Shown here one piece after another: positions 1 through 64,000 of a stretch of 64,000 nt of DNA; position 1 is the stretch's first letter; each line of letters opens with the position of its first letter. This stretch comes from Clostridia bacterium (GTDB lineage: Bacteria > Bacillota > Clostridia > Christensenellales > UMGS416), in NCBI GenBank assembly GCA_016938675.1, contig JAFGUF010000012.1, positions 1 to 64,000 of the forward strand. The letters are read 5' to 3'. The translations under genes and the position numbers were made by a program. The notes beneath the pieces are model-generated. The model saw nothing but the letters and a program-made list of their open reading frames with translations, made no database searches and was not told the origin of the DNA.

Positions 1-2
1 AT

Positions 3-80
3 GGTGGGTATAGCTCAGTTGGTTAGAGCGCCAGGTTGTGGCCCTGGAGGCCGTGGGTTCGAATCCCACTATTCACCCCA
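3..80 (+). tRNA. tRNA-His (GTG anticodon)
   Basis: A complete cloverleaf can be folded. The 7-bp acceptor stem GTGGGTA pairs with TATTCAC, the T arm is GTGGG/CCCAC, and the anticodon loop TTGTGGC carries GTG. The extra G at position 3 faces the discriminator C at 77, the G-1:C73 pair that is the hallmark of bacterial tRNA-His. CCA is encoded at 78-80. tRNA-Gln follows 31 bases downstream, so the two are probably cotranscribed. Confidence 0.97.
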
Positions 81-111
81 TTCTTTTGTATTCAAATAAA
101 ATTATATATAT

Positions 112-186
112 TGGGGTGTCGCCAAGCGGTAAGGCACTGGACTTTGACTCCAGCATTCGTAGGTTCAAATCCTGCCACCCCAGCCA
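112..186 (+). tRNA. tRNA-Gln (TTG anticodon)
   Basis: Acceptor TGGGGTG pairs with CACCCCA. The anticodon loop CTTTGAC carries TTG, reading CAA and, by wobble, CAG. The T arm is GTAGG/CCTGC, and discriminator G is followed by an encoded CCA at 184-186. A strong terminator follows at once. A near-copy of the last 20 bases lies at 349-368, which suggests use of this tRNA as an integration target. Confidence 0.97.
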
Positions 187-188
187 TG

Positions 189-225
189 AAAAAAGCATAT
201 TCCAAAAGGAATATGCTTTTTTTGT
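189..225 (+). terminator. Rho-independent terminator of the tRNA-His/tRNA-Gln unit
   Basis: A perfect stem of about 15 bp (AAAAAAGCATATTCC with its complement), a 4-base AAAA loop and a run of T form a classical intrinsic terminator three bases after the tRNA-Gln CCA. Confidence 0.93.
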
Positions 226-348
226 TGCTGTAGTTGTGTGGTGCGAAGCTGTTTAATAAAGTCCGCTTTTATGAAAATTAGTGTATCACCAAAACTCTTA
301 TGCAAACTAAGTGTAATTATTACATAAAGACTGCCGGACTTCGGCTTG

Positions 349-368
349 AAATCCTGCCACCCTAGCCA
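349..368 (+). repeat. Stray copy of the tRNA-Gln 3' end (att-like scar)
   Basis: Nineteen of 20 bases match the tRNA-Gln 3' end at 167-186, including the CCA, but nothing upstream here folds into a tRNA. A displaced tRNA 3' end is what tRNA-targeting integrases leave at the far side of an element or after its loss. The rest of the 187-501 stretch holds only the two terminators and no gene. Confidence 0.7.
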
Positions 369-400
369 CTACTAATTACCCTCGAATATTCATAAGGGTA

Positions 401-431
401 AAAACAGGTTGGCTTAACCAACCTGTTTTGT
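401..431 (+). terminator. Intrinsic-terminator-like hairpin
   Basis: A 12-bp perfect stem (AAAACAGGTTGG and complement) with a 5-base loop ends in TTTTG. It lies after the tRNA-Gln remnant and before the orphan gene at 502. It may once have ended a transcript from a lost element. Confidence 0.75.
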
Positions 432-501
432 CTCTACAACTATACATTACTATGATATAATTAAAAATAATTAATAATAATCCAGAGGGAGACAATCTGT
501 A

Positions 502-1668
502 ATGAGTAAAATCTCAAATATGTTGATGGATATAATTGAACAAGGATACACGATGGACAACCTAAAGAAGTGTTGCCTAGTAGCTTTAAATCCTTTTTTT
601 GAAAATGAATTAATAATTGAAAAATATTGGACAAGTGCCGAACTGCTTTCAGCATTTGAATTTATTATACGATACCATTATGACGAGATCTTTAAAAATG
701 GTTTATTAGAGGTTCTTACTTGCTATAGGCAAGCCATTGCAAAAGATAAGGCATTAGCATTAGATATCATTTGTGCCACACTGTTTGACTTTTCGCAAAA
801 AGAGAACATGATGTTTTCTGTTCGGAAAAATGTGGACAATATCGATGGTAGCAATTTGTTTGAACACACTATGCAGATAATGAAGCATATTGGTGAGATT
901 TTAGAAATAGGGACAAAGCACCTTGTAAGTGAACTTTGGGCTATGCTGAAAATTGAAGAAGAGGCTATGCCAGATTACGAAAAAATACGTGCACTAGATT
1001 TTGGAATTATAACACAAAATATTCTTGATAAAAACAGGTTTTATCAAATACTAAAAACTGAACCAATATCTATTAGGCTGTCTGACTGGCGTAACATTGC
1101 CTATCACCACACCTATAGAATAATGGATGAATCAATTATTTGCTTTTATGGTAAAAAGGGAGACTCTTTTTCTATTAATATCAAAGATTTAGAAAAGTAT
1201 ACTCATAAGATTGTACGTTCATCGAACATATTAAATATCGCGCGTAGTATAGTTGTATTTGAAAATTTGGAGTCCATCAAAAAACACAAAAACAAACCGT
1301 CTGATATATCCAATATATATTTTAGAGATGATTTGCTTTATGAGAATCTTCGTGTTGGTTTATTAAGTCAGTCTTTTCTCCTAGACAAAGTCGAAATTTC
1401 CTCTAAAAAAGCTTCAATTACTATAATTGATCTTCTTTGTAGCAATGTTGATAATGATACAGACAAAAAACGGCGTATTCATTCAACACAATTTTTATAT
1501 GAAGTTTGGCGTGTTTATAATAAGGCAAAATTAGAAGTTAAATATTCCACTGTTCAAGATGGAGTATGTTTTATATCCTCCATAGATAGTAATGTTTGTA
1601 AAAAAATCGGAAATGGAGAAAAAGAAATATCATATTTAGCAGAACATTTAAATTTTATTATGATATGA
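502..1668 (+). CDS. Hypothetical protein with a HEPN-like RX4H motif
   Basis: A 388-residue protein with no family I recognise overall. Around residues 192-202 it reads SDWRNIAYHHTYR. The R-N-x3-H spacing, flanked by helix-forming sequence, is the catalytic signature of HEPN ribonuclease domains used in toxins and phage-defence proteins. No signal peptide or membrane segment is seen. The gene stands alone and is clearly richer in A+T than its neighbours. It begins about 130 bases after the stray tRNA-Gln 3' end, which fits horizontal acquisition. GGGAG lies upstream of the ATG. HEPN assignment is inference from one motif; the gene call itself is secure. Confidence 0.8.
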   Translation: MSKISNMLMDIIEQGYTMDNLKKCCLVALNPFFENELIIEKYWTSAELLSAFEFIIRYHYDEIFKNGLLEVLTCYRQAIAKDKALALDIICATLFDFSQKENMMFSVRKNVDNIDGSNLFEHTMQIMKHIGEILEIGTKHLVSELWAMLKIEEEAMPDYEKIRALDFGIITQNILDKNRFYQILKTEPISIRLSDWRNIAYHHTYRIMDESIICFYGKKGDSFSINIKDLEKYTHKIVRSSNILNIARSIVVFENLESIKKHKNKPSDISNIYFRDDLLYENLRVGLLSQSFLLDKVEISSKKASITIIDLLCSNVDNDTDKKRRIHSTQFLYEVWRVYNKAKLEVKYSTVQDGVCFISSIDSNVCKKIGNGEKEISYLAEHLNFIMI

Positions 1669-1847
1669 AATAAAATAACTTTATGTAATATTCGTTTGTC
1701 TGTGTCGTAAAACCTTATTTAATACGAGTTCCCAAGTTTGTCCTTATAAACACTCATACAACAAGGTGCCCTATATTGCGTAAAGCATTACATAGCATCG
1801 GCCGTTAATTATATTTACTATGCATTCTGCGGCGACACAAAAGTTCC

Positions 1848-2396
1848 CTACCGCTCCTTTATATACGACATAAATACCGAATAGAGCTCCTTGCCTTCTT
1901 TTTTGTTTTCACTTAGCTTTTCAAATAGCGTTGAGATCTCTTCTATATCATTATCATCCAAATACAAAAGAATCGATTGAATCCTACCATTGCCGTCCAC
2001 TTCACTTCCCATGCTTTTTACTACCGCACTTAAGTATTTTTCTTTAGCTGTTGTAAATATGCCATCAAGCGTTTTTATAAGGGTTTCATCGTTCTTTGCA
2101 GTTTTATCACTTTTGGACCTTTTTAGCTCAATGGTTTTTTCTGCTACATCATAGTATTTCGCGATGATGCCGTTTACGTTCTCGGTATGTTCTACTTTTA
2201 CATAGCCGTACTTTTCCAGAACCTTCAGATGATAATTCACTTTAGATGGGGGCTCATTCATGGAGACTGCTATCTCCTTCGAATTAGCCGGCCTGCCGAT
2301 TAAGGCAATCCTCGAAATTATCTCTTGCCTGTATGGGTCATTAAGCGCCCTTATCTGCTTAATGCTATCCATCCATTGAGATTTATCATCTGTCAT
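1848..2396 (-). CDS. ArsR-type winged-helix transcriptional regulator
   Basis: A 182-residue protein whose first 90 residues form an ArsR/MarR-like winged helix: a helix with DPYRQEIISRI, a recognition region SKEIAVSMNEPPSKVNYHLKVLEKYG, then a wing with VKVEH. The helical C-terminal half (residues 95-182) is probably for dimerisation or effector binding. Its ATG overlaps the stop of the upstream MFS gene by 4 bases (ATGA), so the two are cotranscribed. The likely role is to repress the exporter operon through the palindrome at 3739-3759. The effector is unknown. No Cys-rich metal site is visible, so a drug-like ligand is more plausible than a metal. Confidence 0.85.
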   Translation of the reverse strand: MTDDKSQWMDSIKQIRALNDPYRQEIISRIALIGRPANSKEIAVSMNEPPSKVNYHLKVLEKYGYVKVEHTENVNGIIAKYYDVAEKTIELKRSKSDKTAKNDETLIKTLDGIFTTAKEKYLSAVVKSMGSEVDGNGRIQSILLYLDDNDIEEISTLFEKLSENKKEGKELYSVFMSYIKER

Positions 2397-3706
2397 ATTG
2401 CCGCCTCCTCCGCAATGGGCTCAATAGCGGGCTCATCAATAGCCTCAGGCTCTGTATACATCTTGCCTCTTTTCCTAAGGTATGCAAACCCTATCTTTGC
2501 CAGTATTCCAGAGAGCATAACAAGAACAGCAAATGCGCCTATTATCCAATAAGTTTCTGCCTTGTCCAAAAGAGCGCCCATTAGTATCTGCCCTATAGGC
2601 ATAGCTATTATGGCAAACATACCAACGACTGAAAATACCCGGCCCATCAGATGCCCCGGCACTATTTTCTGCCTGGCTGTTGCCAAAGCAAGATTTGTCC
2701 ATAGAATTATGATCATCAGAATATTTATGAGAACCACCATTATAACAGTATTTATATACACATTAGGAAGAAGGCTCTTTATTGAGCTTATTGCTATCAG
2801 CATGCATATCACGCCGCTTATTGTGAGTATGGTAGACACAAGCTTTGAGTAATGATACTTTTTAATAATGCCTGAAGCAAGAACCGGCCCTACAAACATA
2901 CCAATTGACATCAATGATGTCACCACTCCGTATACAGCCTCCGAGAGCCCAAAATCCTTAATGATTACAACCGGCAGAGCAATTGAAAAAATCGGGGCTA
3001 ATGCAAAGTTCGCAATAATCGCAACACCAATTACTATAAAAAACTCGGGAACTGTCTTAAGGTATGCTATCCCTTCCTTGAAGTTAGTGATAAAGCTCTC
3101 CTTATTATCTGCAGGTATCAGGCTTTCTTTCTCTATCTTTATAAAGGATTCACTGAAAGCGGAAATTAAAAAGCTTATTCCGTCAGCAAGAAGTATCACA
3201 AATATTCCGAACGCGCCATATAGAAACCCAGCGGTAATCGGCGCGGCCACAGTAATAACCGCTGAAACCAGTTCCATCATGCTGTTGGCGTCCGCAAGAT
3301 TATCCTTTTTCACAATGTCTGGTATCATTGAGCTCATGGACGGGGAGAAGAATACGCTTATGGTATTGAGCACTATAACAATGGCATAGATAATCGGCAG
3401 TGTCAGCTCGCCCATCGCTATAAACAAAGCGGCAATTGCAAGCACAAATATTCCGCTCAGCACGTCCATTAAAACAACCATCTTTTTTCTGCTTATTTTA
3501 TCGGAAAGCACCCCCGCAAATGGCATCAGTAGAATACGTGGAATAATAGACACAGCAATTACTGTGGAGAAAAGCGCGGGAGAACCTGTCTTTTCAAGCA
3601 CATATAATGAAAGCGCAAAGCTCTGCAGGTATGTTCCGAAATCTGAGACCAGCCTGCCCATAAGCACCAAAACATAGTTTTTGTTCTTCATTACCGATAA
3701 GTTCAT
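2393..3706 (-). CDS. MFS transporter, probable drug exporter
   Basis: A 437-residue integral membrane protein with about 12 hydrophobic segments. It has the N-terminal MFS layout MGRLVSDFGTYLQSFALSLYVLEKTGS and a motif-A-like loop GVLSDKISRKK between TM2 and TM3, as in MFS_3/MefA-type multidrug or macrolide exporters. The frame opens up to 3769, but the ATG at 3706 is chosen because GAGGT sits 6 bases before it and because the longer start would place the operator inside the coding region. It is the first gene of a two-gene operon with the ArsR-type regulator. The substrate cannot be read from sequence. Confidence 0.88.
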   Translation of the reverse strand: MNLSVMKNKNYVLVLMGRLVSDFGTYLQSFALSLYVLEKTGSPALFSTVIAVSIIPRILLMPFAGVLSDKISRKKMVVLMDVLSGIFVLAIAALFIAMGELTLPIIYAIVIVLNTISVFFSPSMSSMIPDIVKKDNLADANSMMELVSAVITVAAPITAGFLYGAFGIFVILLADGISFLISAFSESFIKIEKESLIPADNKESFITNFKEGIAYLKTVPEFFIVIGVAIIANFALAPIFSIALPVVIIKDFGLSEAVYGVVTSLMSIGMFVGPVLASGIIKKYHYSKLVSTILTISGVICMLIAISSIKSLLPNVYINTVIMVVLINILMIIILWTNLALATARQKIVPGHLMGRVFSVVGMFAIIAMPIGQILMGALLDKAETYWIIGAFAVLVMLSGILAKIGFAYLRKRGKMYTEPEAIDEPAIEPIAEEAAI

Positions 3707-3738
3707 AATAACCTCATATTCTCGTAAAGTTTTATTTA

Positions 3739-3759
3739 ACGTACAATTTATTTGTACGT
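3739..3759. promoter_or_regulatory. Operator palindrome of the MFS/ArsR operon
   Basis: A perfect inverted repeat with 8-base arms (ACGTACAA / TTGTACGT) and a 5-base spacer lies 33 bases upstream of the MFS start. Its position at the head of an exporter-regulator operon suggests it is the binding site of the regulator encoded at 1848-2396, giving autorepression. Confidence 0.7.
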
Positions 3760-3915
3760 AGTTTAGCACATTTATTTTTGCCTGTCAACTGCTTATTTAT
3801 AATAACAATAGTTACATATTTATGGAGTGTCTGATTTACTTTTATCATATATTTTTGTATACTATATTGAAGAGGTACATCGAACATTATCCTTTCAAAC
3901 TAAAAGGAGGAGATT

Positions 3916-4575
3916 ATGATTAAGAAACTTTTTGCAATTGCTATACTATGCGTAATGCTGCTGTTTTCCGGCTGCGAAATAATAATGCAGCCCGCACAGA
4001 CAGCTGTGCCTGCAACTGCCGCGCCTAACCCGCAGGATAGCCCGGCTGAAACACAGGCAGATAATGCAACTCAACCTCCGGCAGCAACCGAAGCACCCAC
4101 TGATACCCCTCCTCCGGCTGCCACTGCCACGCCTGAGCCCACACCCTATAACACAATGGATTTTTTCACGTGCTACGCGCATATGGTCTCCTACAACCCG
4201 TCAAACAGCTGGGCAGAGTTTGACTATTTCTATCTTCATCAGGGACAGGACGCCATTGACTATCTAGTGGAGCACGAGGGATATAGCCAGGCAGATGCTG
4301 AAGCCCTTGTTAATGGCTTTGCAGACAGTGAATTCGTAGAGGAGAATAATAACCCAGGCATAAGGACAATCGACCTTGATACGGTTGATGTGCGAATAAT
4401 AATTAATATGGATGGAAGCGTTGGCCCAGATTTAATAGGCTCAATAACGACTATGGCGCATTTTAACGATTTATATGCCGCTAACCACAGCTATATACTG
4501 GACTACTTCTTCTATGAAGTCGAATGCGATACAGCCGGAAACGTACTTGAGGTAAAACAAATATACTGGCCATAA
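3916..4575 (+). CDS. Secreted lipoprotein of unknown function
   Basis: A 219-residue lipoprotein with an N-terminal signal MIKKLFAIAILCVMLLFSGC, whose lipobox FSGC sets Cys20 as the lipidated residue. A Pro/Thr/Ala-rich linker (about 25-80) follows, as in many clostridial surface lipoproteins. The globular part (85-219) contains EFDYFYLHQGQDAIDYLVEHEGYS and is acidic and aromatic; I recognise no family. A strong AAAGGAGGAG site is 5 bases before the ATG. dgkA follows 22 bases downstream, so they may share a transcript. The mature protein should sit on the outer face of the membrane. Confidence 0.85.
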   Translation: MIKKLFAIAILCVMLLFSGCEIIMQPAQTAVPATAAPNPQDSPAETQADNATQPPAATEAPTDTPPPAATATPEPTPYNTMDFFTCYAHMVSYNPSNSWAEFDYFYLHQGQDAIDYLVEHEGYSQADAEALVNGFADSEFVEENNNPGIRTIDLDTVDVRIIINMDGSVGPDLIGSITTMAHFNDLYAANHSYILDYFFYEVECDTAGNVLEVKQIYWP

Positions 4576-4597
4576 TCAAATTAACAGAGGAAAAAAT

Positions 4598-4957
4598 ATG
4601 ACATTTTCATCATTTAGACATGCACTTAGGGGCATAGCAGGCGGTATCAAAACAGAGAAAAATTTCAGAGTTATGCTTTTTTGCTTTGGCCTTGTACTTG
4701 CCGCGAACATAGTATTCAAAGTTACAACAACGGAGTGGCTGATTACATTGGTCTGCTCCGGCTTTGTTCTCGCAACAGAGCTGCTGAATTCAGCGATTGA
4801 AAAAACTGTAGATCTCGTAACAAATGATTATCACGATCTCGCTAAAGCCGCAAAGGATTATTCATCCGGCGCTGCACTGATAGTATCCATTGCGTCCTTT
4901 GCTGCTGCACTGATAATATATCTGCCCTACTTCATTAATTTTATAAAAGGAATTTAA
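4598..4957 (+). CDS. dgkA: Diacylglycerol/undecaprenol kinase
   Basis: A 119-residue protein with three transmembrane helices and the DgkA family signature: FRHALRGI and TEKNFRV at the N-terminus, the catalytic loop ATELLNSAIEKTVDLV near residues 67-82, and KAAKDYSSGA near 90-99. In Gram-positive bacteria this small enzyme phosphorylates undecaprenol with ATP, recycling the lipid carrier for cell-wall synthesis. Length is typical. GAGG precedes the ATG. It sits between a lipoprotein gene and a four-helix membrane protein gene, probably one operon ending at the terminator near 5320. Confidence 0.92.
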   Translation: MTFSSFRHALRGIAGGIKTEKNFRVMLFCFGLVLAANIVFKVTTTEWLITLVCSGFVLATELLNSAIEKTVDLVTNDYHDLAKAAKDYSSGAALIVSIASFAAALIIYLPYFINFIKGI

Positions 4958-4962
4958 ACTAA

Positions 4963-5310
4963 TTGATAGCTATATTTAAAAGAATATTTAAATACTCAGC
5001 CATTTTTCAAGGCTTGCTCTGGTTCGCATTTGTAATCATTAATACCAACAGGCCATCAACCGGATACCTGCTGCCACTATTAATGGCAATAAACAGCATC
5101 TGTTTTTTCCTGCTTCCGTTCTTCATGGACAGCAAGCCACTATTCAAGGCAGGAATTTTTGCTTTCCTCGCAGTTAACCTTATATTAACCTTCACAGATC
5201 AGATGGGATTTTTCGATTATGCAGTAATGGTATTGAATATCACTTCATTGACGGCTTTTACAGTTTATACTGTTTTGCATAGAAAGCAGAATAAAACGCA
5301 GGATAAATGA
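4963..5310 (+). CDS. Small four-helix membrane protein, unknown function
   Basis: A 115-residue protein with four evenly spaced hydrophobic segments and a basic, hydrophilic C-terminus (HRKQNKTQDK). No family is recognised. The start is a TTG; AAAAGGA overlapping the end of dgkA is about 10 bases upstream. The 5-base spacing from dgkA and the terminator just after it suggest translation as the last gene of the lipoprotein-dgkA operon. Confidence 0.7.
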   Translation: MIAIFKRIFKYSAIFQGLLWFAFVIINTNRPSTGYLLPLLMAINSICFFLLPFFMDSKPLFKAGIFAFLAVNLILTFTDQMGFFDYAVMVLNITSLTAFTVYTVLHRKQNKTQDK

Positions 5311-5319
5311 TTTTTAACC

Positions 5320-5344
5320 GGGCACTTCTACAGTGCCTTTTTTT
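5320..5344 (+). terminator. Intrinsic terminator of the dgkA operon
   Basis: The hairpin GGCACT-TCTAC-AGTGCC is followed by seven T, ten bases after the preceding stop codon. Confidence 0.9.
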
Positions 5345-5455
5345 AATCTATAAAAAATAAGCCATCTTAAAAAAACGACTTATTATACTATTAATTAATC
5401 TATAAATATATCCTAGAATTTATCCTATTATTTAATGGTTAAAAATAACCATGAA

Positions 5456-5824
5456 TTATACTCTTAATTCACTGAACCTCTTAAGTCCGGCGTCAGCATC
5501 CTCAACGAAGAAAACATGCCTGCCCCTGTTGCACTCTCTTATAAAATCCTTCAGGCTTTTGCTGGTGTATTGCGAAAAATCCCCGGCAATAGCCAAGGCT
5601 ATATTGTAATTAGAAAACTTCTGCAATATTTCTCCTGCGAATGTTGTCTTTAGGTCGAAGAACTTTTCTCCCAGGCTCTCCTTATGAATTATCATCCCCA
5701 GCTTGTCGAAGCCTTCGCTATAGCTGACTGATGCCATTATATCCAGCAAATCACGTGTTTCATTTATCTTCACAGTCTCGTCCAGTATGGCAACTCCCAT
5801 GTTTTCAAGTCTAACTATTTTCAA
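5456..5824 (-). CDS. DUF4180 family protein
   Basis: A 122-residue protein matching the DUF4180 pattern: FFDLKTTFAGEILQKFSNY near residues 57-75, IAGDFSQYTSKSLKDFIREC near 80-99, and a C-terminal FFVEDADAGL. The family has no established function and is usually found in small Gram-positive operons. The start is a TTG. It follows the hydrolase gene by 6 bases and is the third gene of an operon led by the HTH regulator at 6676-7110, whose promoter and operator are at 7125-7169. Confidence 0.88.
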   Translation of the reverse strand: MKIVRLENMGVAILDETVKINETRDLLDIMASVSYSEGFDKLGMIIHKESLGEKFFDLKTTFAGEILQKFSNYNIALAIAGDFSQYTSKSLKDFIRECNRGRHVFFVEDADAGLKRFSELRV

Positions 5825-5830
5825 TTTATC

Positions 5831-6679
5831 TCACTTTCTAAGAAACGGTATTATCTCTTCCATCACATTGTATATTATGTGCCCGTTGTTTTTTATTATG
5901 TTGATTCTCGGATCCGGCACATTATCAGTCAACCTCAAGGCTGCCTTCTTAGCGTCGTTTATCACGTCATTTTCTCCTGCTAGAAACATCACAGGCATGC
6001 TAAGCTTAGCAAGCTCATCATCAGTAAAAAGCGGCAGCGCACCCATAATCGGCGTGAAGTGGGCTGCGACCAGCTTGTTAAATTCCATTGCGGCTTCAGG
6101 CATCTCATCGGTTCCGGTTATCATTTTGCCGATTTTCTTCAGTCCTTTTTCGCCCTGTATGGCATAGATTATTGTCTTGAATATATAGCTGAATTTGGGC
6201 TGAACCAATCCTGACGGAGCGATAAGCACCAGCTTATCCAGTCTATCGGGGAAGTTAACTCCGAACTTCAGGCCCATCCACGCGCCCAGCGAATTGCCAA
6301 TAATGGATGCTTTTTTGATGCCTGCCTTTTGGAGTATTTCGTTTATCCACAGAGCATATTCCCTGCCGTTCATATCTAGGCGCACGGGTTCACTATTGCC
6401 GGGTTCACCCAATATATCCACACTCAATACATGAAAATGCTCAGATAATATTTTCATGTCACTGTACCACATTGCGCTATTTGTGCAGGAACCGTGGAAC
6501 AATAGCACAGCCGGCTTAGCTTCGTTTCCAGCTTCAATCATATAGGTCTTGCCGAACTGCGTGTCTATATAGTTCTCCTTATATGGATATGTTATCTGAG
6601 TTTTTATATTGCTGTAGTAGTTAAGTATCTTCTGCCTGCCTTCGTCAGTTTTATATATCTTTTGCACTTTCATCATCAT
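5831..6679 (-). CDS. Alpha/beta-hydrolase fold enzyme
   Basis: A 282-residue protein with the full alpha/beta-hydrolase outline: the oxyanion region LFHGSCTNSAMW near 60-70, the nucleophile elbow GNSLGAW near 127-133 (Ser129), an acid in FLAGENDVIND, and the catalytic His in NNGHIIYN. No signal peptide, so it is cytoplasmic. The substrate is not predictable; such enzymes are usually carboxylesterases or lactonases. Its start overlaps the stop of the HTH regulator gene by 4 bases and DUF4180 follows by 6 bases, so all three are one operon. Confidence 0.88.
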   Translation of the reverse strand: MMMKVQKIYKTDEGRQKILNYYSNIKTQITYPYKENYIDTQFGKTYMIEAGNEAKPAVLLFHGSCTNSAMWYSDMKILSEHFHVLSVDILGEPGNSEPVRLDMNGREYALWINEILQKAGIKKASIIGNSLGAWMGLKFGVNFPDRLDKLVLIAPSGLVQPKFSYIFKTIIYAIQGEKGLKKIGKMITGTDEMPEAAMEFNKLVAAHFTPIMGALPLFTDDELAKLSMPVMFLAGENDVINDAKKAALRLTDNVPDPRINIIKNNGHIIYNVMEEIIPFLRK

Positions 6680-7110
6680 TCTCCTTGATTATTATAATTA
6701 GACAGCACCCACATCAAATCCTCCGTCAGCTTTACATCGCCGTAGAACATTATTCGTACCCTGCTATCCTGCTCTATAAACTGCGCGTTCATTGAGGATT
6801 TGCCATACCCCTGCTGTTTTGAGTTAAGTGAGGCCGAAATCATATTGATTAAGTTAATGCCCTCATCCATAGAATCCACGTCAATATCAATTACAGAGGA
6901 CACCATTATTTTTTTACTTGTCTTTGCTTTTCCGTCAGCCGGCAGTTTATTGCCCTGAGTAAACAGGCTTAAATCATGGCCTGTTATTCTCCACGCCTTG
7001 CCGACCTTTGCCGCTCGCAGCTTTCCCTCACGGATGTATCTCTGCACCGTTTTCTCGTGCATTTTAAGCATTTCCGCTACTTGTGCGACCGTATAGTATG
7101 TATGCTCCAT
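6676..7110 (-). CDS. HTH regulator with an excisionase/MerR-like DNA-binding domain
   Basis: A 144-residue protein whose N-terminal 50 residues form a helix-turn-helix of the excisionase type: YYTVAQVAEMLKMHEKTVQRYIREGKLRAAKVGKAWRI. The C-terminal part (65-144) is an alpha/beta region with VSSVIDIDVDSMDEGINLINMI, probably a ligand-binding or dimerisation domain. The frame extends to 7203, but the ATG at 7110 has AGGAG upstream, and a consensus promoter lies between the two. It probably controls its own operon through the inverted repeat around the -10 box. Small regulators of this type accompany alpha/beta hydrolases and DUF4180 here; the effector is unknown. Confidence 0.85.
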   Translation of the reverse strand: MEHTYYTVAQVAEMLKMHEKTVQRYIREGKLRAAKVGKAWRITGHDLSLFTQGNKLPADGKAKTSKKIMVSSVIDIDVDSMDEGINLINMISASLNSKQQGYGKSSMNAQFIEQDSRVRIMFYGDVKLTEDLMWVLSNYNNQGE

Positions 7111-7124
7111 ATTATGCTCCTTTA

Positions 7125-7169
7125 TATTACCTATAAGGGAATTATAAGTAACAATAGGTAATATGTCAA
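7125..7169 (-). promoter_or_regulatory. Consensus promoter with embedded 10-base inverted repeat
   Basis: Read on the minus strand, TTGACA (7164-7169) is followed by exactly 17 bases and TATAAT (7141-7146), a perfect sigma-A promoter. A perfect inverted repeat, TATTACCTAT (7125-7134) and ATAGGTAATA (7154-7163), places one arm between -35 and -10 and the other just after -10. This is a typical repressor arrangement, presumably for the HTH regulator directly downstream. Confidence 0.85.
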
Positions 7170-7230
7170 CACAAATTTTCATAAAAGCAGCTGAAATCCT
7201 CAAATATTGCCTACTTATTCACTCAAATAC

Positions 7231-7261
7231 AAAAAAACTGCTCTGAATCAATCAGGGCAGT
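7231..7261 (-). terminator. Terminator of the ABC-LytTR-DUF3021 operon
   Basis: On the minus strand a stem of CTGCCCTGA with TCAGAGCAG (one G:T pair) is followed by seven T. It lies about 110 bases after the last gene of the operon. Confidence 0.85.
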
Positions 7262-7368
7262 CTTTGTAGATTTGCTATAAAATAATTCCTACAGAATTAT
7301 AATAGCTTATGAAGCACCATAGCAAGTGCTAATAACTTTTTAGAAGAGAAGTTCATATGAAGCAATTC

Positions 7369-7779
7369 TCAATCTTTTTTATCCTTAAATTCCTTAAGGT
7401 GCGAATTAAGCTTCTTTTCATAAATCTTTCTGTTGACTATCGCTATTGCAAGCCCGCAGAATAGTGCAATCGCATCGGCAATTAATATTGCGGCAAACGA
7501 GTTAACCTCGAAGAGCAAAAGCCCTCCTGTCGTTCCGGCTAGAATTATGATGCAGAGTGCGGCATAGCTTGGAAATATTTTGTGCGGCCATAGTTTGTCG
7601 ATAAAATCAAATGACAACTCGGCGATAAACCAGATAGCGCAGCCCAATATCACGCTTTTAATCAGAAATAAGGCCTCCATCTGCCCTGCGAAAAATATAG
7701 CTGTAATAAGTACACATATAAATACAGATATTATTATTGTGACTAAAAGTCTTATTAATCCATCTTTAGTAAATATCAT
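7369..7779 (-). CDS. DUF3021-like four-helix membrane protein
   Basis: A 136-residue protein with four hydrophobic helices and a basic tail (RKIYEKKLNSHLKEFKDKKD). Size, topology and position directly after a LytTR regulator match the DUF3021 family, whose members are coupled to LytTR regulators in Firmicutes. The ATG at 7779 is one base after the LytTR stop; the longer frame would overlap that gene by 75 bases. In known pairs the membrane protein holds the LytTR regulator in check; that role here is inference. Confidence 0.78.
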   Translation of the reverse strand: MIFTKDGLIRLLVTIIISVFICVLITAIFFAGQMEALFLIKSVILGCAIWFIAELSFDFIDKLWPHKIFPSYAALCIIILAGTTGGLLLFEVNSFAAILIADAIALFCGLAIAIVNRKIYEKKLNSHLKEFKDKKD

Positions 7780-7780
7780 A

Positions 7781-8329
7781 TCAAAAACCCAACCTTTCTT
7801 TAAAGGCTTTTGTAAAGCTTCGGGATATATCAAAAGGTGCTTTATACCCTTCAAGGTTTATTATAAGCTTCCCCTTAAACATCGGCGTAATCAGAGAAAT
7901 TTTCTTCATGTTGACAAGTTCTGATTTATTTATTCGAAAAAATCCATCGCCTATTAGTTCATCCTCCAGCTGGTATAGCTTCTTTTTAACCAGATAGCTT
8001 TTGCCATCTGCAAGATTTGCATACGTATCGTTATTAAGCGCATTAAAATATGAAATGTCAGCTATCTTTATAGGTTTATATGTTTCATTAAATTTACCCA
8101 ATATCATTCCCTTTAGTTTTGTTTCGTTTCCTATCAGGCTCAATATGTTGATCAGCTCATCGATGCCCTCTTCGCTGAATTCTATTTTTAAATCGCAGCC
8201 CCTTGTATCGATGCAGCCCCGCTCAGCCAGCAGTATATTGGATTCATCATCCAAATCAATACTGTTAGCTGACAGAATATCAACTATACTATTTCTGTTT
8301 TTATCGGTAGTTATCAATCTGACTTTCAA
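7781..8329 (-). CDS. LytTR-domain transcriptional regulator
   Basis: A 182-residue protein. The C-terminal 100 residues carry the LytTR DNA-binding pattern: IADISYFNALNNDTYA, then LYQLEDELIGDGFFRINKSELVNMKKI. The N-terminal 75 residues are acidic and lack the phospho-acceptor layout of a CheY receiver, so this is a stand-alone LytTR rather than a two-component response regulator. The TTG at 8329 is preferred over the TTG at 8350 because GGAGGA lies 6 bases before it. It lies between the ABC exporter genes and DUF3021 and probably controls this operon. Confidence 0.88.
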   Translation of the reverse strand: MKVRLITTDKNRNSIVDILSANSIDLDDESNILLAERGCIDTRGCDLKIEFSEEGIDELINILSLIGNETKLKGMILGKFNETYKPIKIADISYFNALNNDTYANLADGKSYLVKKKLYQLEDELIGDGFFRINKSELVNMKKISLITPMFKGKLIINLEGYKAPFDISRSFTKAFKERLGF

Positions 8330-8366
8330 AGCTATATCCTCCGGCTGCAATCAAAAAAATCGCAGT

Positions 8367-9245
8367 TTATTTTTCCTTCCTGTATTTCAATACGGCAAGT
8401 GACGCCGAATAGAAAACTACTCCGAATGCCAGCAGTATAATAATTATTGAAGCATTCGATAACTCCAATGAGCCGATTGCTATATCTATGCCGTACATCT
8501 GCCTGACGCTCTTTACGGCTGTCTCCGGCACGCCGGCAAAGACTATGTCCATGCTGCCGGCCATTATTATCTGCCGAACTATAGACGCGCCCTGAATCAG
8601 CGGAAATGATTTTATAATATCTGATGCGGTGCCGCCGAACATACCAACCGGAACATACAACCCCAACAGAAAACCCAGAGTAACATTCAGAATGCTGTTT
8701 GCTACGCTCACTGATGAATTTGTCCTCATAAACAGTATAATAAATAACTCGAATCCTGTAAACGAAATATTAATAAGCAGCAAAACTGAGATTACCTTAA
8801 GCAATGAAGGAATATTCAAAAGCTCTCCGCCCTTCGCCGCAATGAATGCCTCCCCTGCCCCTAGCACAATTAAAGACATCACAAATCCGACTATCACCGC
8901 GGATACAGCATACCCCAGCATTATTTCTATTCGTTTTGCGGGGGTTACGCCCAAATCGTAGTTTGTACTTAGTACCACATCATCAACCCTGAAGCATAGT
9001 ATGATCAAAGGCACGCTGACAGCAGGTATGCAGGCTAAGCCTCCCACTACCCAACTATTTATCAAATATTCTATTCCCTTTGCCATGCCCGTTGCCTGCT
9101 TTACATAGTCTATCTGCATCTTGGATAGAAAGAACAAATAAAGCGCTGCTACGATAAAAACGCTGAGCATAGAAAACAAAAGCACTCCCTTATCTCTAAA
9201 GTATTTTTTAATATTTCTTTCAACCAATGCCGCTGTTGCTTTCAT
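8367..9245 (-). CDS. ABC-2 type exporter permease
   Basis: A 292-residue protein with a cytoplasmic N-terminus (VERNIKKYFRDKG), then six hydrophobic segments including a long first extracytoplasmic region, the usual layout of ABC-2 permeases. It partners the ATPase at 9242-10156, with which it overlaps by 4 bases. The pair with LytTR and DUF3021 resembles Firmicutes drug or bacteriocin-resistance exporters. The substrate cannot be inferred. Confidence 0.88.
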   Translation of the reverse strand: MKATAALVERNIKKYFRDKGVLLFSMLSVFIVAALYLFFLSKMQIDYVKQATGMAKGIEYLINSWVVGGLACIPAVSVPLIILCFRVDDVVLSTNYDLGVTPAKRIEIMLGYAVSAVIVGFVMSLIVLGAGEAFIAAKGGELLNIPSLLKVISVLLLINISFTGFELFIILFMRTNSSVSVANSILNVTLGFLLGLYVPVGMFGGTASDIIKSFPLIQGASIVRQIIMAGSMDIVFAGVPETAVKSVRQMYGIDIAIGSLELSNASIIIILLAFGVVFYSASLAVLKYRKEK

Positions 9246-10156
9246 ATTGCGCCTCCCTTTTTTGCTATAACCGCCATAAACACCTGATCCATGCTGCCTT
9301 TAATCACTTCAAAATCCTCTATTTCTTTTTTGGTTTTAGATAATATTTCTATAGCATCCATCGAAGAATTGAGATATATTATTGTGCGGTTCTTTTCCTT
9401 TATATATTCCCTCTTCTCACCCTCCAGCATTTCCTCCAATTTGTTATCACTTATCGGATACATAATCAGCCTGTCTTTGCTGTATTTTCTTTTCAGATTC
9501 TGCGGCGTGTCATTCTCTGCTATGCGTCCCTTAACCAGTATGATTATTCTGTCGCATTCCGCTGCCTCCTCCATGTAATGCGTTGTCAGAAACACCGTCA
9601 TGTTCTTTTCCTTTCGCAGGCTCTGCACGCATTCCCACACGTTTATGCGCGTCGCAGGGTCCAGCCCGGTTGTCGGCTCGTCCAGGATAAGTATCCGCGG
9701 GCTGTTAATAAGCGCTCTTGCTATGTCTGCCCGTCTTTTCTGCCCTCCGCTTAGTTTCCCGTACCTTCTGCCTAGGAAGCCTGATATACCCGTCTTTTCG
9801 GCTATTCCCGCAAGCCTTGCATTGACTTCATCTTTGCTCAAGCCATACAACTTGCCCCTTATCATAATGTTTTCCCGTACGGTAAGAAAATCATCCAGCA
9901 TATTCTTCTGGAATACTACTCCTATGCTCTTTCTTATATAGTCATCGTCTTTGTCCAATACGGCGTTGTTTATTTCCACACTGCCTGATGTTTTTTTAAG
10001 CAGCGTAGAAAGAATGTTTATTGTTGTGGTTTTACCCGCTCCGTTTTCACCGAGAAAGGCTATAAACTCCCCCTCCTCCACATCAAACCTTATTTTCTTC
10101 ACTGCCTCCGTATCGCCATAGCTTTTACAAAGGTTTTCAACTTTAATTATCTTCAT
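9242..10156 (-). CDS. ABC transporter ATP-binding protein
   Basis: A 304-residue ATPase. Walker A is GENGAGKTT (about 36-44), the Q-loop is VVFQKN, the signature is KLSGGQKRRADIARAL (about 133-148), Walker B is ILILDEPTTGLDP (about 156-168), and the switch His is in LTTHYMEEA. The C-terminal extension (220-304) is like DrrA/NatA-type exporters. AAGGAGGT precedes the ATG. First gene of the four-gene operon ending at 7369, and divergent from the Crp/Fnr gene at 10330. Confidence 0.95.
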   Translation of the reverse strand: MKIIKVENLCKSYGDTEAVKKIRFDVEEGEFIAFLGENGAGKTTTINILSTLLKKTSGSVEINNAVLDKDDDYIRKSIGVVFQKNMLDDFLTVRENIMIRGKLYGLSKDEVNARLAGIAEKTGISGFLGRRYGKLSGGQKRRADIARALINSPRILILDEPTTGLDPATRINVWECVQSLRKEKNMTVFLTTHYMEEAAECDRIIILVKGRIAENDTPQNLKRKYSKDRLIMYPISDNKLEEMLEGEKREYIKEKNRTIIYLNSSMDAIEILSKTKKEIEDFEVIKGSMDQVFMAVIAKKGGAI

Positions 10157-10329
10157 AATTACCTCCTTGAATCAATATAGCCCATAAGGCGGCGCAAAGA
10201 TATAATTCGCGTGTATCATGCGCAAATATAGCTGTAAGCGGCAATAATAGCTGTATGAATGCCAAAACATGTTCTTTTTGCCAATTTGTTATGTTATAAT
10301 AAAGTATAAACATAAAAACGGAGTAGAAC

Positions 10330-10956
10330 ATGGAATACGATATACTTGAGATTTTTCCTTTTCTCAATGACCTTACTACATCGGAATACAATACATTTAC
10401 GACCCACTGTATATACAGAAAAATGGAAAAGGGCCAGATGCTTGTCGGCGACAATGACAGATGCGGCGGCATTCCTTTTGTTGTCGGAGGCTCAATACGG
10501 CTATTCCGAACATCGGAAAACGGCAAGGACATAACTCTATATAAGGTGAATAAAGGTGAGCTTTGCGTGCTTGCTGCCGTGTGCTCATTTGCAAACCTTA
10601 AATATGACTTCACGGCGGAGGCATTAGAAGACAGCATGCTGACTATTGTTTCAGTTGAAGGGTTTAATCATATGCTGAATACCAGCAGAGTTTTCAGCAG
10701 CCACGTATTCGCCGCAATTGCAGACAAATTAATAGTCGCGTTGAACGCCATAGAGCTATTGAATTTCTCCAGCATAGAAGACAGGATAAAAAGCTACCTT
10801 AACATGCATTCAGATGATGAAGGCGTGGTAACAAACACCCATGAAAATATCGCAAAGGACATAGGCTCATCCAGAGAGGTAGTATCCCGCAAGCTAAAGG
10901 AGCTGGAAAACGAAGGGTATGTGCAGCTTAAAAGAGGAAAAATCGTTCTTAAATAG
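10330..10956 (+). CDS. Crp/Fnr family transcriptional regulator
   Basis: A 208-residue protein with an N-terminal cyclic-nucleotide-binding-type beta-barrel (about 10-120) and a C-terminal winged helix with THENIAKDIGSSREVVSRKLKELENEGYV. The N-terminus has CI at 27-28, CGG near 45 and C near 77 and 83, but no clear Fnr-type Fe-S cluster spacing. The short form resembles regulators often found beside thioredoxin and stress genes in anaerobes. CGGAG precedes the ATG. The thioredoxin gene lies 105 bases downstream in the same direction. Confidence 0.9.
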   Translation: MEYDILEIFPFLNDLTTSEYNTFTTHCIYRKMEKGQMLVGDNDRCGGIPFVVGGSIRLFRTSENGKDITLYKVNKGELCVLAAVCSFANLKYDFTAEALEDSMLTIVSVEGFNHMLNTSRVFSSHVFAAIADKLIVALNAIELLNFSSIEDRIKSYLNMHSDDEGVVTNTHENIAKDIGSSREVVSRKLKELENEGYVQLKRGKIVLK

Positions 10957-10969
10957 ATTTCTCACCTAT

Positions 10970-10984
10970 TGTGATATTGTTACA
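10970..10984. promoter_or_regulatory. Weak Crp-like half-palindrome before trxA
   Basis: TGTGA and TTACA with a 5-base gap (one base off a perfect inverted repeat) lie between the Crp/Fnr gene and trxA, with a TATGAT box at 10999-11004. It may be a target of the upstream regulator, but the match is imperfect and the spacing from the -10 box is shorter than usual. Confidence 0.35.
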
Positions 10985-11061
10985 AACTAATACTTTCATA
11001 TGATGTATTCTTTGATTGTGGTTAACAAATCCAAACTTTAGTTACTGAAAGGATGTTTACA

Positions 11062-11385
11062 ATGGCTAAGAATTTAACAAAAAATGATTTTAATGATGTA
11101 ATAACCAACAGCGGCAAACCGGTACTCGTAGATTTCTGGGCAGCCTGGTGCGGACCCTGCAGAATGCTTACTCCGATAGTTGATGAGCTTTCAAAGGAAT
11201 TCGGCGACGATGTTGTTATCGCTAAAGTAAATGTAGATGAAGAGATTGAACTGGCTCAGGCATACGGCGTAATGTCAATACCTACAGTTATTATCTTCAA
11301 GGACGGAAGAATTGTCGACAATTCAGTCGGCGTAAGGCCTAAGCATTATTATGCAGAAACAATTAAAAATGTGCTGGGTGCATAA
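11062..11385 (+). CDS. trxA: Thioredoxin
   Basis: A 107-residue protein of normal thioredoxin length with the active site FWAAWCGPCR near residues 26-35, the conserved cis-proline in SIPTVIIF and a Gly-rich turn in VGVRP. It is a cytoplasmic dithiol-disulfide oxidoreductase. The ATG at 11062 is chosen because AAAGGA lies 8 bases upstream, whereas the in-frame ATG at 11053 would touch that site. A terminator overlaps the stop, so it is the last gene of its transcript. Confidence 0.96.
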   Translation: MAKNLTKNDFNDVITNSGKPVLVDFWAAWCGPCRMLTPIVDELSKEFGDDVVIAKVNVDEEIELAQAYGVMSIPTVIIFKDGRIVDNSVGVRPKHYYAETIKNVLGA

Positions 11386-11401
11386 TCCAGCACATTTTTT
11401 C
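11367..11401 (+). terminator. Intrinsic terminator of trxA
   Basis: AAAATGTGCTGG pairs with CCAGCACATTTT around a 9-base loop and is followed by T residues. The 5' arm lies in the last codons of trxA. Confidence 0.9.
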
Positions 11402-11538
11402 TTAATTTTCACATATTGAAACTACTTGTCAATTTGGGTTATAATTACAAGTAGTTTAATTTTTATTCACAATTCGTATATGAAAGCGAAATATCCATTA
11501 TATATCATATGGCTATTAAATAAGAATGGAATGTACAA

Positions 11539-12480
11539 ATGATAATAAGAAATTTATTCAATTTAATTACTGCCTGGCTCAGCGTTGTGCTGCTCTTTGT
11601 AGTCGTTGTTATCTGGGTACTGAGAATACTGGTTCAGAAAAAAATTGTTATTAAGGATACTTTTCTGTTTAACGCCAACAGAGTGTTAAGAAAGTATCAT
11701 AAATGGGCAGGTATTGCATTTGTTTCAATAGCCTTGATTCACGGCATACTATCTTCTGCGGAGCTCCTTTCCCTCAACTGGGGAAGCGCCTGCTTTTTCG
11801 GAATAGTAATTATCAGCCTCTCATATCTGATCAAGCAGAAAATGACCAGAAAAATCTGGCTAAATATCCATAGGGTTCTGACAATATCCATTGTAATAAC
11901 CTTTGCCGTCCACTTGCTGGACGTGGGGGTATATGGACTTGGCCTTTTAAGAGTGCCAGCGGCACTGGAAAGCGGCGAGCTAAGCGAAGATGATATCTCG
12001 TATTTAGAAGATGATGTATATAATTCACTTTCATCCGAAGGCGCAGCATTAGTCTTGGCAGATGGCATTTACACAGGGGTTGCGGACGGCTTCGGCCCGA
12101 ATCTAAAAGTTGAAGTCACAATACTTGAAGGCAAAATATATGATGTAACCGTTGTTTCGCATAATGAAGTCAACGAGAGATTTTACTCTCGCCCCATTGA
12201 GGAATTGCCAGATGCAATTGTAGAAGCACAAAGTGTGCAGGTGGACTCCATATCAGGAGCTACATACACCTCAATAGGAATAAAGAACGCCGTAATAGAC
12301 GCGCTTAAGCAGGCTGTAGTGGGAGGCAATCTTCCGGATGAAGAAATCCTAATCGAAGCTGATGAACATACCTCAGATGGCAACAGGCACGGCCACGGAG
12401 GCGGTGGCGGCGGTGGAGGAGGCAATGGCGGCGGCGACGGCACAGGTGAAGACCATGATGACGAATATACATTCGATTAA
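11539..12480 (+). CDS. Membrane heme/FMN-binding electron-transfer protein
   Basis: A 313-residue protein in three parts. Residues 1-135 hold four or five membrane helices with His in KYHKWAGI, ALIHGI, NIHRVL and AVHLLD, a pattern of bis-His heme ligation as in ferric-reductase-like domains. Residues 165-255 form an extracytoplasmic FMN_bind domain ending in SGATYTS, where the Thr of the SGAT motif carries covalent FMN in RnfG/NqrC relatives. The tail is Gly-rich and acidic with interspersed His (HGHGG). It probably moves electrons across the membrane to FMN outside. The neighbouring thioredoxin, flavin reductase and Rex genes support a redox role. The ribosome-binding site is weak (GGAATG). 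Confidence 0.87.
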   Translation: MIIRNLFNLITAWLSVVLLFVVVVIWVLRILVQKKIVIKDTFLFNANRVLRKYHKWAGIAFVSIALIHGILSSAELLSLNWGSACFFGIVIISLSYLIKQKMTRKIWLNIHRVLTISIVITFAVHLLDVGVYGLGLLRVPAALESGELSEDDISYLEDDVYNSLSSEGAALVLADGIYTGVADGFGPNLKVEVTILEGKIYDVTVVSHNEVNERFYSRPIEELPDAIVEAQSVQVDSISGATYTSIGIKNAVIDALKQAVVGGNLPDEEILIEADEHTSDGNRHGHGGGGGGGGGNGGGDGTGEDHDDEYTFD

Positions 12481-12522
12481 AAAAATGATCAATACTTTTT
12501 AATCCTCTACTCATTAAATTTC

Positions 12523-12556
12523 AAAAAGCCTGCTGATATTTTTCTGCAGGCTTTTT
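12523..12556. terminator. Bidirectional terminator
   Basis: An 11-bp stem, AAAAAGCCTGC with GCAGGCTTTTT, has A and T flanks on both sides. It lies between convergent genes ending at 12480 and 12579. Confidence 0.9.
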
Positions 12557-12578
12557 GTTTGCTTTTAAATTGCTATAT

Positions 12579-13157
12579 TCATAATTGTTCACTTGTTATC
12601 TTTTTCCCTTCCTTATATCCTGTGCCAATCTGATTTCCTATACTGTAATATTTATTATCCAGTCCATAAAGCAGCGGGTTAAGCTCATCAAGCGGCGCTA
12701 CATGCTCCTTGCCGTCTTCCTTAATCATATATCTGTCCTCAATATATGTACCCAGCACTTCGCCTATAAATATATGCCTGTGTTTAATATTGAAATCCTT
12801 TATCACATTGCATATGATGCATACGGGGCACTCTTTAATCATTGGTACGCCTGTTTCATGCATTTCAGCCATAAATAGCCTGCCTTTATCTTCATCCTTC
12901 CCGGAGTATATACCGCAGTAGTCTGCTCTTTCCATCATCTCCGCAGTGGGTATATTGATGCTGAACTTAGCGCTTTTCACTATGCCTTCAGTGCCAAAAT
13001 GGTTTTCATTCAATGATATTGCAACAAGCGGCGGATTAATGCCCATCACTGCCACATCGCCCACTTCAGTATAGTTGATTTTTCCGTTTACCACACATCC
13101 TATCAGCACAATTGGTATTGGGTATATATATGGCACATTGCCGATATTTTTTTTCAT
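12579..13157 (-). CDS. Flavin reductase family protein
   Basis: A 192-residue protein of the flavin-reductase-like, FMN-binding split-barrel family. The start PIPIVLIGCVVNGKINYTEVGDVAVMGINPP and NENHFGTEGIVKSAKFSINIP match the conserved N-terminal half; ADYCGIYSG follows. These proteins bind FMN and either reduce free flavin with NAD(P)H or act as ferredoxin-linked flavoproteins. GGAG precedes the ATG. It follows rex by 47 bases on the same strand, so Rex may control it. Confidence 0.88.
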   Translation of the reverse strand: MKKNIGNVPYIYPIPIVLIGCVVNGKINYTEVGDVAVMGINPPLVAISLNENHFGTEGIVKSAKFSINIPTAEMMERADYCGIYSGKDEDKGRLFMAEMHETGVPMIKECPVCIICNVIKDFNIKHRHIFIGEVLGTYIEDRYMIKEDGKEHVAPLDELNPLLYGLDNKYYSIGNQIGTGYKEGKKITSEQL

Positions 13158-13204
13158 TTACTCTCCTTCTATTTCCCCTTTAACTTCTCTTTCGCCTTTC
13201 CGTC

Positions 13205-13825
13205 TCAGGATATCCTATTAATAAGCACTGAAAGCGACGACATGAAGTTTTCATTGTGCACGTATACATCATCCGGCACATTCAGATGAACAGGCGTGAA
13301 ATTCCATATCCCCTTTATTCCGGCCTCCACCATAATGTCCGCTATGTCCTGCGCGGATTTGGCAGGGGTTGTTATTATGCCCATTTTAATGTTCATTCTC
13401 TGCGCTAGGTTAACCAGCTTGTTCAGCGGAAATACTCTCTTTCCAAAATAGTCCCTGCCGATTTTCAGCGGAGAAGTATCAAATGCGGCGACAATTTCCA
13501 GCCCGCACCTTTCGAATTCTTTATGGGCTGTCAATGCCTGGCCCAGGTTGCCCATGCCCACAATAAAGGCATCCGTGGGCTTGCCGTAGCCGAGCATTTC
13601 CTTCAGCACAGTCTCCAGTTCATCTACCTCGTAGCCAACCTTCGGCCTGCCCGTTGCTCCTGCAGCCTGCAGGTCCTTGCGCACCTGTATGGGCACAAGC
13701 TCCAACCTGCTGCCTATATCGGTGCAGGAAATGAATTTTTTGCCCTCCTCTTTTAGCGCAATTACGCACCTGTAGTAAAGCGGCAGCCTCCTTAGGGCCG
13801 GTACGGACATATTCTGATTGCTCAT
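13205..13825 (-). CDS. rex: Redox-sensing transcriptional repressor Rex
   Basis: A 206-residue protein with the Rex N-terminal winged helix (PALRRLPLYYRCVIALKEEG, then SCTDIGSRLELVPIQVRKDL) and a Rossmann NAD(H)-binding domain with VGMGNLGQAL near residues 90-99. ITTPAKSAQDIADIMVEAGIKGIWNF is also typical. Rex represses fermentation and anaerobic electron-transfer genes until NADH rises. The ATG at 13825 has AAAGGA 8 bases before it; the ATG at 13834 abuts that site. The flavin reductase lies downstream on the same strand. Confidence 0.95.
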   Translation of the reverse strand: MSNQNMSVPALRRLPLYYRCVIALKEEGKKFISCTDIGSRLELVPIQVRKDLQAAGATGRPKVGYEVDELETVLKEMLGYGKPTDAFIVGMGNLGQALTAHKEFERCGLEIVAAFDTSPLKIGRDYFGKRVFPLNKLVNLAQRMNIKMGIITTPAKSAQDIADIMVEAGIKGIWNFTPVHLNVPDDVYVHNENFMSSLSVLINRIS

Positions 13826-13914
13826 TATTGCCATCCTTTAATTGATATTTTATTATCTATTTACATTTTATTGTATTTACACCAAAATGTCAATAAATCT
13901 CACATACTGATCAA

Positions 13915-13935
13915 TTGTGTAAATTCAGTGAACAA
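13915..13935. promoter_or_regulatory. Possible Rex operator
   Basis: TTGTGTAAA and AGTGAACAA lie around a TTC centre, upstream of rex and of the divergent gene at 14006. It resembles the Rex box TTGTGAANNNNTTCACAA but is 3 bases longer and only the outer TTGT/ACAA arms pair, so it is a weak candidate. Confidence 0.35.
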
Positions 13936-14005
13936 TATCTAATTCAATTGCTAGCTATTAAGTAAAGTGGTAAAATAAAAAATATTATGAAAATGAGGGC
14001 TAGGT

Positions 14006-14449
14006 ATGAATGTTTTACAAATAGGTATACTCATCTTTATTTCAATTGAGGTTCTCAACATTCTCATGCTTTATTTGTCTCCGGGCATGAAAATAGGCAA
14101 CGGAATCGGCGTATTTAACGCATGGGAAAAGGTTCAGAGCGACGAGGAAACAAAGGACTTTGTTGATTATCTTTCATCCTGGGTAGCAGGCACAAAGCTG
14201 ATTTTTGTCCTGCTTGGCATTGTCATTATTATCTGGGGTAATTTCGAGACGCAGCTTGCCACCTGTGCTGCCTTAATAATCTCCATACTGTCCTTTTTCT
14301 ATAAGCTATATCCCATCATAAGAAAAATGGATAACAAAGGGCAAATCACCCCTAAAGGATACTCCACAACCTTGCTTTTTATGATTCTAGGTTTTATAGC
14401 TGTCTTTTTGGTTGTGGGCACAATTGGCCTGATACAGTATATAGGCTGA
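14006..14449 (+). CDS. Four-helix membrane protein, unknown function
   Basis: A 147-residue protein with four hydrophobic helices and a conserved-looking loop GNGIGVFNAWEKVQSDEETKDF between TM1 and TM2. I do not recognise the family. GAGGG precedes the ATG. It is transcribed divergently from rex across a 180-base region, so it might be Rex-linked. It converges with the NADAR-domain gene that ends 8 bases downstream. Confidence 0.75.
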   Translation: MNVLQIGILIFISIEVLNILMLYLSPGMKIGNGIGVFNAWEKVQSDEETKDFVDYLSSWVAGTKLIFVLLGIVIIIWGNFETQLATCAALIISILSFFYKLYPIIRKMDNKGQITPKGYSTTLLFMILGFIAVFLVVGTIGLIQYIG

Positions 14450-14456
14450 CTCTAAT

Positions 14457-15284
14457 CTAGAGTGCTTTATCATAATTTTTAAAAACTCTGCGGATTTCTT
14501 CGCGGACTTCCATCAGAGCGAAACCCATCAGGTTTTCCCCCTTCCATTTGGAAGGGTTTTTTATTTTTGGGTCATCTGCGCTCAGCCCTGCTCCCCACAC
14601 TCTGTCAGTTGGGCTAGCCTCAACCAGCACTTTATCCCCTGTAGATAAAAGGTATTCTCTTAAAGCAGGATTTGACGCGAACTTCCAGTAGTTTCCGTTC
14701 AGTACGACTGAGTATCTTATCTTCGACCACTCTCTGCTATTGAAGTCCTTTACTTCCTTGCCCATTGCCTTTGCATTCTCCGGCGAAGCATTATCCATTA
14801 TTTTTACTGCCATCTGGTCGTCGCCAAATACAATAGCCTTTGTTCGCATCATGTAGTGCTCGGCTGTCGGATATTGCAGCGTGCATACAGAAAAATATTC
14901 CTCCCACCATTGGCTCAGGCAGGCGCATGTTATCTTTCCGTTTTCTGCTGGTGTATTCTCATAAAAGTATATGTATTCTTTCTCATCTGATGATTTTATA
15001 TCATTCATCAGATTTTTAAGGCTATAAGCTGGTTCTCCGTCATCTGTCCACTTGACTACTGGAAATATCCGCCTGTAGTATTCTACCCTGTTTTCTTCCT
15101 TTGCGTCCCAATATCTGGGCTTGGGAAAGTCTGCATTGTATTTGGCTTGATCTCCGGGCGAAAGGTTGCGAAACCAATCGTGGAATTCCCATGCATAGTC
15201 CTGCGATGTATTTGTCCTCCACATCTGGCATGACCTCGGGTAATTAGGGAACTTCAGCCATAAGGGCAGCTTTATATTTTTCAT
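14457..15284 (-). CDS. NADAR-domain (YbiA/DUF1768) protein
   Basis: A 275-residue protein. The C-terminal half (about 105-270) is a NADAR domain: IYFYENTPAENGKITCACLSQWW, then PTAEHYMMRTKAIVFGD, then REWSKIRYSVVLNGNYWKFASNPALREYLLSTGDKVLVEASPTDRVWG (cited in parts), ending in ENLMGFALMEVR. The family includes YbiA/RibX N-glycosidases acting on riboflavin intermediates and guanine ADP-ribose hydrolases that act as DarT1 antitoxins. The N-terminal 100 residues (WLKFPNYPRSCQMWRTNTS, WFRNLSPGDQAKYNADFPKP) are an extra region seen in some longer members. No DarT-like gene is adjacent. Confidence 0.85.
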   Translation of the reverse strand: MKNIKLPLWLKFPNYPRSCQMWRTNTSQDYAWEFHDWFRNLSPGDQAKYNADFPKPRYWDAKEENRVEYYRRIFPVVKWTDDGEPAYSLKNLMNDIKSSDEKEYIYFYENTPAENGKITCACLSQWWEEYFSVCTLQYPTAEHYMMRTKAIVFGDDQMAVKIMDNASPENAKAMGKEVKDFNSREWSKIRYSVVLNGNYWKFASNPALREYLLSTGDKVLVEASPTDRVWGAGLSADDPKIKNPSKWKGENLMGFALMEVREEIRRVFKNYDKAL

Positions 15285-15397
15285 TTATTAATCGCCTCTT
15301 TCAATAAGTACTTAGGCTCTTTCAGGCTGATTCTCTATTTATTTTCTATTAAAGTATATAATCTATTAAGCCGCAAAGAAAACAAAAATATATTCCC

Positions 15398-15440
15398 GTG
15401 ATATATGTCACATTAATGCATTGCATGCTCACACTATAAT
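15398..15440 (+). promoter_or_regulatory. Cupin promoter with a Crp-type site
   Basis: GTGA-N6-TCAC at 15398-15411 is centred about 42 bases before the start point expected from a perfect TATAAT at 15435-15440. No good -35 box is present. This is the classic class II activator layout and suggests activation by a Crp/Fnr protein, most simply the one encoded next door at 15801-16472. Confidence 0.65.
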
Positions 15441-15486
15441 TAAGAAAAGATATGATTAGAAAAACAATTAAACGGAGGCCAAAAAG

Positions 15487-15810
15487 ATGATAGAAAAAAT
15501 ATTCACCTGCTCTGAAGGAAGCGAAAAAACTATTGAAAAAGTAGTTCTTGATGACAATGTTAACATCAATCATATGATTCTTCCCGAGGGCGAATCTCTG
15601 CCTGAGCATTACTCCAACTCAAACGTATATATGATTGTGGTAAAAGGAAAAGTAAGCCTGGAGCTCGATAGCCAGGAAAGGCATGACTACCCTGCCGGCT
15701 CAATACTCAACATACCATATAATACAAAAATGAACGTGAAAAACAATCAAAGCGACCTGCTTGAGCTTTTTGTGGTCAAGTCACCTGCACCCAATAAATA
15801 TCAGGAATAG
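15487..15810 (+). CDS. Small cupin-domain protein
   Basis: A 107-residue single-domain cupin. The first motif region is LPEGESLPEHYSNSNVYMIVVKGKVSLEL and the second is YPAGSILNIPYNTKMNVKNNQSDLLELFVVKSP. Only one metal-type His is clear (EHYSNSN) and the second motif lacks the usual His, so metal binding is uncertain. GGAGG precedes the ATG. Its last 10 bases overlap the end of the convergent Crp/Fnr gene. Small cupins next to Crp/Fnr genes recur in anaerobes; the function is unknown. Confidence 0.85.
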   Translation: MIEKIFTCSEGSEKTIEKVVLDDNVNINHMILPEGESLPEHYSNSNVYMIVVKGKVSLELDSQERHDYPAGSILNIPYNTKMNVKNNQSDLLELFVVKSPAPNKYQE

Positions 15811-16472
15811 TACATGCTCATTTCGTGCACGTCAACTATCTGGAAGGTATTCTTTTCAAAGTCCAGTATGCCTTCCTTTTTAAGTTTGGATAGCTCTCTG
15901 GACAGCACAGATCTGTCCACGCCTAGGTATTCAGCCAGCTGATTTCTGTTATATGGTATCTTAATGCGAGTTTTACCCTCACGGTTAGCTGTATCAATAA
16001 AATATTTCGCTATCCTCTCCCTAGTTGTTCTGGATGTAAGGTAGTCCAGTTTCTGATTCAGAATAAGATTCTTTACTGCAAGCATCCTTACCATGTTTGT
16101 TATCAGCCTGCTGTGAAAGGGGCATGAGGTCGCACACATTACAAGCAGCCTGTCTATAGGTATAAAAAGCACTTTGCAGTCTTCCCTTGCAATAGCACTT
16201 ATGGGGGATTCTTCAAGGCCGGATGCTGCAAGGCTCTCTGCGAAAATCATGTCTTTTTCAATGGTGGCAATAAGCCTGCGTGTGCCGTATATATTTTCCT
16301 TAATAACATCCACGCTGCCCTCAGTCACCATGCCGAAGCTTGTTACTCTGTCTCCCTGCATTATAATATAGGAGTTTTTCGCATAGGATTTTTCATATGC
16401 ACGGATGCAGGACATCACCTGCTTGAATTCCTGCTGTGTTACGCCCTCAAATAGCCGGCTGCTTTGATACAT
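15801..16472 (-). CDS. Crp/Fnr family regulator, possibly HcpR-like
   Basis: A 223-residue protein with a cNMP-binding-fold sensor (about 15-130; IIMQGDRVTSFGMVTEGSVDVIK) and a winged helix with NRNQLAEYLGVDRSVLSRELSKLKKEGIL. The ATG at 16472 has GGGAGG 4-5 bases before it; the longer frame would run through the operator. The context of a cupin, a 2[4Fe-4S]-type ferredoxin protein and CRP-like palindromes fits regulators of the HcpR kind, which respond to nitrosative stress in anaerobes. No hcp gene lies in this window, so that assignment is inference. Confidence 0.9.
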   Translation of the reverse strand: MYQSSRLFEGVTQQEFKQVMSCIRAYEKSYAKNSYIIMQGDRVTSFGMVTEGSVDVIKENIYGTRRLIATIEKDMIFAESLAASGLEESPISAIAREDCKVLFIPIDRLLVMCATSCPFHSRLITNMVRMLAVKNLILNQKLDYLTSRTTRERIAKYFIDTANREGKTRIKIPYNRNQLAEYLGVDRSVLSRELSKLKKEGILDFEKNTFQIVDVHEMSMYYS

Positions 16473-16484
16473 AAACCCTCCCGT

Positions 16485-16500
16485 TGTGATATATATCACA
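16485..16500. promoter_or_regulatory. Perfect CRP-type palindrome between regulator and ferredoxin genes
   Basis: TGTGATATATATCACA is a perfect 16-base palindrome that fits TGTGA-N6-TCACA. It lies 13 bases before the start of the Crp/Fnr gene, where binding should block that gene. On the other side it is about 37 bases before the start point implied by the TATACT box at 16517-16522 of the ferredoxin gene, where binding could activate. Confidence 0.8.
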
Positions 16501-16559
16501 TAGTCTTTATCCAAAGTATACTACAATTTAAATAGAAATACAAGAAATGAGGCAAGTAA

Positions 16560-17222
16560 ATGAAAAGAACCGTTATTGAGATCGATCGAGATGCCTGCAT
16601 AGGATGCGGCCAATGCGCCAGCGCATGCCATCAGGGGGCAATAGCAATGGTAGACGGCAAGGCAAAGCTCGTAAAGGAAGACCATTGTGACGGACTGGGA
16701 ATGTGCCTGCCGCACTGCCCTGTGGACGCCATACAGCTTGTCGAGAAGGAAATCGAAGCTGCAGAAAAGCCCGCTCCGCAGGCTGCATTTGTGTGCCCTT
16801 CTACAATAGCGAAGCAAATAGAGCGCGAGGAGCCCACTGAATATGAAGGTGCTGTATCCAGCCACCTTAACCAATGGCCCTGCCAAATAAAGCTGATTAA
16901 CCCCACTGCTCCCTATTTTGACAATGCCGATTTACTCATAGCGGCCGACTGCTGCGCGTTTGCGTTCGGAGATTTTCACAGACAGTTTATGAAGGATAAA
17001 ATAACGGTCATGGGCTGCCCGAAGCTGGACGACATAGATTATTCAGATAAGCTATCAGATATAATCTCATATAATAATATCAAGAGCATTACAGTTACCA
17101 GGATGAGCGTTCCTTGCTGCAGAGGGCTCACCCACGCCGTTGAAAAGGCGATCCAGAAAAGCGGGAAAAACATTCCCTTAAATGTCCATGTACTATCAAC
17201 TGACGGTGAAATCATAAGATGA
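16560..17222 (+). CDS. 4Fe-4S dicluster ferredoxin-type protein
   Basis: A 220-residue protein. The N-terminal 60 residues are a bacterial 2[4Fe-4S] ferredoxin: CIGCGQCASACHQGAI and CDGLGMCLPHCPVDAI. The C-terminal 140 residues contain more Cys (FVCPS, WPC, ADCCAFAFGDFH, MGCPKLD, VPCCRGL), suggesting another redox or metal site. This architecture is often encoded beside hybrid-cluster protein genes and their Crp/Fnr regulator in clostridia. GAGG precedes the ATG. The gene is divergent from the Crp/Fnr regulator and shares its palindrome. Confidence 0.92.
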   Translation: MKRTVIEIDRDACIGCGQCASACHQGAIAMVDGKAKLVKEDHCDGLGMCLPHCPVDAIQLVEKEIEAAEKPAPQAAFVCPSTIAKQIEREEPTEYEGAVSSHLNQWPCQIKLINPTAPYFDNADLLIAADCCAFAFGDFHRQFMKDKITVMGCPKLDDIDYSDKLSDIISYNNIKSITVTRMSVPCCRGLTHAVEKAIQKSGKNIPLNVHVLSTDGEIIR

Positions 17223-17240
17223 TCTCACCGTCATTTTTTT
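17201..17240 (+). terminator. Intrinsic terminator of the ferredoxin gene
   Basis: TGACGGTGA pairs perfectly with TCACCGTCA and seven T follow. The stop codon lies in the loop. Confidence 0.9.
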
Positions 17241-17249
17241 AATTCAGAA

Positions 17250-18038
17250 TTAAAGTTTCACATCTCTGGTGCCCCATCTTCTATAGATGATTTTCGCAGT
17301 CGCCGCCTCCGGCAGAATGGACGCCGCTGCCAGCATTGCGCTGTTTATTATGCCCGGAATATAAACGGCTCTGTTTCTTAGCACCCTGTTTATTGCGCCT
17401 TTAGCCACCTTGTCTGTGGCAATCGTCGTTATCCTGCCCATAAAGCCTTGTGAGTCGATTCTTGCGCATACTTCGGGCGTGGTTCTAAGGCCTGCAGGGC
17501 ACAGCGCCAATACATTCCCCCTGCCTCCCGCTTCCTCCCTCAATGCCATTGAAAACCGTATGACTGCGCTTTTTGTTGCGGCGTAGAGCGCCTTGTATGG
17601 CATTGGATAGAACCCCGCAAGGGACGCAGTATTGATGATGTGGTATTTCTCAGCCTTAGCATTGGTCATTACAAACCGCGTTATGTCGTATGCCGCCTCC
17701 AAGTTCAGCCGGCACATGGTGGATACCTTTTCGCTGGACAATGAGTAAATCAAGCCTTCATAGTCAAGCCCGGCTACATTTACAGCCAGATTGATATTCA
17801 GCTTACTATCTGTAATATAATCGAACAACCTTTTTCTTTCATCTGTATCCGTCAGGTCACTTGATAAGTATTTTATATCAATATGCTTATGCTCCGCCTC
17901 TATTTTAATAATGAGATTTTCCAGTTTTTCCGTATCTATATCCGTAAGCAGCAGGTTCTGCCCTCTTGATGCACACTCATGTGCAAATGCACTTCCAAGT
18001 CCGCCAGCCGCCCCAGTAATCAGCGTGTAATTAGTCAT
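17250..18038 (-). CDS. Short-chain dehydrogenase/reductase
   Basis: A 262-residue classical SDR. The nucleotide-binding motif is TGAAGGLG (about 8-15), the structural NVAG motif is near 88, and the active site has Ser in NTASLAG and the YAATK motif (about 155-159). LLLTDIDTEKL after beta-2 has an acidic residue, which favours NAD(H). AGGAGG precedes the ATG. It is divergent from a second SDR gene and a TetR regulator, with an inverted repeat between them. The substrate is unknown. Confidence 0.9.
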   Translation of the reverse strand: MTNYTLITGAAGGLGSAFAHECASRGQNLLLTDIDTEKLENLIIKIEAEHKHIDIKYLSSDLTDTDERKRLFDYITDSKLNINLAVNVAGLDYEGLIYSLSSEKVSTMCRLNLEAAYDITRFVMTNAKAEKYHIINTASLAGFYPMPYKALYAATKSAVIRFSMALREEAGGRGNVLALCPAGLRTTPEVCARIDSQGFMGRITTIATDKVAKGAINRVLRNRAVYIPGIINSAMLAAASILPEAATAKIIYRRWGTRDVKL

Positions 18039-18090
18039 ATGTTTCCTCCTGAATGAATATACTCCGGATTATAAACCGAATAAAAGCAAA

Positions 18091-18136
18091 AGTCAAACGT
18101 TTGTTTTAAATATTTGTTTAATTCATATGTTTGACT
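18091..18136. promoter_or_regulatory. Candidate TetR operator between two SDR genes
   Basis: AGTCAAAC (18091-18098) and GTTTGACT (18129-18136) are perfect inverted arms, and within the left arm CAAACGTTTG (18094-18103) is a 10-base palindrome. The region separates the divergent SDR genes and is the natural target for the TetR regulator at 19044. Confidence 0.65.
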
Positions 18137-18197
18137 GTGTCAGTTTTTTATGATATGATGCCACCATATAGTTATAAACTGCCAATGGAGACACACA

Positions 18198-19040
18198 ATG
18201 AATAGCGAAAAATATATTTTAGTTACAGGCGCAACATCGGGAATAGGCCTGCAGAGCGCAAAAGCTCTTTTAGAAATGGGCTATAGAGTTTTCGGAACGT
18301 CAAGAAGCGAGGAAAAAGAAATTGAGGCACGCAAAACGCTGGGTTCTGATTTCTTCTTTATCCGCGCAGACCTTTCATCCATCAATGGTTTAAAAAAAGT
18401 TGCCGCAAGCTCAAAAGAATATATATCCGGCAGCGGCCTGTATGCATTGATAAATAACGCAGGCACATTCTACAGTAATCTGACATTGAGCGAGGACAAT
18501 ATAGAAATGCAGTTCGCCGTAAATGCCGCTGCCCCGCTCTATCTTTCTCTGCAGCTATACAGCGAACTGAAAAAAGCAAAAGGCAGAATTATAAATGTTA
18601 CATCGTCATCCCACTATAATACTATTATCAATTGGAAAGACCCGCAGCTTCTTCAGCACTACGGCCAGCTGCGTGCCTACAAGCAGACAAAGGCCTTCTC
18701 AGTTATGCTTTCGCGCGAGTTTAACCTGCGCTCTGAATCAGTTAAAACATACATGGCAGACCCGGGCCTCGTTAGCACGGATATAGGATTCAAAAATACC
18801 TCGCTATTGGGCAGAATGATATGGGCACACAGAAAAAGTATCGGTCAGACAGTTGAGGCCGGTGCTGCAACATCAGTCTATCTTGCCTCTGAAGATTCAT
18901 TGCCCGATGCTATGTACTACAAATACTGCAAGCCGCAGCTGGCATCGAAATCTGCAAGCAGCGACAAAAATTCAAAACGTATCTGGGACTATTTTATTAA
19001 TCTCTACGGTATAGATATTGATGAATACATAAAGGAATAG
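18198..19040 (+). CDS. Short-chain dehydrogenase/reductase, retinol-dehydrogenase-like
   Basis: A 280-residue SDR with TGATSGIGLQSA (about 10-21), FGTSRSEE after beta-2 (a basic residue, favouring NADP), INNAG near 92, Ser in NVTSSSHYN and the YKQTK active-site motif. The later part (DPGLVSTDIGFKN, AGAATSVYLAS) resembles retinol-dehydrogenase and WW-domain-oxidoreductase-like SDRs. GGAG precedes the ATG. The TetR gene begins 3 bases after its stop, so the pair forms an operon, presumably autoregulated. Confidence 0.9.
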   Translation: MNSEKYILVTGATSGIGLQSAKALLEMGYRVFGTSRSEEKEIEARKTLGSDFFFIRADLSSINGLKKVAASSKEYISGSGLYALINNAGTFYSNLTLSEDNIEMQFAVNAAAPLYLSLQLYSELKKAKGRIINVTSSSHYNTIINWKDPQLLQHYGQLRAYKQTKAFSVMLSREFNLRSESVKTYMADPGLVSTDIGFKNTSLLGRMIWAHRKSIGQTVEAGAATSVYLASEDSLPDAMYYKYCKPQLASKSASSDKNSKRIWDYFINLYGIDIDEYIKE

Positions 19041-19043
19041 ATT

Positions 19044-19592
19044 ATGAGCAAAAGAGAAGAAATAAAGGAAAAGTTAATCCTGGCAACAGTTGAATGCATC
19101 GAAAAATATGGGCTTAAAAACACAACAACTAGAAATATCATTGAGATTGCGGGGGTAAATATCTCTGCAATAAGCTACTACTTTCAGGGAATTGACAACC
19201 TGCTGAACATAGTGCTGGACAAGACTCTGGACAATGCATTCTGCCTGGATGATATTGAAATAAATGAAGAAGACAGCTATAAAGCAATCATTATGAAGGT
19301 CGTTAAAAACTGGCTTCAAGGTGCCTATGCCTACCCTAATATCTCAAAATCGCATATGGAATCTCTGCTTTCTGATACGCCTCAAAGCGAAAAAATGCAC
19401 GAAAAAGCGGATAGCTTCCTTATAAAACTTACCAGCCTTCTTGCTGAACACGGTATGCAGAAGGATAGTTCAGCCGCCGTCAGGCTCCACGTGCTGGTTT
19501 CATCGCTGTTTGGGCATTTGCTTTTAAGCGGATTCAAGGAGAAAACTGAAAAGGACGAAGCATTTATTCAATATATTATAGCTACACTATGA
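19044..19592 (+). CDS. TetR family transcriptional regulator
   Basis: A 182-residue protein with a TetR N-terminal DNA-binding domain: ILATVECIEKYGLKNTTTRNIIEIAGVNISAISYYFQGIDNLLN (cited in part), with the HTH near residues 25-48. The remaining helices form the ligand pocket. It is translationally close to the SDR gene and probably controls it. The last 60 codons are duplicated at 21031-21210. The stop overlaps, in convergent orientation, the remnant of a DUF4332 gene end, as at the second copy. Confidence 0.92.
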   Translation: MSKREEIKEKLILATVECIEKYGLKNTTTRNIIEIAGVNISAISYYFQGIDNLLNIVLDKTLDNAFCLDDIEINEEDSYKAIIMKVVKNWLQGAYAYPNISKSHMESLLSDTPQSEKMHEKADSFLIKLTSLLAEHGMQKDSSAAVRLHVLVSSLFGHLLLSGFKEKTEKDEAFIQYIIATL

Positions 19593-19665
19593 TATCCTTC
19601 GGCAGCGCTTGCGCAAGCAATACAACCAGTTTCATGTTATTTAGGCTAATGTTTCCAGTCAATTT
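19582..19665 (-). pseudogene. C-terminal fragment of a DUF4332 gene
   Basis: The minus strand encodes LNNMKLVVLLAQALPKDIIV, almost identical to the last residues of the intact gene at 21200-21874 (LNDMKLVVLLAQALPKDIIV). Upstream of about 19665 the similarity stops and unrelated sequence leads into the leucine-rich-repeat gene. It is a relic of a tandem duplication. Confidence 0.85.
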
Positions 19666-19737
19666 TGCTAATATTCAAGCCAGATAAAGCATATATTTGC
19701 AACACAATTGGTATTGTTAAGTAACTATATTCATTTT

Positions 19738-20649
19738 TTATTCAGCTTTTACAACTTCGCCGTTTGACAGTCTTAGTCTACCTGTTACATTAGTATAATT
19801 TATAATAAGTGATTCTAGGTTTTCAAGATTTCTTAGCGATGAAATGTCTCCTTGTACACTTGTAGAATATAAGTCAAGAGTCCCCAAATTAGCAAGTCCG
19901 CATAGAGCTGATATATCTCCTGTAATATTGCAGCCGCGCAAACTGATATATTCCAGATTTACCAATTGGCTCAGGCTTTCTATAGCACCATTGATAGGTA
20001 TATTATAAAGGTACAAGAACTCCAACTTATTAAGGTTTTTAAGGGAGTCCAAGTTTCCAGTAATAGAAGAATTTCGAATATCTATACTTCTAAGGTTTAC
20101 CAGATTGGATATATCGTTGATATCCCCTTTGATTTTTGGAGTAAGTAGCTGAATATGCTCCAATGATATCATATTGTCTAAAGATGATAACTCACCTGTA
20201 ACGGAATCACTGAAGATTGAGATATGTTTTAAGTGTTCCAGGCATGCTAAATCACTAATATCACCTGAAATGTTCCCATATACATTTATAACTTCTAGAT
20301 TTTTGAGTGTGGCTAGACTGGATAAATCGCCTGACATCTCACGGCTAAACTCAAACTCCCCTACAGTTATAACTTTTATATTATCAAGCCCTTCCAGAAA
20401 TTCGAAGTTATTTATTGTTCCTATTAAATGAATTTCTGAAATAGATTCCAATTCTTCTCGGGATAAAGGTTGTTCAAAAGAGTATGGCTTTATGTGCGGA
20501 TTATTATCATATATGCTTTGATAGGAAGTCTCCTTATCAACTTTTCTAAAAGTATCAGTCGTTATAAATATAATTATGGAAAATATAAACAGGAATACAA
20601 CGAGAGGAATTATTATCAGAAATATTTTTTTATTGTTCTTTTTTCTCAT
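19738..20649 (-). CDS. Membrane-anchored leucine-rich-repeat protein
   Basis: A 303-residue protein with a basic N-terminus (MRKKNNKK), one transmembrane segment at about 10-30, and a leucine-rich-repeat region from about 70 to 300. The unit is about 23 residues, of the type GDISSLRNLENLESLIINYTNV, with eight to nine copies and a recurrent G-D/N-I/L-S-S/D-L start. The repeats should be outside the cell, for protein or ligand binding. The gene is more A+T-rich than its surroundings and sits exactly where the body of a duplicated DUF4332 gene is missing. A second, partial LRR gene ends the window. Confidence 0.88.
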   Translation of the reverse strand: MRKKNNKKIFLIIIPLVVFLFIFSIIIFITTDTFRKVDKETSYQSIYDNNPHIKPYSFEQPLSREELESISEIHLIGTINNFEFLEGLDNIKVITVGEFEFSREMSGDLSSLATLKNLEVINVYGNISGDISDLACLEHLKHISIFSDSVTGELSSLDNMISLEHIQLLTPKIKGDINDISNLVNLRSIDIRNSSITGNLDSLKNLNKLEFLYLYNIPINGAIESLSQLVNLEYISLRGCNITGDISALCGLANLGTLDLYSTSVQGDISSLRNLENLESLIINYTNVTGRLRLSNGEVVKAE

Positions 20650-20727
20650 ACCATAATCTCATTTCCGCTTTTTAAAATCGTAAATACTTAACACATTTCA
20701 ATTTTCAATTGTTTCTATAAAGTATAG

Positions 20728-21069
20728 CTAATTCAATGTCTGCTTTGGCCTGTCGAAGTTATTTATATATTCTACAAATGATATACTTAAGAGCACAGAT
20801 ACAGCGCAGGTTAATACTAGAGAAATAGCAGCGTATACAAGAGGCTGGCCTGCACCGAATGTATTGAATGAAAAAACATAGGTGAGAATTTCAGCTAGCA
20901 TAGATGCAAGAGGCATGGCAGCCAAGTCATACCCTACACTTCTTTTCCGCAAAACAAAAAGTATTATTGTTGCAATTGCCGCCAAAGGGCCCAATACCGC
21001 CCGCGGCAAATAGCTTATGTCGGGGTAGACGACTTCCTTAAAAGGCTTAAAACCCTTCTTTCTGAACAC
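20728..21069 (-). pseudogene. Chimeric fragment of the PH-like membrane protein gene
   Basis: An open frame of 113 codons. Codons from about 14 on repeat the C-terminal third of the gene at 21896-22783 (VYPDISYLP, AVLGPLAAIA, YVFSFNTFGAGQPLVYA, SFVEYINNFDRPKQTLN) with about one change in seven. The first 12 codons are antisense sequence from the duplicated TetR end. It has a GTG and no convincing ribosome-binding site. The fusion point near 21030 marks the duplication junction. It might be expressed as a three-helix protein but is best treated as a relic. Confidence 0.8.
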
Positions 21070-21210
21070 GGTATGCCGAAGGATAGCTCAGCCGCCGTCA
21101 GGCTCCACGTGCTGGTTTCATCGCTGTTTGGGCATTTGCTTTTAAGCGGATTCAAGGAGAGCACTGAGAAGGACGAAGCATTTATTCAATATCTTATAGC
21201 TACACTATGA
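21031..21210 (+). pseudogene. Duplicated 3' end of the TetR gene
   Basis: Sixty codons match the end of the TetR gene at 19413-19592 (LLSEHGMPKDSSAAVRLHVL against LLAEHGMQKDSSAAVRLHVL) and end at the same stop. The frame is intact and changes are largely conservative, so the copy may have diverged before it was cut, but there is no DNA-binding domain or start here. Confidence 0.82.
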
Positions 21211-21874
21211 TATCCTTCGGCAGCGCTTGCGCAAGCAATACAACCAGTTTCATGTCATTCAGGCCTATATTGCCCTTGAACAGCTCTTCTCTGGCATTTA
21301 AGGTTTTCACATCAGTATAAAGCTTCTCATGGTCTGACTTCGCTATTTTCTCAACGGAATCATACCCTGATGCATAGAGCACGCAGGCAAATGTATGGTT
21401 AACCCATCTTATACGGGAAATATCCGCAAGCTTTGCCGCCTTTTCAATCTCATCTATGCTTACACCGGAGAGCGAACTCAACTCCTGCCTTTTTTCATCC
21501 GTAATAACTCTGTCATATAGCAAAAGTGTATCTTTTATACCAACTGTCTCCAGCTTAACCGCTGTGTCATTATTCAGGCAGCCAAATTCGCTTATCTTAG
21601 TGGGCTTCTCTGTATATGCGCTGAGCTCAAGGCGCATTGCGTTCAGGTATTTTTCATCAAGTCCAGTGTCTTTGGAAATGCTTTGTACTTTCGCTTTGCT
21701 TTTAAGCAGGCTTTGCAGCTGGGCGACGTTTTCTATTCCCATTGCTATAAATATATCAATATTCGCGTCAATATCATCTTTAAGCATCTGCCTGCTGGGT
21801 ATCATATATGCTCCCTTTAATATGTCCTTATATTCGTCCAGCGTTATTTTTTCAATATCAATGTAGTATCCCAT
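21200..21874 (-). CDS. DUF4332 domain protein
   Basis: A 224-residue soluble protein of DUF4332 type, which carries helix-hairpin-helix-like repeats: IFIAMGIENVAQLQSLLKSKAKVQSIS, then a conserved end TFACVLYASGYDSVEKIAK and LYTDVKTLNA followed by GNIGLNDMKLVV. The family is uncharacterised; HhH-like folds suggest nucleic-acid or protein contacts. AGGAGG lies before the ATG. It follows the membrane protein gene at 21896 by 21 bases and is likely cotranscribed. Its 3' end overlaps the duplicated TetR end convergently. Confidence 0.85.
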   Translation of the reverse strand: MGYYIDIEKITLDEYKDILKGAYMIPSRQMLKDDIDANIDIFIAMGIENVAQLQSLLKSKAKVQSISKDTGLDEKYLNAMRLELSAYTEKPTKISEFGCLNNDTAVKLETVGIKDTLLLYDRVITDEKRQELSSLSGVSIDEIEKAAKLADISRIRWVNHTFACVLYASGYDSVEKIAKSDHEKLYTDVKTLNAREELFKGNIGLNDMKLVVLLAQALPKDIIV

Positions 21875-21895
21875 GCAATCCTCCTAAAAAGTTTA

Positions 21896-22783
21896 TTAAT
21901 TCAATGTCTGCTTTGGCCTGTCGAAATTATTTATATATTCTACAAATGATATACTTAAGAACACAGATACAGCGCAGGTTAATACTAGAGAAATAGTAGC
22001 GTATACAAGAGGCTGGCCTGCACCGAATGTATTGAATGAAAAAACATAGGTAATGATTACAGACAACATAGACGCAAGAGGCGCGGCAGCCAATGCATAC
22101 CTTACACTACGTTTCCTCAAAACAAAAAGTATGATAGCCGCAATTGCCGCCAAAGGCCCCAATACTGCCTGCGGCAAATAGCTTATGTCGGGGTAAACCT
22201 CCGCTGCTGTTCCGGCGATATTGCTAATAATGAACAAAACCAAAGGAAAACAAGCCAGATAGGCAATGACATACAAAAACCTTAATATTCCGCCCAGCTC
22301 AGGCTTGCCCTTTTTGTCTGTTTTTTTGTATCTTGATGCGCGCTTTGCAATGACTTCATCCAGCAGCTCTTTAGATGATTTTGATTTGTCCCGTGCCTGT
22401 TTGCTAATTTTGTCAAGTATCTCATCCAGCAATTCCGCATACTTTTCGTAATTTTTTTCAAGGTCCAATGCCTTAATTATCTCCACCTTGCTGCCGTGCT
22501 CTATAATTATTCCCGTGGATGCCCTGACTCTGGTAACCATCATAAAAGGAACTTGCTTTTTCACCTTCAGCTCGCTCTTACCAATATATACATCTTCATT
22601 TGTTGAAAAATATATAATTATTCCGATTACTACCATTGCAATCGTAGAAAAGATCGCGAAATTCTTTTCCTCCGGCATTGTAATAATTTTTAAAATATAT
22701 GCGACCGAATTTAAAGCCAATATCATATATAGCAATTTAAATAGCCGTCTTCCATCTTTAAATTTATAGCATTTCATGTTCAT
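21896..22783 (-). CDS. Membrane protein with PH-like insert, unknown function
   Basis: A 295-residue protein. Two N-terminal helices (about 15-65) are followed by a soluble stretch (70-160) with VYIGKSELKVKKQVPFMMVTRVRASTG, which resembles bacterial PH-like domains that follow paired helices. A charged linker, EVIAKRASRYKKTDKKG, leads into five C-terminal helices (165-285). I recognise no named family. It lies upstream of DUF4332 in the same operon. Its C-terminal third is duplicated at 20728-21030. Confidence 0.8.
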   Translation of the reverse strand: MNMKCYKFKDGRRLFKLLYMILALNSVAYILKIITMPEEKNFAIFSTIAMVVIGIIIYFSTNEDVYIGKSELKVKKQVPFMMVTRVRASTGIIIEHGSKVEIIKALDLEKNYEKYAELLDEILDKISKQARDKSKSSKELLDEVIAKRASRYKKTDKKGKPELGGILRFLYVIAYLACFPLVLFIISNIAGTAAEVYPDISYLPQAVLGPLAAIAAIILFVLRKRSVRYALAAAPLASMLSVIITYVFSFNTFGAGQPLVYATISLVLTCAVSVFLSISFVEYINNFDRPKQTLN

Positions 22784-22841
22784 TTGTCTGTCCTCTTGTT
22801 TCGGTATAGTTTTTTTCTCTGTGATTTCAGCATTTAGATTC

Positions 22842-23201
22842 TTATATGCTGTTTATCTCCGCCTGCGCCTTTTTAGAAAGCGAGGCCAAAATCAATTCAT
22901 ATGAGTTGTCTGCCATCTGCCGGAGTATTTCATCAGGTACAGCACCGTTCAGATCAATTGAATTCCAGTGCACTTTGTTCATGTAGTACCCCGGGCGTAT
23001 ATCAGTATACGTTTCCCTTAATGAGGCTCCTAATCCCGGATCGCACTTCAATGTTATCACTTCCCTGCCCTCATTATCTGTGCTGTATAGCCCTATCATT
23101 TTGTCCCTAAGCATAAATCTATGGGTGCCCCATTCCGGTTTGAATTCCTTTATTATACCTTTTTTTGATACTATATATTCCTCAAGCCACGGATAATTCA
23201 T
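22842..23201 (-). CDS. MmcQ/YjbR family protein
   Basis: A 119-residue protein of the MmcQ/YjbR family: W-L-E-E-Y, then FKPEWGTHRFMLRDKMIGLY, VITLKCDPGLGASLRETYTDIRPGYYMNKVHWNSIDL (cited in part), ending in the LILASLSKKAQ helix. The fold is a double-wing DNA-binding-like domain whose function is not settled. The ATG at 23201 is preferred over the GTG at 23210 because AGAAAGG lies 8 bases upstream of it. Confidence 0.9.
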   Translation of the reverse strand: MNYPWLEEYIVSKKGIIKEFKPEWGTHRFMLRDKMIGLYSTDNEGREVITLKCDPGLGASLRETYTDIRPGYYMNKVHWNSIDLNGAVPDEILRQMADNSYELILASLSKKAQAEINSI

Positions 23202-23236
23202 AGTGCGCACCTTTCTTTCAATTTCTATTGATCAGT

Positions 23237-23395
23237 TCACGGCTTTTCTGCCAGATACATAGTTATTTTATCATAAAGCACTATCCTATTGCCAAAGCTT
23301 TGTATTGCTTCCTTAATGCCTTCGTAGAATTTTGTTTTATGCGGCTCTTTATCTGCAGAGCTATTGATAAACAAACTTAATGTTAATAATAGCAT
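23237..23395 (-). CDS. Possible 52-codon small protein or gene remnant
   Basis: An ATG-initiated frame of 52 codons fills most of the gap between 23202 and 23505. The product starts MLLLTLSLFINSSADKEPHK and continues with FYEGIKEAIQSFGNRIVLYD, which reads like real protein sequence. No ribosome-binding site is evident, so it may be the 3' remnant of a lost gene. No family recognised. Confidence 0.35.
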   Translation of the reverse strand: MLLLTLSLFINSSADKEPHKTKFYEGIKEAIQSFGNRIVLYDKITMYLAEKP

Positions 23396-23434
23396 ATATT
23401 AAATATTACTTTGTGTAAAGTATTTACATCGCAA

Positions 23435-23475
23435 TGTGACTACATCACAGAACTAATTAAAAAACTATATATACT
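23435..23475 (+). promoter_or_regulatory. Promoter of the NapH-like gene with Crp-like arms
   Basis: TGTGA and TCACA are separated by 5 bases (23435-23449) and centred about 40 bases before the start point expected from TATACT at 23470-23475. The layout matches the cupin promoter, but the spacer is one base short of the usual 6, which lowers confidence. Confidence 0.45.
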
Positions 23476-23504
23476 ATAAAATATAACCATAAAAAGGAGC
23501 AGCA

Positions 23505-24080
23505 ATGGAAGGCAAAAAAACGAACTATCAGAACAGACTGTTTATTATAACAATAATTTTCTTTCTGCTAGGTTTTCTGCATATCTCCTTTGCAATAGCA
23601 GGCCTTGCGTGCTTTATAGCTCCCTTCATATTGGTTGCTGTATACAAAGATAAAGTATGGTGCAGATACTACTGCCCTAGAGCGGGATTTCTAAGCATTG
23701 TACTTTCAAAAATCGGCCTTAAGAGAAAACTGCCGAGCTGGCTTACAGGCGACAGGATAAAAAGAATCGTTCTTGGCTACTTCGGGGTAAACCTTTTCTT
23801 TATCACAATGTCCACCATTATGGTAAGCATAGGCAAAATAGAGCCTATTGAGATGATCAGGTTTATGATAGTTTTCCCTCTGCCTTTTAAAATGCCTCAG
23901 ATTCTCGATTTGTCCGTTCTGGCGGCAATCCTACATCTGGGCTACAGGGTATACTCAGTGATGTTCTCATCTACTGTAATTGGGCTGGTGCTGGGGTTTA
24001 TCTATTCACCGCGTACATGGTGCATAATATGCCCGATACAGACCCTGACAACGCAGAAACAAGCAAACAAAAGCTTCTAG
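23505..24080 (+). CDS. NapH/NosR-like 4Fe-4S membrane protein
   Basis: A 191-residue membrane protein with five or so helices and two Cys motifs: WCRYYCPRAGFLSI near residues 50-63 and WCIICPIQTL near 178-187. Paired C-x3-CP/C-x2-CP motifs in membrane loops are typical of NapH, NosR and related electron-transfer proteins that pass electrons from quinol or ferredoxin. It lacks the C-terminal ferredoxin domain of full NapH, so it is a short form. AAAGGAG precedes the ATG. Its promoter has Crp-like arms, so it may belong with the Crp/Fnr-controlled redox genes at 15-17 kb. Confidence 0.82.
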   Translation: MEGKKTNYQNRLFIITIIFFLLGFLHISFAIAGLACFIAPFILVAVYKDKVWCRYYCPRAGFLSIVLSKIGLKRKLPSWLTGDRIKRIVLGYFGVNLFFITMSTIMVSIGKIEPIEMIRFMIVFPLPFKMPQILDLSVLAAILHLGYRVYSVMFSSTVIGLVLGFIYSPRTWCIICPIQTLTTQKQANKSF

Positions 24081-24114
24081 CTTTTTAAAATAAATCTCCT
24101 TAAAATACTTCTAA

Positions 24115-24164
24115 AATTCAATGGCCTCGCAGAAACTTCAAAGTTAAAGCGGGGCTATTGAATT
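24115..24164. repeat. Imperfect 16-bp inverted repeat
   Basis: AATTCAATGGCCTCGC pairs with GCGGGGCTATTGAATT through two G:T pairs around an 18-base loop. It lies after the NapH-like gene and may act as a terminator or mRNA-stabilising hairpin, but no T run follows. Confidence 0.5.
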
Positions 24165-24237
24165 TCTATCAATTTAAAAAAATGATATTGACATCACCAT
24201 ATATCACAATATATCATTTAGCTGTGAGGTGAGTTAA

Positions 24238-24492
24238 ATGACAATAAGATTATCTGACATGCCTAATATCGGCACTACGCTGGAAGCAAAGCTGCAAAAC
24301 GCCGGCATAACATCCGGCGACGATCTCGCTAACCTCGGCTCGAAAGAATCCTTCCTCCGCATCAAGCCGCTCTATCCTGACGCATGCGTGCTGCACCTGT
24401 ATGCATTGGAAGGCGCAGTAAGAAACATAAGGTGGCACAACCTGCCGCAGGAAACAAAGGACGAGCTAAAAGCGTTTTACGATAGCCTCTGA
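24238..24492 (+). CDS. TfoX C-terminal-domain protein
   Basis: An 84-residue stand-alone TfoX_C domain: LSDMPNIGTTLEAKLQNAGI, then LRIKPLYPDACVLHLYALEGAVRNIRWHNLP and a C-terminal helix. The helix-hairpin-helix-like motif (MPNIG) resembles DUF4332 and RNA polymerase alpha C-terminal domains. The N-terminal TfoX domain of competence regulators is absent, as is common in Firmicutes. The function is unknown. GAGGTGAG lies before the ATG. Confidence 0.9.
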   Translation: MTIRLSDMPNIGTTLEAKLQNAGITSGDDLANLGSKESFLRIKPLYPDACVLHLYALEGAVRNIRWHNLPQETKDELKAFYDSL

Positions 24493-24503
24493 AAAGGAAA
24501 AAA

Positions 24504-24527
24504 CCTGCAGGATAATTATCCTGCAGG
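24504..24527 (-). terminator. Perfect 24-base palindrome, terminator of the TM2 gene
   Basis: CCTGCAGGATAA is followed directly by its reverse complement. On the minus strand it is followed by TTTTTTCCTTTT, so it should end transcription of the TM2 gene. On the plus strand the T run is missing. Confidence 0.75.
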
Positions 24528-24543
24528 CTGCTTTGCTCCTTGG

Positions 24544-24750
24544 TTACATGTCCTTTTGCAAAGGATTGCCCTGGCCGTCAAGGAAATTGTCTGTGGCTAT
24601 CAGGATAATATCAACTATTACGCCGATGCCGAATACGCCGCCTGTTAATAGCCATAGTATGCCTGTTCCGATTTTACCAACGTAAAATCTGTGCACGCCT
24701 ATTGCGCCTAGGAAAATGCATAATAAAAGTGCTGCAAGTTTGCTTTTCAT
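24544..24750 (-). CDS. TM2-domain membrane protein
   Basis: A 68-residue TM2 protein: KLAALLLCIFLGAIGVHRFYVGKIGTGILWLLTGG, then GIGVIVDIILIATDNF. It has two helices and the conserved G-x-H-R-F-Y motif at the interface. TM2 proteins are common and uncharacterised in bacteria. The ATG at 24750 has GGAGAG upstream and gives the standard short TM2 form; the frame opens to 24810. Expect a small inner-membrane protein. Confidence 0.88.
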   Translation of the reverse strand: MKSKLAALLLCIFLGAIGVHRFYVGKIGTGILWLLTGGVFGIGVIVDIILIATDNFLDGQGNPLQKDM

Positions 24751-24884
24751 AAATCTTCTCTCCATAATATTTAGTATTTTAATTATACATTTTATGTATA
24801 TGGTTTGCAAATTTAATTTCCGGGTTTATTCTGCCCATTCTTTATTGTATAATCATACTATCACATTTCAGCAAGGAGCTATAA

Positions 24885-25217
24885 ATGAACATTCAGATAT
24901 TCGGAAAAAGCAAGTGTTTTGATACTAAAAAAGCCGAAAGGTACTTCAAGGAAAGAAGGATTAATTTTCAGTATATTGATATACTTGATAAGGGCTTAAG
25001 CAAGGGCGAATTCCGCAGCGTTGCGCAGGCCGTCGGCGGATATGAAAACATGATTGATAAAGATGCCAAGGATTATTATATGATTCAGCACTACGGCGCG
25101 GAGCAGAAGGCGGATAAACTGATGGAGATGCCAAAGCTATATAAGACGCCTATTGTCAGGAATGGCAAGCAGGCGACTGTGGGGTATCAGCCGGATGTGT
25201 GGAAGGGCTGGGAGTGA
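24885..25217 (+). CDS. ArsC/Spx-family thioredoxin-fold protein
   Basis: A 110-residue protein with IFGKSKCFDTKKAERYFKERRINFQYIDI at the N-terminus and MPKLYKTPIVRNGKQATVGYQPDVW at the C-terminus, the ArsC-like pattern. It has the single N-terminal Cys (Cys11) and no CxxC, as in ArsC-like proteins of unknown substrate such as YffB types. The second conserved Arg of true arsenate reductases is not clearly present, so arsenate reduction is not assured. AAGGAG precedes the ATG. Confidence 0.85.
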   Translation: MNIQIFGKSKCFDTKKAERYFKERRINFQYIDILDKGLSKGEFRSVAQAVGGYENMIDKDAKDYYMIQHYGAEQKADKLMEMPKLYKTPIVRNGKQATVGYQPDVWKGWE

Positions 25218-25273
25218 GGCCAGCTAGCTGCCGCTTAAGCGGCATTTATTTTGTGCATACCTAGCACTGATAT

Positions 25274-25399
25274 AACCTCTCCGTCTGCTGCGGCAGACAC
25301 CTCTCCTAAGAGGCGAGGCCGGGCTTTTGGAGCCAAATTAATTTTTCGGTTAGGCTCTCCTTATAGGAGAGCTGGCAGGCGAAGCCTGACTGAGAGGTT
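25274..25399. repeat. Intergenic palindromic repeat with terminal inverted repeats
   Basis: The 126-base element begins AACCTCTC and ends GAGAGGTT, and contains internal hairpins (GTCTGCTGCGGCAGAC; GGCTCTCC-TTATA-GGAGAGCT; GCAGGCGAAGCCTG). The CTCTCC/GGAGAG plus GCGAAGC pattern recurs in degraded form at 30281-30364. It resembles small non-coding repeats (MITE or REP-like) spread between genes in clostridia. T-rich sequence follows, so it could also act as a terminator for the ArsC-like gene. Confidence 0.7.
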
Positions 25400-25461
25400 T
25401 TTATTTTTTTCTCTTGGCAGAGCTAGTATATTAGTAGGTTTACAGTTAATTTTAGTAAACA

Positions 25462-26148
25462 TTATATATCTGTTTCACTTGAAATAAGCGGTTCCAGCAA
25501 ATAAAAAGTAACCTCCCTCCACTCCTTGTATTTATCTGTCCATTTAAATAAATGTGACAAGTGTTTGTGTGCCAAGCCGTTTTTATCATATTTCATATAG
25601 GATAAATCCATTGCCCAATATCCCATGTTACAAAACGTTTCTTTGCTTCCAGTCAATATTAATGTCGAGAAATTTGAATATAAATCAATAATGTCTTTAT
25701 TCTCTTTGTAATTAAAATGCTCCCATTCTTTTTGCTTAAATTGATTAGTATTTGTTACAATATTATAGTTAGCCAGAGAATAATTTTTTATTTTCTCACG
25801 TATGCTTTTCCACTCTTTCTGTTTTAGCTGCAGAGTATGACTAATGCATACCAAATCCAGGCCAATTGGCGTTGATGGGCCGCCCCAAGAAAGCAAGGGA
25901 TTATTGTTGTTTCTGCAAGGAATGAACAGAATAGCATTCTGCGTTTGAGCTACGGCATAAAAAGCCGCTGAAAGCTCGAGAAGTTCCTCTTTAGTTGAAA
26001 AAATAAAAAAATCGTTTTTATGAAGCTCAACAATATACGTGTATTTAAAATCATAGTCAGCAATTAAAACAGTATATTCTTCACCTTTGTGCTTTACTGG
26101 TGTCTTTTTACACTTAAAATCTACAATTATCTTATCCATCTCCTCCAT
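25462..26148 (-). CDS. Hypothetical protein
   Basis: A 228-residue soluble protein with no recognised family. Noticeable segments are KGEEYTVLIADYDFKYTYIV near the start, FIPCRNNNNPLLSWGGPSTP near 85-104 and YWAMDLSYMKYDKNGLAHKHLSHLF near the end. It is rich in Lys, Asn and Tyr and more A+T-rich than its neighbours, so it may be acquired. It starts 3 bases after the stop of the gene at 26152-27132, which suggests translational coupling and a shared function. Confidence 0.75.
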   Translation of the reverse strand: MEEMDKIIVDFKCKKTPVKHKGEEYTVLIADYDFKYTYIVELHKNDFFIFSTKEELLELSAAFYAVAQTQNAILFIPCRNNNNPLLSWGGPSTPIGLDLVCISHTLQLKQKEWKSIREKIKNYSLANYNIVTNTNQFKQKEWEHFNYKENKDIIDLYSNFSTLILTGSKETFCNMGYWAMDLSYMKYDKNGLAHKHLSHLFKWTDKYKEWREVTFYLLEPLISSETDI

Positions 26149-26151
26149 TAC

Positions 26152-27132
26152 TTACGAATCAACTTCCCCCAAATCAATCTCAAACCTGCAAACCTCATCC
26201 CCAGCAAGCGCGCTCTTTAATAGCTTAATATCCAGCTCCCTGCCTAAGATAACCTCAAACGGGAACTTCGCAAACCCTGCGCTGCAGTAGCACCATTCAC
26301 TGTCGGTATTTTTTTCATCGGATACTATGCTCTCCCTTGCAAATGGGCAGTGGCATGCGTAGTAGCATTTCTTAACCGGGTCAGTTTCCTTCAGATAGCT
26401 GATGATGTCATACGGTATCTTAGTGACATATAGCTTATTGCCCTTCCGCACAGCGGATAGTACCTCCTGGTTGCCCTTGACGAAATCCACTACATCCTGA
26501 TTGATTATCTGCTCAAACCACACTGTCTCGCTGTCGCAGTATCTTTGCAGCTCCTCCACCTTTCTTTGATGGCGTTCCTTCAAATATGTATCCAGCAATT
26601 CGCTGTTTTCATAGAATTCCTTCTCCATCTTCATGGATTCTTCAGGTATTCCGTGGTTGTTGCCAGCCAGTATTTTTCTATATAGCTTCGGCTCCAGCCC
26701 TGCCTTTAATCTTCCTATCAGGTCATTTGTATACTTGGGCATCTCTTCGAGCGGTGTGCCCAGCGGCGGCATTGTGAACCCTTTTATCACCTTTTCGGCG
26801 ATTTCCTTGCCGGCAAATGTCTCCATCCTTTTTTTGATGTTCTCTATTACGCCCAGCCCGCCTAGAACTTTAGTGAAATGTATGTATACCTCATTATTTT
26901 TTATCAGGTAAAAGTACCTTGCGACAGCCAACAGCGCATCAAGGCTGTTTTCTCCTGTTTCTATAAGATAGCTGATATATTTTTTTGCAAGCCCAATTGT
27001 CGCATCTTCAAATGTGCTTTCATTTGCTTTTAAGAATTTTTCTGCGTCAATCAGAGTCTTTACAGCGCTGTCTATGGCGTTGTCGTCGTATCCTCTGTCT
27101 TTATACAGCTTTACAAATGCGTCAGTATTCAT
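26152..27132 (-). CDS. Hypothetical protein with C-terminal Cys cluster
   Basis: A 326-residue protein. The first 250 residues are mainly helical (ETGENSLDALLAVARYFYLI, GVIENIKKRMETFAGKE). The C-terminal 75 carry CYYACHCPFARES, then SEWCYCSAGFAKFPFEVILG and GDEVCRFEIDL. The grouped Cys and the Cys-Arg-Phe ending resemble small-molecule-binding domains of the V4R/ATC-hydrolase kind and suggest a metal or Fe-S site. I do not recognise the full family. AAGGAG precedes the ATG; it lies between a methyltransferase gene (23 bases upstream) and the hypothetical gene downstream. Confidence 0.78.
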   Translation of the reverse strand: MNTDAFVKLYKDRGYDDNAIDSAVKTLIDAEKFLKANESTFEDATIGLAKKYISYLIETGENSLDALLAVARYFYLIKNNEVYIHFTKVLGGLGVIENIKKRMETFAGKEIAEKVIKGFTMPPLGTPLEEMPKYTNDLIGRLKAGLEPKLYRKILAGNNHGIPEESMKMEKEFYENSELLDTYLKERHQRKVEELQRYCDSETVWFEQIINQDVVDFVKGNQEVLSAVRKGNKLYVTKIPYDIISYLKETDPVKKCYYACHCPFARESIVSDEKNTDSEWCYCSAGFAKFPFEVILGRELDIKLLKSALAGDEVCRFEIDLGEVDS

Positions 27133-27155
27133 ATATTTCTCCTTATTAGCTTATT

Positions 27156-27722
27156 CTATTTCTTCCTTGATATCCCGCCGTAGAATATCCCTCTGCCGCT
27201 GCTCAGTTCATCACTCGTATCAAATCCTGCCTTTTCAAGCAGAGGCTTATAGGTTTTGTTGATCCTGCATGATCTCGACATGCTCCTCCATACAGGCGCA
27301 AAGCCGTTTACAATTTTTTTCAGCCCTTTGCCCTCCGGCAGGCCGTGGTCTATATGGATAAATACCCCGTCCGGCTTTAGCACGCGGTGTATCTCGCTCA
27401 AGGGCTTATCCAGCTCATCTATTGAGCATAAAAGCAGTGTCTCAACTACTGTGTCGAAAGTATTGTCTTCAAATGGCAACTTAGCGGCATCTGCCTCCAC
27501 CAGCTGCATTTTGTCAGATGCCTTCTTGCGCGCAGCACTGCTTATCTGCTTATCAACTACAGTTATGTCCGATATTGCATCCATATTGTAATATTCAAAA
27601 TTGACGCCTGTGCCAGCGCCGATCTCCAATACTTTGCCCCCTGCTTCGTAAATCAGGTGCTTTCGCATGGAATTTAAAAAGAATTTTTCCAGCGGACACA
27701 TGAAAATATCATATATATTCAT
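27156..27722 (-). CDS. Class I SAM-dependent methyltransferase
   Basis: A 188-residue methyltransferase with motif I VLEIGAGTGVNFEYY near residues 32-46, an acidic VVDKQ after beta-2, ADAAKLPFEDNTFDTVVETLLLCSI and a UbiE-like post-motif HRVLKPDGVFIHIDHG (each cited in part). It is closest to Methyltransf_11 enzymes of the phospholipid or menaquinone kind. The ATG at 27722 has GAGGT 6 bases upstream; the longer frame to 27788 lacks a site. First gene of a possible three-gene operon. Confidence 0.9.
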   Translation of the reverse strand: MNIYDIFMCPLEKFFLNSMRKHLIYEAGGKVLEIGAGTGVNFEYYNMDAISDITVVDKQISSAARKKASDKMQLVEADAAKLPFEDNTFDTVVETLLLCSIDELDKPLSEIHRVLKPDGVFIHIDHGLPEGKGLKKIVNGFAPVWRSMSRSCRINKTYKPLLEKAGFDTSDELSSGRGIFYGGISRKK

Positions 27723-27879
27723 AATTTTACCTCGTAAAATGTATTTTTTATTTCTCTCTTTGGTGTTGGCTCGCGGATTACACTCCATAAATCTATTTCT
27801 AACTTCTTATGAATAGTTTACCATATTTCGCATCTTTTTTCACTCGCATCTTAATAAATAATAAATTAAATAAATTACC

Positions 27880-27934
27880 TTGACAGATAGAGTAATCTGC
27901 TGTAATATTACCCTATTAGATAGAGTAATATTAC
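27880..27934 (+). promoter_or_regulatory. Promoter and operator of the first PadR module
   Basis: TTGACA (27880-27885), 17 bases, TAATAT (27903-27908) form a good sigma-A promoter. AGATAGAGTAAT occurs twice (27885-27896, 27918-27929), 33 bases apart, and TAATATTAC/GTAATATTA (27903-27911, 27925-27933) is an inverted repeat over the -10 and start region. This is a plausible PadR autoregulatory site. Confidence 0.78.
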
Positions 27935-27966
27935 TACAAGCATACCTATATGAAAAGGAGGTAATA

Positions 27967-28296
27967 ATGATTAGCAGTGATGTTATCCGAGGCCATCTGG
28001 ACGCTATTATCCTAAAGCTGATAATAGAAAAGGACAGATACGGCTATGAGATATCAAAAGAGATTTCCGATCGAACAAGCAACGCCTTCGAAATAAAGGA
28101 AGCTACCCTCTATGCTGTGTTTCAGAGACTGGAAAAGAAGCTTTATATCGTCTCCTACAGCGGGGAGATTACTCACGGGCGCACACGAAAATATTATAAG
28201 GCTACAGCAGCGGGACAATCATATTTCGAGGAAAAACTGACAGAATGGCAAATGATAAAAAATATTATCGATACATTATTGGAGGAGAAAAAATGA
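27967..28296 (+). CDS. PadR family transcriptional regulator
   Basis: A 109-residue PadR-type winged helix: GHLDAIILKLIIEKDRYGYEISKEI, then EATLYAVFQRLEKKLYIVSY and the wing with GRTRKYYKATAAGQSYFEEKL. It is the short form with one C-terminal dimerisation helix. AAGGAGG precedes the ATG at 27967. Its stop overlaps the start of the next gene by 4 bases. It should repress its own operon with the two membrane protein genes that follow, through the repeats at 27880-27934. Confidence 0.92.
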   Translation: MISSDVIRGHLDAIILKLIIEKDRYGYEISKEISDRTSNAFEIKEATLYAVFQRLEKKLYIVSYSGEITHGRTRKYYKATAAGQSYFEEKLTEWQMIKNIIDTLLEEKK

Positions 28297-28715
28297 TTAC
28301 AATAAAAGACTACGTTGAAGGATTATTTAAAGACATTCCTGAAAGCAAAGAAAAAGAAAGCGTAAAAACAGAAATAATTCTAAATCTTGAAGAGAAGGTT
28401 CAGGACCTGATGGACTCCGGCAAATCCGAAGAAGACGCCATAAATAAAAGCATCGTCGAGTTCGGCGACGTCAGCGAAATAAAAAGGGAACTTCAAGGTT
28501 CCGCCTCGCCAGCACCTAAAAAGAATGAGAAGAAAATAAACTACAAAAATAATCTATGGTTTTCCATCTGGGGTTCAGCCCTCATAATCGGCTTCCTCTT
28601 TTTTATAAACTATACCACTTCATGGGGACACCCCTGGTTTGTCTACCCAACTTTTGCTGTGCTATGGTGGCCTCTCGCGATGGTTTTTGCATGGCTTAAT
28701 CACAGGAAGAACTGA
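28293..28715 (+). CDS. HAAS-domain membrane protein with one WWP repeat
   Basis: A 140-residue protein. Residues 1-70 are a HAAS (DUF1700-like) domain: IKDYVEGLFKDIPES, then LEEKVQDLMDSGKSEEDAINKSIVEFGDVSEIKREL (cited in part), a helical bundle that pairs with PadR regulators. Residues 90-140 are two membrane helices ending in FAVLWWPLAMVF, the same hairpin repeated nine times in the next protein. GGAGGAG precedes the ATG. Cytoplasmic HAAS domain plus membrane hairpin suggests a PadR-linked membrane sensor. Confidence 0.88.
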   Translation: MITIKDYVEGLFKDIPESKEKESVKTEIILNLEEKVQDLMDSGKSEEDAINKSIVEFGDVSEIKRELQGSASPAPKKNEKKINYKNNLWFSIWGSALIIGFLFFINYTTSWGHPWFVYPTFAVLWWPLAMVFAWLNHRKN

Positions 28716-28723
28716 GGCAAAAA

Positions 28724-30133
28724 ATGAAAAATAAAAGTCTAATATTCGCTTTGGTCGGGTCACTTTTGATTGCGGCTGTGGTATTTGCGCTCAATTATGT
28801 CACATCCTGGGGCTATCCATGGTTTATATACCCTGCTTTTGCTGTGCTTTGGTGGCCGCTGGGTGTTTTCTTCGGTCAAAATAGAAAGTTTAAGGCCTTT
28901 TCGGTGGTAGGAGCGTTGTATATCTCTGGATTCTTATACCTTGTAAATATGATTAATTCTCCGAATTTCCCGTGGTTTATTTTCCCGGTATTTGCAGTGC
29001 TGTGGTGGCCTTTGGCCATGCTTTCAGGCTCTAGGGCAAAGCTGTTTTCGCTGCTTGGCACAGCTTTAATATCCGCTCTTTTAGTGATTACAAATTATAT
29101 CGTATCACCCAATGTATTGTGGTTTATCTTTCCTGTGTTTGCTGTGCTTTGGTGGCCGCTTGCTGTGTTCCTCGCAAGGAAAACCCGCATTTTCTCCATC
29201 GTTGCAGGCATATATATAATCGGCTTTCTAGCGCTTGTTAATTTCCTGTTCACGCCTGCATTCCCCTGGGTTATCTTCCCGGCTTTTGCTGTGCTCTGGT
29301 GGCCAATAAGTGTGATTATATGCCGCGCAAAGAAATTTAAGCTATATTCTGTTGTTTCGTTTTTGTACATCATGCTTTTTTTAGCGCTGGTTAATTATAT
29401 TGTTTCTCCGGGGTATCTATGGTTCTACTACGTCGCGTTCCCATTGATATGGTGGCCGCTTTCGATGTTTCTTGCGAGAAAGCCAAGGATATATTCCATC
29501 GTTATGTCGCTCTTAGCAGCCGGCTATCTGGCGCTCATTAATTATATGAATTCACCTGAGGTTCTCTGGTATCCTTATACATTATTCGCTTTTATATGGT
29601 GGCCGCTTGTTATGCTTTTAGGGAAGCACGCAAAGACCCTGTGGTTTGCAGTATTAGGCGCATTATCCATAATAGCCTATTATGTCTTCCTTTATTTAAG
29701 GCTCACTCCCGGCGCCCATCCATGGTATCTTTATATCGTTCTGCCTGCTCTGTGGTGGCCCGTAAGCCGAGCATTCGGAAAGAAGGCGCTGGAGCTGCCC
29801 TTCCAGATAGGCTCCATGCTTATCGTCACTGCATACTATGTTGCGCTTAACCTGATTCTTACGCCCCAGTATTTCTGGTCGATAAACCTTATCTATCCCA
29901 TTTTGTGGGCGTTTATGGGCATATACTTCGGGCACAACAAAAAGTTCTTTGCCTTTTCGGTATGCGCGGCAGTCATTACAATTGCTTACTTCTCCATACT
30001 AAACTATATGACTACACCTCATGTAATATGGGCTGTTTATCCGTCATTTGCAATTCTATGGTGGCCGCTGGCAATGTATTTCTTCAGAGCCAAAAAAGAT
30101 AGGCCGAATGAAGCAGCAGAAGAGATTGAATAG
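28724..30133 (+). CDS. Membrane protein made of nine tandem WWP hairpins
   Basis: A 469-residue protein consisting almost only of a repeat of about 50 residues: a hydrophobic helix, a short outside loop such as NYIVSPNVLWF, and a second helix ending in FAVLWWPL, followed by a basic cytoplasmic turn (ARKTRIFS, GQNRKFKAF). WWP occurs near residues 43, 94, 143, 192, 243, 292, 344 and 446; the eighth unit has WAF instead (about 394). About 18 helices are expected. The unit resembles the short 2TM domain linked to PadR regulators. Function unknown. GAGG lies before the ATG, 8 bases after the HAAS gene. Confidence 0.9.
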   Translation: MKNKSLIFALVGSLLIAAVVFALNYVTSWGYPWFIYPAFAVLWWPLGVFFGQNRKFKAFSVVGALYISGFLYLVNMINSPNFPWFIFPVFAVLWWPLAMLSGSRAKLFSLLGTALISALLVITNYIVSPNVLWFIFPVFAVLWWPLAVFLARKTRIFSIVAGIYIIGFLALVNFLFTPAFPWVIFPAFAVLWWPISVIICRAKKFKLYSVVSFLYIMLFLALVNYIVSPGYLWFYYVAFPLIWWPLSMFLARKPRIYSIVMSLLAAGYLALINYMNSPEVLWYPYTLFAFIWWPLVMLLGKHAKTLWFAVLGALSIIAYYVFLYLRLTPGAHPWYLYIVLPALWWPVSRAFGKKALELPFQIGSMLIVTAYYVALNLILTPQYFWSINLIYPILWAFMGIYFGHNKKFFAFSVCAAVITIAYFSILNYMTTPHVIWAVYPSFAILWWPLAMYFFRAKKDRPNEAAEEIE

Positions 30134-30147
30134 AATTTTATTTTATT

Positions 30148-30179
30148 GCTGTCCCGGCATCAGGCTGGGACAGCTTTTT
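30148..30179 (+). terminator. Terminator of the WWP operon
   Basis: GCTGTCCC pairs with GGGACAGC around an 11-base loop and TTTTTG follows, 15 bases after the stop. Confidence 0.88.
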
Positions 30180-30280
30180 GATTGCATGAGAATATCCACT
30201 TCTTATGCCACTCGCTACCCCAATATTAAGGTGCCTTAACAACCTCATTTTTAATCATAAATTTTTTGTTCAAATGATTA

Positions 30281-30364
30281 GGCTCCCCTTTCAAGGGGAG
30301 CTGTTGAGCGAAGCGAAACTGAAGGGTGTCTTTATAGAATCCTCCTCCCTTTAACAAGGGAGAT
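30281..30364. repeat. Degraded intergenic palindromic repeat
   Basis: GCTCCCCTTTCAAGGGGAGC is a hairpin, followed by GAGCGAAGCGAAACTGAAGGGT and a second hairpin CTCCCTTTAACAAGGGAG. The CTCCCC/GGGGAG plus GCGAAGC arrangement matches the element at 25274-25399 in style. It accounts for most of the 351-base gap between 30133 and 30485; nothing else is seen there apart from the flanking terminators. Confidence 0.6.
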
Positions 30365-30453
30365 GATGGTTCATTATTTTGTTCTATTAATATCGCGAGT
30401 AAAGGAGCTAGTTTATGGACCAAAAGCCACTAACGAGAAATCTATCAGAGCAT

Positions 30454-30477
30454 AAAAAAACCGTCGTTACCGACGGT
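30454..30477 (-). terminator. Terminator of the antiporter gene
   Basis: On the minus strand ACCGTCG-GTAA-CGACGGT is followed by seven T, just after the antiporter stop codon. Confidence 0.9.
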
Positions 30478-30484
30478 CAGCAAT

Positions 30485-31675
30485 TTATACATATTCATAA
30501 TCCAGTGCATGTTTTTTATATGTCCATTTCAGCAAGGCCGGTGTCAGCAGGCTGCTGGCTATAACCAAAAGCACAATAGGCGTCAGGTATGAATCCGGCA
30601 CAAGCCCGGCGCTTACACCCCTGTCAACGACTATCAGTGCCACCTCGCCCCTTGCCATCATTCCCACTCCGCAGCGCAAAGCCTCGACCTTGTTGTATCC
30701 GGCCATTTTAGCGCCAATCCCTCCGCCGGCGACTTTGGTAAGCAATGCGACGGCTATGAGCACAGAGGCGAATATTGCCATGTGCAAATCAATATGATGA
30801 ATCGCAGCCTTTATGCCTATGCTAGCGAAAAATATCGGCGCGAACAGCATATATGAAGTAACTTCCATCTTTTTATTTACATATTCACACAAGGTGATGC
30901 TGGATATAATAGCTCCTGCCAGATATGCTCCTGTAATATCCGCTACGCCGAAAAAATGCTCGGCAGAATAGGAAAGGAGCAGGCAGAATACCAGCGAATA
31001 GATAGGCACTCTTCTTCTTTCACCATACTTTTTGGAGAAATACTTAAACAGCAGATAGAATCCATATCCGCATACTCCCGCGAACACGAAAAATCCGACT
31101 ATCTTCAAAAGGACTATGAGTATATGGGTGGATGAGTCCTTGACACTCATCAATACGGTCAGCGCTACTATTCCGAATATGTCATCAATAAGTGCTGCGC
31201 CTACTATCGTTGTGCCGGATTTTGTGTTTAGCCTCCCGGTCTCACGCAGAGTCTCAACAGATATTGTAACGGAAGTCGCCATGAGTATTACGCCTATAAA
31301 GATATATTCCAGCAGCTGCTCCTGGCTGATTCCTCTGAATCCGTGGGAGAAAAACCCAGTGACTATTACGCCGCCTATTAGCGGAAACAGCACTCCGAGA
31401 AACGCGACAAGCAGCGATGCCTTGCCTGTCTGTTTTATCTTTTCAAGGTCTGTTTCCATGCCTGCCATGAACATAATAAATATGACGCCCAGCTCGGCCA
31501 TTTTATCTATAAACTCAGTCTCATGAACTATATTTAGCAGATTCGGCCCTATTACAAATCCCGCAAGCAGAGCGCCAACAACAGCAGGCAGCTGAATCTT
31601 TCTGGTAACAGTACCAAAAAGCTTTGTACATAATAGAATTATAGCCAAATCCAGAAAAAAACCGTATTCTAACAT
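30485..31675 (-). CDS. CPA2-family cation/proton antiporter
   Basis: A 396-residue protein with about 12 helices, matching the Na+/H+ exchanger domain of CPA2 (KefB/GerN/NapA type): LPAVVGALLAGFVIGPNLL, GVIFIMFMAGMETDLEKI, TSVTISVETLRETG, then GAALIDDIFGI with the ion-binding Asp pair (DD). The C-terminal half has GAYLAGAIIS and MMARGEVALIVVDRG. No TrkA-N domain is present, so it is a stand-alone antiporter for Na+ or K+ homeostasis. GGAG precedes the ATG. Confidence 0.92.
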   Translation of the reverse strand: MLEYGFFLDLAIILLCTKLFGTVTRKIQLPAVVGALLAGFVIGPNLLNIVHETEFIDKMAELGVIFIMFMAGMETDLEKIKQTGKASLLVAFLGVLFPLIGGVIVTGFFSHGFRGISQEQLLEYIFIGVILMATSVTISVETLRETGRLNTKSGTTIVGAALIDDIFGIVALTVLMSVKDSSTHILIVLLKIVGFFVFAGVCGYGFYLLFKYFSKKYGERRRVPIYSLVFCLLLSYSAEHFFGVADITGAYLAGAIISSITLCEYVNKKMEVTSYMLFAPIFFASIGIKAAIHHIDLHMAIFASVLIAVALLTKVAGGGIGAKMAGYNKVEALRCGVGMMARGEVALIVVDRGVSAGLVPDSYLTPIVLLVIASSLLTPALLKWTYKKHALDYEYV

Positions 31676-31840
31676 CCCAGTGCTCCGTCTTCTTTATTCC
31701 AGTAATAGAGTATATGCCTACTGATTGCTTATGTCAAGCAGGCAACTGCAATTTAAGCGTTGATTATCAGTGCTTTTTTAGCATTCAGTTCATAGGATAT
31801 TGTGGTATAATAAATCAAACAAAAACACGGAGAAAACTAA

Positions 31841-33091
31841 ATGAGAAAAATTATACTAATACTTTCAGCTATGCTGCTTATTTCCTTGTCCGGCTGCGGG
31901 CTTCTGCCCAATGGCTTTAGCCTGGATGCATCACCTGAGGAAAGCAGCCAGCCCGAAGAAATATATGAAACCTCGGAGCAAAATGAAAGCACAGCACAGA
32001 TATATTATGACGGGCCAACACTGCCTGCTATAGACTTTACTGGCATGGATCTTTTTGAGGACGGATATGAAATAGTGGCGTTTGACTATGCCCATGACGG
32101 CGATACGGCATATTTCTTAGTAGGTGGCTCAACCCTTAAGACGCGCTTTTTGGGCGTTGACACCACTGAAATAAAAACAGATTCCGGCGTGCCGGAGGAC
32201 TGGGCGGAGCAGGCAAGGGATTACACTGCCTACATCCTTGAAACCGCCGATGAAATAATACTTGAACTTGACGAAAACAGCTCAACATTTGATGATTATG
32301 ACAGGCTGCTTGCCTGGATTTGGGCGGACGGCAGGCTTCTTAACTATATGCTGGCCGCCGAGGGCTTCGCAGAAGTCAAATACCTGTATGATGATTATAA
32401 ATACAACGACTACCTGCTGGATGCTGAGTATGCAGCACAAAAAAGCAGCCTGCGGCTCTGGGGCGACGATGAGCCGTATTTCAATCCGCAGGAGGCAGCA
32501 TACACATATCAGGATGAAGAAAATGATCATATAGGTTCTATCGCAGCAGCAAGGAATATGTCCCTCGGCACGGAAGTAAGCTTGCAGGGTATAATAACAT
32601 GCACAATAGGCAAGAGCGCATTCCTGCAGGATGAAACAGGCGGCATATATCTATATTCAAATAACAAAGGCTACTACGCACTGGAAGCCGGAAACGAAAT
32701 AACTATTGAAGGAAAGCTTTCAGATTACAACGACTTTCTTGAAGTGACAGATTTTGATGACAGCAGCATAAAAATATTATCAGAAAACAATACCGTTTCT
32801 CCACAAACCATTGCCCTGAAAGATATAGGAGAAAGCATGGAAGGAAAATATGTACAGCTCAATGATGTCACCATAACCTATGTTGATTCTGTTTCCGGTG
32901 AAAACGGCTATTCAGTTTTTGTATCAAAAGACGGCGCAGTGGGCGAAATCCGCGTGGATAAATACCTCTCACCCTATCCGGATTCATCAATATTTGTACC
33001 CGGCGACATTATATCCGTAGTCGGATGCATAGGCCAGCACTATGATGCATACCAGCTGATGATCTCCGGAGAGGATGCAATAATCCACTAG
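31841..33091 (+). CDS. Surface lipoprotein with staphylococcal-nuclease and OB-fold domains
   Basis: A 416-residue lipoprotein with lipobox LSGC at about 17-20, then an acidic linker to 60. Residues 75-215 are a thermonuclease-like SNase domain: AHDGDTAYF, TRFLGVDTTEIK (the Arg and Glu of the active site) and DDYDRLLAWIW (the second catalytic Arg), then AAEGFAEV. Residues 225-416 hold two OB-fold segments (VSLQGIITCTIGKSAFLQDETGGIYLY, cited in part) like those of Bacillus YhcR. It probably degrades nucleic acid outside the cell, Ca2+-dependent, for nutrition. GGAG precedes the ATG. Confidence 0.9.
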   Translation: MRKIILILSAMLLISLSGCGLLPNGFSLDASPEESSQPEEIYETSEQNESTAQIYYDGPTLPAIDFTGMDLFEDGYEIVAFDYAHDGDTAYFLVGGSTLKTRFLGVDTTEIKTDSGVPEDWAEQARDYTAYILETADEIILELDENSSTFDDYDRLLAWIWADGRLLNYMLAAEGFAEVKYLYDDYKYNDYLLDAEYAAQKSSLRLWGDDEPYFNPQEAAYTYQDEENDHIGSIAAARNMSLGTEVSLQGIITCTIGKSAFLQDETGGIYLYSNNKGYYALEAGNEITIEGKLSDYNDFLEVTDFDDSSIKILSENNTVSPQTIALKDIGESMEGKYVQLNDVTITYVDSVSGENGYSVFVSKDGAVGEIRVDKYLSPYPDSSIFVPGDIISVVGCIGQHYDAYQLMISGEDAIIH

Positions 33092-33284
33092 AAAACTAGT
33101 AAAATTAACTTTTATCAGAAAAAATATACTTTGTCTTAGCTTTTTTTGCCTAAATATGGCATTAAAAGTACAGTTTTGTAAATAAATTGACAATAAAGTT
33201 TTTAAATTTATGAGATATATGCTAAAATATAAGTTGATAAATATATATTATATTAAAAAGATAAGTTAGTTATGGAGTCATTTG

Positions 33285-33944
33285 ATGACAAGCAAAATTG
33301 ATGAAAATAATATAGTGGATACAGCAGCAGGGGCTGAAAAGTACGACGGCGTTCTAACCCAGCTGGAAATGCTAAAAAGGCTTACCCTCGCCGCTAAGTA
33401 TAAAGACGACGATACAGGCTCGCACATAACAAGAATGAGCCGGTACTGCTATGAAATAGCTGTTGAATACGGCTTTAGTGAAGAGGATGCCCAAATTCTG
33501 CTTAATGCCGCTCCCATGCACGACATCGGGAAGATAGGAATTGCCGATAGCATACTGCTGAAAAGAGGCAAGCTCACAGCTGAAGAATTCCAGGCCATGA
33601 CTGAGCACTCCGAAATCGGCGCAAATATAATTAATGAACACCCCTCAAAGCTGATTCACGTTGCCTACATTGTGGCATACCAGCATCACGAAAAATTCAA
33701 CGGCAAGGGATATCCCAACGGACTAAAGGGAGAGGAAATTGATATTAACGCACGTATTGCGGCCGTTGCCGACGTTTTCGATGCTCTTACTTCGGTGCGC
33801 CCCTATAAAGACGCGTGGCCTTTTGAAAAGGCAGTAAAGCAGATAAATGACGACGCGGGCACTCATTTTGACCAAGAGGTTGTTGATGCCTTCAACAGAG
33901 CTATAGATAGAATAAAAGTAATACACGACAAATTCGCAGAATAA
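33285..33944 (+). CDS. HD-GYP-type phosphohydrolase
   Basis: A 219-residue protein with an HD-GYP core: HITRMSRYC, APMHDIGKIGIADSILLKRGKL, MTEHSEIGANII, YQHHEKFNGKGYPNGLKG (a GYP-type motif) and AAVADVFDALTSVRPYK. Such proteins hydrolyse cyclic di-GMP to GMP. There is no receiver or PAS domain, only a 40-residue N-terminal helix, so input is unclear. The ATG at 33285 follows GGAG by 7 bases; the preceding TTG is less likely. It is a lone gene ending at the terminator at 34011. Confidence 0.92.
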   Translation: MTSKIDENNIVDTAAGAEKYDGVLTQLEMLKRLTLAAKYKDDDTGSHITRMSRYCYEIAVEYGFSEEDAQILLNAAPMHDIGKIGIADSILLKRGKLTAEEFQAMTEHSEIGANIINEHPSKLIHVAYIVAYQHHEKFNGKGYPNGLKGEEIDINARIAAVADVFDALTSVRPYKDAWPFEKAVKQINDDAGTHFDQEVVDAFNRAIDRIKVIHDKFAE

Positions 33945-34010
33945 TAATTTATTTAATAATTGTCTGCCTACACCAGTATTTAAAATAATACAGTTTAATA
34001 TGGCTGAACT

Positions 34011-34039
34011 AAACAATGACTTGCTTCATTGTTTTTTTA
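34011..34039 (+). terminator. Terminator of the HD-GYP gene
   Basis: AAACAATGA pairs with TCATTGTTT and a T run follows. Confidence 0.88.
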
Positions 34040-34062
34040 TGCGGTGAATTAATATTTCCTTG

Positions 34063-34113
34063 CTACTTGACAATACCAAGTAGCTATGGTACTATTACAT
34101 TACTACTTGGTAT
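34063..34113 (+). promoter_or_regulatory. Triple-site operator/promoter of the second PadR module
   Basis: CTACTTG (34063-34069), CAAGTAG (34077-34083) and CTACTTG (34103-34109) alternate in orientation. The outer pair is part of a perfect 11-base inverted repeat ATACCAAGTAG/CTACTTGGTAT (34073-34083, 34103-34113). TTGACA at 34067-34072 overlaps the first site and TACTAT at 34090-34095 lies between the others at 17-base spacing. Occupancy would block the promoter of the PadR gene at 34138. Confidence 0.82.
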
Positions 34114-34137
34114 AACATAGTAGAGGAGGTTTAGTAT

Positions 34138-34464
34138 ATGGCTCAGGAAACACAAATGCTTAAGGGACTCCTTCAGGGCTGCATCCTCGCCATACTTTCA
34201 GCAGGAGAAATGTACGGGTACATCATAGTTGAATCATTGAAAAATTACGGCTTTGCAGATATCAATGAAGCTACAGTATACCCCATACTCACTCGGCTGG
34301 AGAAGCAGGGGCTTCTGCGCTATGACAAGCGCCCGTCAGAGCTTGGTCCCCCAAGGAAATATTACAACATTACAGACGCAGGACTCAATGAGCTGAAACT
34401 TTTCAGAGACTGCTGGAATGATATCAGCGGAAAAGTGAACACTATTATTAAGGAGATTTTATAA
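34138..34464 (+). CDS. PadR family transcriptional regulator
   Basis: A 108-residue PadR protein: LKGLLQGCILAILSAGEMYGYIIVESL (cited in part), then NEATVYPILTRLEKQGLLRYDKRPSELGPPRKYYNITDAGL (cited in part). The wing motif GPPRKYY is diagnostic. AGGAGG precedes the ATG. The next gene, a DUF1048 membrane protein, begins 1 base after its stop. It should bind the alternating CTACTTG sites upstream and repress the pair. Confidence 0.93.
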   Translation: MAQETQMLKGLLQGCILAILSAGEMYGYIIVESLKNYGFADINEATVYPILTRLEKQGLLRYDKRPSELGPPRKYYNITDAGLNELKLFRDCWNDISGKVNTIIKEIL

Positions 34465-34465
34465 A

Positions 34466-35314
34466 ATGAAAAAATTAAGCGCTAAATCCAGATGGATGCT
34501 TTATCTTTCGATTTTCATATCAGGGCTTGTAATATTTACAGCAGTATTTTATTTCATTGCCGCACAAAAAAGCCAGAGCAGCGGGCTCGACAATATCATT
34601 TTGATTATAATTATCATATTGGCAGTACTGGCGGTGCTTTTCATGCTGCTTACGCGGCTGAAACTAAGAAAAAGAACTTCCGCACTCTCGCCGGAATACT
34701 TTGAAATGTATGAAGAGATATCAGACAAATTAAATGGCACATCCATGAGCATGATGGAGAAAAAGGAAACGCTTTCCGACATTCTTGACCTTTTCCTGCT
34801 GGCACAAAAAGACGGGCGCAGCGCAGAGGACGTTACAGGGAAAAACATTGATGATTTTGTTACGCAGATACAGGATTCCTTCGGCTATAGGAGCAGGTTT
34901 TTGCATAATATTTTTGTCGGCGTTCAGTACAGCGTACTTTATCTTTTTCTGATGCAGGGATTTGAATACTTTAGCCAATCTGACGCAGGATTTTTCAATC
35001 AGGAAATCAGTATATCCACATCCATGCTGCTGCTCCCTATCGCCTTTGTAGGCGCGCCAATGATGACCGGCCTAATAAGGAAAAACAAGCCTGCTCTTGC
35101 GATGCTCATTCCAATCGCTATATTTATTCTTTATATCGGCCTCATGGAAACTATCAATGCTTTCTTTCTGGATATTCCGTGGGTATACACCTTCGCTGAA
35201 GGGAAGGTAAACGCCATACCGAATGTATGGATGCTGGTATTGTGGATTGGGCTTTTTGTTCTGGCTGCGCTTTTCAAATGGATCCAGAGAAAAACCTCGG
35301 TTAAAAAACTTTAA
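34466..35314 (+). CDS. DUF1048-containing membrane protein
   Basis: A 282-residue protein. Two N-terminal helices (about 12-60) are followed by a cytoplasmic DUF1048-like helical domain (75-140; YEEISDKLNGTS, DILDLFLLAQKDGRSAEDVTGKNIDDFV) and four C-terminal helices with WVYTFAEGKVNAIPNVW between the last two. DUF1048 proteins are regular partners of PadR regulators. The role may be stress sensing or membrane adaptation; no substrate is known. AAGGAG overlaps the end of the PadR gene. Confidence 0.85.
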   Translation: MKKLSAKSRWMLYLSIFISGLVIFTAVFYFIAAQKSQSSGLDNIILIIIIILAVLAVLFMLLTRLKLRKRTSALSPEYFEMYEEISDKLNGTSMSMMEKKETLSDILDLFLLAQKDGRSAEDVTGKNIDDFVTQIQDSFGYRSRFLHNIFVGVQYSVLYLFLMQGFEYFSQSDAGFFNQEISISTSMLLLPIAFVGAPMMTGLIRKNKPALAMLIPIAIFILYIGLMETINAFFLDIPWVYTFAEGKVNAIPNVWMLVLWIGLFVLAALFKWIQRKTSVKKL

Positions 35315-35326
35315 TATGTGATCTTT

Positions 35327-35352
35327 ACCCGGCACATTCGAATGTGCCGGGT
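35327..35352. terminator. Perfect 26-base palindrome, probable terminator
   Basis: ACCCGGCACATTC followed directly by its reverse complement, 12 bases after the DUF1048 gene stop, with TTTACTTTAT downstream. Confidence 0.75.
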
Positions 35353-35450
35353 TTACTTTATATATTGCCGTTTCGTTTTTCTTTGCCAGATACCAAATAT
35401 TTTTTGCATTATAAGAAACAGCAATTTTTTTCTTGCATATTTTTTTGCAG

Positions 35451-35490
35451 AGTGATACTATATCACTATGATGTATATCTATTAGATATA
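35451..35490 (+). promoter_or_regulatory. Operator region of the third PadR module
   Basis: Two perfect inverted repeats stand just before the PadR start: AGTGATA-CTA-TATCACT (35451-35467) and TATATCT-ATT-AGATATA (35474-35490), the second ending 13 bases before the ATG. They are likely PadR binding sites overlapping the promoter. Confidence 0.7.
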
Positions 35491-35503
35491 GTGAGGAGAA
35501 AAT

Positions 35504-36085
35504 ATGAGGAACACCAATGCTTACGCCCTGCTTTGCCTTCTGTCGTTGCAGCCCATGAACGGATATATTATGAAGCAGTGGGTGGATAATTTGCTCAGGC
35601 ATTTTTGGAAAACCAGCTATGGACAGATATATCCGACCATGGAGCAGTTTCTGTCAGAGGGACTGGTGACCGTTGAAAGCAGAGAAAGCGACAGCGCGCC
35701 TGCCAGCAAATACTATCATATCACGGAAAAAGGGCTAAAGGAGCTTAAGGAATGGCTGTCGGAAGACTCGCTGGACTTTAACTATCGTGATGAATCATTG
35801 ATGAAATTCTATTTTAGCTCTCTGCTTCCTTTGGATACAGTAATTGAGAAGGCTGAAAGAGCGGCTGAATTCCAGTATGGGATTCTGGAGAAGTATACAA
35901 ATGATAAAAAGATACTCGATGTAGAGAATCCTACGCGACAGCAGCTGATGGTAACCATATGCAACCAGAAAGGCATTTTTCTGAATGAAGCCCGGCTCAA
36001 GTGGGCACAGTATTGCGCAAAAACCTTAAAGGAATTCAAAGAAAATGAAGAAAGAAAGAAGGAGAAAGAAAATGAAAAAGAGTAA
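35504..36085 (+). CDS. PadR family regulator with Vir-type C-terminal domain
   Basis: A 193-residue PadR protein of the longer class. The N-terminal winged helix is NAYALLCLLSLQPMNGYIMKQWVD, YGQIYPTMEQFLSEGLVTVES, ASKYYHITEKGLKELKEWL. Residues 95-185 form a helical dimerisation domain as in the AphA/Vir type, ending in a charged tail (KENEERKKEKENEKE). GAGGAG precedes the ATG. It overlaps the start of the peptidase-like lipoprotein gene by 14 bases, so it probably regulates it. Confidence 0.92.
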   Translation: MRNTNAYALLCLLSLQPMNGYIMKQWVDNLLRHFWKTSYGQIYPTMEQFLSEGLVTVESRESDSAPASKYYHITEKGLKELKEWLSEDSLDFNYRDESLMKFYFSSLLPLDTVIEKAERAAEFQYGILEKYTNDKKILDVENPTRQQLMVTICNQKGIFLNEARLKWAQYCAKTLKEFKENEERKKEKENEKE

Positions 36086-37277
36086 AAAATTATTGCTGCT
36101 TTTGGTAGCCCTCACTCTGGTATTCACATTTGTTGGATGCAGAAGCAAAGAAGCGGCAGAGGCGATTGAACCGAAAACTGAAACAATGCTGCCCCTGGAT
36201 AGCGCCATTGTCGATATAATGGCAGACAGGCTTACAGCATTGGAAACCAGTGATTACGACCTTTATATGCACTCGATCGGCAGAAACAACCAGTTTTTAT
36301 ACAACGAGCAGGAACGCTGGTTTATGAATATGATAGACCCGCGTATTCAGGATATAGCATTTGAAGTTTTGTCCGTCGAGATGATAGATGATTCAACGGG
36401 AGTTGTAAATATCCATCAGACACACCACATGGGCGAAACATTTGACTTTGAGTATCCGCTGCTTTTTAAGTATGAAGACGGCAGATGGATGGACTATGGC
36501 TATAACTTCGAAATATACAAAACCGACAGATTCATGGTGAAGTATATGAAGGGCGAGGAACGGGTGGAAGAATTCGCACAGATGCTTGAAGACGCATTTG
36601 ACAATCTGGAATCAGTTTATGTCGAAAGGCCGTGGGATAACTACGAGATGAAGCTCTTTACAGACCAGGAAATGCTTCGCCAGCGTACAATACCGGCAAA
36701 TCTGTGGCTATTTACAGGATGGTCAGAGCCTGATGAATCCCTTAAGCTATACACAGGCCATCCGAAAAGCGATTACGACGGCTATCCCGGCGTTGTCCAG
36801 CATGAGCTGGTGCACCATATCACAATAAACATCTGCAATAATAACCTGCCGCTGTGGCTGCTAGAAGGAATCGCTATGTACGACGGCTCCGCATATTACG
36901 GATTTGAAACCAATAAAATGCTCTCACTTATCACAAATGAGAATGTTGCAAATACTATTCAATATATGGAGACAAATGATCTTACTAAAGATTTGACAAA
37001 ACAGGAAATATACAATTTCTATAATACAGGTTATATGTATGTCAGGTTTATAGATCAGGTATACGGCAGGGACAAGCTAATGGATATATTCTATGAGGCT
37101 GGAAAAAAACCTTTCCATGACTCCACACTGAATGAAACCTTCGAAAGCGACAACCAGCAGACAGCCTCCGAGGTTATTATGACAGTTTTAGGGCTGACAA
37201 AGGAAGAGCTAAGCACGGAATACCTTGCCTGGCTTGATACGCTGGACTTTGATGCATTGGGTGATTTGCATAAATAG
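36072..37277 (+). CDS. Lipoprotein metallopeptidase of the gluzincin (peptidase MA-like) type
   Basis: A 401-residue lipoprotein. The signal ends with lipobox FVGC (about residues 18-21). The zinc site is GVVQHELVHHITINIC (HExxH) near 240-255, with the third ligand in LPLWLLEGIAMYDGSAYY about 20 residues on, as in peptidase MA-like gluzincins. The N-terminal part (40-140) resembles an NTF2-like or DUF-type adaptor domain (FEVLSVEMIDDSTGVVNIHQ). It acts outside the cell; the substrate is unknown. The ATG at 36072 has AAGGAG and gives a normal signal peptide; the longer frame adds a charged tail. Confidence 0.87.
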   Translation: MKKSKKLLLLLVALTLVFTFVGCRSKEAAEAIEPKTETMLPLDSAIVDIMADRLTALETSDYDLYMHSIGRNNQFLYNEQERWFMNMIDPRIQDIAFEVLSVEMIDDSTGVVNIHQTHHMGETFDFEYPLLFKYEDGRWMDYGYNFEIYKTDRFMVKYMKGEERVEEFAQMLEDAFDNLESVYVERPWDNYEMKLFTDQEMLRQRTIPANLWLFTGWSEPDESLKLYTGHPKSDYDGYPGVVQHELVHHITINICNNNLPLWLLEGIAMYDGSAYYGFETNKMLSLITNENVANTIQYMETNDLTKDLTKQEIYNFYNTGYMYVRFIDQVYGRDKLMDIFYEAGKKPFHDSTLNETFESDNQQTASEVIMTVLGLTKEELSTEYLAWLDTLDFDALGDLHK

Positions 37278-37388
37278 CCAATAATTAACCCTCGTATTAA
37301 GGGCTTCGCCCTTAAAAATCCCTTAGGCTGAATAGTAGAATGCGGGGAAAATAATGATTTGCAGGTGTGCATTAAATAACTATTAGAA

Positions 37389-37415
37389 AAAGGCTGTTCA
37401 TACTGAACAGCCTTT
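37389..37415. terminator. Bidirectional terminator
   Basis: AAAGGCTGTTCA-TAC-TGAACAGCCTTT is a perfect 12-bp stem between convergent genes ending at 37277 and 37440. Confidence 0.9.
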
Positions 37416-37439
37416 AGCAAATTGCTTAACTTTTCTTTA

Positions 37440-39860
37440 TTATGCCGGAGGTGGGTACAGATTCACAGACTGGCTGCCGCTGGTTTTTATATCACCGGTG
37501 GTGTATACCGCCGCTACCGAGAATGTGCCTGATGTGGTAGTTCCTTCAACATATCCTTCGAGATTAGCTGCTAGGCCTGCCCAGGAAACAGCCGCACCAA
37601 CATTTATGGTTCTATTGGTTCCATCAATGTTATATATTACTTTGAAGTAGCTGAACTTCGAATGGCTTGCGGCATCGCCGCTCCAGCTTAGATATACATT
37701 TCCATCTGTCTCCGAGCTGTAAACCGATGATAGCGTTGGCGTAATCAGCGGCTCTGATACAACGGTCGCAGGGATAGTAAACGATATCGCATTGCCCGGT
37801 ATTTTTACGGCTTGCCCGTCATACAGTGCCGTTATTGAGAAATAGCACGGCTTTGCAGCCTCTACTGTTCCAAGCTCTGATATGTTGATCGTTGTGCTTG
37901 TCTGCGATGCATCCGTTATCCATCTTAGGTATGAGCTGCTGCTGTAGGCAGGAGTCGTATCAGTGAATGAATATACTACCTTATATCCGTCGAACCTGCT
38001 GTCTGATATCTGCGACCAGCTGAGCGATATGGTATCACCGTTCATGCTTCCTGAGATAGTGGATGATGGGTACGGGTCAGTAGATGCAGTCGGCGGTATG
38101 CTGAATGAAATCGTATTGCCCGTCTTCTTCACGCTGTGGCTTTCATAAAGGGCCGTAATCGCGAAATAGCATTTCCTTGTCTCGCTGGATGAGCCAAGCT
38201 CTGTTATGTTAATGACCGTACTTGTCTGCGATGCGTCCGTTATCCATCTTATGTACGGGCTGCTGTCGTATTCAGGCGTGCTGTCGGTGAATGAATACAC
38301 CACCTTGTATCCTTCCAGCCTATCGTCTGATATCTTGCCCCAGCTTAGGTATATCTTGCCGTTATCCATGTACCCTGATATATTCGTTGAAGCATATGCA
38401 TCCGGCGCAGGCGTTGTAGTCGGCAATACTGTCGTTGTCGTCGGCATCGTCTTGCTTATTACATTGCCCGGCACTTTTACAGACTGGTCGTCGTAGAGCA
38501 CAGTTATTGAGAAGTAGAACTTTCTGCCCTCTTTATATCCGGTCATGCTCGAAAGCTTATATGTTCCGGAAAGTTTATTCGAATCCGTCACATAATCAAA
38601 GTAGTAGCATCCCTCTTCGCCGTAGACAGGTGTAGCATCAGTGTATGAATACATTACCTTGTATCCTGCGAACCGCTCGCTTTCTACTTTCGTCCAGTTA
38701 AGAGTTATCTTGCCGTCTGCTATGTTTCCTCCGCTGATTGTTGAAGCGCCCTCCTCGTCTATGGGTTCGGGGGTCACTTTCGGCGTCTCAGTAGGCATCA
38801 ATGTGGTCTCTTCTGCGTTCTTAAGAGTAACAGGAATCACATTGCTCAGCTTGGATGTATTTCCGCTGTGTACATACAAACAGTAGTACATTGTCGTGTT
38901 CATCTCGGCCTCTGAAAGCTCCACAACAAATTGCGTAATCTGGCTGTCGACTGTGGCTTTTTGTGTCTTTACGATGTTTTTCATCTGCTTGACTTCGTCT
39001 AGAGTTGAGCCTTTTAATAATTTATATTCTACCTCTGCCCCTCCTGACAAATTGTAAGAGAAATCTATCTTGCCCCACTTTATCACCAAATCGCCGTCCT
39101 GATTCTTAACCGCTATAACAGGCGCTTTGAACTCCGGTTCATAAATATAATCATCCGGAAGATTTTTAATAACATCCTCGACTTTCAGGTTTTTATCCGC
39201 TTCAAAGTCATCGGCCATTTCGCAAAGGATCAATATTCCCGGGGAAACCTCCAGTTCCTTTGCCTGCTCTATATAGCTTTCGTCTCCGTTGACTCCGATA
39301 AGCTTTACGTTTTCACCGAGGTCATTTTGAAGGCCGGCCAGCAGATGGTTTAATATATCTTCCCCATCTTCAGATGACGTATTGCCCATAAACTGCCCGA
39401 GCAATACATACGTCTTCCCCTCTTCGGTCATGTATCCGCCGGCCAAAGCCTTTTCAATGATTAGTTTAATTGCTGCCTGCAGCTCCATTCCGACGCAGTC
39501 GAGGCCCTCGTATAGCTCTTTGGCGTCTTCATTCTGCAGTATCACATCGGTTACTTCGTTGTTTTCATCCACATAGAATCCTATGCTTGGGTTGATGTCT
39601 ATGGTGTAGTATGCCGTTCCGCTAAGCGGCCTCTGATTGGTGACTGTGGCTACAATCAGCACAACAAAAACCAGGGCAACAGCGGCGGCAGACGTCAGCA
39701 GCCTTATTGTAAGCCTTTCTCTTTTTGTTTTGTTTTCTATCTCGGCCTTTTTATTGGCCCTTACTGCCTTGCTGCATTCCAGCTTGGTCAGCCGAACCAG
39801 ATCTTCATCCGGCTCAACATCGGCAATTTTAATTTCTTCTAATATTCTTTCAATATTCAT
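37440..39860 (-). CDS. RsgI-like anti-sigma protein with fibronectin-type repeats
   Basis: An 806-residue single-pass membrane protein. Residues 1-50 are cytoplasmic, with the membrane helix at about 52-73. Residues 80-120 have TAYYTIDINPSIGFYVDENN, the RsgI middle-domain signature, and the domain runs to about 240. A beta-domain (245-345) and a Thr/Pro linker follow. Then come three close repeats of about 100 residues (372-472, 494-590, 598-697), each with GYKVxYSxTDxTPxY and FxITxLY motifs, and a divergent fourth (708-806). They look like Fn3-type adhesion or carbohydrate-binding modules. It starts immediately after the sigma gene stop, so it should hold that sigma factor until an outside ligand is bound. 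Confidence 0.88.
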   Translation of the reverse strand: MNIERILEEIKIADVEPDEDLVRLTKLECSKAVRANKKAEIENKTKRERLTIRLLTSAAAVALVFVVLIVATVTNQRPLSGTAYYTIDINPSIGFYVDENNEVTDVILQNEDAKELYEGLDCVGMELQAAIKLIIEKALAGGYMTEEGKTYVLLGQFMGNTSSEDGEDILNHLLAGLQNDLGENVKLIGVNGDESYIEQAKELEVSPGILILCEMADDFEADKNLKVEDVIKNLPDDYIYEPEFKAPVIAVKNQDGDLVIKWGKIDFSYNLSGGAEVEYKLLKGSTLDEVKQMKNIVKTQKATVDSQITQFVVELSEAEMNTTMYYCLYVHSGNTSKLSNVIPVTLKNAEETTLMPTETPKVTPEPIDEEGASTISGGNIADGKITLNWTKVESERFAGYKVMYSYTDATPVYGEEGCYYFDYVTDSNKLSGTYKLSSMTGYKEGRKFYFSITVLYDDQSVKVPGNVISKTMPTTTTVLPTTTPAPDAYASTNISGYMDNGKIYLSWGKISDDRLEGYKVVYSFTDSTPEYDSSPYIRWITDASQTSTVINITELGSSSETRKCYFAITALYESHSVKKTGNTISFSIPPTASTDPYPSSTISGSMNGDTISLSWSQISDSRFDGYKVVYSFTDTTPAYSSSSYLRWITDASQTSTTINISELGTVEAAKPCYFSITALYDGQAVKIPGNAISFTIPATVVSEPLITPTLSSVYSSETDGNVYLSWSGDAASHSKFSYFKVIYNIDGTNRTINVGAAVSWAGLAANLEGYVEGTTTSGTFSVAAVYTTGDIKTSGSQSVNLYPPPA

Positions 39861-40436
39861 TTATATTTCTCCGTTTAGTTCCTTCTTCAGTACGGCCTTT
39901 GCAGCATTGAGCCTGGATTTTACTGTACCTTCAGGTATCTTTAGTATATCGGCTATCTCCTTATAGCTTAGCTGCTCGAAATAGTAAAGAACCATGGGTA
40001 TTTTCAGTTTGTGTGAAAGCAGGTTTATATGTGCCATAAGAGTCAGATAGCTTGTTTTGGCCTCATATTCTTCTTCTGCTGAGAGAGCATAGTTAGTGTT
40101 TTCCAATACAAAATCTTTTTGCTCATTGCTGTCGTATAGGTTATAGAAAACGTCTTTTCTCCGTTTTTCCTTTCTATAGTCGTCCTTATACCGGTTTATA
40201 CATACTCTAAAAAGCCATTGCCTGAAATATCCGCTGTCTACTCTTCCTAAAGTTTGCGCAGCTTTAATCCACGTCTCCTGAAACAGGTCGTCCGCGTCAC
40301 TCCTGTTCAGCGTTAATCTGAAACACAAGTTATAAAGTGGTTTTTTATATTTATTTATAAGTGTGTTTATGTCCGGTTCCGAATGTACATTCTCTAATCT
40401 CTCTGCGGAGGCGTATTCATTTTGCTGTGTATACAC
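39861..40436 (-). CDS. Sigma-70 family (ECF/SigI-like) RNA polymerase sigma factor
   Basis: A 191-residue sigma factor. Region 2 is LINKYKKPLYNLCFRLTLNRSDADDLFQETWIKA (cited in part), with FRQWLFRVCINRYKDDYRK. Region 4 is LKIPMVLYYFEQLSYKEIADILKIPEGTVKSRLNAAKAVL (cited in part). This is ordinary ECF architecture. The frame begins with GTG, with GGAG about 10 bases upstream. The downstream RsgI-like membrane protein starts at the very next base and is the likely anti-sigma factor. Confidence 0.93.
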   Translation of the reverse strand: MYTQQNEYASAERLENVHSEPDINTLINKYKKPLYNLCFRLTLNRSDADDLFQETWIKAAQTLGRVDSGYFRQWLFRVCINRYKDDYRKEKRRKDVFYNLYDSNEQKDFVLENTNYALSAEEEYEAKTSYLTLMAHINLLSHKLKIPMVLYYFEQLSYKEIADILKIPEGTVKSRLNAAKAVLKKELNGEI

Positions 40437-40599
40437 TATTTGCTATCTCCTCTCATCTATGTAAACGTAAAAAAAGCCAAATTGTTCGGTTATAATCGAA
40501 AAAAAATAAATAAATTTCGCTATAAAGATAATTGTAAACTAAATATCAGCTTTATTCATTATATTTTTCTACTTTTTTTGATGTTTTATTTTTTAGCAG

Positions 40600-40623
40600 C
40601 AAAAAGCCGCCCGTAGGCGGCAA
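40600..40623 (-). terminator. Terminator of the GntR/DUF1648 operon
   Basis: On the minus strand GCCGCC-TACG-GGCGGC is followed by TTTTTGC, about 70 bases after the DUF1648 gene. The rest of the 40437-40692 gap holds no gene. Confidence 0.85.
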
Positions 40624-40692
40624 TAAAGCATACTAAAATATAATTTTATAGGTTTTATCAGTTATATAAAGGCATATAACATGACAAAAGCC

Positions 40693-41799
40693 TTAAAAGC
40701 TGAAATAAAGTGAAACTGCGACCATTGCCAGAATGCCAAAAACAATAAGCCAGCTCTGCCACCTTGCCCAGTTGGTTGTCCAGCCGGGGCTGAACCTTCT
40801 TTCCACGAAGACTGCCGGGTCTTCTTTGTTGTAGTAGAACATACCAAGCTTCCAGAACGCATCGTCGTCCCTTATAATTTCCGTTGATTCTGCCCTTTTG
40901 CCTTCAATTTTTATCCTGCTGCCCGATTGCCCCGTCATAATAGCCAGCACCACTGCATATACCAGTATGGCAGCGGAAGCAGCCATGGGAACATATAGCA
41001 TAGCCCACATCGGAAGCCGCACAAAGATTGACACCATAACAACCGTGAAAATGAGCAGCATCAGAAGCCCTGTTATAAAGAGAAAGATTGACCACCTGTA
41101 CCTGAAGGCATCACTCTGTACGGATGATGCTTCGGGGTCAGCCGGGTCAACTGATTTCTTGGCCATCTTCAGCACTATATTGATGCCGAAAAACAGCAGC
41201 GCCAAAAATGCCTGCATACCCACAACCTCATATATCAGCTTCATTGATTTCTGCGAGTAAACTATTGGGTTTCCCTGCAGGTCAAACCTCATAGGTATCA
41301 TGTTAGGCGCTAATCCGTATAATTTGACTGCGCTGTATAATGTGACGCCGATTAAAAGCGGATATACCAGATACCACGCGTTGCTAAGCGCTCTGCGTCC
41401 GCCGCTGACATTGGTATCCGCCGCAGATATCCTTTTTTCACTGATCTTCCAGCTGGCCTGCGCCTTGTATTTTTTTACCTTTATCCAGAAGAATACATAC
41501 AGCAGAAAATAGATTAGGATTGCAGACCAGATGATAACCTGCATATAAACAACCGCCAGATCCTCGCCAAGCATCACTGATGCCAGCACACTTGCGCCCA
41601 TCAGCACGGCTCCTATTCCTGCTGACAGCAAAGAGTATACTCTTCTCAGCTTTCTAAAGTAATCATTGCTCCATTGCGCCGCCGGAATGTTTATGCCGAA
41701 AACGATGTCTTTCCTCGTAATAAATGGCAATACGGCAAAAATAACAACTAAAGGAACAAAAATAATCAGGTTGGTAACTATGTTATAAGTGCTGCCCAT
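40693..41799 (-). CDS. DUF1648/DUF5808 membrane protein
   Basis: A 368-residue protein with about eight helices. Residues 165-200 carry the DUF1648 pattern (LAPNMIPMRFDLQGNPIVYSQKS), in which the P-x-H/R-F-x-x-x-G-x-P stretch follows a helix. Near the C-terminus DDDAFWKLGMFYYNKEDPAVFVERR with FSPGWTTNWA is the DUF5808 motif. Relatives such as YtrA-linked and SdpI-like proteins act in bacteriocin immunity or membrane stress. Its ATG overlaps the GntR stop by one base, so it is the last gene of the YbjQ-YhfC-GntR operon. Confidence 0.87.
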   Translation of the reverse strand: MGSTYNIVTNLIIFVPLVVIFAVLPFITRKDIVFGINIPAAQWSNDYFRKLRRVYSLLSAGIGAVLMGASVLASVMLGEDLAVVYMQVIIWSAILIYFLLYVFFWIKVKKYKAQASWKISEKRISAADTNVSGGRRALSNAWYLVYPLLIGVTLYSAVKLYGLAPNMIPMRFDLQGNPIVYSQKSMKLIYEVVGMQAFLALLFFGINIVLKMAKKSVDPADPEASSVQSDAFRYRWSIFLFITGLLMLLIFTVVMVSIFVRLPMWAMLYVPMAASAAILVYAVVLAIMTGQSGSRIKIEGKRAESTEIIRDDDAFWKLGMFYYNKEDPAVFVERRFSPGWTTNWARWQSWLIVFGILAMVAVSLYFSF

Positions 41800-42197
41800 C
41801 AGGCAAAGCCCTCCGTTTCGTTTTTTATTTCCAGTGCAGCCTCACGTACAAGACTGGCCGTCTCATCGCTGTCCATCCCTCTAGCCAGGCATTCAGCCAC
41901 AAACGGCTTCATCCATTCTTTTATTGATTCTTTGAATGCCTCATCCGCAGTATACGCGCTTGCTTCATTTACAACTGCGCCCATATTTCTATGGGCGCTT
42001 AAGTAGCCTTTCTGCTTTAGGATCGCATATGCCTTATTGACTGTGTGCAGGTTTATTCCCAGGTCTACTGCGAGTTTGCGCACCGTCGGCATCTTCTCCC
42101 CCGGCTTCAGCCGTCCTGTTGCAATTCCCCAAACTACGCTGTTAACGAGCTGTTCGTATAGCGCAGTCTCTGAATTCATGTCTATTTTAATAATCAA
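41799..42197 (-). CDS. GntR family regulator, YtrA subfamily
   Basis: A 132-residue protein with the GntR winged helix: ALYEQLVNSVVWGIATGRLKPGEKMPTVRKLAVDLGINLHTVNKAYAILKQKGYL (cited in part), then a short C-terminal helix pair typical of YtrA regulators that lack a ligand domain. The start is a TTG; AGGAGATG lies about 10 bases before it. It is encoded between YhfC and DUF1648 genes, the usual context for YtrA regulators, and probably binds the inverted repeat at 43404-43430 at the head of the operon. Confidence 0.9.
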   Translation of the reverse strand: MIIKIDMNSETALYEQLVNSVVWGIATGRLKPGEKMPTVRKLAVDLGINLHTVNKAYAILKQKGYLSAHRNMGAVVNEASAYTADEAFKESIKEWMKPFVAECLARGMDSDETASLVREAALEIKNETEGFA

Positions 42198-42213
42198 TGC
42201 TCTGTCTCATCTC

Positions 42214-43071
42214 CTAATAGTCCGATTCCAGTGCTTCCTGATCTTTCTCCTTAGGGTATATCTTGTTTGCATTTTCAAAGCGCTTTCTGCTCGTCATCGT
42301 ATAGATGAACATTCCTGCTGCGAATAGGCCAACCACTCCTTCGACGATATATGAGTTTACGCCCATGTTTGCAAGCAATGGAGCTGTTGTATCCATGGCT
42401 GTGTGAATCAAAATTACAAGCGTTGTAAACATCAGTTCCTTTTTCCGCACGATGCCTTCAGCTATCATAAGCGATAAACCGATATGGAAAAACAACGTGA
42501 AAAACCTTTCGATAAATGCGAGAGAGAAATCAGCTGCAGGGGTATTGATCAATGCCGACTTCGCAGCTTCCAATTGTGCGACCATTGCCTCGCCCTGCAC
42601 GCCCGCCTGCCTTGCGGATTCTATCATATTGGTAAATGTACCGGAATTTATCTGCAGCGATATGACGAAGTTCGATATATAGGCCAGTGTGATAAGCAGA
42701 ATAATCTCTATTCCGCCGTGTCCTATGCCGTGGCTTATGCCGCCGTAATAAGAAACCGTATCCTTCATAAAAAGCTTCATGGTGAAGTATCTGCCTGCCG
42801 TCTCAAATAGCGCGGCCGAGAAGGCAACGGTCAGCACATATAGAAAGAATCTGTTCTGAGCAAATTCAAGAAACCATTGCTGTGTCGAGATGAATCCTAA
42901 GATATTCATCCTTAATACTGCCTGGCTTACAAAGAATGATATTGCTCCCACCAAAAGAGCGCCTGCTATATTCTTACTCTTTTTTCTCAAAACCAGAAAG
43001 GCCGCAATCGGCAGTATTGTGCATCCAAGGCCTACCAGTATAATCATAATGATATTAATTTGGGGTACCAT
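42214..43071 (-). CDS. YhfC-family intramembrane metalloprotease-like protein
   Basis: A 285-residue protein with seven or eight helices and the conserved YhfC residues: SFFVSQ, LFETAGRYF (Glu), SHGIGHGGIE (two His and a Glu), FFHIGLSL and LIHTAMD (His, Asp). These polar residues inside helices suggest a buried metal site, as in CAAX-type (CPBP) proteases. The substrate is unknown. GGAGG precedes the ATG, one base from the YbjQ stop. Part of the GntR-controlled operon. Confidence 0.88.
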   Translation of the reverse strand: MVPQINIIMIILVGLGCTILPIAAFLVLRKKSKNIAGALLVGAISFFVSQAVLRMNILGFISTQQWFLEFAQNRFFLYVLTVAFSAALFETAGRYFTMKLFMKDTVSYYGGISHGIGHGGIEIILLITLAYISNFVISLQINSGTFTNMIESARQAGVQGEAMVAQLEAAKSALINTPAADFSLAFIERFFTLFFHIGLSLMIAEGIVRKKELMFTTLVILIHTAMDTTAPLLANMGVNSYIVEGVVGLFAAGMFIYTMTSRKRFENANKIYPKEKDQEALESDY

Positions 43072-43072
43072 A

Positions 43073-43390
43073 TCAATCCTCCAGTATTACTCCCGTACCA
43101 TATGCTACGAATTCGCTTGCGCCCTGCATTACTGCAGATGAAGCAAACCTCATGCCAACAATTGCGTTGCAGCCCTTGGATTTTGCGTCCTCAACCATGC
43201 GTCCTATTGCTATCTTGCGGGATTCATCCATCATCTCTGTGTATTCTGTTATCTCGCCGCCAACTATAGTCTTAAGCCCTGCCATGATATCCTTGCCGAT
43301 ATGTTTTGCTCTTACTGTTGAACCTTTAACATATCCTACTACTTCTTTAGTCTTTTTTCCTTCTATTTTATCGACTGTTGTTATTAACAT
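43073..43390 (-). CDS. YbjQ/UPF0145 family protein
   Basis: A 105-residue protein with the YbjQ pattern: ITTVDKIEGKKTKEVVGYVKG, then ARGLV-equivalent VRAKHIGKDIMAGLKTIVGGEITEYTEMM (cited in part), DAKSKGCNAIVGMRFASSAVMQGASEFVAYGTGV (cited in part). It forms pentamers in solved relatives and was once called a heavy-metal-binding domain; function is open. AAGGAGG precedes the ATG. First gene of the four-gene operon. Confidence 0.93.
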   Translation of the reverse strand: MLITTVDKIEGKKTKEVVGYVKGSTVRAKHIGKDIMAGLKTIVGGEITEYTEMMDESRKIAIGRMVEDAKSKGCNAIVGMRFASSAVMQGASEFVAYGTGVILED

Positions 43391-43403
43391 AAAAAGCCTC
43401 CTT

Positions 43404-43430
43404 ATTTGTTATATAACAACTATAACAAAT
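43404..43430. promoter_or_regulatory. Candidate GntR (YtrA-type) operator
   Basis: ATTTGTTAT (43404-43412) and ATAACAAAT (43422-43430) are perfect inverted arms with a 9-base spacer; TTGTTATATAACAA (43406-43419) is a shorter palindrome inside. It lies 14 bases before the YbjQ start and is the likely site for the GntR regulator of the operon. Confidence 0.7.
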
Positions 43431-43538
43431 AGAAGGCGTATTGTCAATTGAATTGCACTAAAACCGCAAATATTTGATTGACTTATACAAAGCACAACAC
43501 AAAATGTGTTGTTAAGGTACCTTTATTACATGGGGCAA

Positions 43539-44735
43539 TCAAAAATGATCCTGCAGATGTATGGGCCTTTTTGCGAAAACCTTGTTCAGCTCCTTATGTT
43601 TGGATATCACCTTAATGTCTTTCCTGTGTGCCACTTCATCAATGCACGCATACCCGGATACCAACTGGTTCAGGACTTGTACTGAGCATTCCATGTCGGG
43701 CACTTTATTGGATGTTTTTTTGGCGGTAATAGTGCCGTCTTCAACATCCAGATCAAATACACCACAGTTTTCCTGAATATTATCATCTGCAATTTGAATG
43801 GATATATTCATGTTTTCCGCTTCCGTTTTTATGGTGGAGAGCGCCTTTTCAGCATTCATAATCCTCATCATGCCGCCGGGCTCCGAGCGCATGCCTACAT
43901 TCCATGCATCATCTGAAATTCCGTAGGGTTCAATAGCAGGCGGCAGGCTAAATCTAACTTCCTTTGTGGATGGCGCAAGCCGGTAGATAAACCTCATAAT
44001 CATGTCGAAAGACTCCCTGTCAATAAAGGCCATATCCAGTATTTTTATCTTTGAGAAATATACTTCGAACTTTTCATAGATATATTTGAAATACGCGCAC
44101 GGAGTGCCGTCTTCCTGATAAAGCACATACATGCGGCTACTGCTGGTAAATGGGTTTTCCTGCAGCACCCTGTCCCAGAACCATCCCTGCCTTTGCACCA
44201 TAAAATTCATGCCCTCTGCATAGCTTGTGTATATCGCCATTATATCCTTGGAAAGATCCTCTTTTGTTCCGGGTATATGCTCTCTCGCTTCCAAATCAAA
44301 ATAGCAATAGCTTATTTTTTCGGGGTTCATTGTCACAGTAGTGTTCTTCCTGCAAAGCTCATATCCGTAGTTCCTGTAAAACGGGTGTGAGAAAGGATAA
44401 AGGTAGGACATTACATAATTATCCTCATACATTTCCCTCAAAGTATAGTCAAACAGGCGTGAAATATAGCCTTTCCTCCTGTTTTCCGGGTAAGATGATA
44501 CATCCCCTATTCCTCCGGTTTTCACATAAGAGCTGTTCAGGTACATCTGCAGTTCAAAAAGACGCAAACCTACAGGGAATCTGCCTGTTTCATCCTCCAG
44601 CACTCTGATAGTTTCCGTCAGAAAGCCGCCCTTTTCTATGTCTTGATACGCATTTTCCGCATTGAAAAAAAATGCAGTCGCGCTCAAATTGGCGAAGTCT
44701 TTGGCTTCGGACTCCTTAATCTTTCTGTAATTCAT
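43539..44735 (-). CDS. Eis-like GNAT N-acetyltransferase
   Basis: A 398-residue protein of the enhanced-intracellular-survival type: an N-terminal GNAT domain with VSSYPENRRKGYISRLFDYTL near residues 79-99 (acetyl-CoA loop R-R-K-G), HPFYRNYGYE, a second GNAT-like half, and a C-terminal SCP2-like domain (CGVFDLDVEDGTITAKK, then VLNQLVSGYA). Eis proteins acetylate amines, including aminoglycosides, at several positions. Here it is a lone gene and the substrate is unknown. GAAGGGA precedes the ATG. Confidence 0.92.
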   Translation of the reverse strand: MNYRKIKESEAKDFANLSATAFFFNAENAYQDIEKGGFLTETIRVLEDETGRFPVGLRLFELQMYLNSSYVKTGGIGDVSSYPENRRKGYISRLFDYTLREMYEDNYVMSYLYPFSHPFYRNYGYELCRKNTTVTMNPEKISYCYFDLEAREHIPGTKEDLSKDIMAIYTSYAEGMNFMVQRQGWFWDRVLQENPFTSSSRMYVLYQEDGTPCAYFKYIYEKFEVYFSKIKILDMAFIDRESFDMIMRFIYRLAPSTKEVRFSLPPAIEPYGISDDAWNVGMRSEPGGMMRIMNAEKALSTIKTEAENMNISIQIADDNIQENCGVFDLDVEDGTITAKKTSNKVPDMECSVQVLNQLVSGYACIDEVAHRKDIKVISKHKELNKVFAKRPIHLQDHF

Positions 44736-44758
44736 TTTTTTCCCTTCTTACTTCATTC

Positions 44759-44789
44759 AAAAATAAAGGCTGCCTTTAAAAGACAGCCG
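44759..44789 (-). terminator. Terminator of the dnaG-rpoD operon
   Basis: On the minus strand a GGCTG/CAGCC-based hairpin with internal CTTT/AAAG pairing is followed by TTTATTTTTG, about 12 bases after the rpoD stop. Confidence 0.75.
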
Positions 44790-44800
44790 AAAATAAACTA

Positions 44801-45937
44801 CTAATCGAGATAATCCTTAAGCTTTTTGGATCTGCTGGGGTGGCGCAGCTTCCGCAGTGCCTTGGCCTCTATCTGGCGTATTCTTTCTCTGGTTACTTCG
44901 AATTCCTTGCCTACTTCCTCCAGCGTCCTTGCCCTGCCGTCATCCAGGCCAAACCTTAATCTTAACACCTTTTCTTCTCTCGGAGTTAATGTATCAAGCA
45001 CCTCGGTAAGCTGCTCTTTAAGCATAGTAAATGCCGCAGCCTCAGATGGAGCCGGCGCATCGTCATCGGGTATAAAGTCGCCTAAGTGGCTGTCTTCCTC
45101 TTCACCAATCGGAGTCTCTAGTGATACAGGCTCCTGCGCTATTTTCATGATCTCGCGAACCTTGTCAACGGATATACCCATCACTTCTGCTATTTCCTCC
45201 GGCTGAGGGTCGCGTCCGAATTCCTGCAGCAGCTGGCGTGATACCTTTATTAATTTATTGATAGTTTCAACCATGTGCACAGGTATTCTTATAGTTCTTG
45301 CCTGGTCTGCTATTGCCCTTGTGATAGCCTGCCTTATCCACCATGTGGCATAGGTCGAAAATTTGTAGCCCTTTCGGTAGTCGAACTTTTCAACCGCCTT
45401 GATAAGGCCCAGGTTTCCCTCCTGAATCAGGTCAAGAAACTGCATTCCCCTGCCAACATACCTTTTCGCTATGGATACAACCAGCCTTAAATTAGCCTCT
45501 GCCAGCTTCTTTTTGGCTTCTTCGTCATTTTCCTCCATACGCTTAGCAAGTATTATTTCCTCTTCGGCAGTCAGAAGCGGAACTTTGCCGATTTCTTTCA
45601 AGTACATTCTCACCGGGTCGTCTATGTTGATAGTATCCGGCGCAGATATGTCCATTTCCTCTGCCAGCATCCTGTCGGATACACCTGCACCGATATATTC
45701 TATCTGCAGGTTGCTAAGGCGTTCGTATATTCGGTCTATTTCTTCACTGGTTAATTCTATTCCGTCTAAAGCAGCGGCTATGTCGCTTTCGCTTAGCTCG
45801 CCCTGGTCTTTTCCTATTTCAATAAGCAGGTCTATTCTTTCTTCCTTGCTTTTGTTTGAGAAAAGCTTCTTTGTGATCTTCCTTTCCTTTTTCTTTTCGG
45901 CAGTCACTTTGTTTGTGTCCTCCATAGGTTTACTCAT
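44801..45937 (-). CDS. rpoD: Primary RNA polymerase sigma factor (sigma-A)
   Basis: A 378-residue sigma-A. Region 1.2 is [17 protein letters not shown], region 2 is [27 protein letters not shown] with [16 protein letters not shown], region 3 is [13 protein letters not shown], and region 4 is [17 protein letters not shown] with [22 protein letters not shown] (long motifs cited in part). It directs transcription of housekeeping genes. AAAGGAG precedes the ATG. It follows dnaG by 13 bases, the conserved macromolecular-synthesis arrangement of Firmicutes. Confidence 0.98.
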
Positions 45938-45950
45938 TTATTTCTCTCCT

Positions 45951-47753
45951 TTATACAAAAGACTGGCTTTTCTGGATTTTGTCCAGTTCCTGCAGCCTGC
46001 GTGCCAGTTCCTTTTTTTCGTCCTTGGTGGTGTGCGGGTCATTCATCTTGTGCTTTATCTCTATTCGCTGTCTCTTTATTATGCCGTGTTTTATTTTGGC
46101 TATGCATTCATCCATTGTCGTTTCATAGTCATTTATCAAATCCATCTGTTCCTGTCCCAGCTCCGCTGCCTGCTCCGCATTCAGGTGGGTCAAAAGCTTG
46201 CCGATGGTGGTCTTTTTCTCACCTAGGCTCAGGATGTCCTTTGCTATTGATTTTCTCGCCTCGCCTGTGAAATCATCCCAGGATATTTCCTTCAGCATTT
46301 TCTGTCTGCACCTGATGTCTGCTGCGGATAGCTGAAGGGCTATTCTTTCTGCCCTGATTAGCCCGGTGTCTTCTCTGCTTTCCTCTTCTCTTTCCGCTTT
46401 GCGTACTGGCCTCTCAGCGGATTCTTCTATAATTGGCGTTGGGCGCTTTTTTGCTTTTCCCAGTGCCCTTTTCGCTATCTGGGTCTCTGCGTCAATTGCG
46501 ACAATCGGGAAGCCTGTTTTGTTGTGCAGCCGCTTTTCATACATGCTCAGCTCAATAGGTGCATCTATATGAGCCAATACCTCTGTGCAGCACTCCTGCA
46601 GGAAGTTTTTCCTCTGCTCTTCATCTGCCATGTCGTATTTCGCCTCAATCACTGATATCTTATAGTCATTGAGCGTTTTCGCTTCACTCATTTTGTCCTG
46701 TATGCCCACTATGCCGTACTTCTTGGCGAAATCATCTGGGTCCACACCCTGAGGCATGGTCATTACTTTCACCTTTAGGCCTTCCGCCTGAAGAACATCC
46801 AGCCCTTTAAGCGTGGCTTTCTGCCCGGCTGTGTCTCCGTCGTAGCATATGTATACCTCGTCGGAGTATCTCTTTAGAAGCTTTGCCTGTCCCTCCGTCA
46901 ATGCAGTTCCGAGGGAGGCAAGCACCTGCGGCACTCCCGCCTGGTGCAGGGATATGACATCCATATACCCCTCAACTATTATCAGCTTGTCAACCGTCTG
47001 CATTTTATTAAGCGTGTGTATGCCATACAGGTTGTAGCGCTTATTGAATATCGGCGTTTCCGGCGAGTTTAGGTATTTCGGCTTGCTATCGTCCATCACC
47101 CTGCCGCCGAATCCTATTATCCTCATGCGCCTGTCTATTATAGGGAACATGATCCTGTTGCGGAATGTGTCGTAATAGCCGCCCTCTTTTTCCTTAGTAA
47201 GCCCTATTTTAAAGAGCATCTCTTCGCTGGCGCCCTGCTCCAGCATATATTTGTACAGCCTGTTCCATTCATCATAGGCAAACCCCAGGCCGAACCTTTT
47301 CAGTATCGTGTCGCTTATTCCTCTTCCGGCTATGTAATCCCGTGCCTTCTTGCCGCCCTCTTCAAATAGATTGCTTCTGTACCATCTCGCTGCCTCTTTC
47401 ATCAGCTCGTACATTTTCTCTTTTTCGTCCGTTGGAATATACGCTTCCTTGCTGCTGCTTTTGGGCAGAGGCAGGCTTGCTCTTTCAGCGAGAAATGCAA
47501 CCGCCTCCTTAAAATCCATACGCTCTACCTTCTGTATGAAGCCTATGGCGTCTCCACCCGCGTGGCAGCCGAAGCAGTGATAGAACTGCTGATTGGCATT
47601 AACGGAAAATGAAGGTGTTTTTTCGCCGTGAAAAGGACACAGCCCCCAGTAATTCGCTCCCTTTTTTCTCAATGAAACATAAGGAGATATTACATCGACT
47701 ATGTCGTTCCTGTCGAGCACTTGCTCAATAAAATCCTGCGAAAAAAATGCCAC
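45951..47753 (-). CDS. dnaG: DNA primase
   Basis: A 600-residue primase. The zinc-binding domain has CPFHGEKTPSFSV and FYHCFGCHAGGDAIGF (about 39-70). The TOPRIM core has IIVEGYMDVISLHQAG, ASLGTALTEGQ and CYDGDTAGQKA with the catalytic Glu and Asp residues (about 255-320). The C-terminal helicase-interacting domain spans about 450-600. The start is a GTG with GGAGGG 6 bases before it. It synthesises RNA primers for replication and is cotranscribed with rpoD. Confidence 0.97.
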   Translation of the reverse strand: MAFFSQDFIEQVLDRNDIVDVISPYVSLRKKGANYWGLCPFHGEKTPSFSVNANQQFYHCFGCHAGGDAIGFIQKVERMDFKEAVAFLAERASLPLPKSSSKEAYIPTDEKEKMYELMKEAARWYRSNLFEEGGKKARDYIAGRGISDTILKRFGLGFAYDEWNRLYKYMLEQGASEEMLFKIGLTKEKEGGYYDTFRNRIMFPIIDRRMRIIGFGGRVMDDSKPKYLNSPETPIFNKRYNLYGIHTLNKMQTVDKLIIVEGYMDVISLHQAGVPQVLASLGTALTEGQAKLLKRYSDEVYICYDGDTAGQKATLKGLDVLQAEGLKVKVMTMPQGVDPDDFAKKYGIVGIQDKMSEAKTLNDYKISVIEAKYDMADEEQRKNFLQECCTEVLAHIDAPIELSMYEKRLHNKTGFPIVAIDAETQIAKRALGKAKKRPTPIIEESAERPVRKAEREEESREDTGLIRAERIALQLSAADIRCRQKMLKEISWDDFTGEARKSIAKDILSLGEKKTTIGKLLTHLNAEQAAELGQEQMDLINDYETTMDECIAKIKHGIIKRQRIEIKHKMNDPHTTKDEKKELARRLQELDKIQKSQSFV

Positions 47754-48053
47754 TTACTGCCCTCCATATTGATTTATTTGACACCGGCTTGCTTTTCCCT
47801 CTTTATTATCCGAATTTATTTCAAATGTTTACAAATAACTGCTTTGCGTGCATGAAGGTGAATATTATATACGCATTTTCCTTGATATTCAATCAATTCA
47901 AAGCTAATATGAAATAAGGCAATATTTATTTTTAAATACTCTTGCATAATATTGCGATTCAACTTAATATATTTATAAGTAATTTTCACATTCATTTTGC
48001 AGGCATACTTTGTAATCAATTAGCTATTTATATAAAAAGAAGAGGAGATTCTT
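47754..48053. other. A+T-rich divergent intergenic region
   Basis: About 300 bases separate dnaG (minus) from the gene at 48054 (plus). A minus-strand frame at 47816-48019 has no ribosome-binding site and reads like random A+T-rich sequence. I see no gene, RNA or clear operator; the dnaG and 48054 promoters must lie here. Confidence 0.5.
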
Positions 48054-48698
48054 ATGACTGTTAATTTCACCCCAAGCCTGGTTATGGCGCTGACTGACTT
48101 CATTCCCGTTATTTTATTTCTCGCAGGTTCTATTGTGCTTTCATGCTACATGAAAAGAAATTCGTGTACAGTTTGCTTCGTGCTTTTCATATTAGGCGCG
48201 CTGATAGTTAACTTCGGCGGCTTTGCCAAGGCCACATGGAAGCTGCTGCTTGCAACATCCGGAAAAAATATTCCCTGGCTTGATGACCTGCAGTTTCTTT
48301 TTATGGGAATAGGCACACTGCTTATTTTTATCTCGCTGCTTTCCCTAGTAGTCAGAAAGAAAAAGCAGGAGAAATTTCTTGTGCCGGCCGCAATATTCAC
48401 AATCAAGGACACCAACATGTTTTATTATCTTCTCGCTCTGGTAATCATCTCTACCACAGGATACCTTGCCTGCCTTGCAATACTATCTGCCAAGCAGAAG
48501 AACCGTATTTCAATGATTTTCTACATAATATACTGGGTTATTTCCCTTGCTATGGGCGGGCTCTCCGGAAAGGGCGAGCTGGAAAGCGTAAACTGGATCG
48601 CCCAGTCCATAAACACTCTGGGTATGCTTTTGCTGCTGGCTGCTCATATCAGGCTGAATAAAAGGGATATTGAGATGAAAGCAGAAAACGCTGCTTAG
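48054..48698 (+). CDS. Membrane protein of unknown function
   Basis: A 214-residue protein with six hydrophobic helices; GKNIPWLDDLQFLFMGIG and GGLSGKGELESVNWIAQSINTLG are the notable loops, and the C-terminus is charged (RLNKRDIEMKAENAA). Cys pairs occur in SCYMKRNSCTVC near 31-42. I do not recognise the family. GAGGAG precedes the ATG. It is a lone gene between dnaG and eno, ending at a bidirectional terminator. Confidence 0.78.
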   Translation: MTVNFTPSLVMALTDFIPVILFLAGSIVLSCYMKRNSCTVCFVLFILGALIVNFGGFAKATWKLLLATSGKNIPWLDDLQFLFMGIGTLLIFISLLSLVVRKKKQEKFLVPAAIFTIKDTNMFYYLLALVIISTTGYLACLAILSAKQKNRISMIFYIIYWVISLAMGGLSGKGELESVNWIAQSINTLGMLLLLAAHIRLNKRDIEMKAENAA

Positions 48699-48755
48699 CA
48701 AAACTTAAGTAGTGGCGGAAATGATCAGCTTTTAACTATTCGCAAACGCAGCACA

Positions 48756-48786
48756 AAGCCGCCTGTATATCAGGCGGCTTGTTTTT
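48756..48786. terminator. Bidirectional terminator (48054 gene and eno)
   Basis: AAGCCGCCTG-TATAT-CAGGCGGCTT is a perfect 10-bp stem followed by GTTTTTAAC, between two convergent genes. Confidence 0.92.
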
Positions 48787-48818
48787 AACTTTAGTTTATA
48801 TGTCAGATAATTTATATT

Positions 48819-50183
<1,365 letters not shown>

Positions 50184-50261
50184 TTATATAATTCCTTTGC
50201 AATGCATTTATATTGTTAGCATTGTCTAACTATATTTTATCATCATTAACTGTTATGTCAA

Positions 50262-50275
50262 GTGACCTAAGTCAC
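50262..50275. promoter_or_regulatory. CRP-like palindrome upstream of the ACT-domain gene
   Basis: GTGAC-CTAA-GTCAC, a perfect 14-base palindrome fitting GTGA-N6-TCAC, in the eno/ACT divergent region. It is about 90 bases from the TATAAT box at 50347-50352, so class II control there is unlikely. It could act on another promoter or on eno. Confidence 0.4.
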
Positions 50276-50374
50276 ATAGCAGTATTTTAGTATGTGAATA
50301 TTTATGCATTGGAGTTGATTTATTTCAAAAAATATGCATACTAGTATATAATACGAGGCGGAGGAATACGATTT

Positions 50375-50650
50375 ATGGACAAAAGAGCAATAGTCACTGT
50401 AATAGGTGTGGACAAAGTGGGCATCATAGCACATGTCGGCAATGTTTTAAGCGCAGTTGACATAAATATACTGGACATCAGCCAGACTGTAATGCAGCAG
50501 TACTTCACTATGATAATGCTGGTTGACTACAGCCTTTGCAGCATGGACTTTAAGGACATAAAAGAGCATCTTAAAAGTGCAGGCAATGAGATAGGCATGA
50601 AAATCAATATACAGCGCGAGGCAATATTCGACGCCATGCATAAAATATAG
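50375..50650 (+). CDS. ACT-domain protein (UPF0237 type)
   Basis: A 91-residue protein with a single ACT domain: [47 protein letters not shown] (cited in part), then a [18 protein letters not shown] ending characteristic of UPF0237. ACT domains bind amino acids and regulate partner proteins. It is 13 bases before the UPF0210 gene, a pairing that is conserved in Firmicutes. GGAGG precedes the ATG. Confidence 0.93.
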
Positions 50651-50663
50651 ACCGGAGAATACA

Positions 50664-52022
50664 ATGATCAACAAAGGCGAAATTCTATCCACAATACAAA
50701 TGATTGAAAATGAAAATCTGGATGTGCGCACCATAACCATGGGCATATCCCTGCTGGACTGTGTGGATACAGATATAAATAAATCCTGCGATAAAATTAT
50801 CAGTAAGATAACTTCATACGCAAAAAACCTAGTTAAAACGGGAGAAGAAATCGAGGCAGAGTTCGGCATACCCATTGTAAATAAGAGAATCTCTGTTACG
50901 CCCATTTCGCTGATTGCAGCGGCCAGCGGCGCGCAGAACTATACTCCCTACGCCAAGGCATTGGATTATGCAGCAAAGGCGGTAGGCGTCAACTTCCTTG
51001 GAGGCTTTTCAGCTCTGGTTGAGAAGGGCATGACACCCAATGACAGAATACTCATCAAAAGCATCCCGGAAGCCCTTAGCGAGACGGACGTGGTATGCTC
51101 CAGCGTAAACATCGGCAGCACAAAAGCCGGAATAAACATGGACGCCGTAAAAATGATGGGACAGATAGTAAAGCAAACAGCACAGCTGACAGCCGATAAA
51201 AACAGCATAGGGTGCGCCAAGCTTGTTGTCTTTGCCAATGCCGTGCAGGACAATCCTTTTATGGCAGGCGCATTCCACGGCGTAGGTGAAGGCGAATGCG
51301 TGATAAATGTCGGCGTATCCGGACCGGGCGTGGTGCATGCCGCCGTAAAAAGGCTGGGCGATGCATCATTTGATGAGCTTGCCGAAACCATCAAGAAAAC
51401 TGCTTTCAAGGTTACGCGAATAGGCCAGCTGGTTGCGCAGGAGGCGTCATCGAGGCTCGGCGTATCCTTCGGTATAGTGGATCTATCTCTCGCCCCTACT
51501 CCCGCTGTGGGCGACAGCGTAGCGCGCATACTGGAGGAAATGGGGCTATCCAACTGCGGCGGACACGGCACGACTGCAGCCCTTGCAATTCTCAATGATG
51601 CCGTTAAAAAAGGCGGCGTAATGGCGTCATCACATGTGGGAGGCTTAAGCGGCGCATTTATACCTGTCAGCGAGGACGAGGGCATGATAGCCGCCGTAAA
51701 CAGCGGTTCGCTATCTATCGACAAGCTGGAAGCTATGACCTGCGTGTGCTCCGTAGGTCTGGATATGATAGCCGTGCCGGGCAGCACAACAGCAGAAACT
51801 ATATCAGCCATAATTGCAGATGAGGCGGCAATCGGCATGGTAAACAGCAAGACAACAGCAGTGCGGATAATCCCCGTTGAGGGCAAAAATGTGGGCGACA
51901 GCGTGGAGTTCGGCGGGCTATTGGGCACAGCGCCAATCATGCCATGCAATATGGGAAACGCCGAGAAATTCATAAATCGCGCCGGCAGAATACCGGCCCC
52001 TATTCAATCACTAAAGAACTGA
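50664..52022 (+). CDS. UPF0210 (PFL/DUF711 family) protein
   Basis: A 452-residue protein of UPF0210: [60 protein letters not shown] (cited in part), [36 protein letters not shown] and a C-terminal [37 protein letters not shown] (cited in part). Solved members adopt a glycyl-radical-enzyme-like barrel without an obvious active radical loop; the role is unknown. Complete at the usual length of about 450. Coupled with the ACT-domain gene. Confidence 0.95.
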
Positions 52023-52161
52023 TTTTCTATAATTTGCACACGTACAACAGCATCACTATTTTTGCTTGAAATCTATTGATTTTTAGGTGTCTTTTTTATA
52101 CGGTTGTTTGTTGACATTTGCATTGCTGACTGTTATAATAATACAGCTTGATGCAAAATAC

Positions 52162-52253
52162 GGAGAAGTACCCAAGAGGCCGAAGGGGCTCCCCTGCTAA
52201 GGGAGTAGGACGGGGTAACTGTCGCGAGGGTTCAAATCCCTCCTTCTCCGCCA
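52162..52253 (+). tRNA. tRNA-Ser (GCT anticodon)
   Basis: Acceptor GGAGAAG pairs with CTTCTCC. Anticodon stem CTCCC/GGGAG holds the loop CTGCTAA with GCT at 52196-52198, reading AGC/AGU. A long variable arm between 52206 and 52230 is the class II feature of tRNA-Ser, the T arm is GAGGG/CCCTC, and CCA is encoded at 52251-52253. Three copies of its 3' end lie within the next 2.6 kb. Confidence 0.96.
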
Positions 52254-52254
52254 A

Positions 52255-52290
52255 AGCGATGTTTCTAAAAGAAACGTCGCTATTTTATTT
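52255..52290 (+). terminator. Terminator of tRNA-Ser
   Basis: AAGCGATGTTTCT and AGAAACGTCGCT pair with one G:T around AAA, and ATTTTATTTTT follows. Confidence 0.88.
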
Positions 52291-52297
52291 TTACACG

Positions 52298-52413
52298 CGA
52301 TAGCCCAGCGATAGTTGATTAGGAAACGAAGTTCTCCGGTCTTGCGAAGCAAAAAATCAACAAATAGCGGTGCAAGTATATAAAAGTGTTTAAATATTAA
52401 TCCGCCCTTCTCC
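52298..52413. repeat. tRNA-Ser-linked repeat unit A
   Basis: A 70-base core starting CGATAGCCCAGCGATAG and containing TCTCCGGTCTTGCGAAGCAA ends at 52367. After 31 bases, AATCCGCCCTTCTCC (52399-52413) matches 13 of 15 bases of the tRNA-Ser 3' end. Unit B has the same core, spacing and tRNA-like end. Confidence 0.85.
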
Positions 52414-52451
52414 ATCAAACAAAAAGGCTTAATTATCAATTCCGATATACT

Positions 52452-52685
52452 TTATATCAAGATTGACAATAAGTCTTCGCTCATATCATTAATATATTTG
52501 TAAGCATCGTAAACGCCTTGGTTATAGAACTCCGGCGCTAATTCTTTCACAACAAAATTCAGAATTAGGTTTGCAGCCAAATCCCCTATTTCTTCATCTC
52601 GTTCTTCTAAAAAATACTGCTTAATTACTAAAATCATTTCTGCTTTCTTTTCTTTCGATAATGTAATTCTTTCTTTACTTCTCAT
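52452..52685 (-). CDS. DUF2164 family small protein
   Basis: A 77-residue protein with the DUF2164 pattern: ITLSKEKKAEMILVIKQYFLEERDEEIGDLAANLILNFVVKELAPEFYNQGVYDAYKYIND (cited in part). It is all-helical, acidic and uncharacterised, common in Firmicutes. It lies between tRNA-Ser-linked repeat units A and B, so it may be cargo of a former integrative element. It appears complete. Confidence 0.9.
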   Translation of the reverse strand: MRSKERITLSKEKKAEMILVIKQYFLEERDEEIGDLAANLILNFVVKELAPEFYNQGVYDAYKYINDMSEDLLSILI

Positions 52686-52878
52686 GGAACACCTCTTAAA
52701 TAATGATAAAAAGTATTATATCATAGCTAATACGCCAATTCTACTTACGCATTAAGCACAAATAGACCGTTGTATTGAGCCGGGAGTCTTTTTTATTACC
52801 TCCAAATAGTGTAAGTTCTAATACCCTCACTCCACCAGAAAGATGTTTCATTTGAACATCTCAATTATATATCCCACT

Positions 52879-52995
52879 CGATAGCTCAGCGATAGTTGAT
52901 AAGGAAACGAAGCTCTCCGGTCTTGCGAAGCAAGGAATAAACAAATAGTAACGCATTTTCAAAAAAGTATTGCGGTATTAATCCCTCCTTCTCCG
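52879..52995. repeat. tRNA-Ser-linked repeat unit B
   Basis: The 70-base core at 52879-52948 differs from unit A by only a few bases, and after 31 bases AATCCCTCCTTCTCCG (52980-52995) is identical over 16 bases to the tRNA-Ser 3' end. The remaining 52686-53206 sequence holds one hairpin and no gene. Confidence 0.88.
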
Positions 52996-53040
52996 GCATA
53001 TTCGCCGTATATTAACATGATCAATTATATGTGTAGAACA

Positions 53041-53070
53041 AAGAACGCCTCCCAGATGTGAGACGTTCTT
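53041..53070 (-). terminator. Hairpin downstream of the esterase gene
   Basis: AAGAACGCCTC pairs with GAGACGTTCTT (one mismatch) around an 8-base loop. It lies about 135 bases after the esterase stop on the minus strand, followed there by TTTG. A terminator role is plausible but the T run is short. Confidence 0.5.
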
Positions 53071-53206
53071 CTATTATTAATATAACTTTTTTATCATACT
53101 ATCCAAGGTCATATTTGTATTGGTTTTTTTCTCCAGTGTCCTCTTGAATTTATGAGCAAAGTTTTTTATCCAAAATCATTGCCTGTCAATAATCCTGCTT
53201 TTCCAA

Positions 53207-54622
53207 TCAATTTCTTTCTTGCATAGAAAGCCACTCAAAAAGGGTAGTTTCTTTCCCGTCAATTGTCAAAACACATTCGTTATTTAGGGCATATATCCAA
53301 GAAAAGTGGCCCAAGTACTCATAAGGTGTTCCGTCGCTGTTGGTGTATAGGCCTGAGGTGTCCACAACTTTGTCCAGTCTACTATAGTGGACATTTTGTC
53401 CCCCCGCTTCTACCAGACGTCTATAAAATTCATTGGAAAAATCATCAATTAATTGTGGGCTCCCGTCCGCTTTCTGATACACAATATATACATTATTTTT
53501 GCGATCAAATTCGCCTCTCGCAATTGGAAATGTTGCGTCGGTGAGTGCATGAACAATCCAAATCGGCATATCCTTTATAGCCTCAATTCTCTGCTGATAC
53601 ATCCATCCTTTTTTATATGCTGCACAAATTGGAAAACCAGCAGCAAAATAGTCAGTGTAGTTGATCAGCATATTTATTGTCATAAACCCACCAGCTGAGC
53701 AACCTCCGACGATAATTTTGTTTCCATCAACAAAAGAATTATCGACAACAAATTTATCAATCAATGCCTTTAGTGCTTCGGTATAATAGGATTCACCAGC
53801 AGGACTAAAGCCGTACTCTCCCGAGCCATTTGTATCCACCCACATGGTCGGAACTTGTGGCACAAGTACGTATGCACCAGTGTCTCCAAAGTATGATTGG
53901 CAGGTTTCTGTGGCAAGGTTTACGACCTTGTTTGCCATCAGCGGAACTGTGGTGTCGGTGCCACCTTCACCACCACCATGTAACCAAACTATTAATGGCA
54001 CACTGCCTTCGCTTGCCAAAGAAGTATCTGGACTATAATACGCATATGTCATATCTACGTCCCCAAAACTAAACTTTTGGTTGTTCACAAAATCATCTGC
54101 TATTATCTTTATGTCGCCTGCTTTTTCTGCTTCTCCTGTTTTACTAAAAGTTAAAGTTTTTCCGTCTGACGATGATATAGTTTTTGAATAAGCGAGTGAG
54201 ATTATGTAGCCGGTTTCGACAACTTCATTAAGGAATTTTGAAGTATTGTAGTTATACGGTGAGCTTTCAATTACAGTTGGGCCAACTGCCATTTCGATTG
54301 CAATGCAATTCCCTGTTATTGTTGGGTTGCCTTGGCTGTCACAAAGATAAGTCTTTGTTATTGTACGCTTGGCAGTTATTGATTTTTTTTTATTGTTTTC
54401 TACATATGTGCGAACTGATTTTACTTTAAAGGTAGAATTATCAAAACTGGCAGCGTCTATTTCTGTGTCAAAACAAAGTATTATCTTATCTATCGCGGCA
54501 CCCCAATCATATGCTCTGGTCACAGTTATATAATGCACCTCTATGTTTTTCGCCTGCCAGCAACTAGGAATGCTGGTTAAAATGATGGTCAGGATTATTA
54601 TTGCAAGAAACAGCTTTTTCAT
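53207..54622 (-). CDS. Secreted lipoprotein esterase (PHB-depolymerase-like alpha/beta hydrolase)
   Basis: A 471-residue lipoprotein with signal MKKLFLAIIILTIILTSIPSC (lipobox, Cys21; cited with its last residues in mind). Residues 30-180 form an Ig-like beta domain. The hydrolase follows: LIVWLHGGGEGGTDTT (oxyanion), GGCSAGGFMTINM near 325-337 (nucleophile Ser in GxSxGG), WIVHALTDATFP (acid) and GHFSWIYALNNE (catalytic His). It matches extracellular PHB-depolymerase or feruloyl-esterase-like enzymes with an N-terminal Ig domain. The gene is A+T-rich and lies between repeat units B and C, so acquired cargo is likely. Confidence 0.88.
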   Translation of the reverse strand: MKKLFLAIIILTIILTSIPSCWQAKNIEVHYITVTRAYDWGAAIDKIILCFDTEIDAASFDNSTFKVKSVRTYVENNKKKSITAKRTITKTYLCDSQGNPTITGNCIAIEMAVGPTVIESSPYNYNTSKFLNEVVETGYIISLAYSKTISSSDGKTLTFSKTGEAEKAGDIKIIADDFVNNQKFSFGDVDMTYAYYSPDTSLASEGSVPLIVWLHGGGEGGTDTTVPLMANKVVNLATETCQSYFGDTGAYVLVPQVPTMWVDTNGSGEYGFSPAGESYYTEALKALIDKFVVDNSFVDGNKIIVGGCSAGGFMTINMLINYTDYFAAGFPICAAYKKGWMYQQRIEAIKDMPIWIVHALTDATFPIARGEFDRKNNVYIVYQKADGSPQLIDDFSNEFYRRLVEAGGQNVHYSRLDKVVDTSGLYTNSDGTPYEYLGHFSWIYALNNECVLTIDGKETTLFEWLSMQERN

Positions 54623-54771
54623 AATTCACCTCAGAACAAGATACTTGTATACAAAAGATGCTTAATTACCAATATAGTACCATGTGCATTATTACCGGTC
54701 AACATTTTGAGGCTAAAGCTGCTTAATTCATATATAAAATTCCATAAGCTAAATATTCTTATTTTAGTATT

Positions 54772-54845
54772 GCTCCGATTTTGCGAAGCAAAAAATCAAC
54801 AAATAGCGGTATAAGTAAAAGCTTTGATATTAATCACTTTCTCTG
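54772..54845. repeat. tRNA-Ser-linked repeat unit C (truncated)
   Basis: GCTCCGATTTTGCGAAGCAAAAAATCAACAAATAGCGG matches the second half of the core of units A and B (cited in full length only by position 54772-54809), then AATCACTTTCTCTG (54832-54845) is a decayed tRNA-Ser 3' end. The first half of the core is missing. The 54623-54939 gap otherwise holds only the terminator below. Confidence 0.75.
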
Positions 54846-54880
54846 CAAAAAAAGAAAACAGCCCATTTGAACTGTTTTCT
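54846..54880 (-). terminator. Terminator of the DUF2892 gene
   Basis: On the minus strand AGAAAACAG pairs with CTGTTTTCT and seven T follow, about 60 bases after the DUF2892 stop. Confidence 0.88.
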
Positions 54881-54939
54881 CGAAATTACAGGAATCGCCA
54901 TCTAAATTTGAACACCTGTTATATATTTAGAGGCTGCGC

Positions 54940-55134
54940 CTAATTTTCTTTCTTAGTATTGATTTTCAGAAGCGAATAAAGAGGACATACTCCGAAAATT
55001 CCTGTTAACAAAGGAATAAGTCCTAGCAGTCCGATCCACCGTAAACCACCCTGTAAAATAAATACCAGGCTTAATACTGCTACACCAAGTACTATTCGAA
55101 TCCATTTATCAGTCTTGCCTACATTCTTTTTCAT
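54940..55134 (-). CDS. DUF2892 (YgaP transmembrane-like) protein
   Basis: A 64-residue protein with two helices: MKKNVGKTDKWIRIVLGVAV, then the G-L-I-P-L-L-T-G-I-F-G-V-C-P-L-Y stretch that defines DUF2892 (YgaP-like inner-membrane domain). The rhodanese part of YgaP is absent, as in most short members. The C-P near the end of TM2 is the conserved family Cys. AAAGGAG precedes the ATG. It may handle sulfur or cyanide-type species, but this is not established. Confidence 0.92.
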   Translation of the reverse strand: MKKNVGKTDKWIRIVLGVAVLSLVFILQGGLRWIGLLGLIPLLTGIFGVCPLYSLLKINTKKEN

Positions 55135-55620
55135 ATCATAATACTCCTTTCAAGAGTCGTTTCATTTGATAATTACTTATTAATTTATGCTTATAATAAC
55201 GTGATTGTCTGTTTTTATCAGTGATATAATCACAAAAGTATTATAATCCTTTTGCTCACTACTTTTTTATGATCAGGCACTTACTTAATGGCACACTTGA
55301 CAACAAGTTCAGCAGAAGCATACGCTAAAGAGCCGTTCAAAACTTCCGTACCTTATTTGCAGGAAACATAATTCTATGAATCCATATTCAAAAACTTAAA
55401 ATGTGCATTTTTCGCAGACGAAGTTGTTAATTCTAAAAATACCTTCTACGGAAAGCAGCGATTATATGAGAAAAGTCAGCAAACGACAATATTCTTCTAT
55501 TTCACTATTTATATGTGACAACAAAAGACATTGCTATGATTTATCAATAGTGCTAAAATTCTAATTAAATAATATTTTGGTATATTCTGTTTGTTTTTGG
55601 CTAGGCATAGGAGGTGCATC
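55135..55620. other. 486-base intergenic stretch without a supported gene
   Basis: The region is A+T-rich. All frames are broken, apart from short runs such as an ATG-led 27-codon frame near 55289. GTGATT/AATCAC at 55201-55233 is a loose inverted repeat. It might be a decayed gene, but I cannot identify any. Confidence 0.4.
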
Positions 55621-56214
55621 ATGGAGAAAAAGGGCTGTTTGTATTGGGCTACAATCGGTTGGGTTATTTGGCTTTTTAAAGCACTATTCTATTCGCTTCC
55701 CGTTTTTCTTATTCGAAAAGTTGAAGAGTATCTTGCCAAAAAAGTAAAAACTGTAGATAGCACTATGCATAAACAGGTGAAAATTTCGGTTATTCTAGGA
55801 TATATACTCATTTGGTGCATTCTTTTGCTTTCGGGCTCTGGCAATGAAGATGCTGCGACAAATAATACTCAAATAGATAGGTTTCCTGCATCCGAAACTT
55901 TTCAGTCCGACGATGCGACGGAAACAGAACCAATTGAAACCATCCATTTGGAAACTGTATCAAATTTAAGGTCGCTGCCCACAGCGGTAGAGAGCAATAT
56001 AGAAGAAACTCCATCATATATACCAGAAGCCGAAGCAACAGAATTGATCATCACAAGCACACCTACTCCATATGAATATATTGTCTATATTACTGACACC
56101 GGGAAAAAATATCATAGGCTGGGCTGCAGATATCTAGATGACAGCTGTCACAGCATTACATTAGCTGATGCAGAAAAACTAGGCTATGAGCCCTGCAAAG
56201 TATGTAATCCGTAG
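55621..56214 (+). CDS. Membrane protein with C-terminal Ada-like metal-binding motif
   Basis: A 197-residue protein with two N-terminal helices (about 8-30 and 50-66), an acidic Ser/Thr-rich linker (70-150), and a C-terminal domain YITDTGKKYHRLGCRYLDDSCHSITLADAEKLGYEPCKVC (cited in part). The C-x-Y-L and P-C-x-V-C-x-P spacing is that of the Ada-type or zinc-ribbon-like module found on bacterial surface proteins. It probably binds zinc outside the membrane. The ATG at 55621 has AGGAGGTG 4 bases before it; the longer frame to 55591 does not. Confidence 0.85.
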   Translation: MEKKGCLYWATIGWVIWLFKALFYSLPVFLIRKVEEYLAKKVKTVDSTMHKQVKISVILGYILIWCILLLSGSGNEDAATNNTQIDRFPASETFQSDDATETEPIETIHLETVSNLRSLPTAVESNIEETPSYIPEAEATELIITSTPTPYEYIVYITDTGKKYHRLGCRYLDDSCHSITLADAEKLGYEPCKVCNP

Positions 56215-56247
56215 TTAATGAATACATTTATTCCATAAGCAAAGGGT

Positions 56248-57072
56248 TTACTGAGTTAATTTCTGATTTCTACACAACCCATTCAGCTCATTGCATAGCT
56301 TTGTATATTCATCATATGAAGTAATCAGCCCTTCTTCGTGTGCGCCCTCTTTGATTACGCTTAATAATCTTTCACCACACAATTCAGGCTTTGTTGCAAA
56401 CGTACTGATGTATATCAATGATCTCTTCATGCTGGGGAAGTACGTTTCGTTAAGTGCATACAAAGCCATCAGAAAATGCTCAATCGCCTTTTCCAATACA
56501 TGATGGTAGAAAACAATATCTCCTCGGCTTACTGACCTTTCAAAGTCCTCTGCGTCGAGCATTCCTTCAGTATGGTATGCGACCATTTGCTCCTTTAATT
56601 TTTCAGGATAGATTGCCAGCTGCTTTTTAATATTATCCAGAAAGCCATTATCATAAAAGATATTGATGTTGCTTAGCATCGCTATTCTGCCTATCGGAAA
56701 ATAATCATCGCTGGTTTTCCATAAGTACTTGCCTGCAAGTATATCCTGCATGTTTTTAATAACATCTTCCTTGCGAAAGTACATCATCCACGTGTCGATG
56801 CCCTCAATAGTGCAATAGTCGCAAATGCCCCATGCCTCACTGTCAAAGTAGTCACACTTTATGTCTTTTAGGCTGCTGCTCAGTGACTTAAGCTTTTCTT
56901 CTCTGCCTTGTGTTTTTGGGATTTCATCACAATAAATGAAAATATCAAAGTCACCTTTTCCCGCCGTAGGCAGCGGATGCAATTCTCCGCTTATTCCGAT
57001 AGAAGAAACCTCTTGAATACCAGATATTTTTTCAATAAGCTCATTAAGGGATTTTTCAATTTTAGTCTTCAC
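56248..57072 (-). CDS. Nucleotidyltransferase-fold protein
   Basis: A 274-residue protein. ISGIQEVSSIGISGELHPLPTAGKGDFDIFIYCDEIP (cited in part) places the G-D-x-D-x-F catalytic motif of the polymerase-beta superfamily near residues 44-50. The rest is helical with DYFDSEAWGICDYCTIEGIDTWMMYF and a C-terminal HEPN-like bundle (HHVLEKAIEHFLMALYALNETYFP, LIYISTFATKPE). It resembles DUF4037-type or aminoglycoside-type nucleotidyltransferases. The GTG at 57072 has GGAG 7 bases upstream and removes a non-coding-looking extension. Minimal NT plus helical-bundle pairs often act as toxins or resistance enzymes; the role here is open. Confidence 0.82.
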   Translation of the reverse strand: MKTKIEKSLNELIEKISGIQEVSSIGISGELHPLPTAGKGDFDIFIYCDEIPKTQGREEKLKSLSSSLKDIKCDYFDSEAWGICDYCTIEGIDTWMMYFRKEDVIKNMQDILAGKYLWKTSDDYFPIGRIAMLSNINIFYDNGFLDNIKKQLAIYPEKLKEQMVAYHTEGMLDAEDFERSVSRGDIVFYHHVLEKAIEHFLMALYALNETYFPSMKRSLIYISTFATKPELCGERLLSVIKEGAHEEGLITSYDEYTKLCNELNGLCRNQKLTQ

Positions 57073-57124
57073 TTTTATTCTCCGTTTACGTTTTTTATTA
57101 TTTTTATCTGATATAACTATCCTT

Positions 57125-57358
57125 CTACACAAAAACACACCAGCGCACACCGTATTTTTCTATCCGAACCAGTATCATCAGGCTAGTATCGCGTTTACTT
57201 AATGGATATATCATTTCTTCATCATTGACCTTTTCATATTGGGTACCTCTATCCGTATTCTTTTCATCAATATACCATATATCAAAAGCATTGTCAGTTG
57301 TAAATATTGTATCAATCCAAAACGCTGGCATTTCTTCACTATACATTGCAAAATCCAA
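57125..57358 (-). CDS. Possible small hypothetical protein
   Basis: A 77-codon frame beginning MDFAMYSEEMPAFWIDTIFT. It is rich in acidic and aromatic residues and reads like protein, but there is no clear ribosome-binding site and no family match. It lies between the nucleotidyltransferase and glycosyltransferase genes. It could be a gene remnant. Confidence 0.4.
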   Translation of the reverse strand: MDFAMYSEEMPAFWIDTIFTTDNAFDIWYIDEKNTDRGTQYEKVNDEEMIYPLSKRDTSLMILVRIEKYGVRWCVFV

Positions 57359-57423
57359 AATTTACTGCTATTATTATAACTTATAAATAAAAAAAATGTA
57401 TAATTTAGAGGGAGAAATTAAAG

Positions 57424-58908
57424 ATGGAACAAAAGACCAACCGCAGCTTTATCATTATCTGGAGCATCATAATGATAATAGGCACAACCATGATGTTCAT
57501 CGGCATTGCCCACGAAAGCCTATGGTTCGACGAATCCTACACCGCAGCGCTGATGAACCACTCACTGAAAGACATCATTGAGATAACCAGCACAGACAGC
57601 CACCCGCCGCTATACTACCTGCTGCTCCGCGTATTCAGCGCAGTATTTGGCCGCTCCGTCTTTGCTTTAAGGGCATTCTCCGTTCTAGGCACGGCAGCTC
57701 TCGCCTCCCTAGGCATAGGCCCTGTGCGCCGCATCTTCGGCAACCGCTACGCCCTAGTATATTCATTCCTGATTTTCGCACTGCCGATTTCCTTTTCCAT
57801 GTCGCAGGAGGCGCGCATGTATACCTGGTCTGCGTTCTTCGTTGCAGGCAGCGCACTGATGGGCTACTTAGCATACCTAGAGAACAAAAAAAAGGACTGG
57901 ATAGTCTTCGGGCTTTTTTCAATAGCCGCCGCCTACACGCATTATTATGCCCTGCTCGCCGCCGTAATCATCTGTGGGCTGCTGCTTGTATATATGCTTG
58001 CAGGCAAGAAAAAAATCGCCCCCTACCTTATAACAGGCGGTGCATTGATAGCTGCTTACCTGCCCTGGCTTTTTAAGCTGTCTCAGCAGGTGAAGAGAGT
58101 CTCTGGCGATTTCTGGATTCCACCCGTTACAGGCGAGGTCATAAAGAAAACGCTGGTTTACCCTTTCAGCAATAAATTCAGCTACTACTGGTCAGCTAGG
58201 CTTACGGATTATTCTTTCTATCTTGCCGTTGCCTTAATAGTTTTCAGCATAATTTACATGATAATAAAGAAGGATTCCAAAGGAAAAATGGCTATTTTTG
58301 CATTATCAGGCTATGCTCTTACGCTGCTTGCGGGCATCATTGCATCCTATGTAATACGCCCTGTTTTGGTTGAACGCTATATTATGCCGGTTTTCGGGCT
58401 CTTCGTTCTGGCACTGGCCTACGGCATAGGCAGCATGAAAAGGAAAGCAGCCGTCATAATAGGCTGTGCAGTTGTGCTGCTGATTGGCATTCCTCAGATA
58501 AAATATAATATGGAAAATCGTTTCAATGGCCCTATGACAGAGGCTGAGGAATATCTGGAAACACGTGTGCAGCCCGGCGATGTTTTCATACATACGGATG
58601 AGCATACCCTGGGCACTTTCTGCTATTATTTCCCCGACAATGTTCACTACTATTATCAAAAGGACGGCGTAGGCGGATATAGCAACTACGATGCTTTTCT
58701 GCCCCAGTGCGTCATTATTGAATCTCTTGATGAAGTTGACTGCGATAGTACCCTGTGGATAATTCAGCGCAACGGAGGCGCCGATACAAGGTCTATGAGC
58801 GGCTGGCTAAACTCAAAGCAGATTGTGTATAGCGGCGCACCCAAAAGCTTCAAAGTCGATCCGTCATGGTATTCGTTTATGGTTCACCCGATGGCGTTGA
58901 CTGATTGA
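57424..58908 (+). CDS. GT-C membrane glycosyltransferase (GT39/PMT-like)
   Basis: A 494-residue protein with about 10 to 12 helices and the GT-C pattern: HESLWFDESYTAALM (metal/donor-binding Asp-Glu loop 1), STDSHPPLYYLLLRVF, SQEARMYTWSAFFVAG and a large extracytoplasmic C-terminal part with YLETRVQPGDVFIHT. It likely transfers a sugar from a polyprenyl-phosphate carrier to an outside acceptor. GGGAG lies before the ATG. It is a single gene in a mostly accessory stretch. Confidence 0.9.
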   Translation: MEQKTNRSFIIIWSIIMIIGTTMMFIGIAHESLWFDESYTAALMNHSLKDIIEITSTDSHPPLYYLLLRVFSAVFGRSVFALRAFSVLGTAALASLGIGPVRRIFGNRYALVYSFLIFALPISFSMSQEARMYTWSAFFVAGSALMGYLAYLENKKKDWIVFGLFSIAAAYTHYYALLAAVIICGLLLVYMLAGKKKIAPYLITGGALIAAYLPWLFKLSQQVKRVSGDFWIPPVTGEVIKKTLVYPFSNKFSYYWSARLTDYSFYLAVALIVFSIIYMIIKKDSKGKMAIFALSGYALTLLAGIIASYVIRPVLVERYIMPVFGLFVLALAYGIGSMKRKAAVIIGCAVVLLIGIPQIKYNMENRFNGPMTEAEEYLETRVQPGDVFIHTDEHTLGTFCYYFPDNVHYYYQKDGVGGYSNYDAFLPQCVIIESLDEVDCDSTLWIIQRNGGADTRSMSGWLNSKQIVYSGAPKSFKVDPSWYSFMVHPMALTD

Positions 58909-58924
58909 AAAATAATTTAATTTT

Positions 58925-59188
58925 CTATTTATTTGTATAATAAGTTGAGCAGGAAGATACTGAATAATTTTCTATATTGTATATCTTCCTCTCACCTTTT
59001 TTCAGTAAATTAAAGATTTCTTCTGTAGATTCAATATCATACGAATAAAAAATATTACTCTTATTTATATCAACTTTTAGTTTTTTAAGAACCCTGCCTA
59101 CAGTTTTGCCGTCATCTAAAAAAATAGAGTTACCTTTTTCAAAGTAATCATTTTCTGTTGTTAAGTTAAATACAAAAAGTTTGTTCAT
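58925..59188 (-). CDS. Small hypothetical protein downstream of the Ntn hydrolase
   Basis: An 87-residue acidic protein (MNKLFVFNLTTENDYFEKGN at the start; SIFLDDGKTVGRVLKKLK and STEEIFNLLKKGERK further on). No family is recognised. GGGGGA precedes the ATG, which lies 8 bases after the proteasome-like gene stop, so the two are probably cotranscribed and may work together. More A+T-rich than the gene upstream. Confidence 0.7.
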   Translation of the reverse strand: MNKLFVFNLTTENDYFEKGNSIFLDDGKTVGRVLKKLKVDINKSNIFYSYDIESTEEIFNLLKKGERKIYNIENYSVSSCSTYYTNK

Positions 59189-59196
59189 ATTCCCCC

Positions 59197-60009
59197 CTAC
59201 TCCACATACTCCTTCTTGCGCTTGATAAATTCCAGCTCCTTGTTTCGCTTAATTATCGCCACGTCTATCTCTCCGCCCACGCCGCGTATGCCAATAGAGA
59301 GCCTTTGGGATTCAATTGTAGTCTTTATGTAGAAGTTCGCTAGGTCAATGCAATCCTGCAGGGCAAATACCTGAAACGGCACAGCAGTCTGATACCTGTT
59401 TATCACTGTGTCGAATTTTGCCTGCTGCTCGCTCGATAGATTAAGCTCCTTTTTAAGCATTGGTGCAAGCCTCATATCATATCCCATCATAAGCCGTGTC
59501 ATGATCTCTGTCTGCCCTCCGAAGGTTATTCCGAAGGTTTCCCCAGCGCACCTTTCCTTTGGCTCAGGGCTTCCCGGAATATCTATGACATATACCTTTC
59601 CCAGCACGTCATTTTTGTCATACCCCGCCACAATAAAGGACATATTTATGGGCTTGCCTCCATTTTCATTTGCAGGCATTTCCTTGAGCCACTGCTTCAT
59701 ATAAAATGCGCTTATCCTTTTTGCGAATTCCTCAACCGTTAGCCTTTCCTCCGGCAATGTGCTTTCGAATTCAGGCAGAAAGCTGGCGGCAGTACGTGGC
59801 GTCTTTTTCCCTATCACTGCCTGACCGTATGTTACAACACCGATGTGGCTGTTGGGCGATGCGAAGCTCAATAGCTTTGTTGCATTGTCAAAGTATACAT
59901 GGGTGTCCAGATTGCCCGCAGGAGCCTTCATCTTGATCCCCATTGTCACCCTGCTTTCAGCAGCCAGCACCAGCCCTTCCGGCGACTTTATTACGATACC
60001 TAAGGACAT
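59197..60009 (-). CDS. Proteasome-subunit-like Ntn hydrolase
   Basis: A 270-residue protein with proteasome beta-subunit-like sequence: MSLGIVIKSPEGLVLAAESRVTMG, then HVYFDNATKLLSFASPNSHIGVVTYGQ, MSFIVAGYDK, GKVYVIDIPGSPE and ETFGITFGGQTEIMTR (long ones cited in part). After Met removal the N-terminal residue is Ser, not Thr; the position equivalent to Asp17 is Glu (A-A-E-S-R), and the Lys in TKLLSF fits Lys33. It is about 50 residues longer than a standard beta subunit, with a Lys-rich end. GGAGGGG lies before the ATG. It is divergent from the SLOG-SLATT gene. Such bacterial relatives outside the actinobacterial proteasome, Anbu and HslV are poorly known. Confidence 0.85.
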   Translation of the reverse strand: MSLGIVIKSPEGLVLAAESRVTMGIKMKAPAGNLDTHVYFDNATKLLSFASPNSHIGVVTYGQAVIGKKTPRTAASFLPEFESTLPEERLTVEEFAKRISAFYMKQWLKEMPANENGGKPINMSFIVAGYDKNDVLGKVYVIDIPGSPEPKERCAGETFGITFGGQTEIMTRLMMGYDMRLAPMLKKELNLSSEQQAKFDTVINRYQTAVPFQVFALQDCIDLANFYIKTTIESQRLSIGIRGVGGEIDVAIIKRNKELEFIKRKKEYVE

Positions 60010-60189
60010 ATTTTCCCCTCCATGTTTTTATTACTATATTTTATTATATCATACATTATTTTGATTTAGCCGCAAACAAATTTTTTTATTCGCTGTTTGA
60101 TATATATAGCCAATTAAGATATAATGTAGGATATTGCGGCAATATTACACGCTTTTGCACTTATAATTCATTTTTTCATAGGAGCGGAT

Positions 60190-61866
60190 ATGATACCTGT
60201 CAACATAGCCCTCACCGGGCACAGAGACCTCTTAGAGTCTGACATACCACTATATAAAAATAAAATTAAATTAATCCTTGCAGATATCCGTGCCAAATAC
60301 CCCAACTCGGAAATACAGTTTCTCTGCGGCATGGCCGAGGGTGCAGATACCCTTGGCGCACAAGCGGCACTGGAGACGGGCTGCAGTTTAGTTGCAGTGC
60401 TTCCCATGGCGGAGGATGAATATATAAAGACATTCACTGATTATGAGAAAAACGCTGCAGAGTTCAAGGCTCTGCTTTCAAAGGCCAAGAAAATCATAGA
60501 CTTGTCGCAGGTAATAAAAAACAATGATGAGACGGACCCCTATGTGCGCCTGGGCGTATACCTCGCCGAGCACTCTCAGCGCATCATCGCCCTGTGGAAC
60601 GGAATATACAACGGCAAGCCCGGCGGCACATCCAGCGTAATTAAATTTGCCCTTGAGGGCGTTCCTAGGAAGTACCGCAAAAAATACAGCATTGTAAACA
60701 GCTACGACACCATTCCCGTCTGCCATATACCTGTGGTGCGGACAGGAGGCGGCGAAGGCGCGGCGGCGGACTATATCCGCATCGAAAATGACGGCTACGC
60801 CACTCTCTACCCCAGCATGTGGGATAAAAATGACAGCACGCAAATGGTGGAATACTACGATAAGCAGCTCTCTGAAATTGATATATTCAATAAGCACTGC
60901 GCTAAAAAAGGCCTTTCATCCTGCGCAGATGGCTGCAGCATTGATAGCCCTGCACCAAGCGGCATCGAAAAGATAACCTCCGTTCAAAGTGCCGCGGACT
61001 ATATTGCGGGAAGATTACAGAAAAAAACCTTTCGGCTTCTGATTGCCCAGCTTACATTTGGCTTTTTCGTCTTCTTCTGGGTCACGCTTGTCGACGAAAT
61101 CCTGCCGTTTATGCCCTATGTGCTGTTTCTCTCGCCTTTGTTTTTTCTGCTCTGCGTTCTGACATCAGCATACATCAACAGAAACGGATTGGAAAACAGG
61201 TATTATGATTATCGTGCTCTGGCCGAGTGCCTTCGTGTACAGTATTTCTGGAAAAGCGTCGGCATAGATGAAAATGCCTATTCATGCTACTCCAAAAAGA
61301 GCGAATTCGAGCTCGGCTGGATTATTGCGGCGGCAAAAAACGCCAGCATGGATGCCAACTATAATCTTGCGCTAAATGGCAATCAACATCCCAATTATAA
61401 TTTTATTAAGGACGGCTGGATGACAGACCAGGTAAATTATTTCCTCAGCAAAATCGCAAAGGATAAAAAGACGATAAGCTCAAACAAGAAAAAGATGTAC
61501 ACCCTTTTCGGCGCCAGTTTGGTTTTTGTTGTTATGCTGATTATTGAAAGGCTATATCTGCGCAGCATATTAGGCAATGATATTCTGATGCACCTTCTGC
61601 TTTTTTTAATTGATGCCTCTCTTGCCGGCGGCGCAATATTTTCGAGCTTCCTGGATAAAAGGCAGCTGGAGTCAGAACTGCGGCAGTATTCCAGAATGGT
61701 TATTATCTTTAAGCAGGGCATCAATGAATTCGACTCAGTATGTAAATCGGGAACAAAAGCAGAAATAGAACAAACCATAATCGAAATGGGCACAGACGCT
61801 CTTGAAGAAAACGCCGATTGGGTGGTTTTCAACAAAATGAGCAGCATTGATATACCAATGGGCTGA
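60190..61866 (+). CDS. SLOG-domain protein with a SLATT-like membrane effector
   Basis: A 558-residue fusion. Residues 1-185 are a SLOG (SMF/DprA-LOG-like Rossmann) domain: VNIALTGHRDL (3-14), FLCGMAEGADTLGAQAAL (45-61) and ALWNGIYNGKPGGTSSVIKF (134-153), the phosphate-binding Gly-rich loops. Residues 260-558 resemble SLATT/DUF4231: paired helices at about 282-328, ENRYYDYRALAECLRVQYFW (335-354), paired helices at about 436-485 and a cytoplasmic helical end. In the published survey of nucleotide-centred conflict systems, SLOG senses or processes a nucleotide and SLATT is a predicted membrane-pore effector. AGGAG precedes the ATG. It converges on the HD-RyR gene and is divergent from the Ntn hydrolase gene. 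Confidence 0.85.
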   Translation: MIPVNIALTGHRDLLESDIPLYKNKIKLILADIRAKYPNSEIQFLCGMAEGADTLGAQAALETGCSLVAVLPMAEDEYIKTFTDYEKNAAEFKALLSKAKKIIDLSQVIKNNDETDPYVRLGVYLAEHSQRIIALWNGIYNGKPGGTSSVIKFALEGVPRKYRKKYSIVNSYDTIPVCHIPVVRTGGGEGAAADYIRIENDGYATLYPSMWDKNDSTQMVEYYDKQLSEIDIFNKHCAKKGLSSCADGCSIDSPAPSGIEKITSVQSAADYIAGRLQKKTFRLLIAQLTFGFFVFFWVTLVDEILPFMPYVLFLSPLFFLLCVLTSAYINRNGLENRYYDYRALAECLRVQYFWKSVGIDENAYSCYSKKSEFELGWIIAAAKNASMDANYNLALNGNQHPNYNFIKDGWMTDQVNYFLSKIAKDKKTISSNKKKMYTLFGASLVFVVMLIIERLYLRSILGNDILMHLLLFLIDASLAGGAIFSSFLDKRQLESELRQYSRMVIIFKQGINEFDSVCKSGTKAEIEQTIIEMGTDALEENADWVVFNKMSSIDIPMG

Positions 61867-61904
61867 TTATGGTTTTATTCAATAATGATTTCTTACGGAC
61901 ATTT

Positions 61905-63641
61905 TTATAGCTTTATAAGCTTCATACCTGCCAGCCTTGCAAGGCCTTTTATGTTAAGCGCAGTTTCGCGATCTTTATTTTTCTCATTTTCGGGCAGCTT
62001 CTCCCATGGCACTAGGCAATTATGCTTGAAGTTTTTGTCATCGCGCTCTTCCGCGTATTCCCATCCATAGCGCAGCTTGCCCTGCATCCAGTCTTCATGT
62101 TCCATTATTGCATACTGCTCCACTACATTAGCCGGCAGCTTATCCACCTCTTCGGCGTCATAGCCTGCAGACACCAGCGCATAGCCCAGCTTTCTTAGCT
62201 TTTTGTCCATGTTCATAGCCTGCCGAAGATTGGAGTACCTTTCATCCGGCTTCAATTTATAGTAGTCCTCATCAACTTTTATATCTTCCTTCAGGAGCTT
62301 TCTATTCTGAATATATTTGTTGTGTATCTCTATTGCGAGCAGCTCCATATTCTCAAGCAGCGGGCGTGGTACATCGATGTTTTTGCTTGCTTCAGCGAAT
62401 ATTTCATCCAATGTGTCGCACTCAATTTTTAGCCCGTCGCTGAATACTTCATTAATGTTTAGTATTTCCTCGAAAAGCTGCTTTTTCTCATTTATAAACT
62501 TCTCCGGGAATATGCCTCTTGCGGCTAAATATGTTATGGTAAGAGACTTATCATCAATGCTTATATTCGCGCTGCACGCCTGGGTTTTGTACTTCTCTAT
62601 TATTCCGTAGCCTGCCCTGTTCCATTCCTGCAGCTCATCGCATAGCATCAGCAGATAGGCTATCGGGTATTCTTCTGCATTTAATGGCCTGTGGGTAAAA
62701 TCCTTCTCTATTACATTGCGGTAATAGTTATGCAGCAAAATTGCGCCTGCGCTGTCTACAATAGCATTGTAGAATCTCGCCGGGGCTCTGCCCGTCACCT
62801 GAGTTAAGTACCCATACCATTTAAGCACAATTATTGCGCTGTAGAAGCCATGGTCTATAAATGCACCCTTTGCCATAACCTCCGTGAAGTTATCCAGCTT
62901 ATTTTTTATATCATCAATTGGTATATTAAGAGCAAGATGAATCTTCTGTGCCAGCAAGTCTATTGGCTGCAACAGGTCTATATACACGCTGCTTTCATTT
63001 TTCTCATACTGCTCTTTTATGAATTCCTTTTTAGGCAGCACTTCGGCTATTGAATTAAGCCTGCGGAAGTTTTCAAATTCCAAATGCGCCTTTATTTGTC
63101 CATTTTCTTCATCATGATCGGCATCCGTTGCGAACTTTAGAAAATTAAGCACCTGCTTTCCTATTATCTCAATGGGGTAACCCACATCGTGGAAAAGAGA
63201 CGCAAGCCCCCAGCGAAAGAAAAACTCCTCATGTTTTGTTTTGTAGTTTTCAGAGTATTTTTCTTCATCGAGAGTAACTTTGGTGAATATATCCCTGTAG
63301 TTTTTGTTCTGTATGTATATGCATATGCCAAGGATAAACACATTGACTGAATGAATATAGTGGTCTCTTTGTTTTTCTATCAATGTGGCTGCCTTCTCCT
63401 CATATGCGCTCAATACATCCAACAAATCCATGAATGGGTTATTCGAGCCTTCCAGCACTATGCGGTAAGTTCCGAAAAAGAGCTTGTATACATCAAAAGC
63501 TGTGTCTTTTCTCTCATCATCTAGGAATTCCTTTATAGACTGTTCCAAAGCATCTTTCAGTATGTTTCTTGAGTCGTCCGCTGATATTTCCAGCTCTCTA
63601 AAAAAATTGCTGATGTAGGTTTTTATGATATTTTCTTTCAT
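61905..63641 (-). CDS. HD-domain and RyR-domain fusion protein
   Basis: A 578-residue cytoplasmic protein. Residues 85-340 hold an HD-type phosphohydrolase: RDHYIHSVNV with His94/His97, ASLFHDVGYP with His151-Asp152, DHGFYSAIIV with His264 and LMLCDELQEW with Asp335, a plausible two-metal set. Residues 506-578 are an RyR domain: VEQYAIMEHEDWMQGKLRYGWEYAEERD, then HNCLVPWEKLPENEKNKDRETA (cited in part). Bacterial RyR domains are predicted nucleotide-ligand sensors in conflict systems. The middle (345-500) is helical. GGAGAG precedes the ATG. The gene ends 38 bases from the end of the convergent SLOG-SLATT gene. Confidence 0.87.
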   Translation of the reverse strand: MKENIIKTYISNFFRELEISADDSRNILKDALEQSIKEFLDDERKDTAFDVYKLFFGTYRIVLEGSNNPFMDLLDVLSAYEEKAATLIEKQRDHYIHSVNVFILGICIYIQNKNYRDIFTKVTLDEEKYSENYKTKHEEFFFRWGLASLFHDVGYPIEIIGKQVLNFLKFATDADHDEENGQIKAHLEFENFRRLNSIAEVLPKKEFIKEQYEKNESSVYIDLLQPIDLLAQKIHLALNIPIDDIKNKLDNFTEVMAKGAFIDHGFYSAIIVLKWYGYLTQVTGRAPARFYNAIVDSAGAILLHNYYRNVIEKDFTHRPLNAEEYPIAYLLMLCDELQEWNRAGYGIIEKYKTQACSANISIDDKSLTITYLAARGIFPEKFINEKKQLFEEILNINEVFSDGLKIECDTLDEIFAEASKNIDVPRPLLENMELLAIEIHNKYIQNRKLLKEDIKVDEDYYKLKPDERYSNLRQAMNMDKKLRKLGYALVSAGYDAEEVDKLPANVVEQYAIMEHEDWMQGKLRYGWEYAEERDDKNFKHNCLVPWEKLPENEKNKDRETALNIKGLARLAGMKLIKL

Positions 63642-63722
63642 ATTTAGCTCTCCGTTCTTCTTGTCGCAGTGTGCGCTCTGTTAATATTATACACTGTATG
63701 CCAGCATAAAGCACATGCCGGC

Positions 63723-64000
63723 CTAATTATATTCAATCTCAAATGCAGCTCCTTCCAGCTGCTCTTCTGCTTCGCCGCGCATTGACTCGTCCATATACGC
63801 TTTTTTAAGGTTTGGAAGATTCAGCAACGGCTTAAGGTTTCCGTCTGCAGCGTCAGACAGAGTAATATATTCAAGATAGTTCAGTTCTTCAATTCCGCTG
63901 TAGCTTTTTATCGGCGTCTCTCGGATATCAAGATCATTTAGATTCTGCAGCCCCGCAAAAGCATCCATTGACGTAATCCATGTTTTGCCGACATCCAGGC
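63723..64000 (-). CDS. Leucine-rich-repeat protein, C-terminal part (cut by the window edge)
   Basis: The last 92 codons of a gene that continues beyond 64000: the frame stays open upstream of the Met at 63968 (LDVGKTWITSMDAFAG). Repeats of about 22 residues are visible (GLQNLNDLDIRETPIKSY, GIEELNYLEYITLSDAA, LLNLPNLKKAYMDES). It resembles the LRR part of the protein at 19738-20649 but is less A+T-rich. Whether it has a signal peptide cannot be seen. Confidence 0.82.
   Translation of the reverse strand, partial: LDVGKTWITSMDAFAGLQNLNDLDIRETPIKSYSGIEELNYLEYITLSDAADGNLKPLLNLPNLKKAYMDESMRGEAEEQLEGAAFEIEYN

Follow-up and report, generated by a model that had tools for sequence, protein, structure and literature searches.

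A tRNA-Ser(GCT) gene (52162..52253, plus strand; ARAGORN and Rfam RF00005) opens the locus described here, which lies in a window comprising the whole analysed stretch of 64,000 nucleotides. The gene is preceded by a consensus promoter (52111..52139, plus strand; TTGACA-17-TATAAT with TG preceding the second hexamer, 12/12 match) and followed directly past its CCA by an intrinsic terminator with a 12-bp stem and a T-rich tail (52255..52291, plus strand). Beyond the terminator lie three repeat units on the same strand. Unit A consists of a core for which sequence comparison and folding allow a three-way junction (52294..52380) and of a copy of the tRNA-Ser(GCT) 3' end (52399..52417, 15/19 bases). 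In unit B, the core was delimited by sequence comparison to 52875..52961, with the 3'-end copy at 52980..52998 (18/19 bases, 16 of them consecutive). Units A (52294-52413) and B (52875-52994), 581 bp apart, were 81% identical over 120 bp in register, and the 3'-end copy was found at a spacing of +145. Unit C (54773..54817) is a decayed copy of the core, with 91% identity over 45 bp.

Two genes on the minus strand separate the units. A DUF2164 gene, considered accessory, lies between A and B (52452..52685; PF09932, E=7e-23), and an esterase lipoprotein gene with EstA_Ig_like and alpha/beta hydrolase domains lies between B and C (53207..54622; PF18435, PF00326, PF02230). No integrase gene was detected among the ORFs between the tRNA-Ser(GCT) units. 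Open reading frames on the antisense strand that span unit and tRNA (e.g. 52197-52439, minus strand) were judged spurious by inspection, as they reflect shared DNA only.

To gauge the 3'-end copies, the flanks of tRNA-Ser(GCT) were shuffled, and the best match to the last 19 bases was then at most 13. Under a simple equal-base model, the chance of at least 18/19 in 1 kb was ~2e-7 and that of at least 15/19 was ~1e-3. A preliminary description of this DNA had reported a core shared by units A and B, the copies of the tRNA-Ser 3' end in which both units end, the two genes between the units and the lack of an integrase gene, and all of this was borne out, in the case of the two genes by their Pfam domains. 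It had also read unit C as a third copy with a tRNA end; the core held, but the tRNA-end copy was not recognisable above chance in the tail of unit C, which is too decayed to count.

DUF2164 was present in 2/40 relatives and in 0/7 same-family relatives, so the A-B segment carries an accessory gene, as cargo would be if the locus had arisen by integration at the tRNA or from a mobile unit, as had been proposed. In three same-family genomes tRNA-Ser(GCT) adjoins tRNA-Ser(TGA), whereas in this genome it is solitary and follows a DUF711 gene, and the locus has thus been rearranged.

The genome (2.62 Mb in 45 contigs, ~96% complete) was scanned piecewise for further copies of the core. Six good copies were found, three behind tRNA-Ser(GCT), two behind tRNA-Ser(GGA) (contig C2) and one behind tRNA-Lys(TTT) (contig C10), all six downstream of the tRNA genes and on the tRNA strand. 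The copies outside the window had not been described before. The possibility that the core is a repeat dispersed away from tRNA genes, raised as a check in the preliminary description, was not borne out by this search, and the tie of the core to the tails of three tRNA genes agrees with its proposal of integration at tRNAs. A mobile unit is less well served by the distribution beyond this genome. Sequence searches of 60 relatives, of which seven belong to the same family, and of phages, plasmids and viral contigs did not recover the core, and 257 Gb of GTDB genome contigs gave four scattered matches, about the chance level.

From the CCA on, the tails of tRNA-Ser(GCT) and tRNA-Ser(GGA) have ~160-200 bp in common (85% over ~200 bp) behind tRNA bodies that differ. 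The shared part contains the terminator, seen in the two-locus alignment, the core, the 3'-end copy and ~12 further bases. Such a common tail at two tRNA-Ser genes also agrees with integration or a mobile unit, but the att-type ends expected of it are not well matched by C2b, the 3'-end copy behind tRNA-Ser(GGA), which scored 11.5 against tRNA-Ser(TGA) and 8.5 against tRNA-Ser(GGA), a small difference in a decayed copy. A displaced fragment derived from tRNA-Ser(GGA) should fit that gene, so the better fit to tRNA-Ser(TGA) points to an exchange of tails between tRNA-Ser genes; by sequence this would be the simpler account of C2b, small as the difference is. Several contigs start or end within tRNA genes (His, Ser; window 1-84, contigs C21, C4 and C38), and some tails may therefore be missing from the assembly.

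Every tRNA of the genome was also compared with its own flanks, which revealed like anatomy at tRNA-Gln(TTG) inside the window and at tRNAs for Thr, Leu and Pro outside it, none of them noted previously. The tRNA-Gln(TTG) gene (112..186, plus strand; tRNA prediction) is followed by a 3'-end copy that spans T-loop to CCA (346..368, plus strand; 18/19 of the last bases, at +163). An Rfam SurA sRNA match over its terminator (window 187-273, minus strand; E=2e-5, 28 bits against a gathering score of 100 bits) is probably due to chance. At tRNA-Thr(GGT) (contig C2:56000-59500, stretch L114) the 3' end from the T-loop recurs at +160 (19/19); the terminator is repeated behind it, as is ~60 bp of the flank in similar form (65 bp at 86%). 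The sequence preceding this copy can pair with it as a 7-bp acceptor-like stem, and the tail holds a 12-base inverted copy (p=0.008). In both the Thr and the Gln tail the sequence between tRNA and copy differs from the Ser core, and the stretches just 5' of the two copies resemble each other (p=0.002); their right-end hairpin had no match in viral contigs.

Two further tRNAs have copies of their 5' parts. A 45-base block of the 5' half of tRNA-Leu(GAG) (contig C42:43000-46100, stretch L111) was found 118 bp upstream at 93% identity and ends at the anticodon loop; it is positioned between a promoter-like stretch and the real gene. For tRNA-Pro(CGG) (contig C1, stretch L096:1385-1640), a 19-base block of the 5' end lies 114 bp upstream (95%), and its last 9 bases recur as a perfect inverted copy immediately past the terminator, which gives an extended hairpin with the 3' end of the tRNA. 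In every case the 3' copies are downstream and the 5' copies upstream, and in every 3'-tail case a strong intrinsic terminator separates the tRNA from the unit. The TTCAAAT T-loop was considered as a mark of element-borne tRNA ends and was seen in all four affected tRNAs, yet the same tRNAs of the sister genome G001 carry it without copies, so that it was regarded as ancestral.

The copies could be what is left of decayed tandem tRNA genes, each a tRNA pseudogene with one half still recognisable. The body of the Thr copy resembles tRNA-Thr when anchored (p=0.005) and allows the acceptor stem, and the rest of the Pro copy is weakly like tRNA-Pro (p ~0.02). No similarity to the missing part, however, was seen in Gln (p=0.3), in Leu (p=0.24, 0.93) or in the two Ser units, half copies of 18-19/19 beside noise are sharper than decay by point mutation would leave, and the conserved Ser core is not tRNA-derived. 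Decay of this kind fits only Thr and perhaps Pro, and we think it improbable as the origin of the copies. When the body of the Thr element was compared with tRNAs unanchored, the result was not specific, tRNA-Leu scoring equally high, and the Ser units, considered as degenerate tRNA-Ser, showed no similarity to it.

Three same-family genomes were used as controls. A partial copy nearby was present for 6/42 tRNAs here, both Ser genes included, against 0/90 in the controls (Fisher p=8e-4, in a test that assumes independent loci, an assumption that the two Ser tails violate). By itself, the local-alignment scan gave Thr, Gln, Pro and Leu, and the Ser loci were recovered by searching for 3' ends and for the core. 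The fifth direct match of the scan, tRNA-Met on stretch L077, was left out because it is another tRNA, truncated by a contig end. At the 90 control tRNAs with their flanks no direct tRNA-end copy was detected, and one of the three genomes had two weak inverted matches.

For comparison with a known system, nine E. coli regions were checked as a yardstick with the same scan. Behind tyrV, the last 19 bases of tRNA-Tyr recurred at +159, +337 and +515 (19/19 each), and in the tyrT-tyrV spacer at +156 (19/19). At similar spacing, copies of the last 18-19 bases also occurred at argVYZQ and at a number of lys tRNA genes; Rfam assigned RtT to tyrTV and to the lys loci. To our knowledge, RtT-type repeats have been described from Gammaproteobacteria, their origin is unsettled and no integrase is known for the E. 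coli anatomy.

The tails described here share much with RtT (RF00391; rttR at tyrTV). At Ser(GCT), Thr(GGT) and Gln(TTG) a unit behind the tRNA ends in the last ~19 tRNA bases, as does the E. coli unit in the last 19, and the spacing of +160 (Thr), +163 (Gln) and +145 (Ser) compares with +159 at tyrV. In both systems the units can be repeated, occur at several different tRNA genes of one genome and may contain an inverted partial copy (Tyr in E. coli, Thr here). Unlike RtT, the units here are past an intrinsic terminator, their cores differ between tRNA genes, accessory genes lie between those at Ser(GCT), and 5'-half copies occur upstream of the Leu and Pro tRNAs, with none in the nine E. coli regions. 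The RF00391 covariance model gave no match in the whole genome at E<=10, the window stretches and other copy-bearing loci included, with the E. coli control above the cut-off. The tails are thus RtT-like in anatomy but, by sequence, not members of RF00391. In the literature we found RtT-type tRNA-tail repeats described for no bacteria other than Gammaproteobacteria, a result that argues only weakly for their absence elsewhere.

The core was folded into a possible 27-pair three-way junction in which an outer stem carries two short GAA-looped hairpins. Over six copies, 93.7% of the cells were paired and five pairs were changed on both sides, in all three helices. The covariation score was equalled in 9/500 shuffles and the observed values were reached in 9-31/500, the pair support coming from six sequences of which several are related. 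Single folds of units A and B were no more stable than shuffles. Taken as a model, the pairing is suggestive of a conserved three-way junction in the core.

A junction with compensatory changes would suit functional transcribed spacers, that is, units transcribed past the tRNA terminator by read-through and then processed like RtT or 3'ETS-leuZ of E. coli; release of E. coli RtT from tRNA transcripts has been reported (PMC4986893). Against this stand the strong terminator that precedes the unit in every 3'-tail case, the decay of copies C and C10, and unit B, which breaks 4/27 of the junction pairs. We regard such a function as a very unlikely explanation of the units.

Genomic islands at tRNA genes leave a 3' fragment of the tRNA downstream or a 5' fragment upstream, with the T-loop and the anticodon loop as integrase sub-sites (PMC4383910). 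The segments here could accordingly be non-coding satellites, very small integrative elements flanked by att sites, or the scars of such elements, moved by a tyrosine integrase acting in trans; a non-coding satellite mobilised in trans is also what the preliminary description had suggested. The targets would be tRNA 3' ends (T-loop site) or 5' halves (anticodon-loop site), each insertion would restore the tRNA and displace a fragment of it, and tRNA-Ser(GCT) would have received three arrivals in tandem, two of them with cargo genes. As in the islands known from tyrosine integrase att scars and collected by Islander, a full tRNA is accompanied by a partial copy on the side that the rule prescribes, in every case, and the boundaries coincide with integrase sub-sites (PMC4383910), since the Thr and Gln copies start at the T-loop and the Leu copy stops at the anticodon loop. 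The Ser loci are identical directly after the CCA, and DUF2164 has the character of an accessory gene. Five tyrosine-recombinase genes are present in the genome, one beside a tRNA-Met and one behind tmRNA, and tRNA-targeting integration therefore does occur in this organism. The integrase gene beside tRNA-Met(CAT) (contig C1 near 327244, stretch L194) and the one behind tmRNA (contig C1:78500-97500, stretch L197), which is accompanied by relaxase-like and type I restriction genes, belong to ordinary integrated islands.

Several observations weigh against this interpretation. Most segments are gene-free and 114-182 bp long, compared with the 2-200 kb accepted by Islander, and neither an integrase inside them nor a known helper was found, the five integrase genes lying elsewhere in the genome. 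The displaced fragment comes from its own tRNA in Thr, Gln and Ser(GCT), but the Ser(GGA) end, a decayed copy with a slightly higher score against another tRNA, is a misfit. No copy was found in the other species or mobile-element collections searched, and E. coli shows like anatomy behind tyr, arg and lys tRNA genes with no integrase known to us. Integrative elements are a serious alternative, with DUF2164 as an accessory gene between A and B in their favour, though less likely than not. In a broader form, a single ongoing process would copy halves of tRNAs, with cuts at the T-loop or anticodon loop, beside their own genes; its agents would be non-coding integrative elements of <200 bp mobilised in trans by a recombinase that targets tRNAs, and E. 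coli RtT would be fossils of a like element. This we consider improbable. MITE- or REP-like repeats are likewise short, non-coding, hairpin-forming, lineage-restricted and present in few copies, but the units here occur only at tRNA tails, in one orientation and with a tRNA-end copy at one end, and the integrase search brought up no link to a transposase.

The explanation that we prefer, and to which we give an even chance, is that the units form a lineage-specific family of tRNA-tail repeats, non-coding and hairpin-forming, which have RtT anatomy and arose by duplication and tail exchange. The anatomy, its spacing, the restriction to tRNA tails and, among the genomes searched, the restriction to this one are direct observations. 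A locus of this family comprises a tRNA gene, a terminator, ~100-160 bp of structured sequence and then the last 19-23 tRNA bases, at times repeated. The units would have originated when a tRNA 3' end was duplicated together with its tail, and they probably spread from tail to tail by recombination (gene conversion or unequal crossover) that started in the short homology of tRNA 3' ends, which would explain the common tail from the CCA on at two Ser genes with different bodies. DUF2164 and the esterase would have been caught between the units at Ser(GCT) later. As the units are past a terminator, any RNA from them would stem from read-through, and a processed-RNA role is possible.

Duplication with tail exchange would account for the repeated Thr tail as well as for the anomalous Ser(GGA) end, and the Thr case, in which 3' end, terminator and flank recur together, would fit a plain tandem duplication. 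Further points run counter to this explanation: the Ser tails and the Thr and Gln tails may be separate events, any homology between them being a candidate only, and the sharp boundaries at the T-loop and anticodon loop also fit integrase sites.

The RtT repeats of E. coli were already known, and the tails here show a like anatomy in a bacterium distant from Gammaproteobacteria. Its presence at several tRNA genes of this bacterium, with unrelated cores, and at none in three sister genomes suggests repeated formation. Short tRNA fragments beside tRNA genes are accordingly not necessarily island ends, and caution is called for in reading them as such. Being young and countable, the set of copies in this genome would allow duplication, tail exchange and site-specific integration to be separated by strain comparison.
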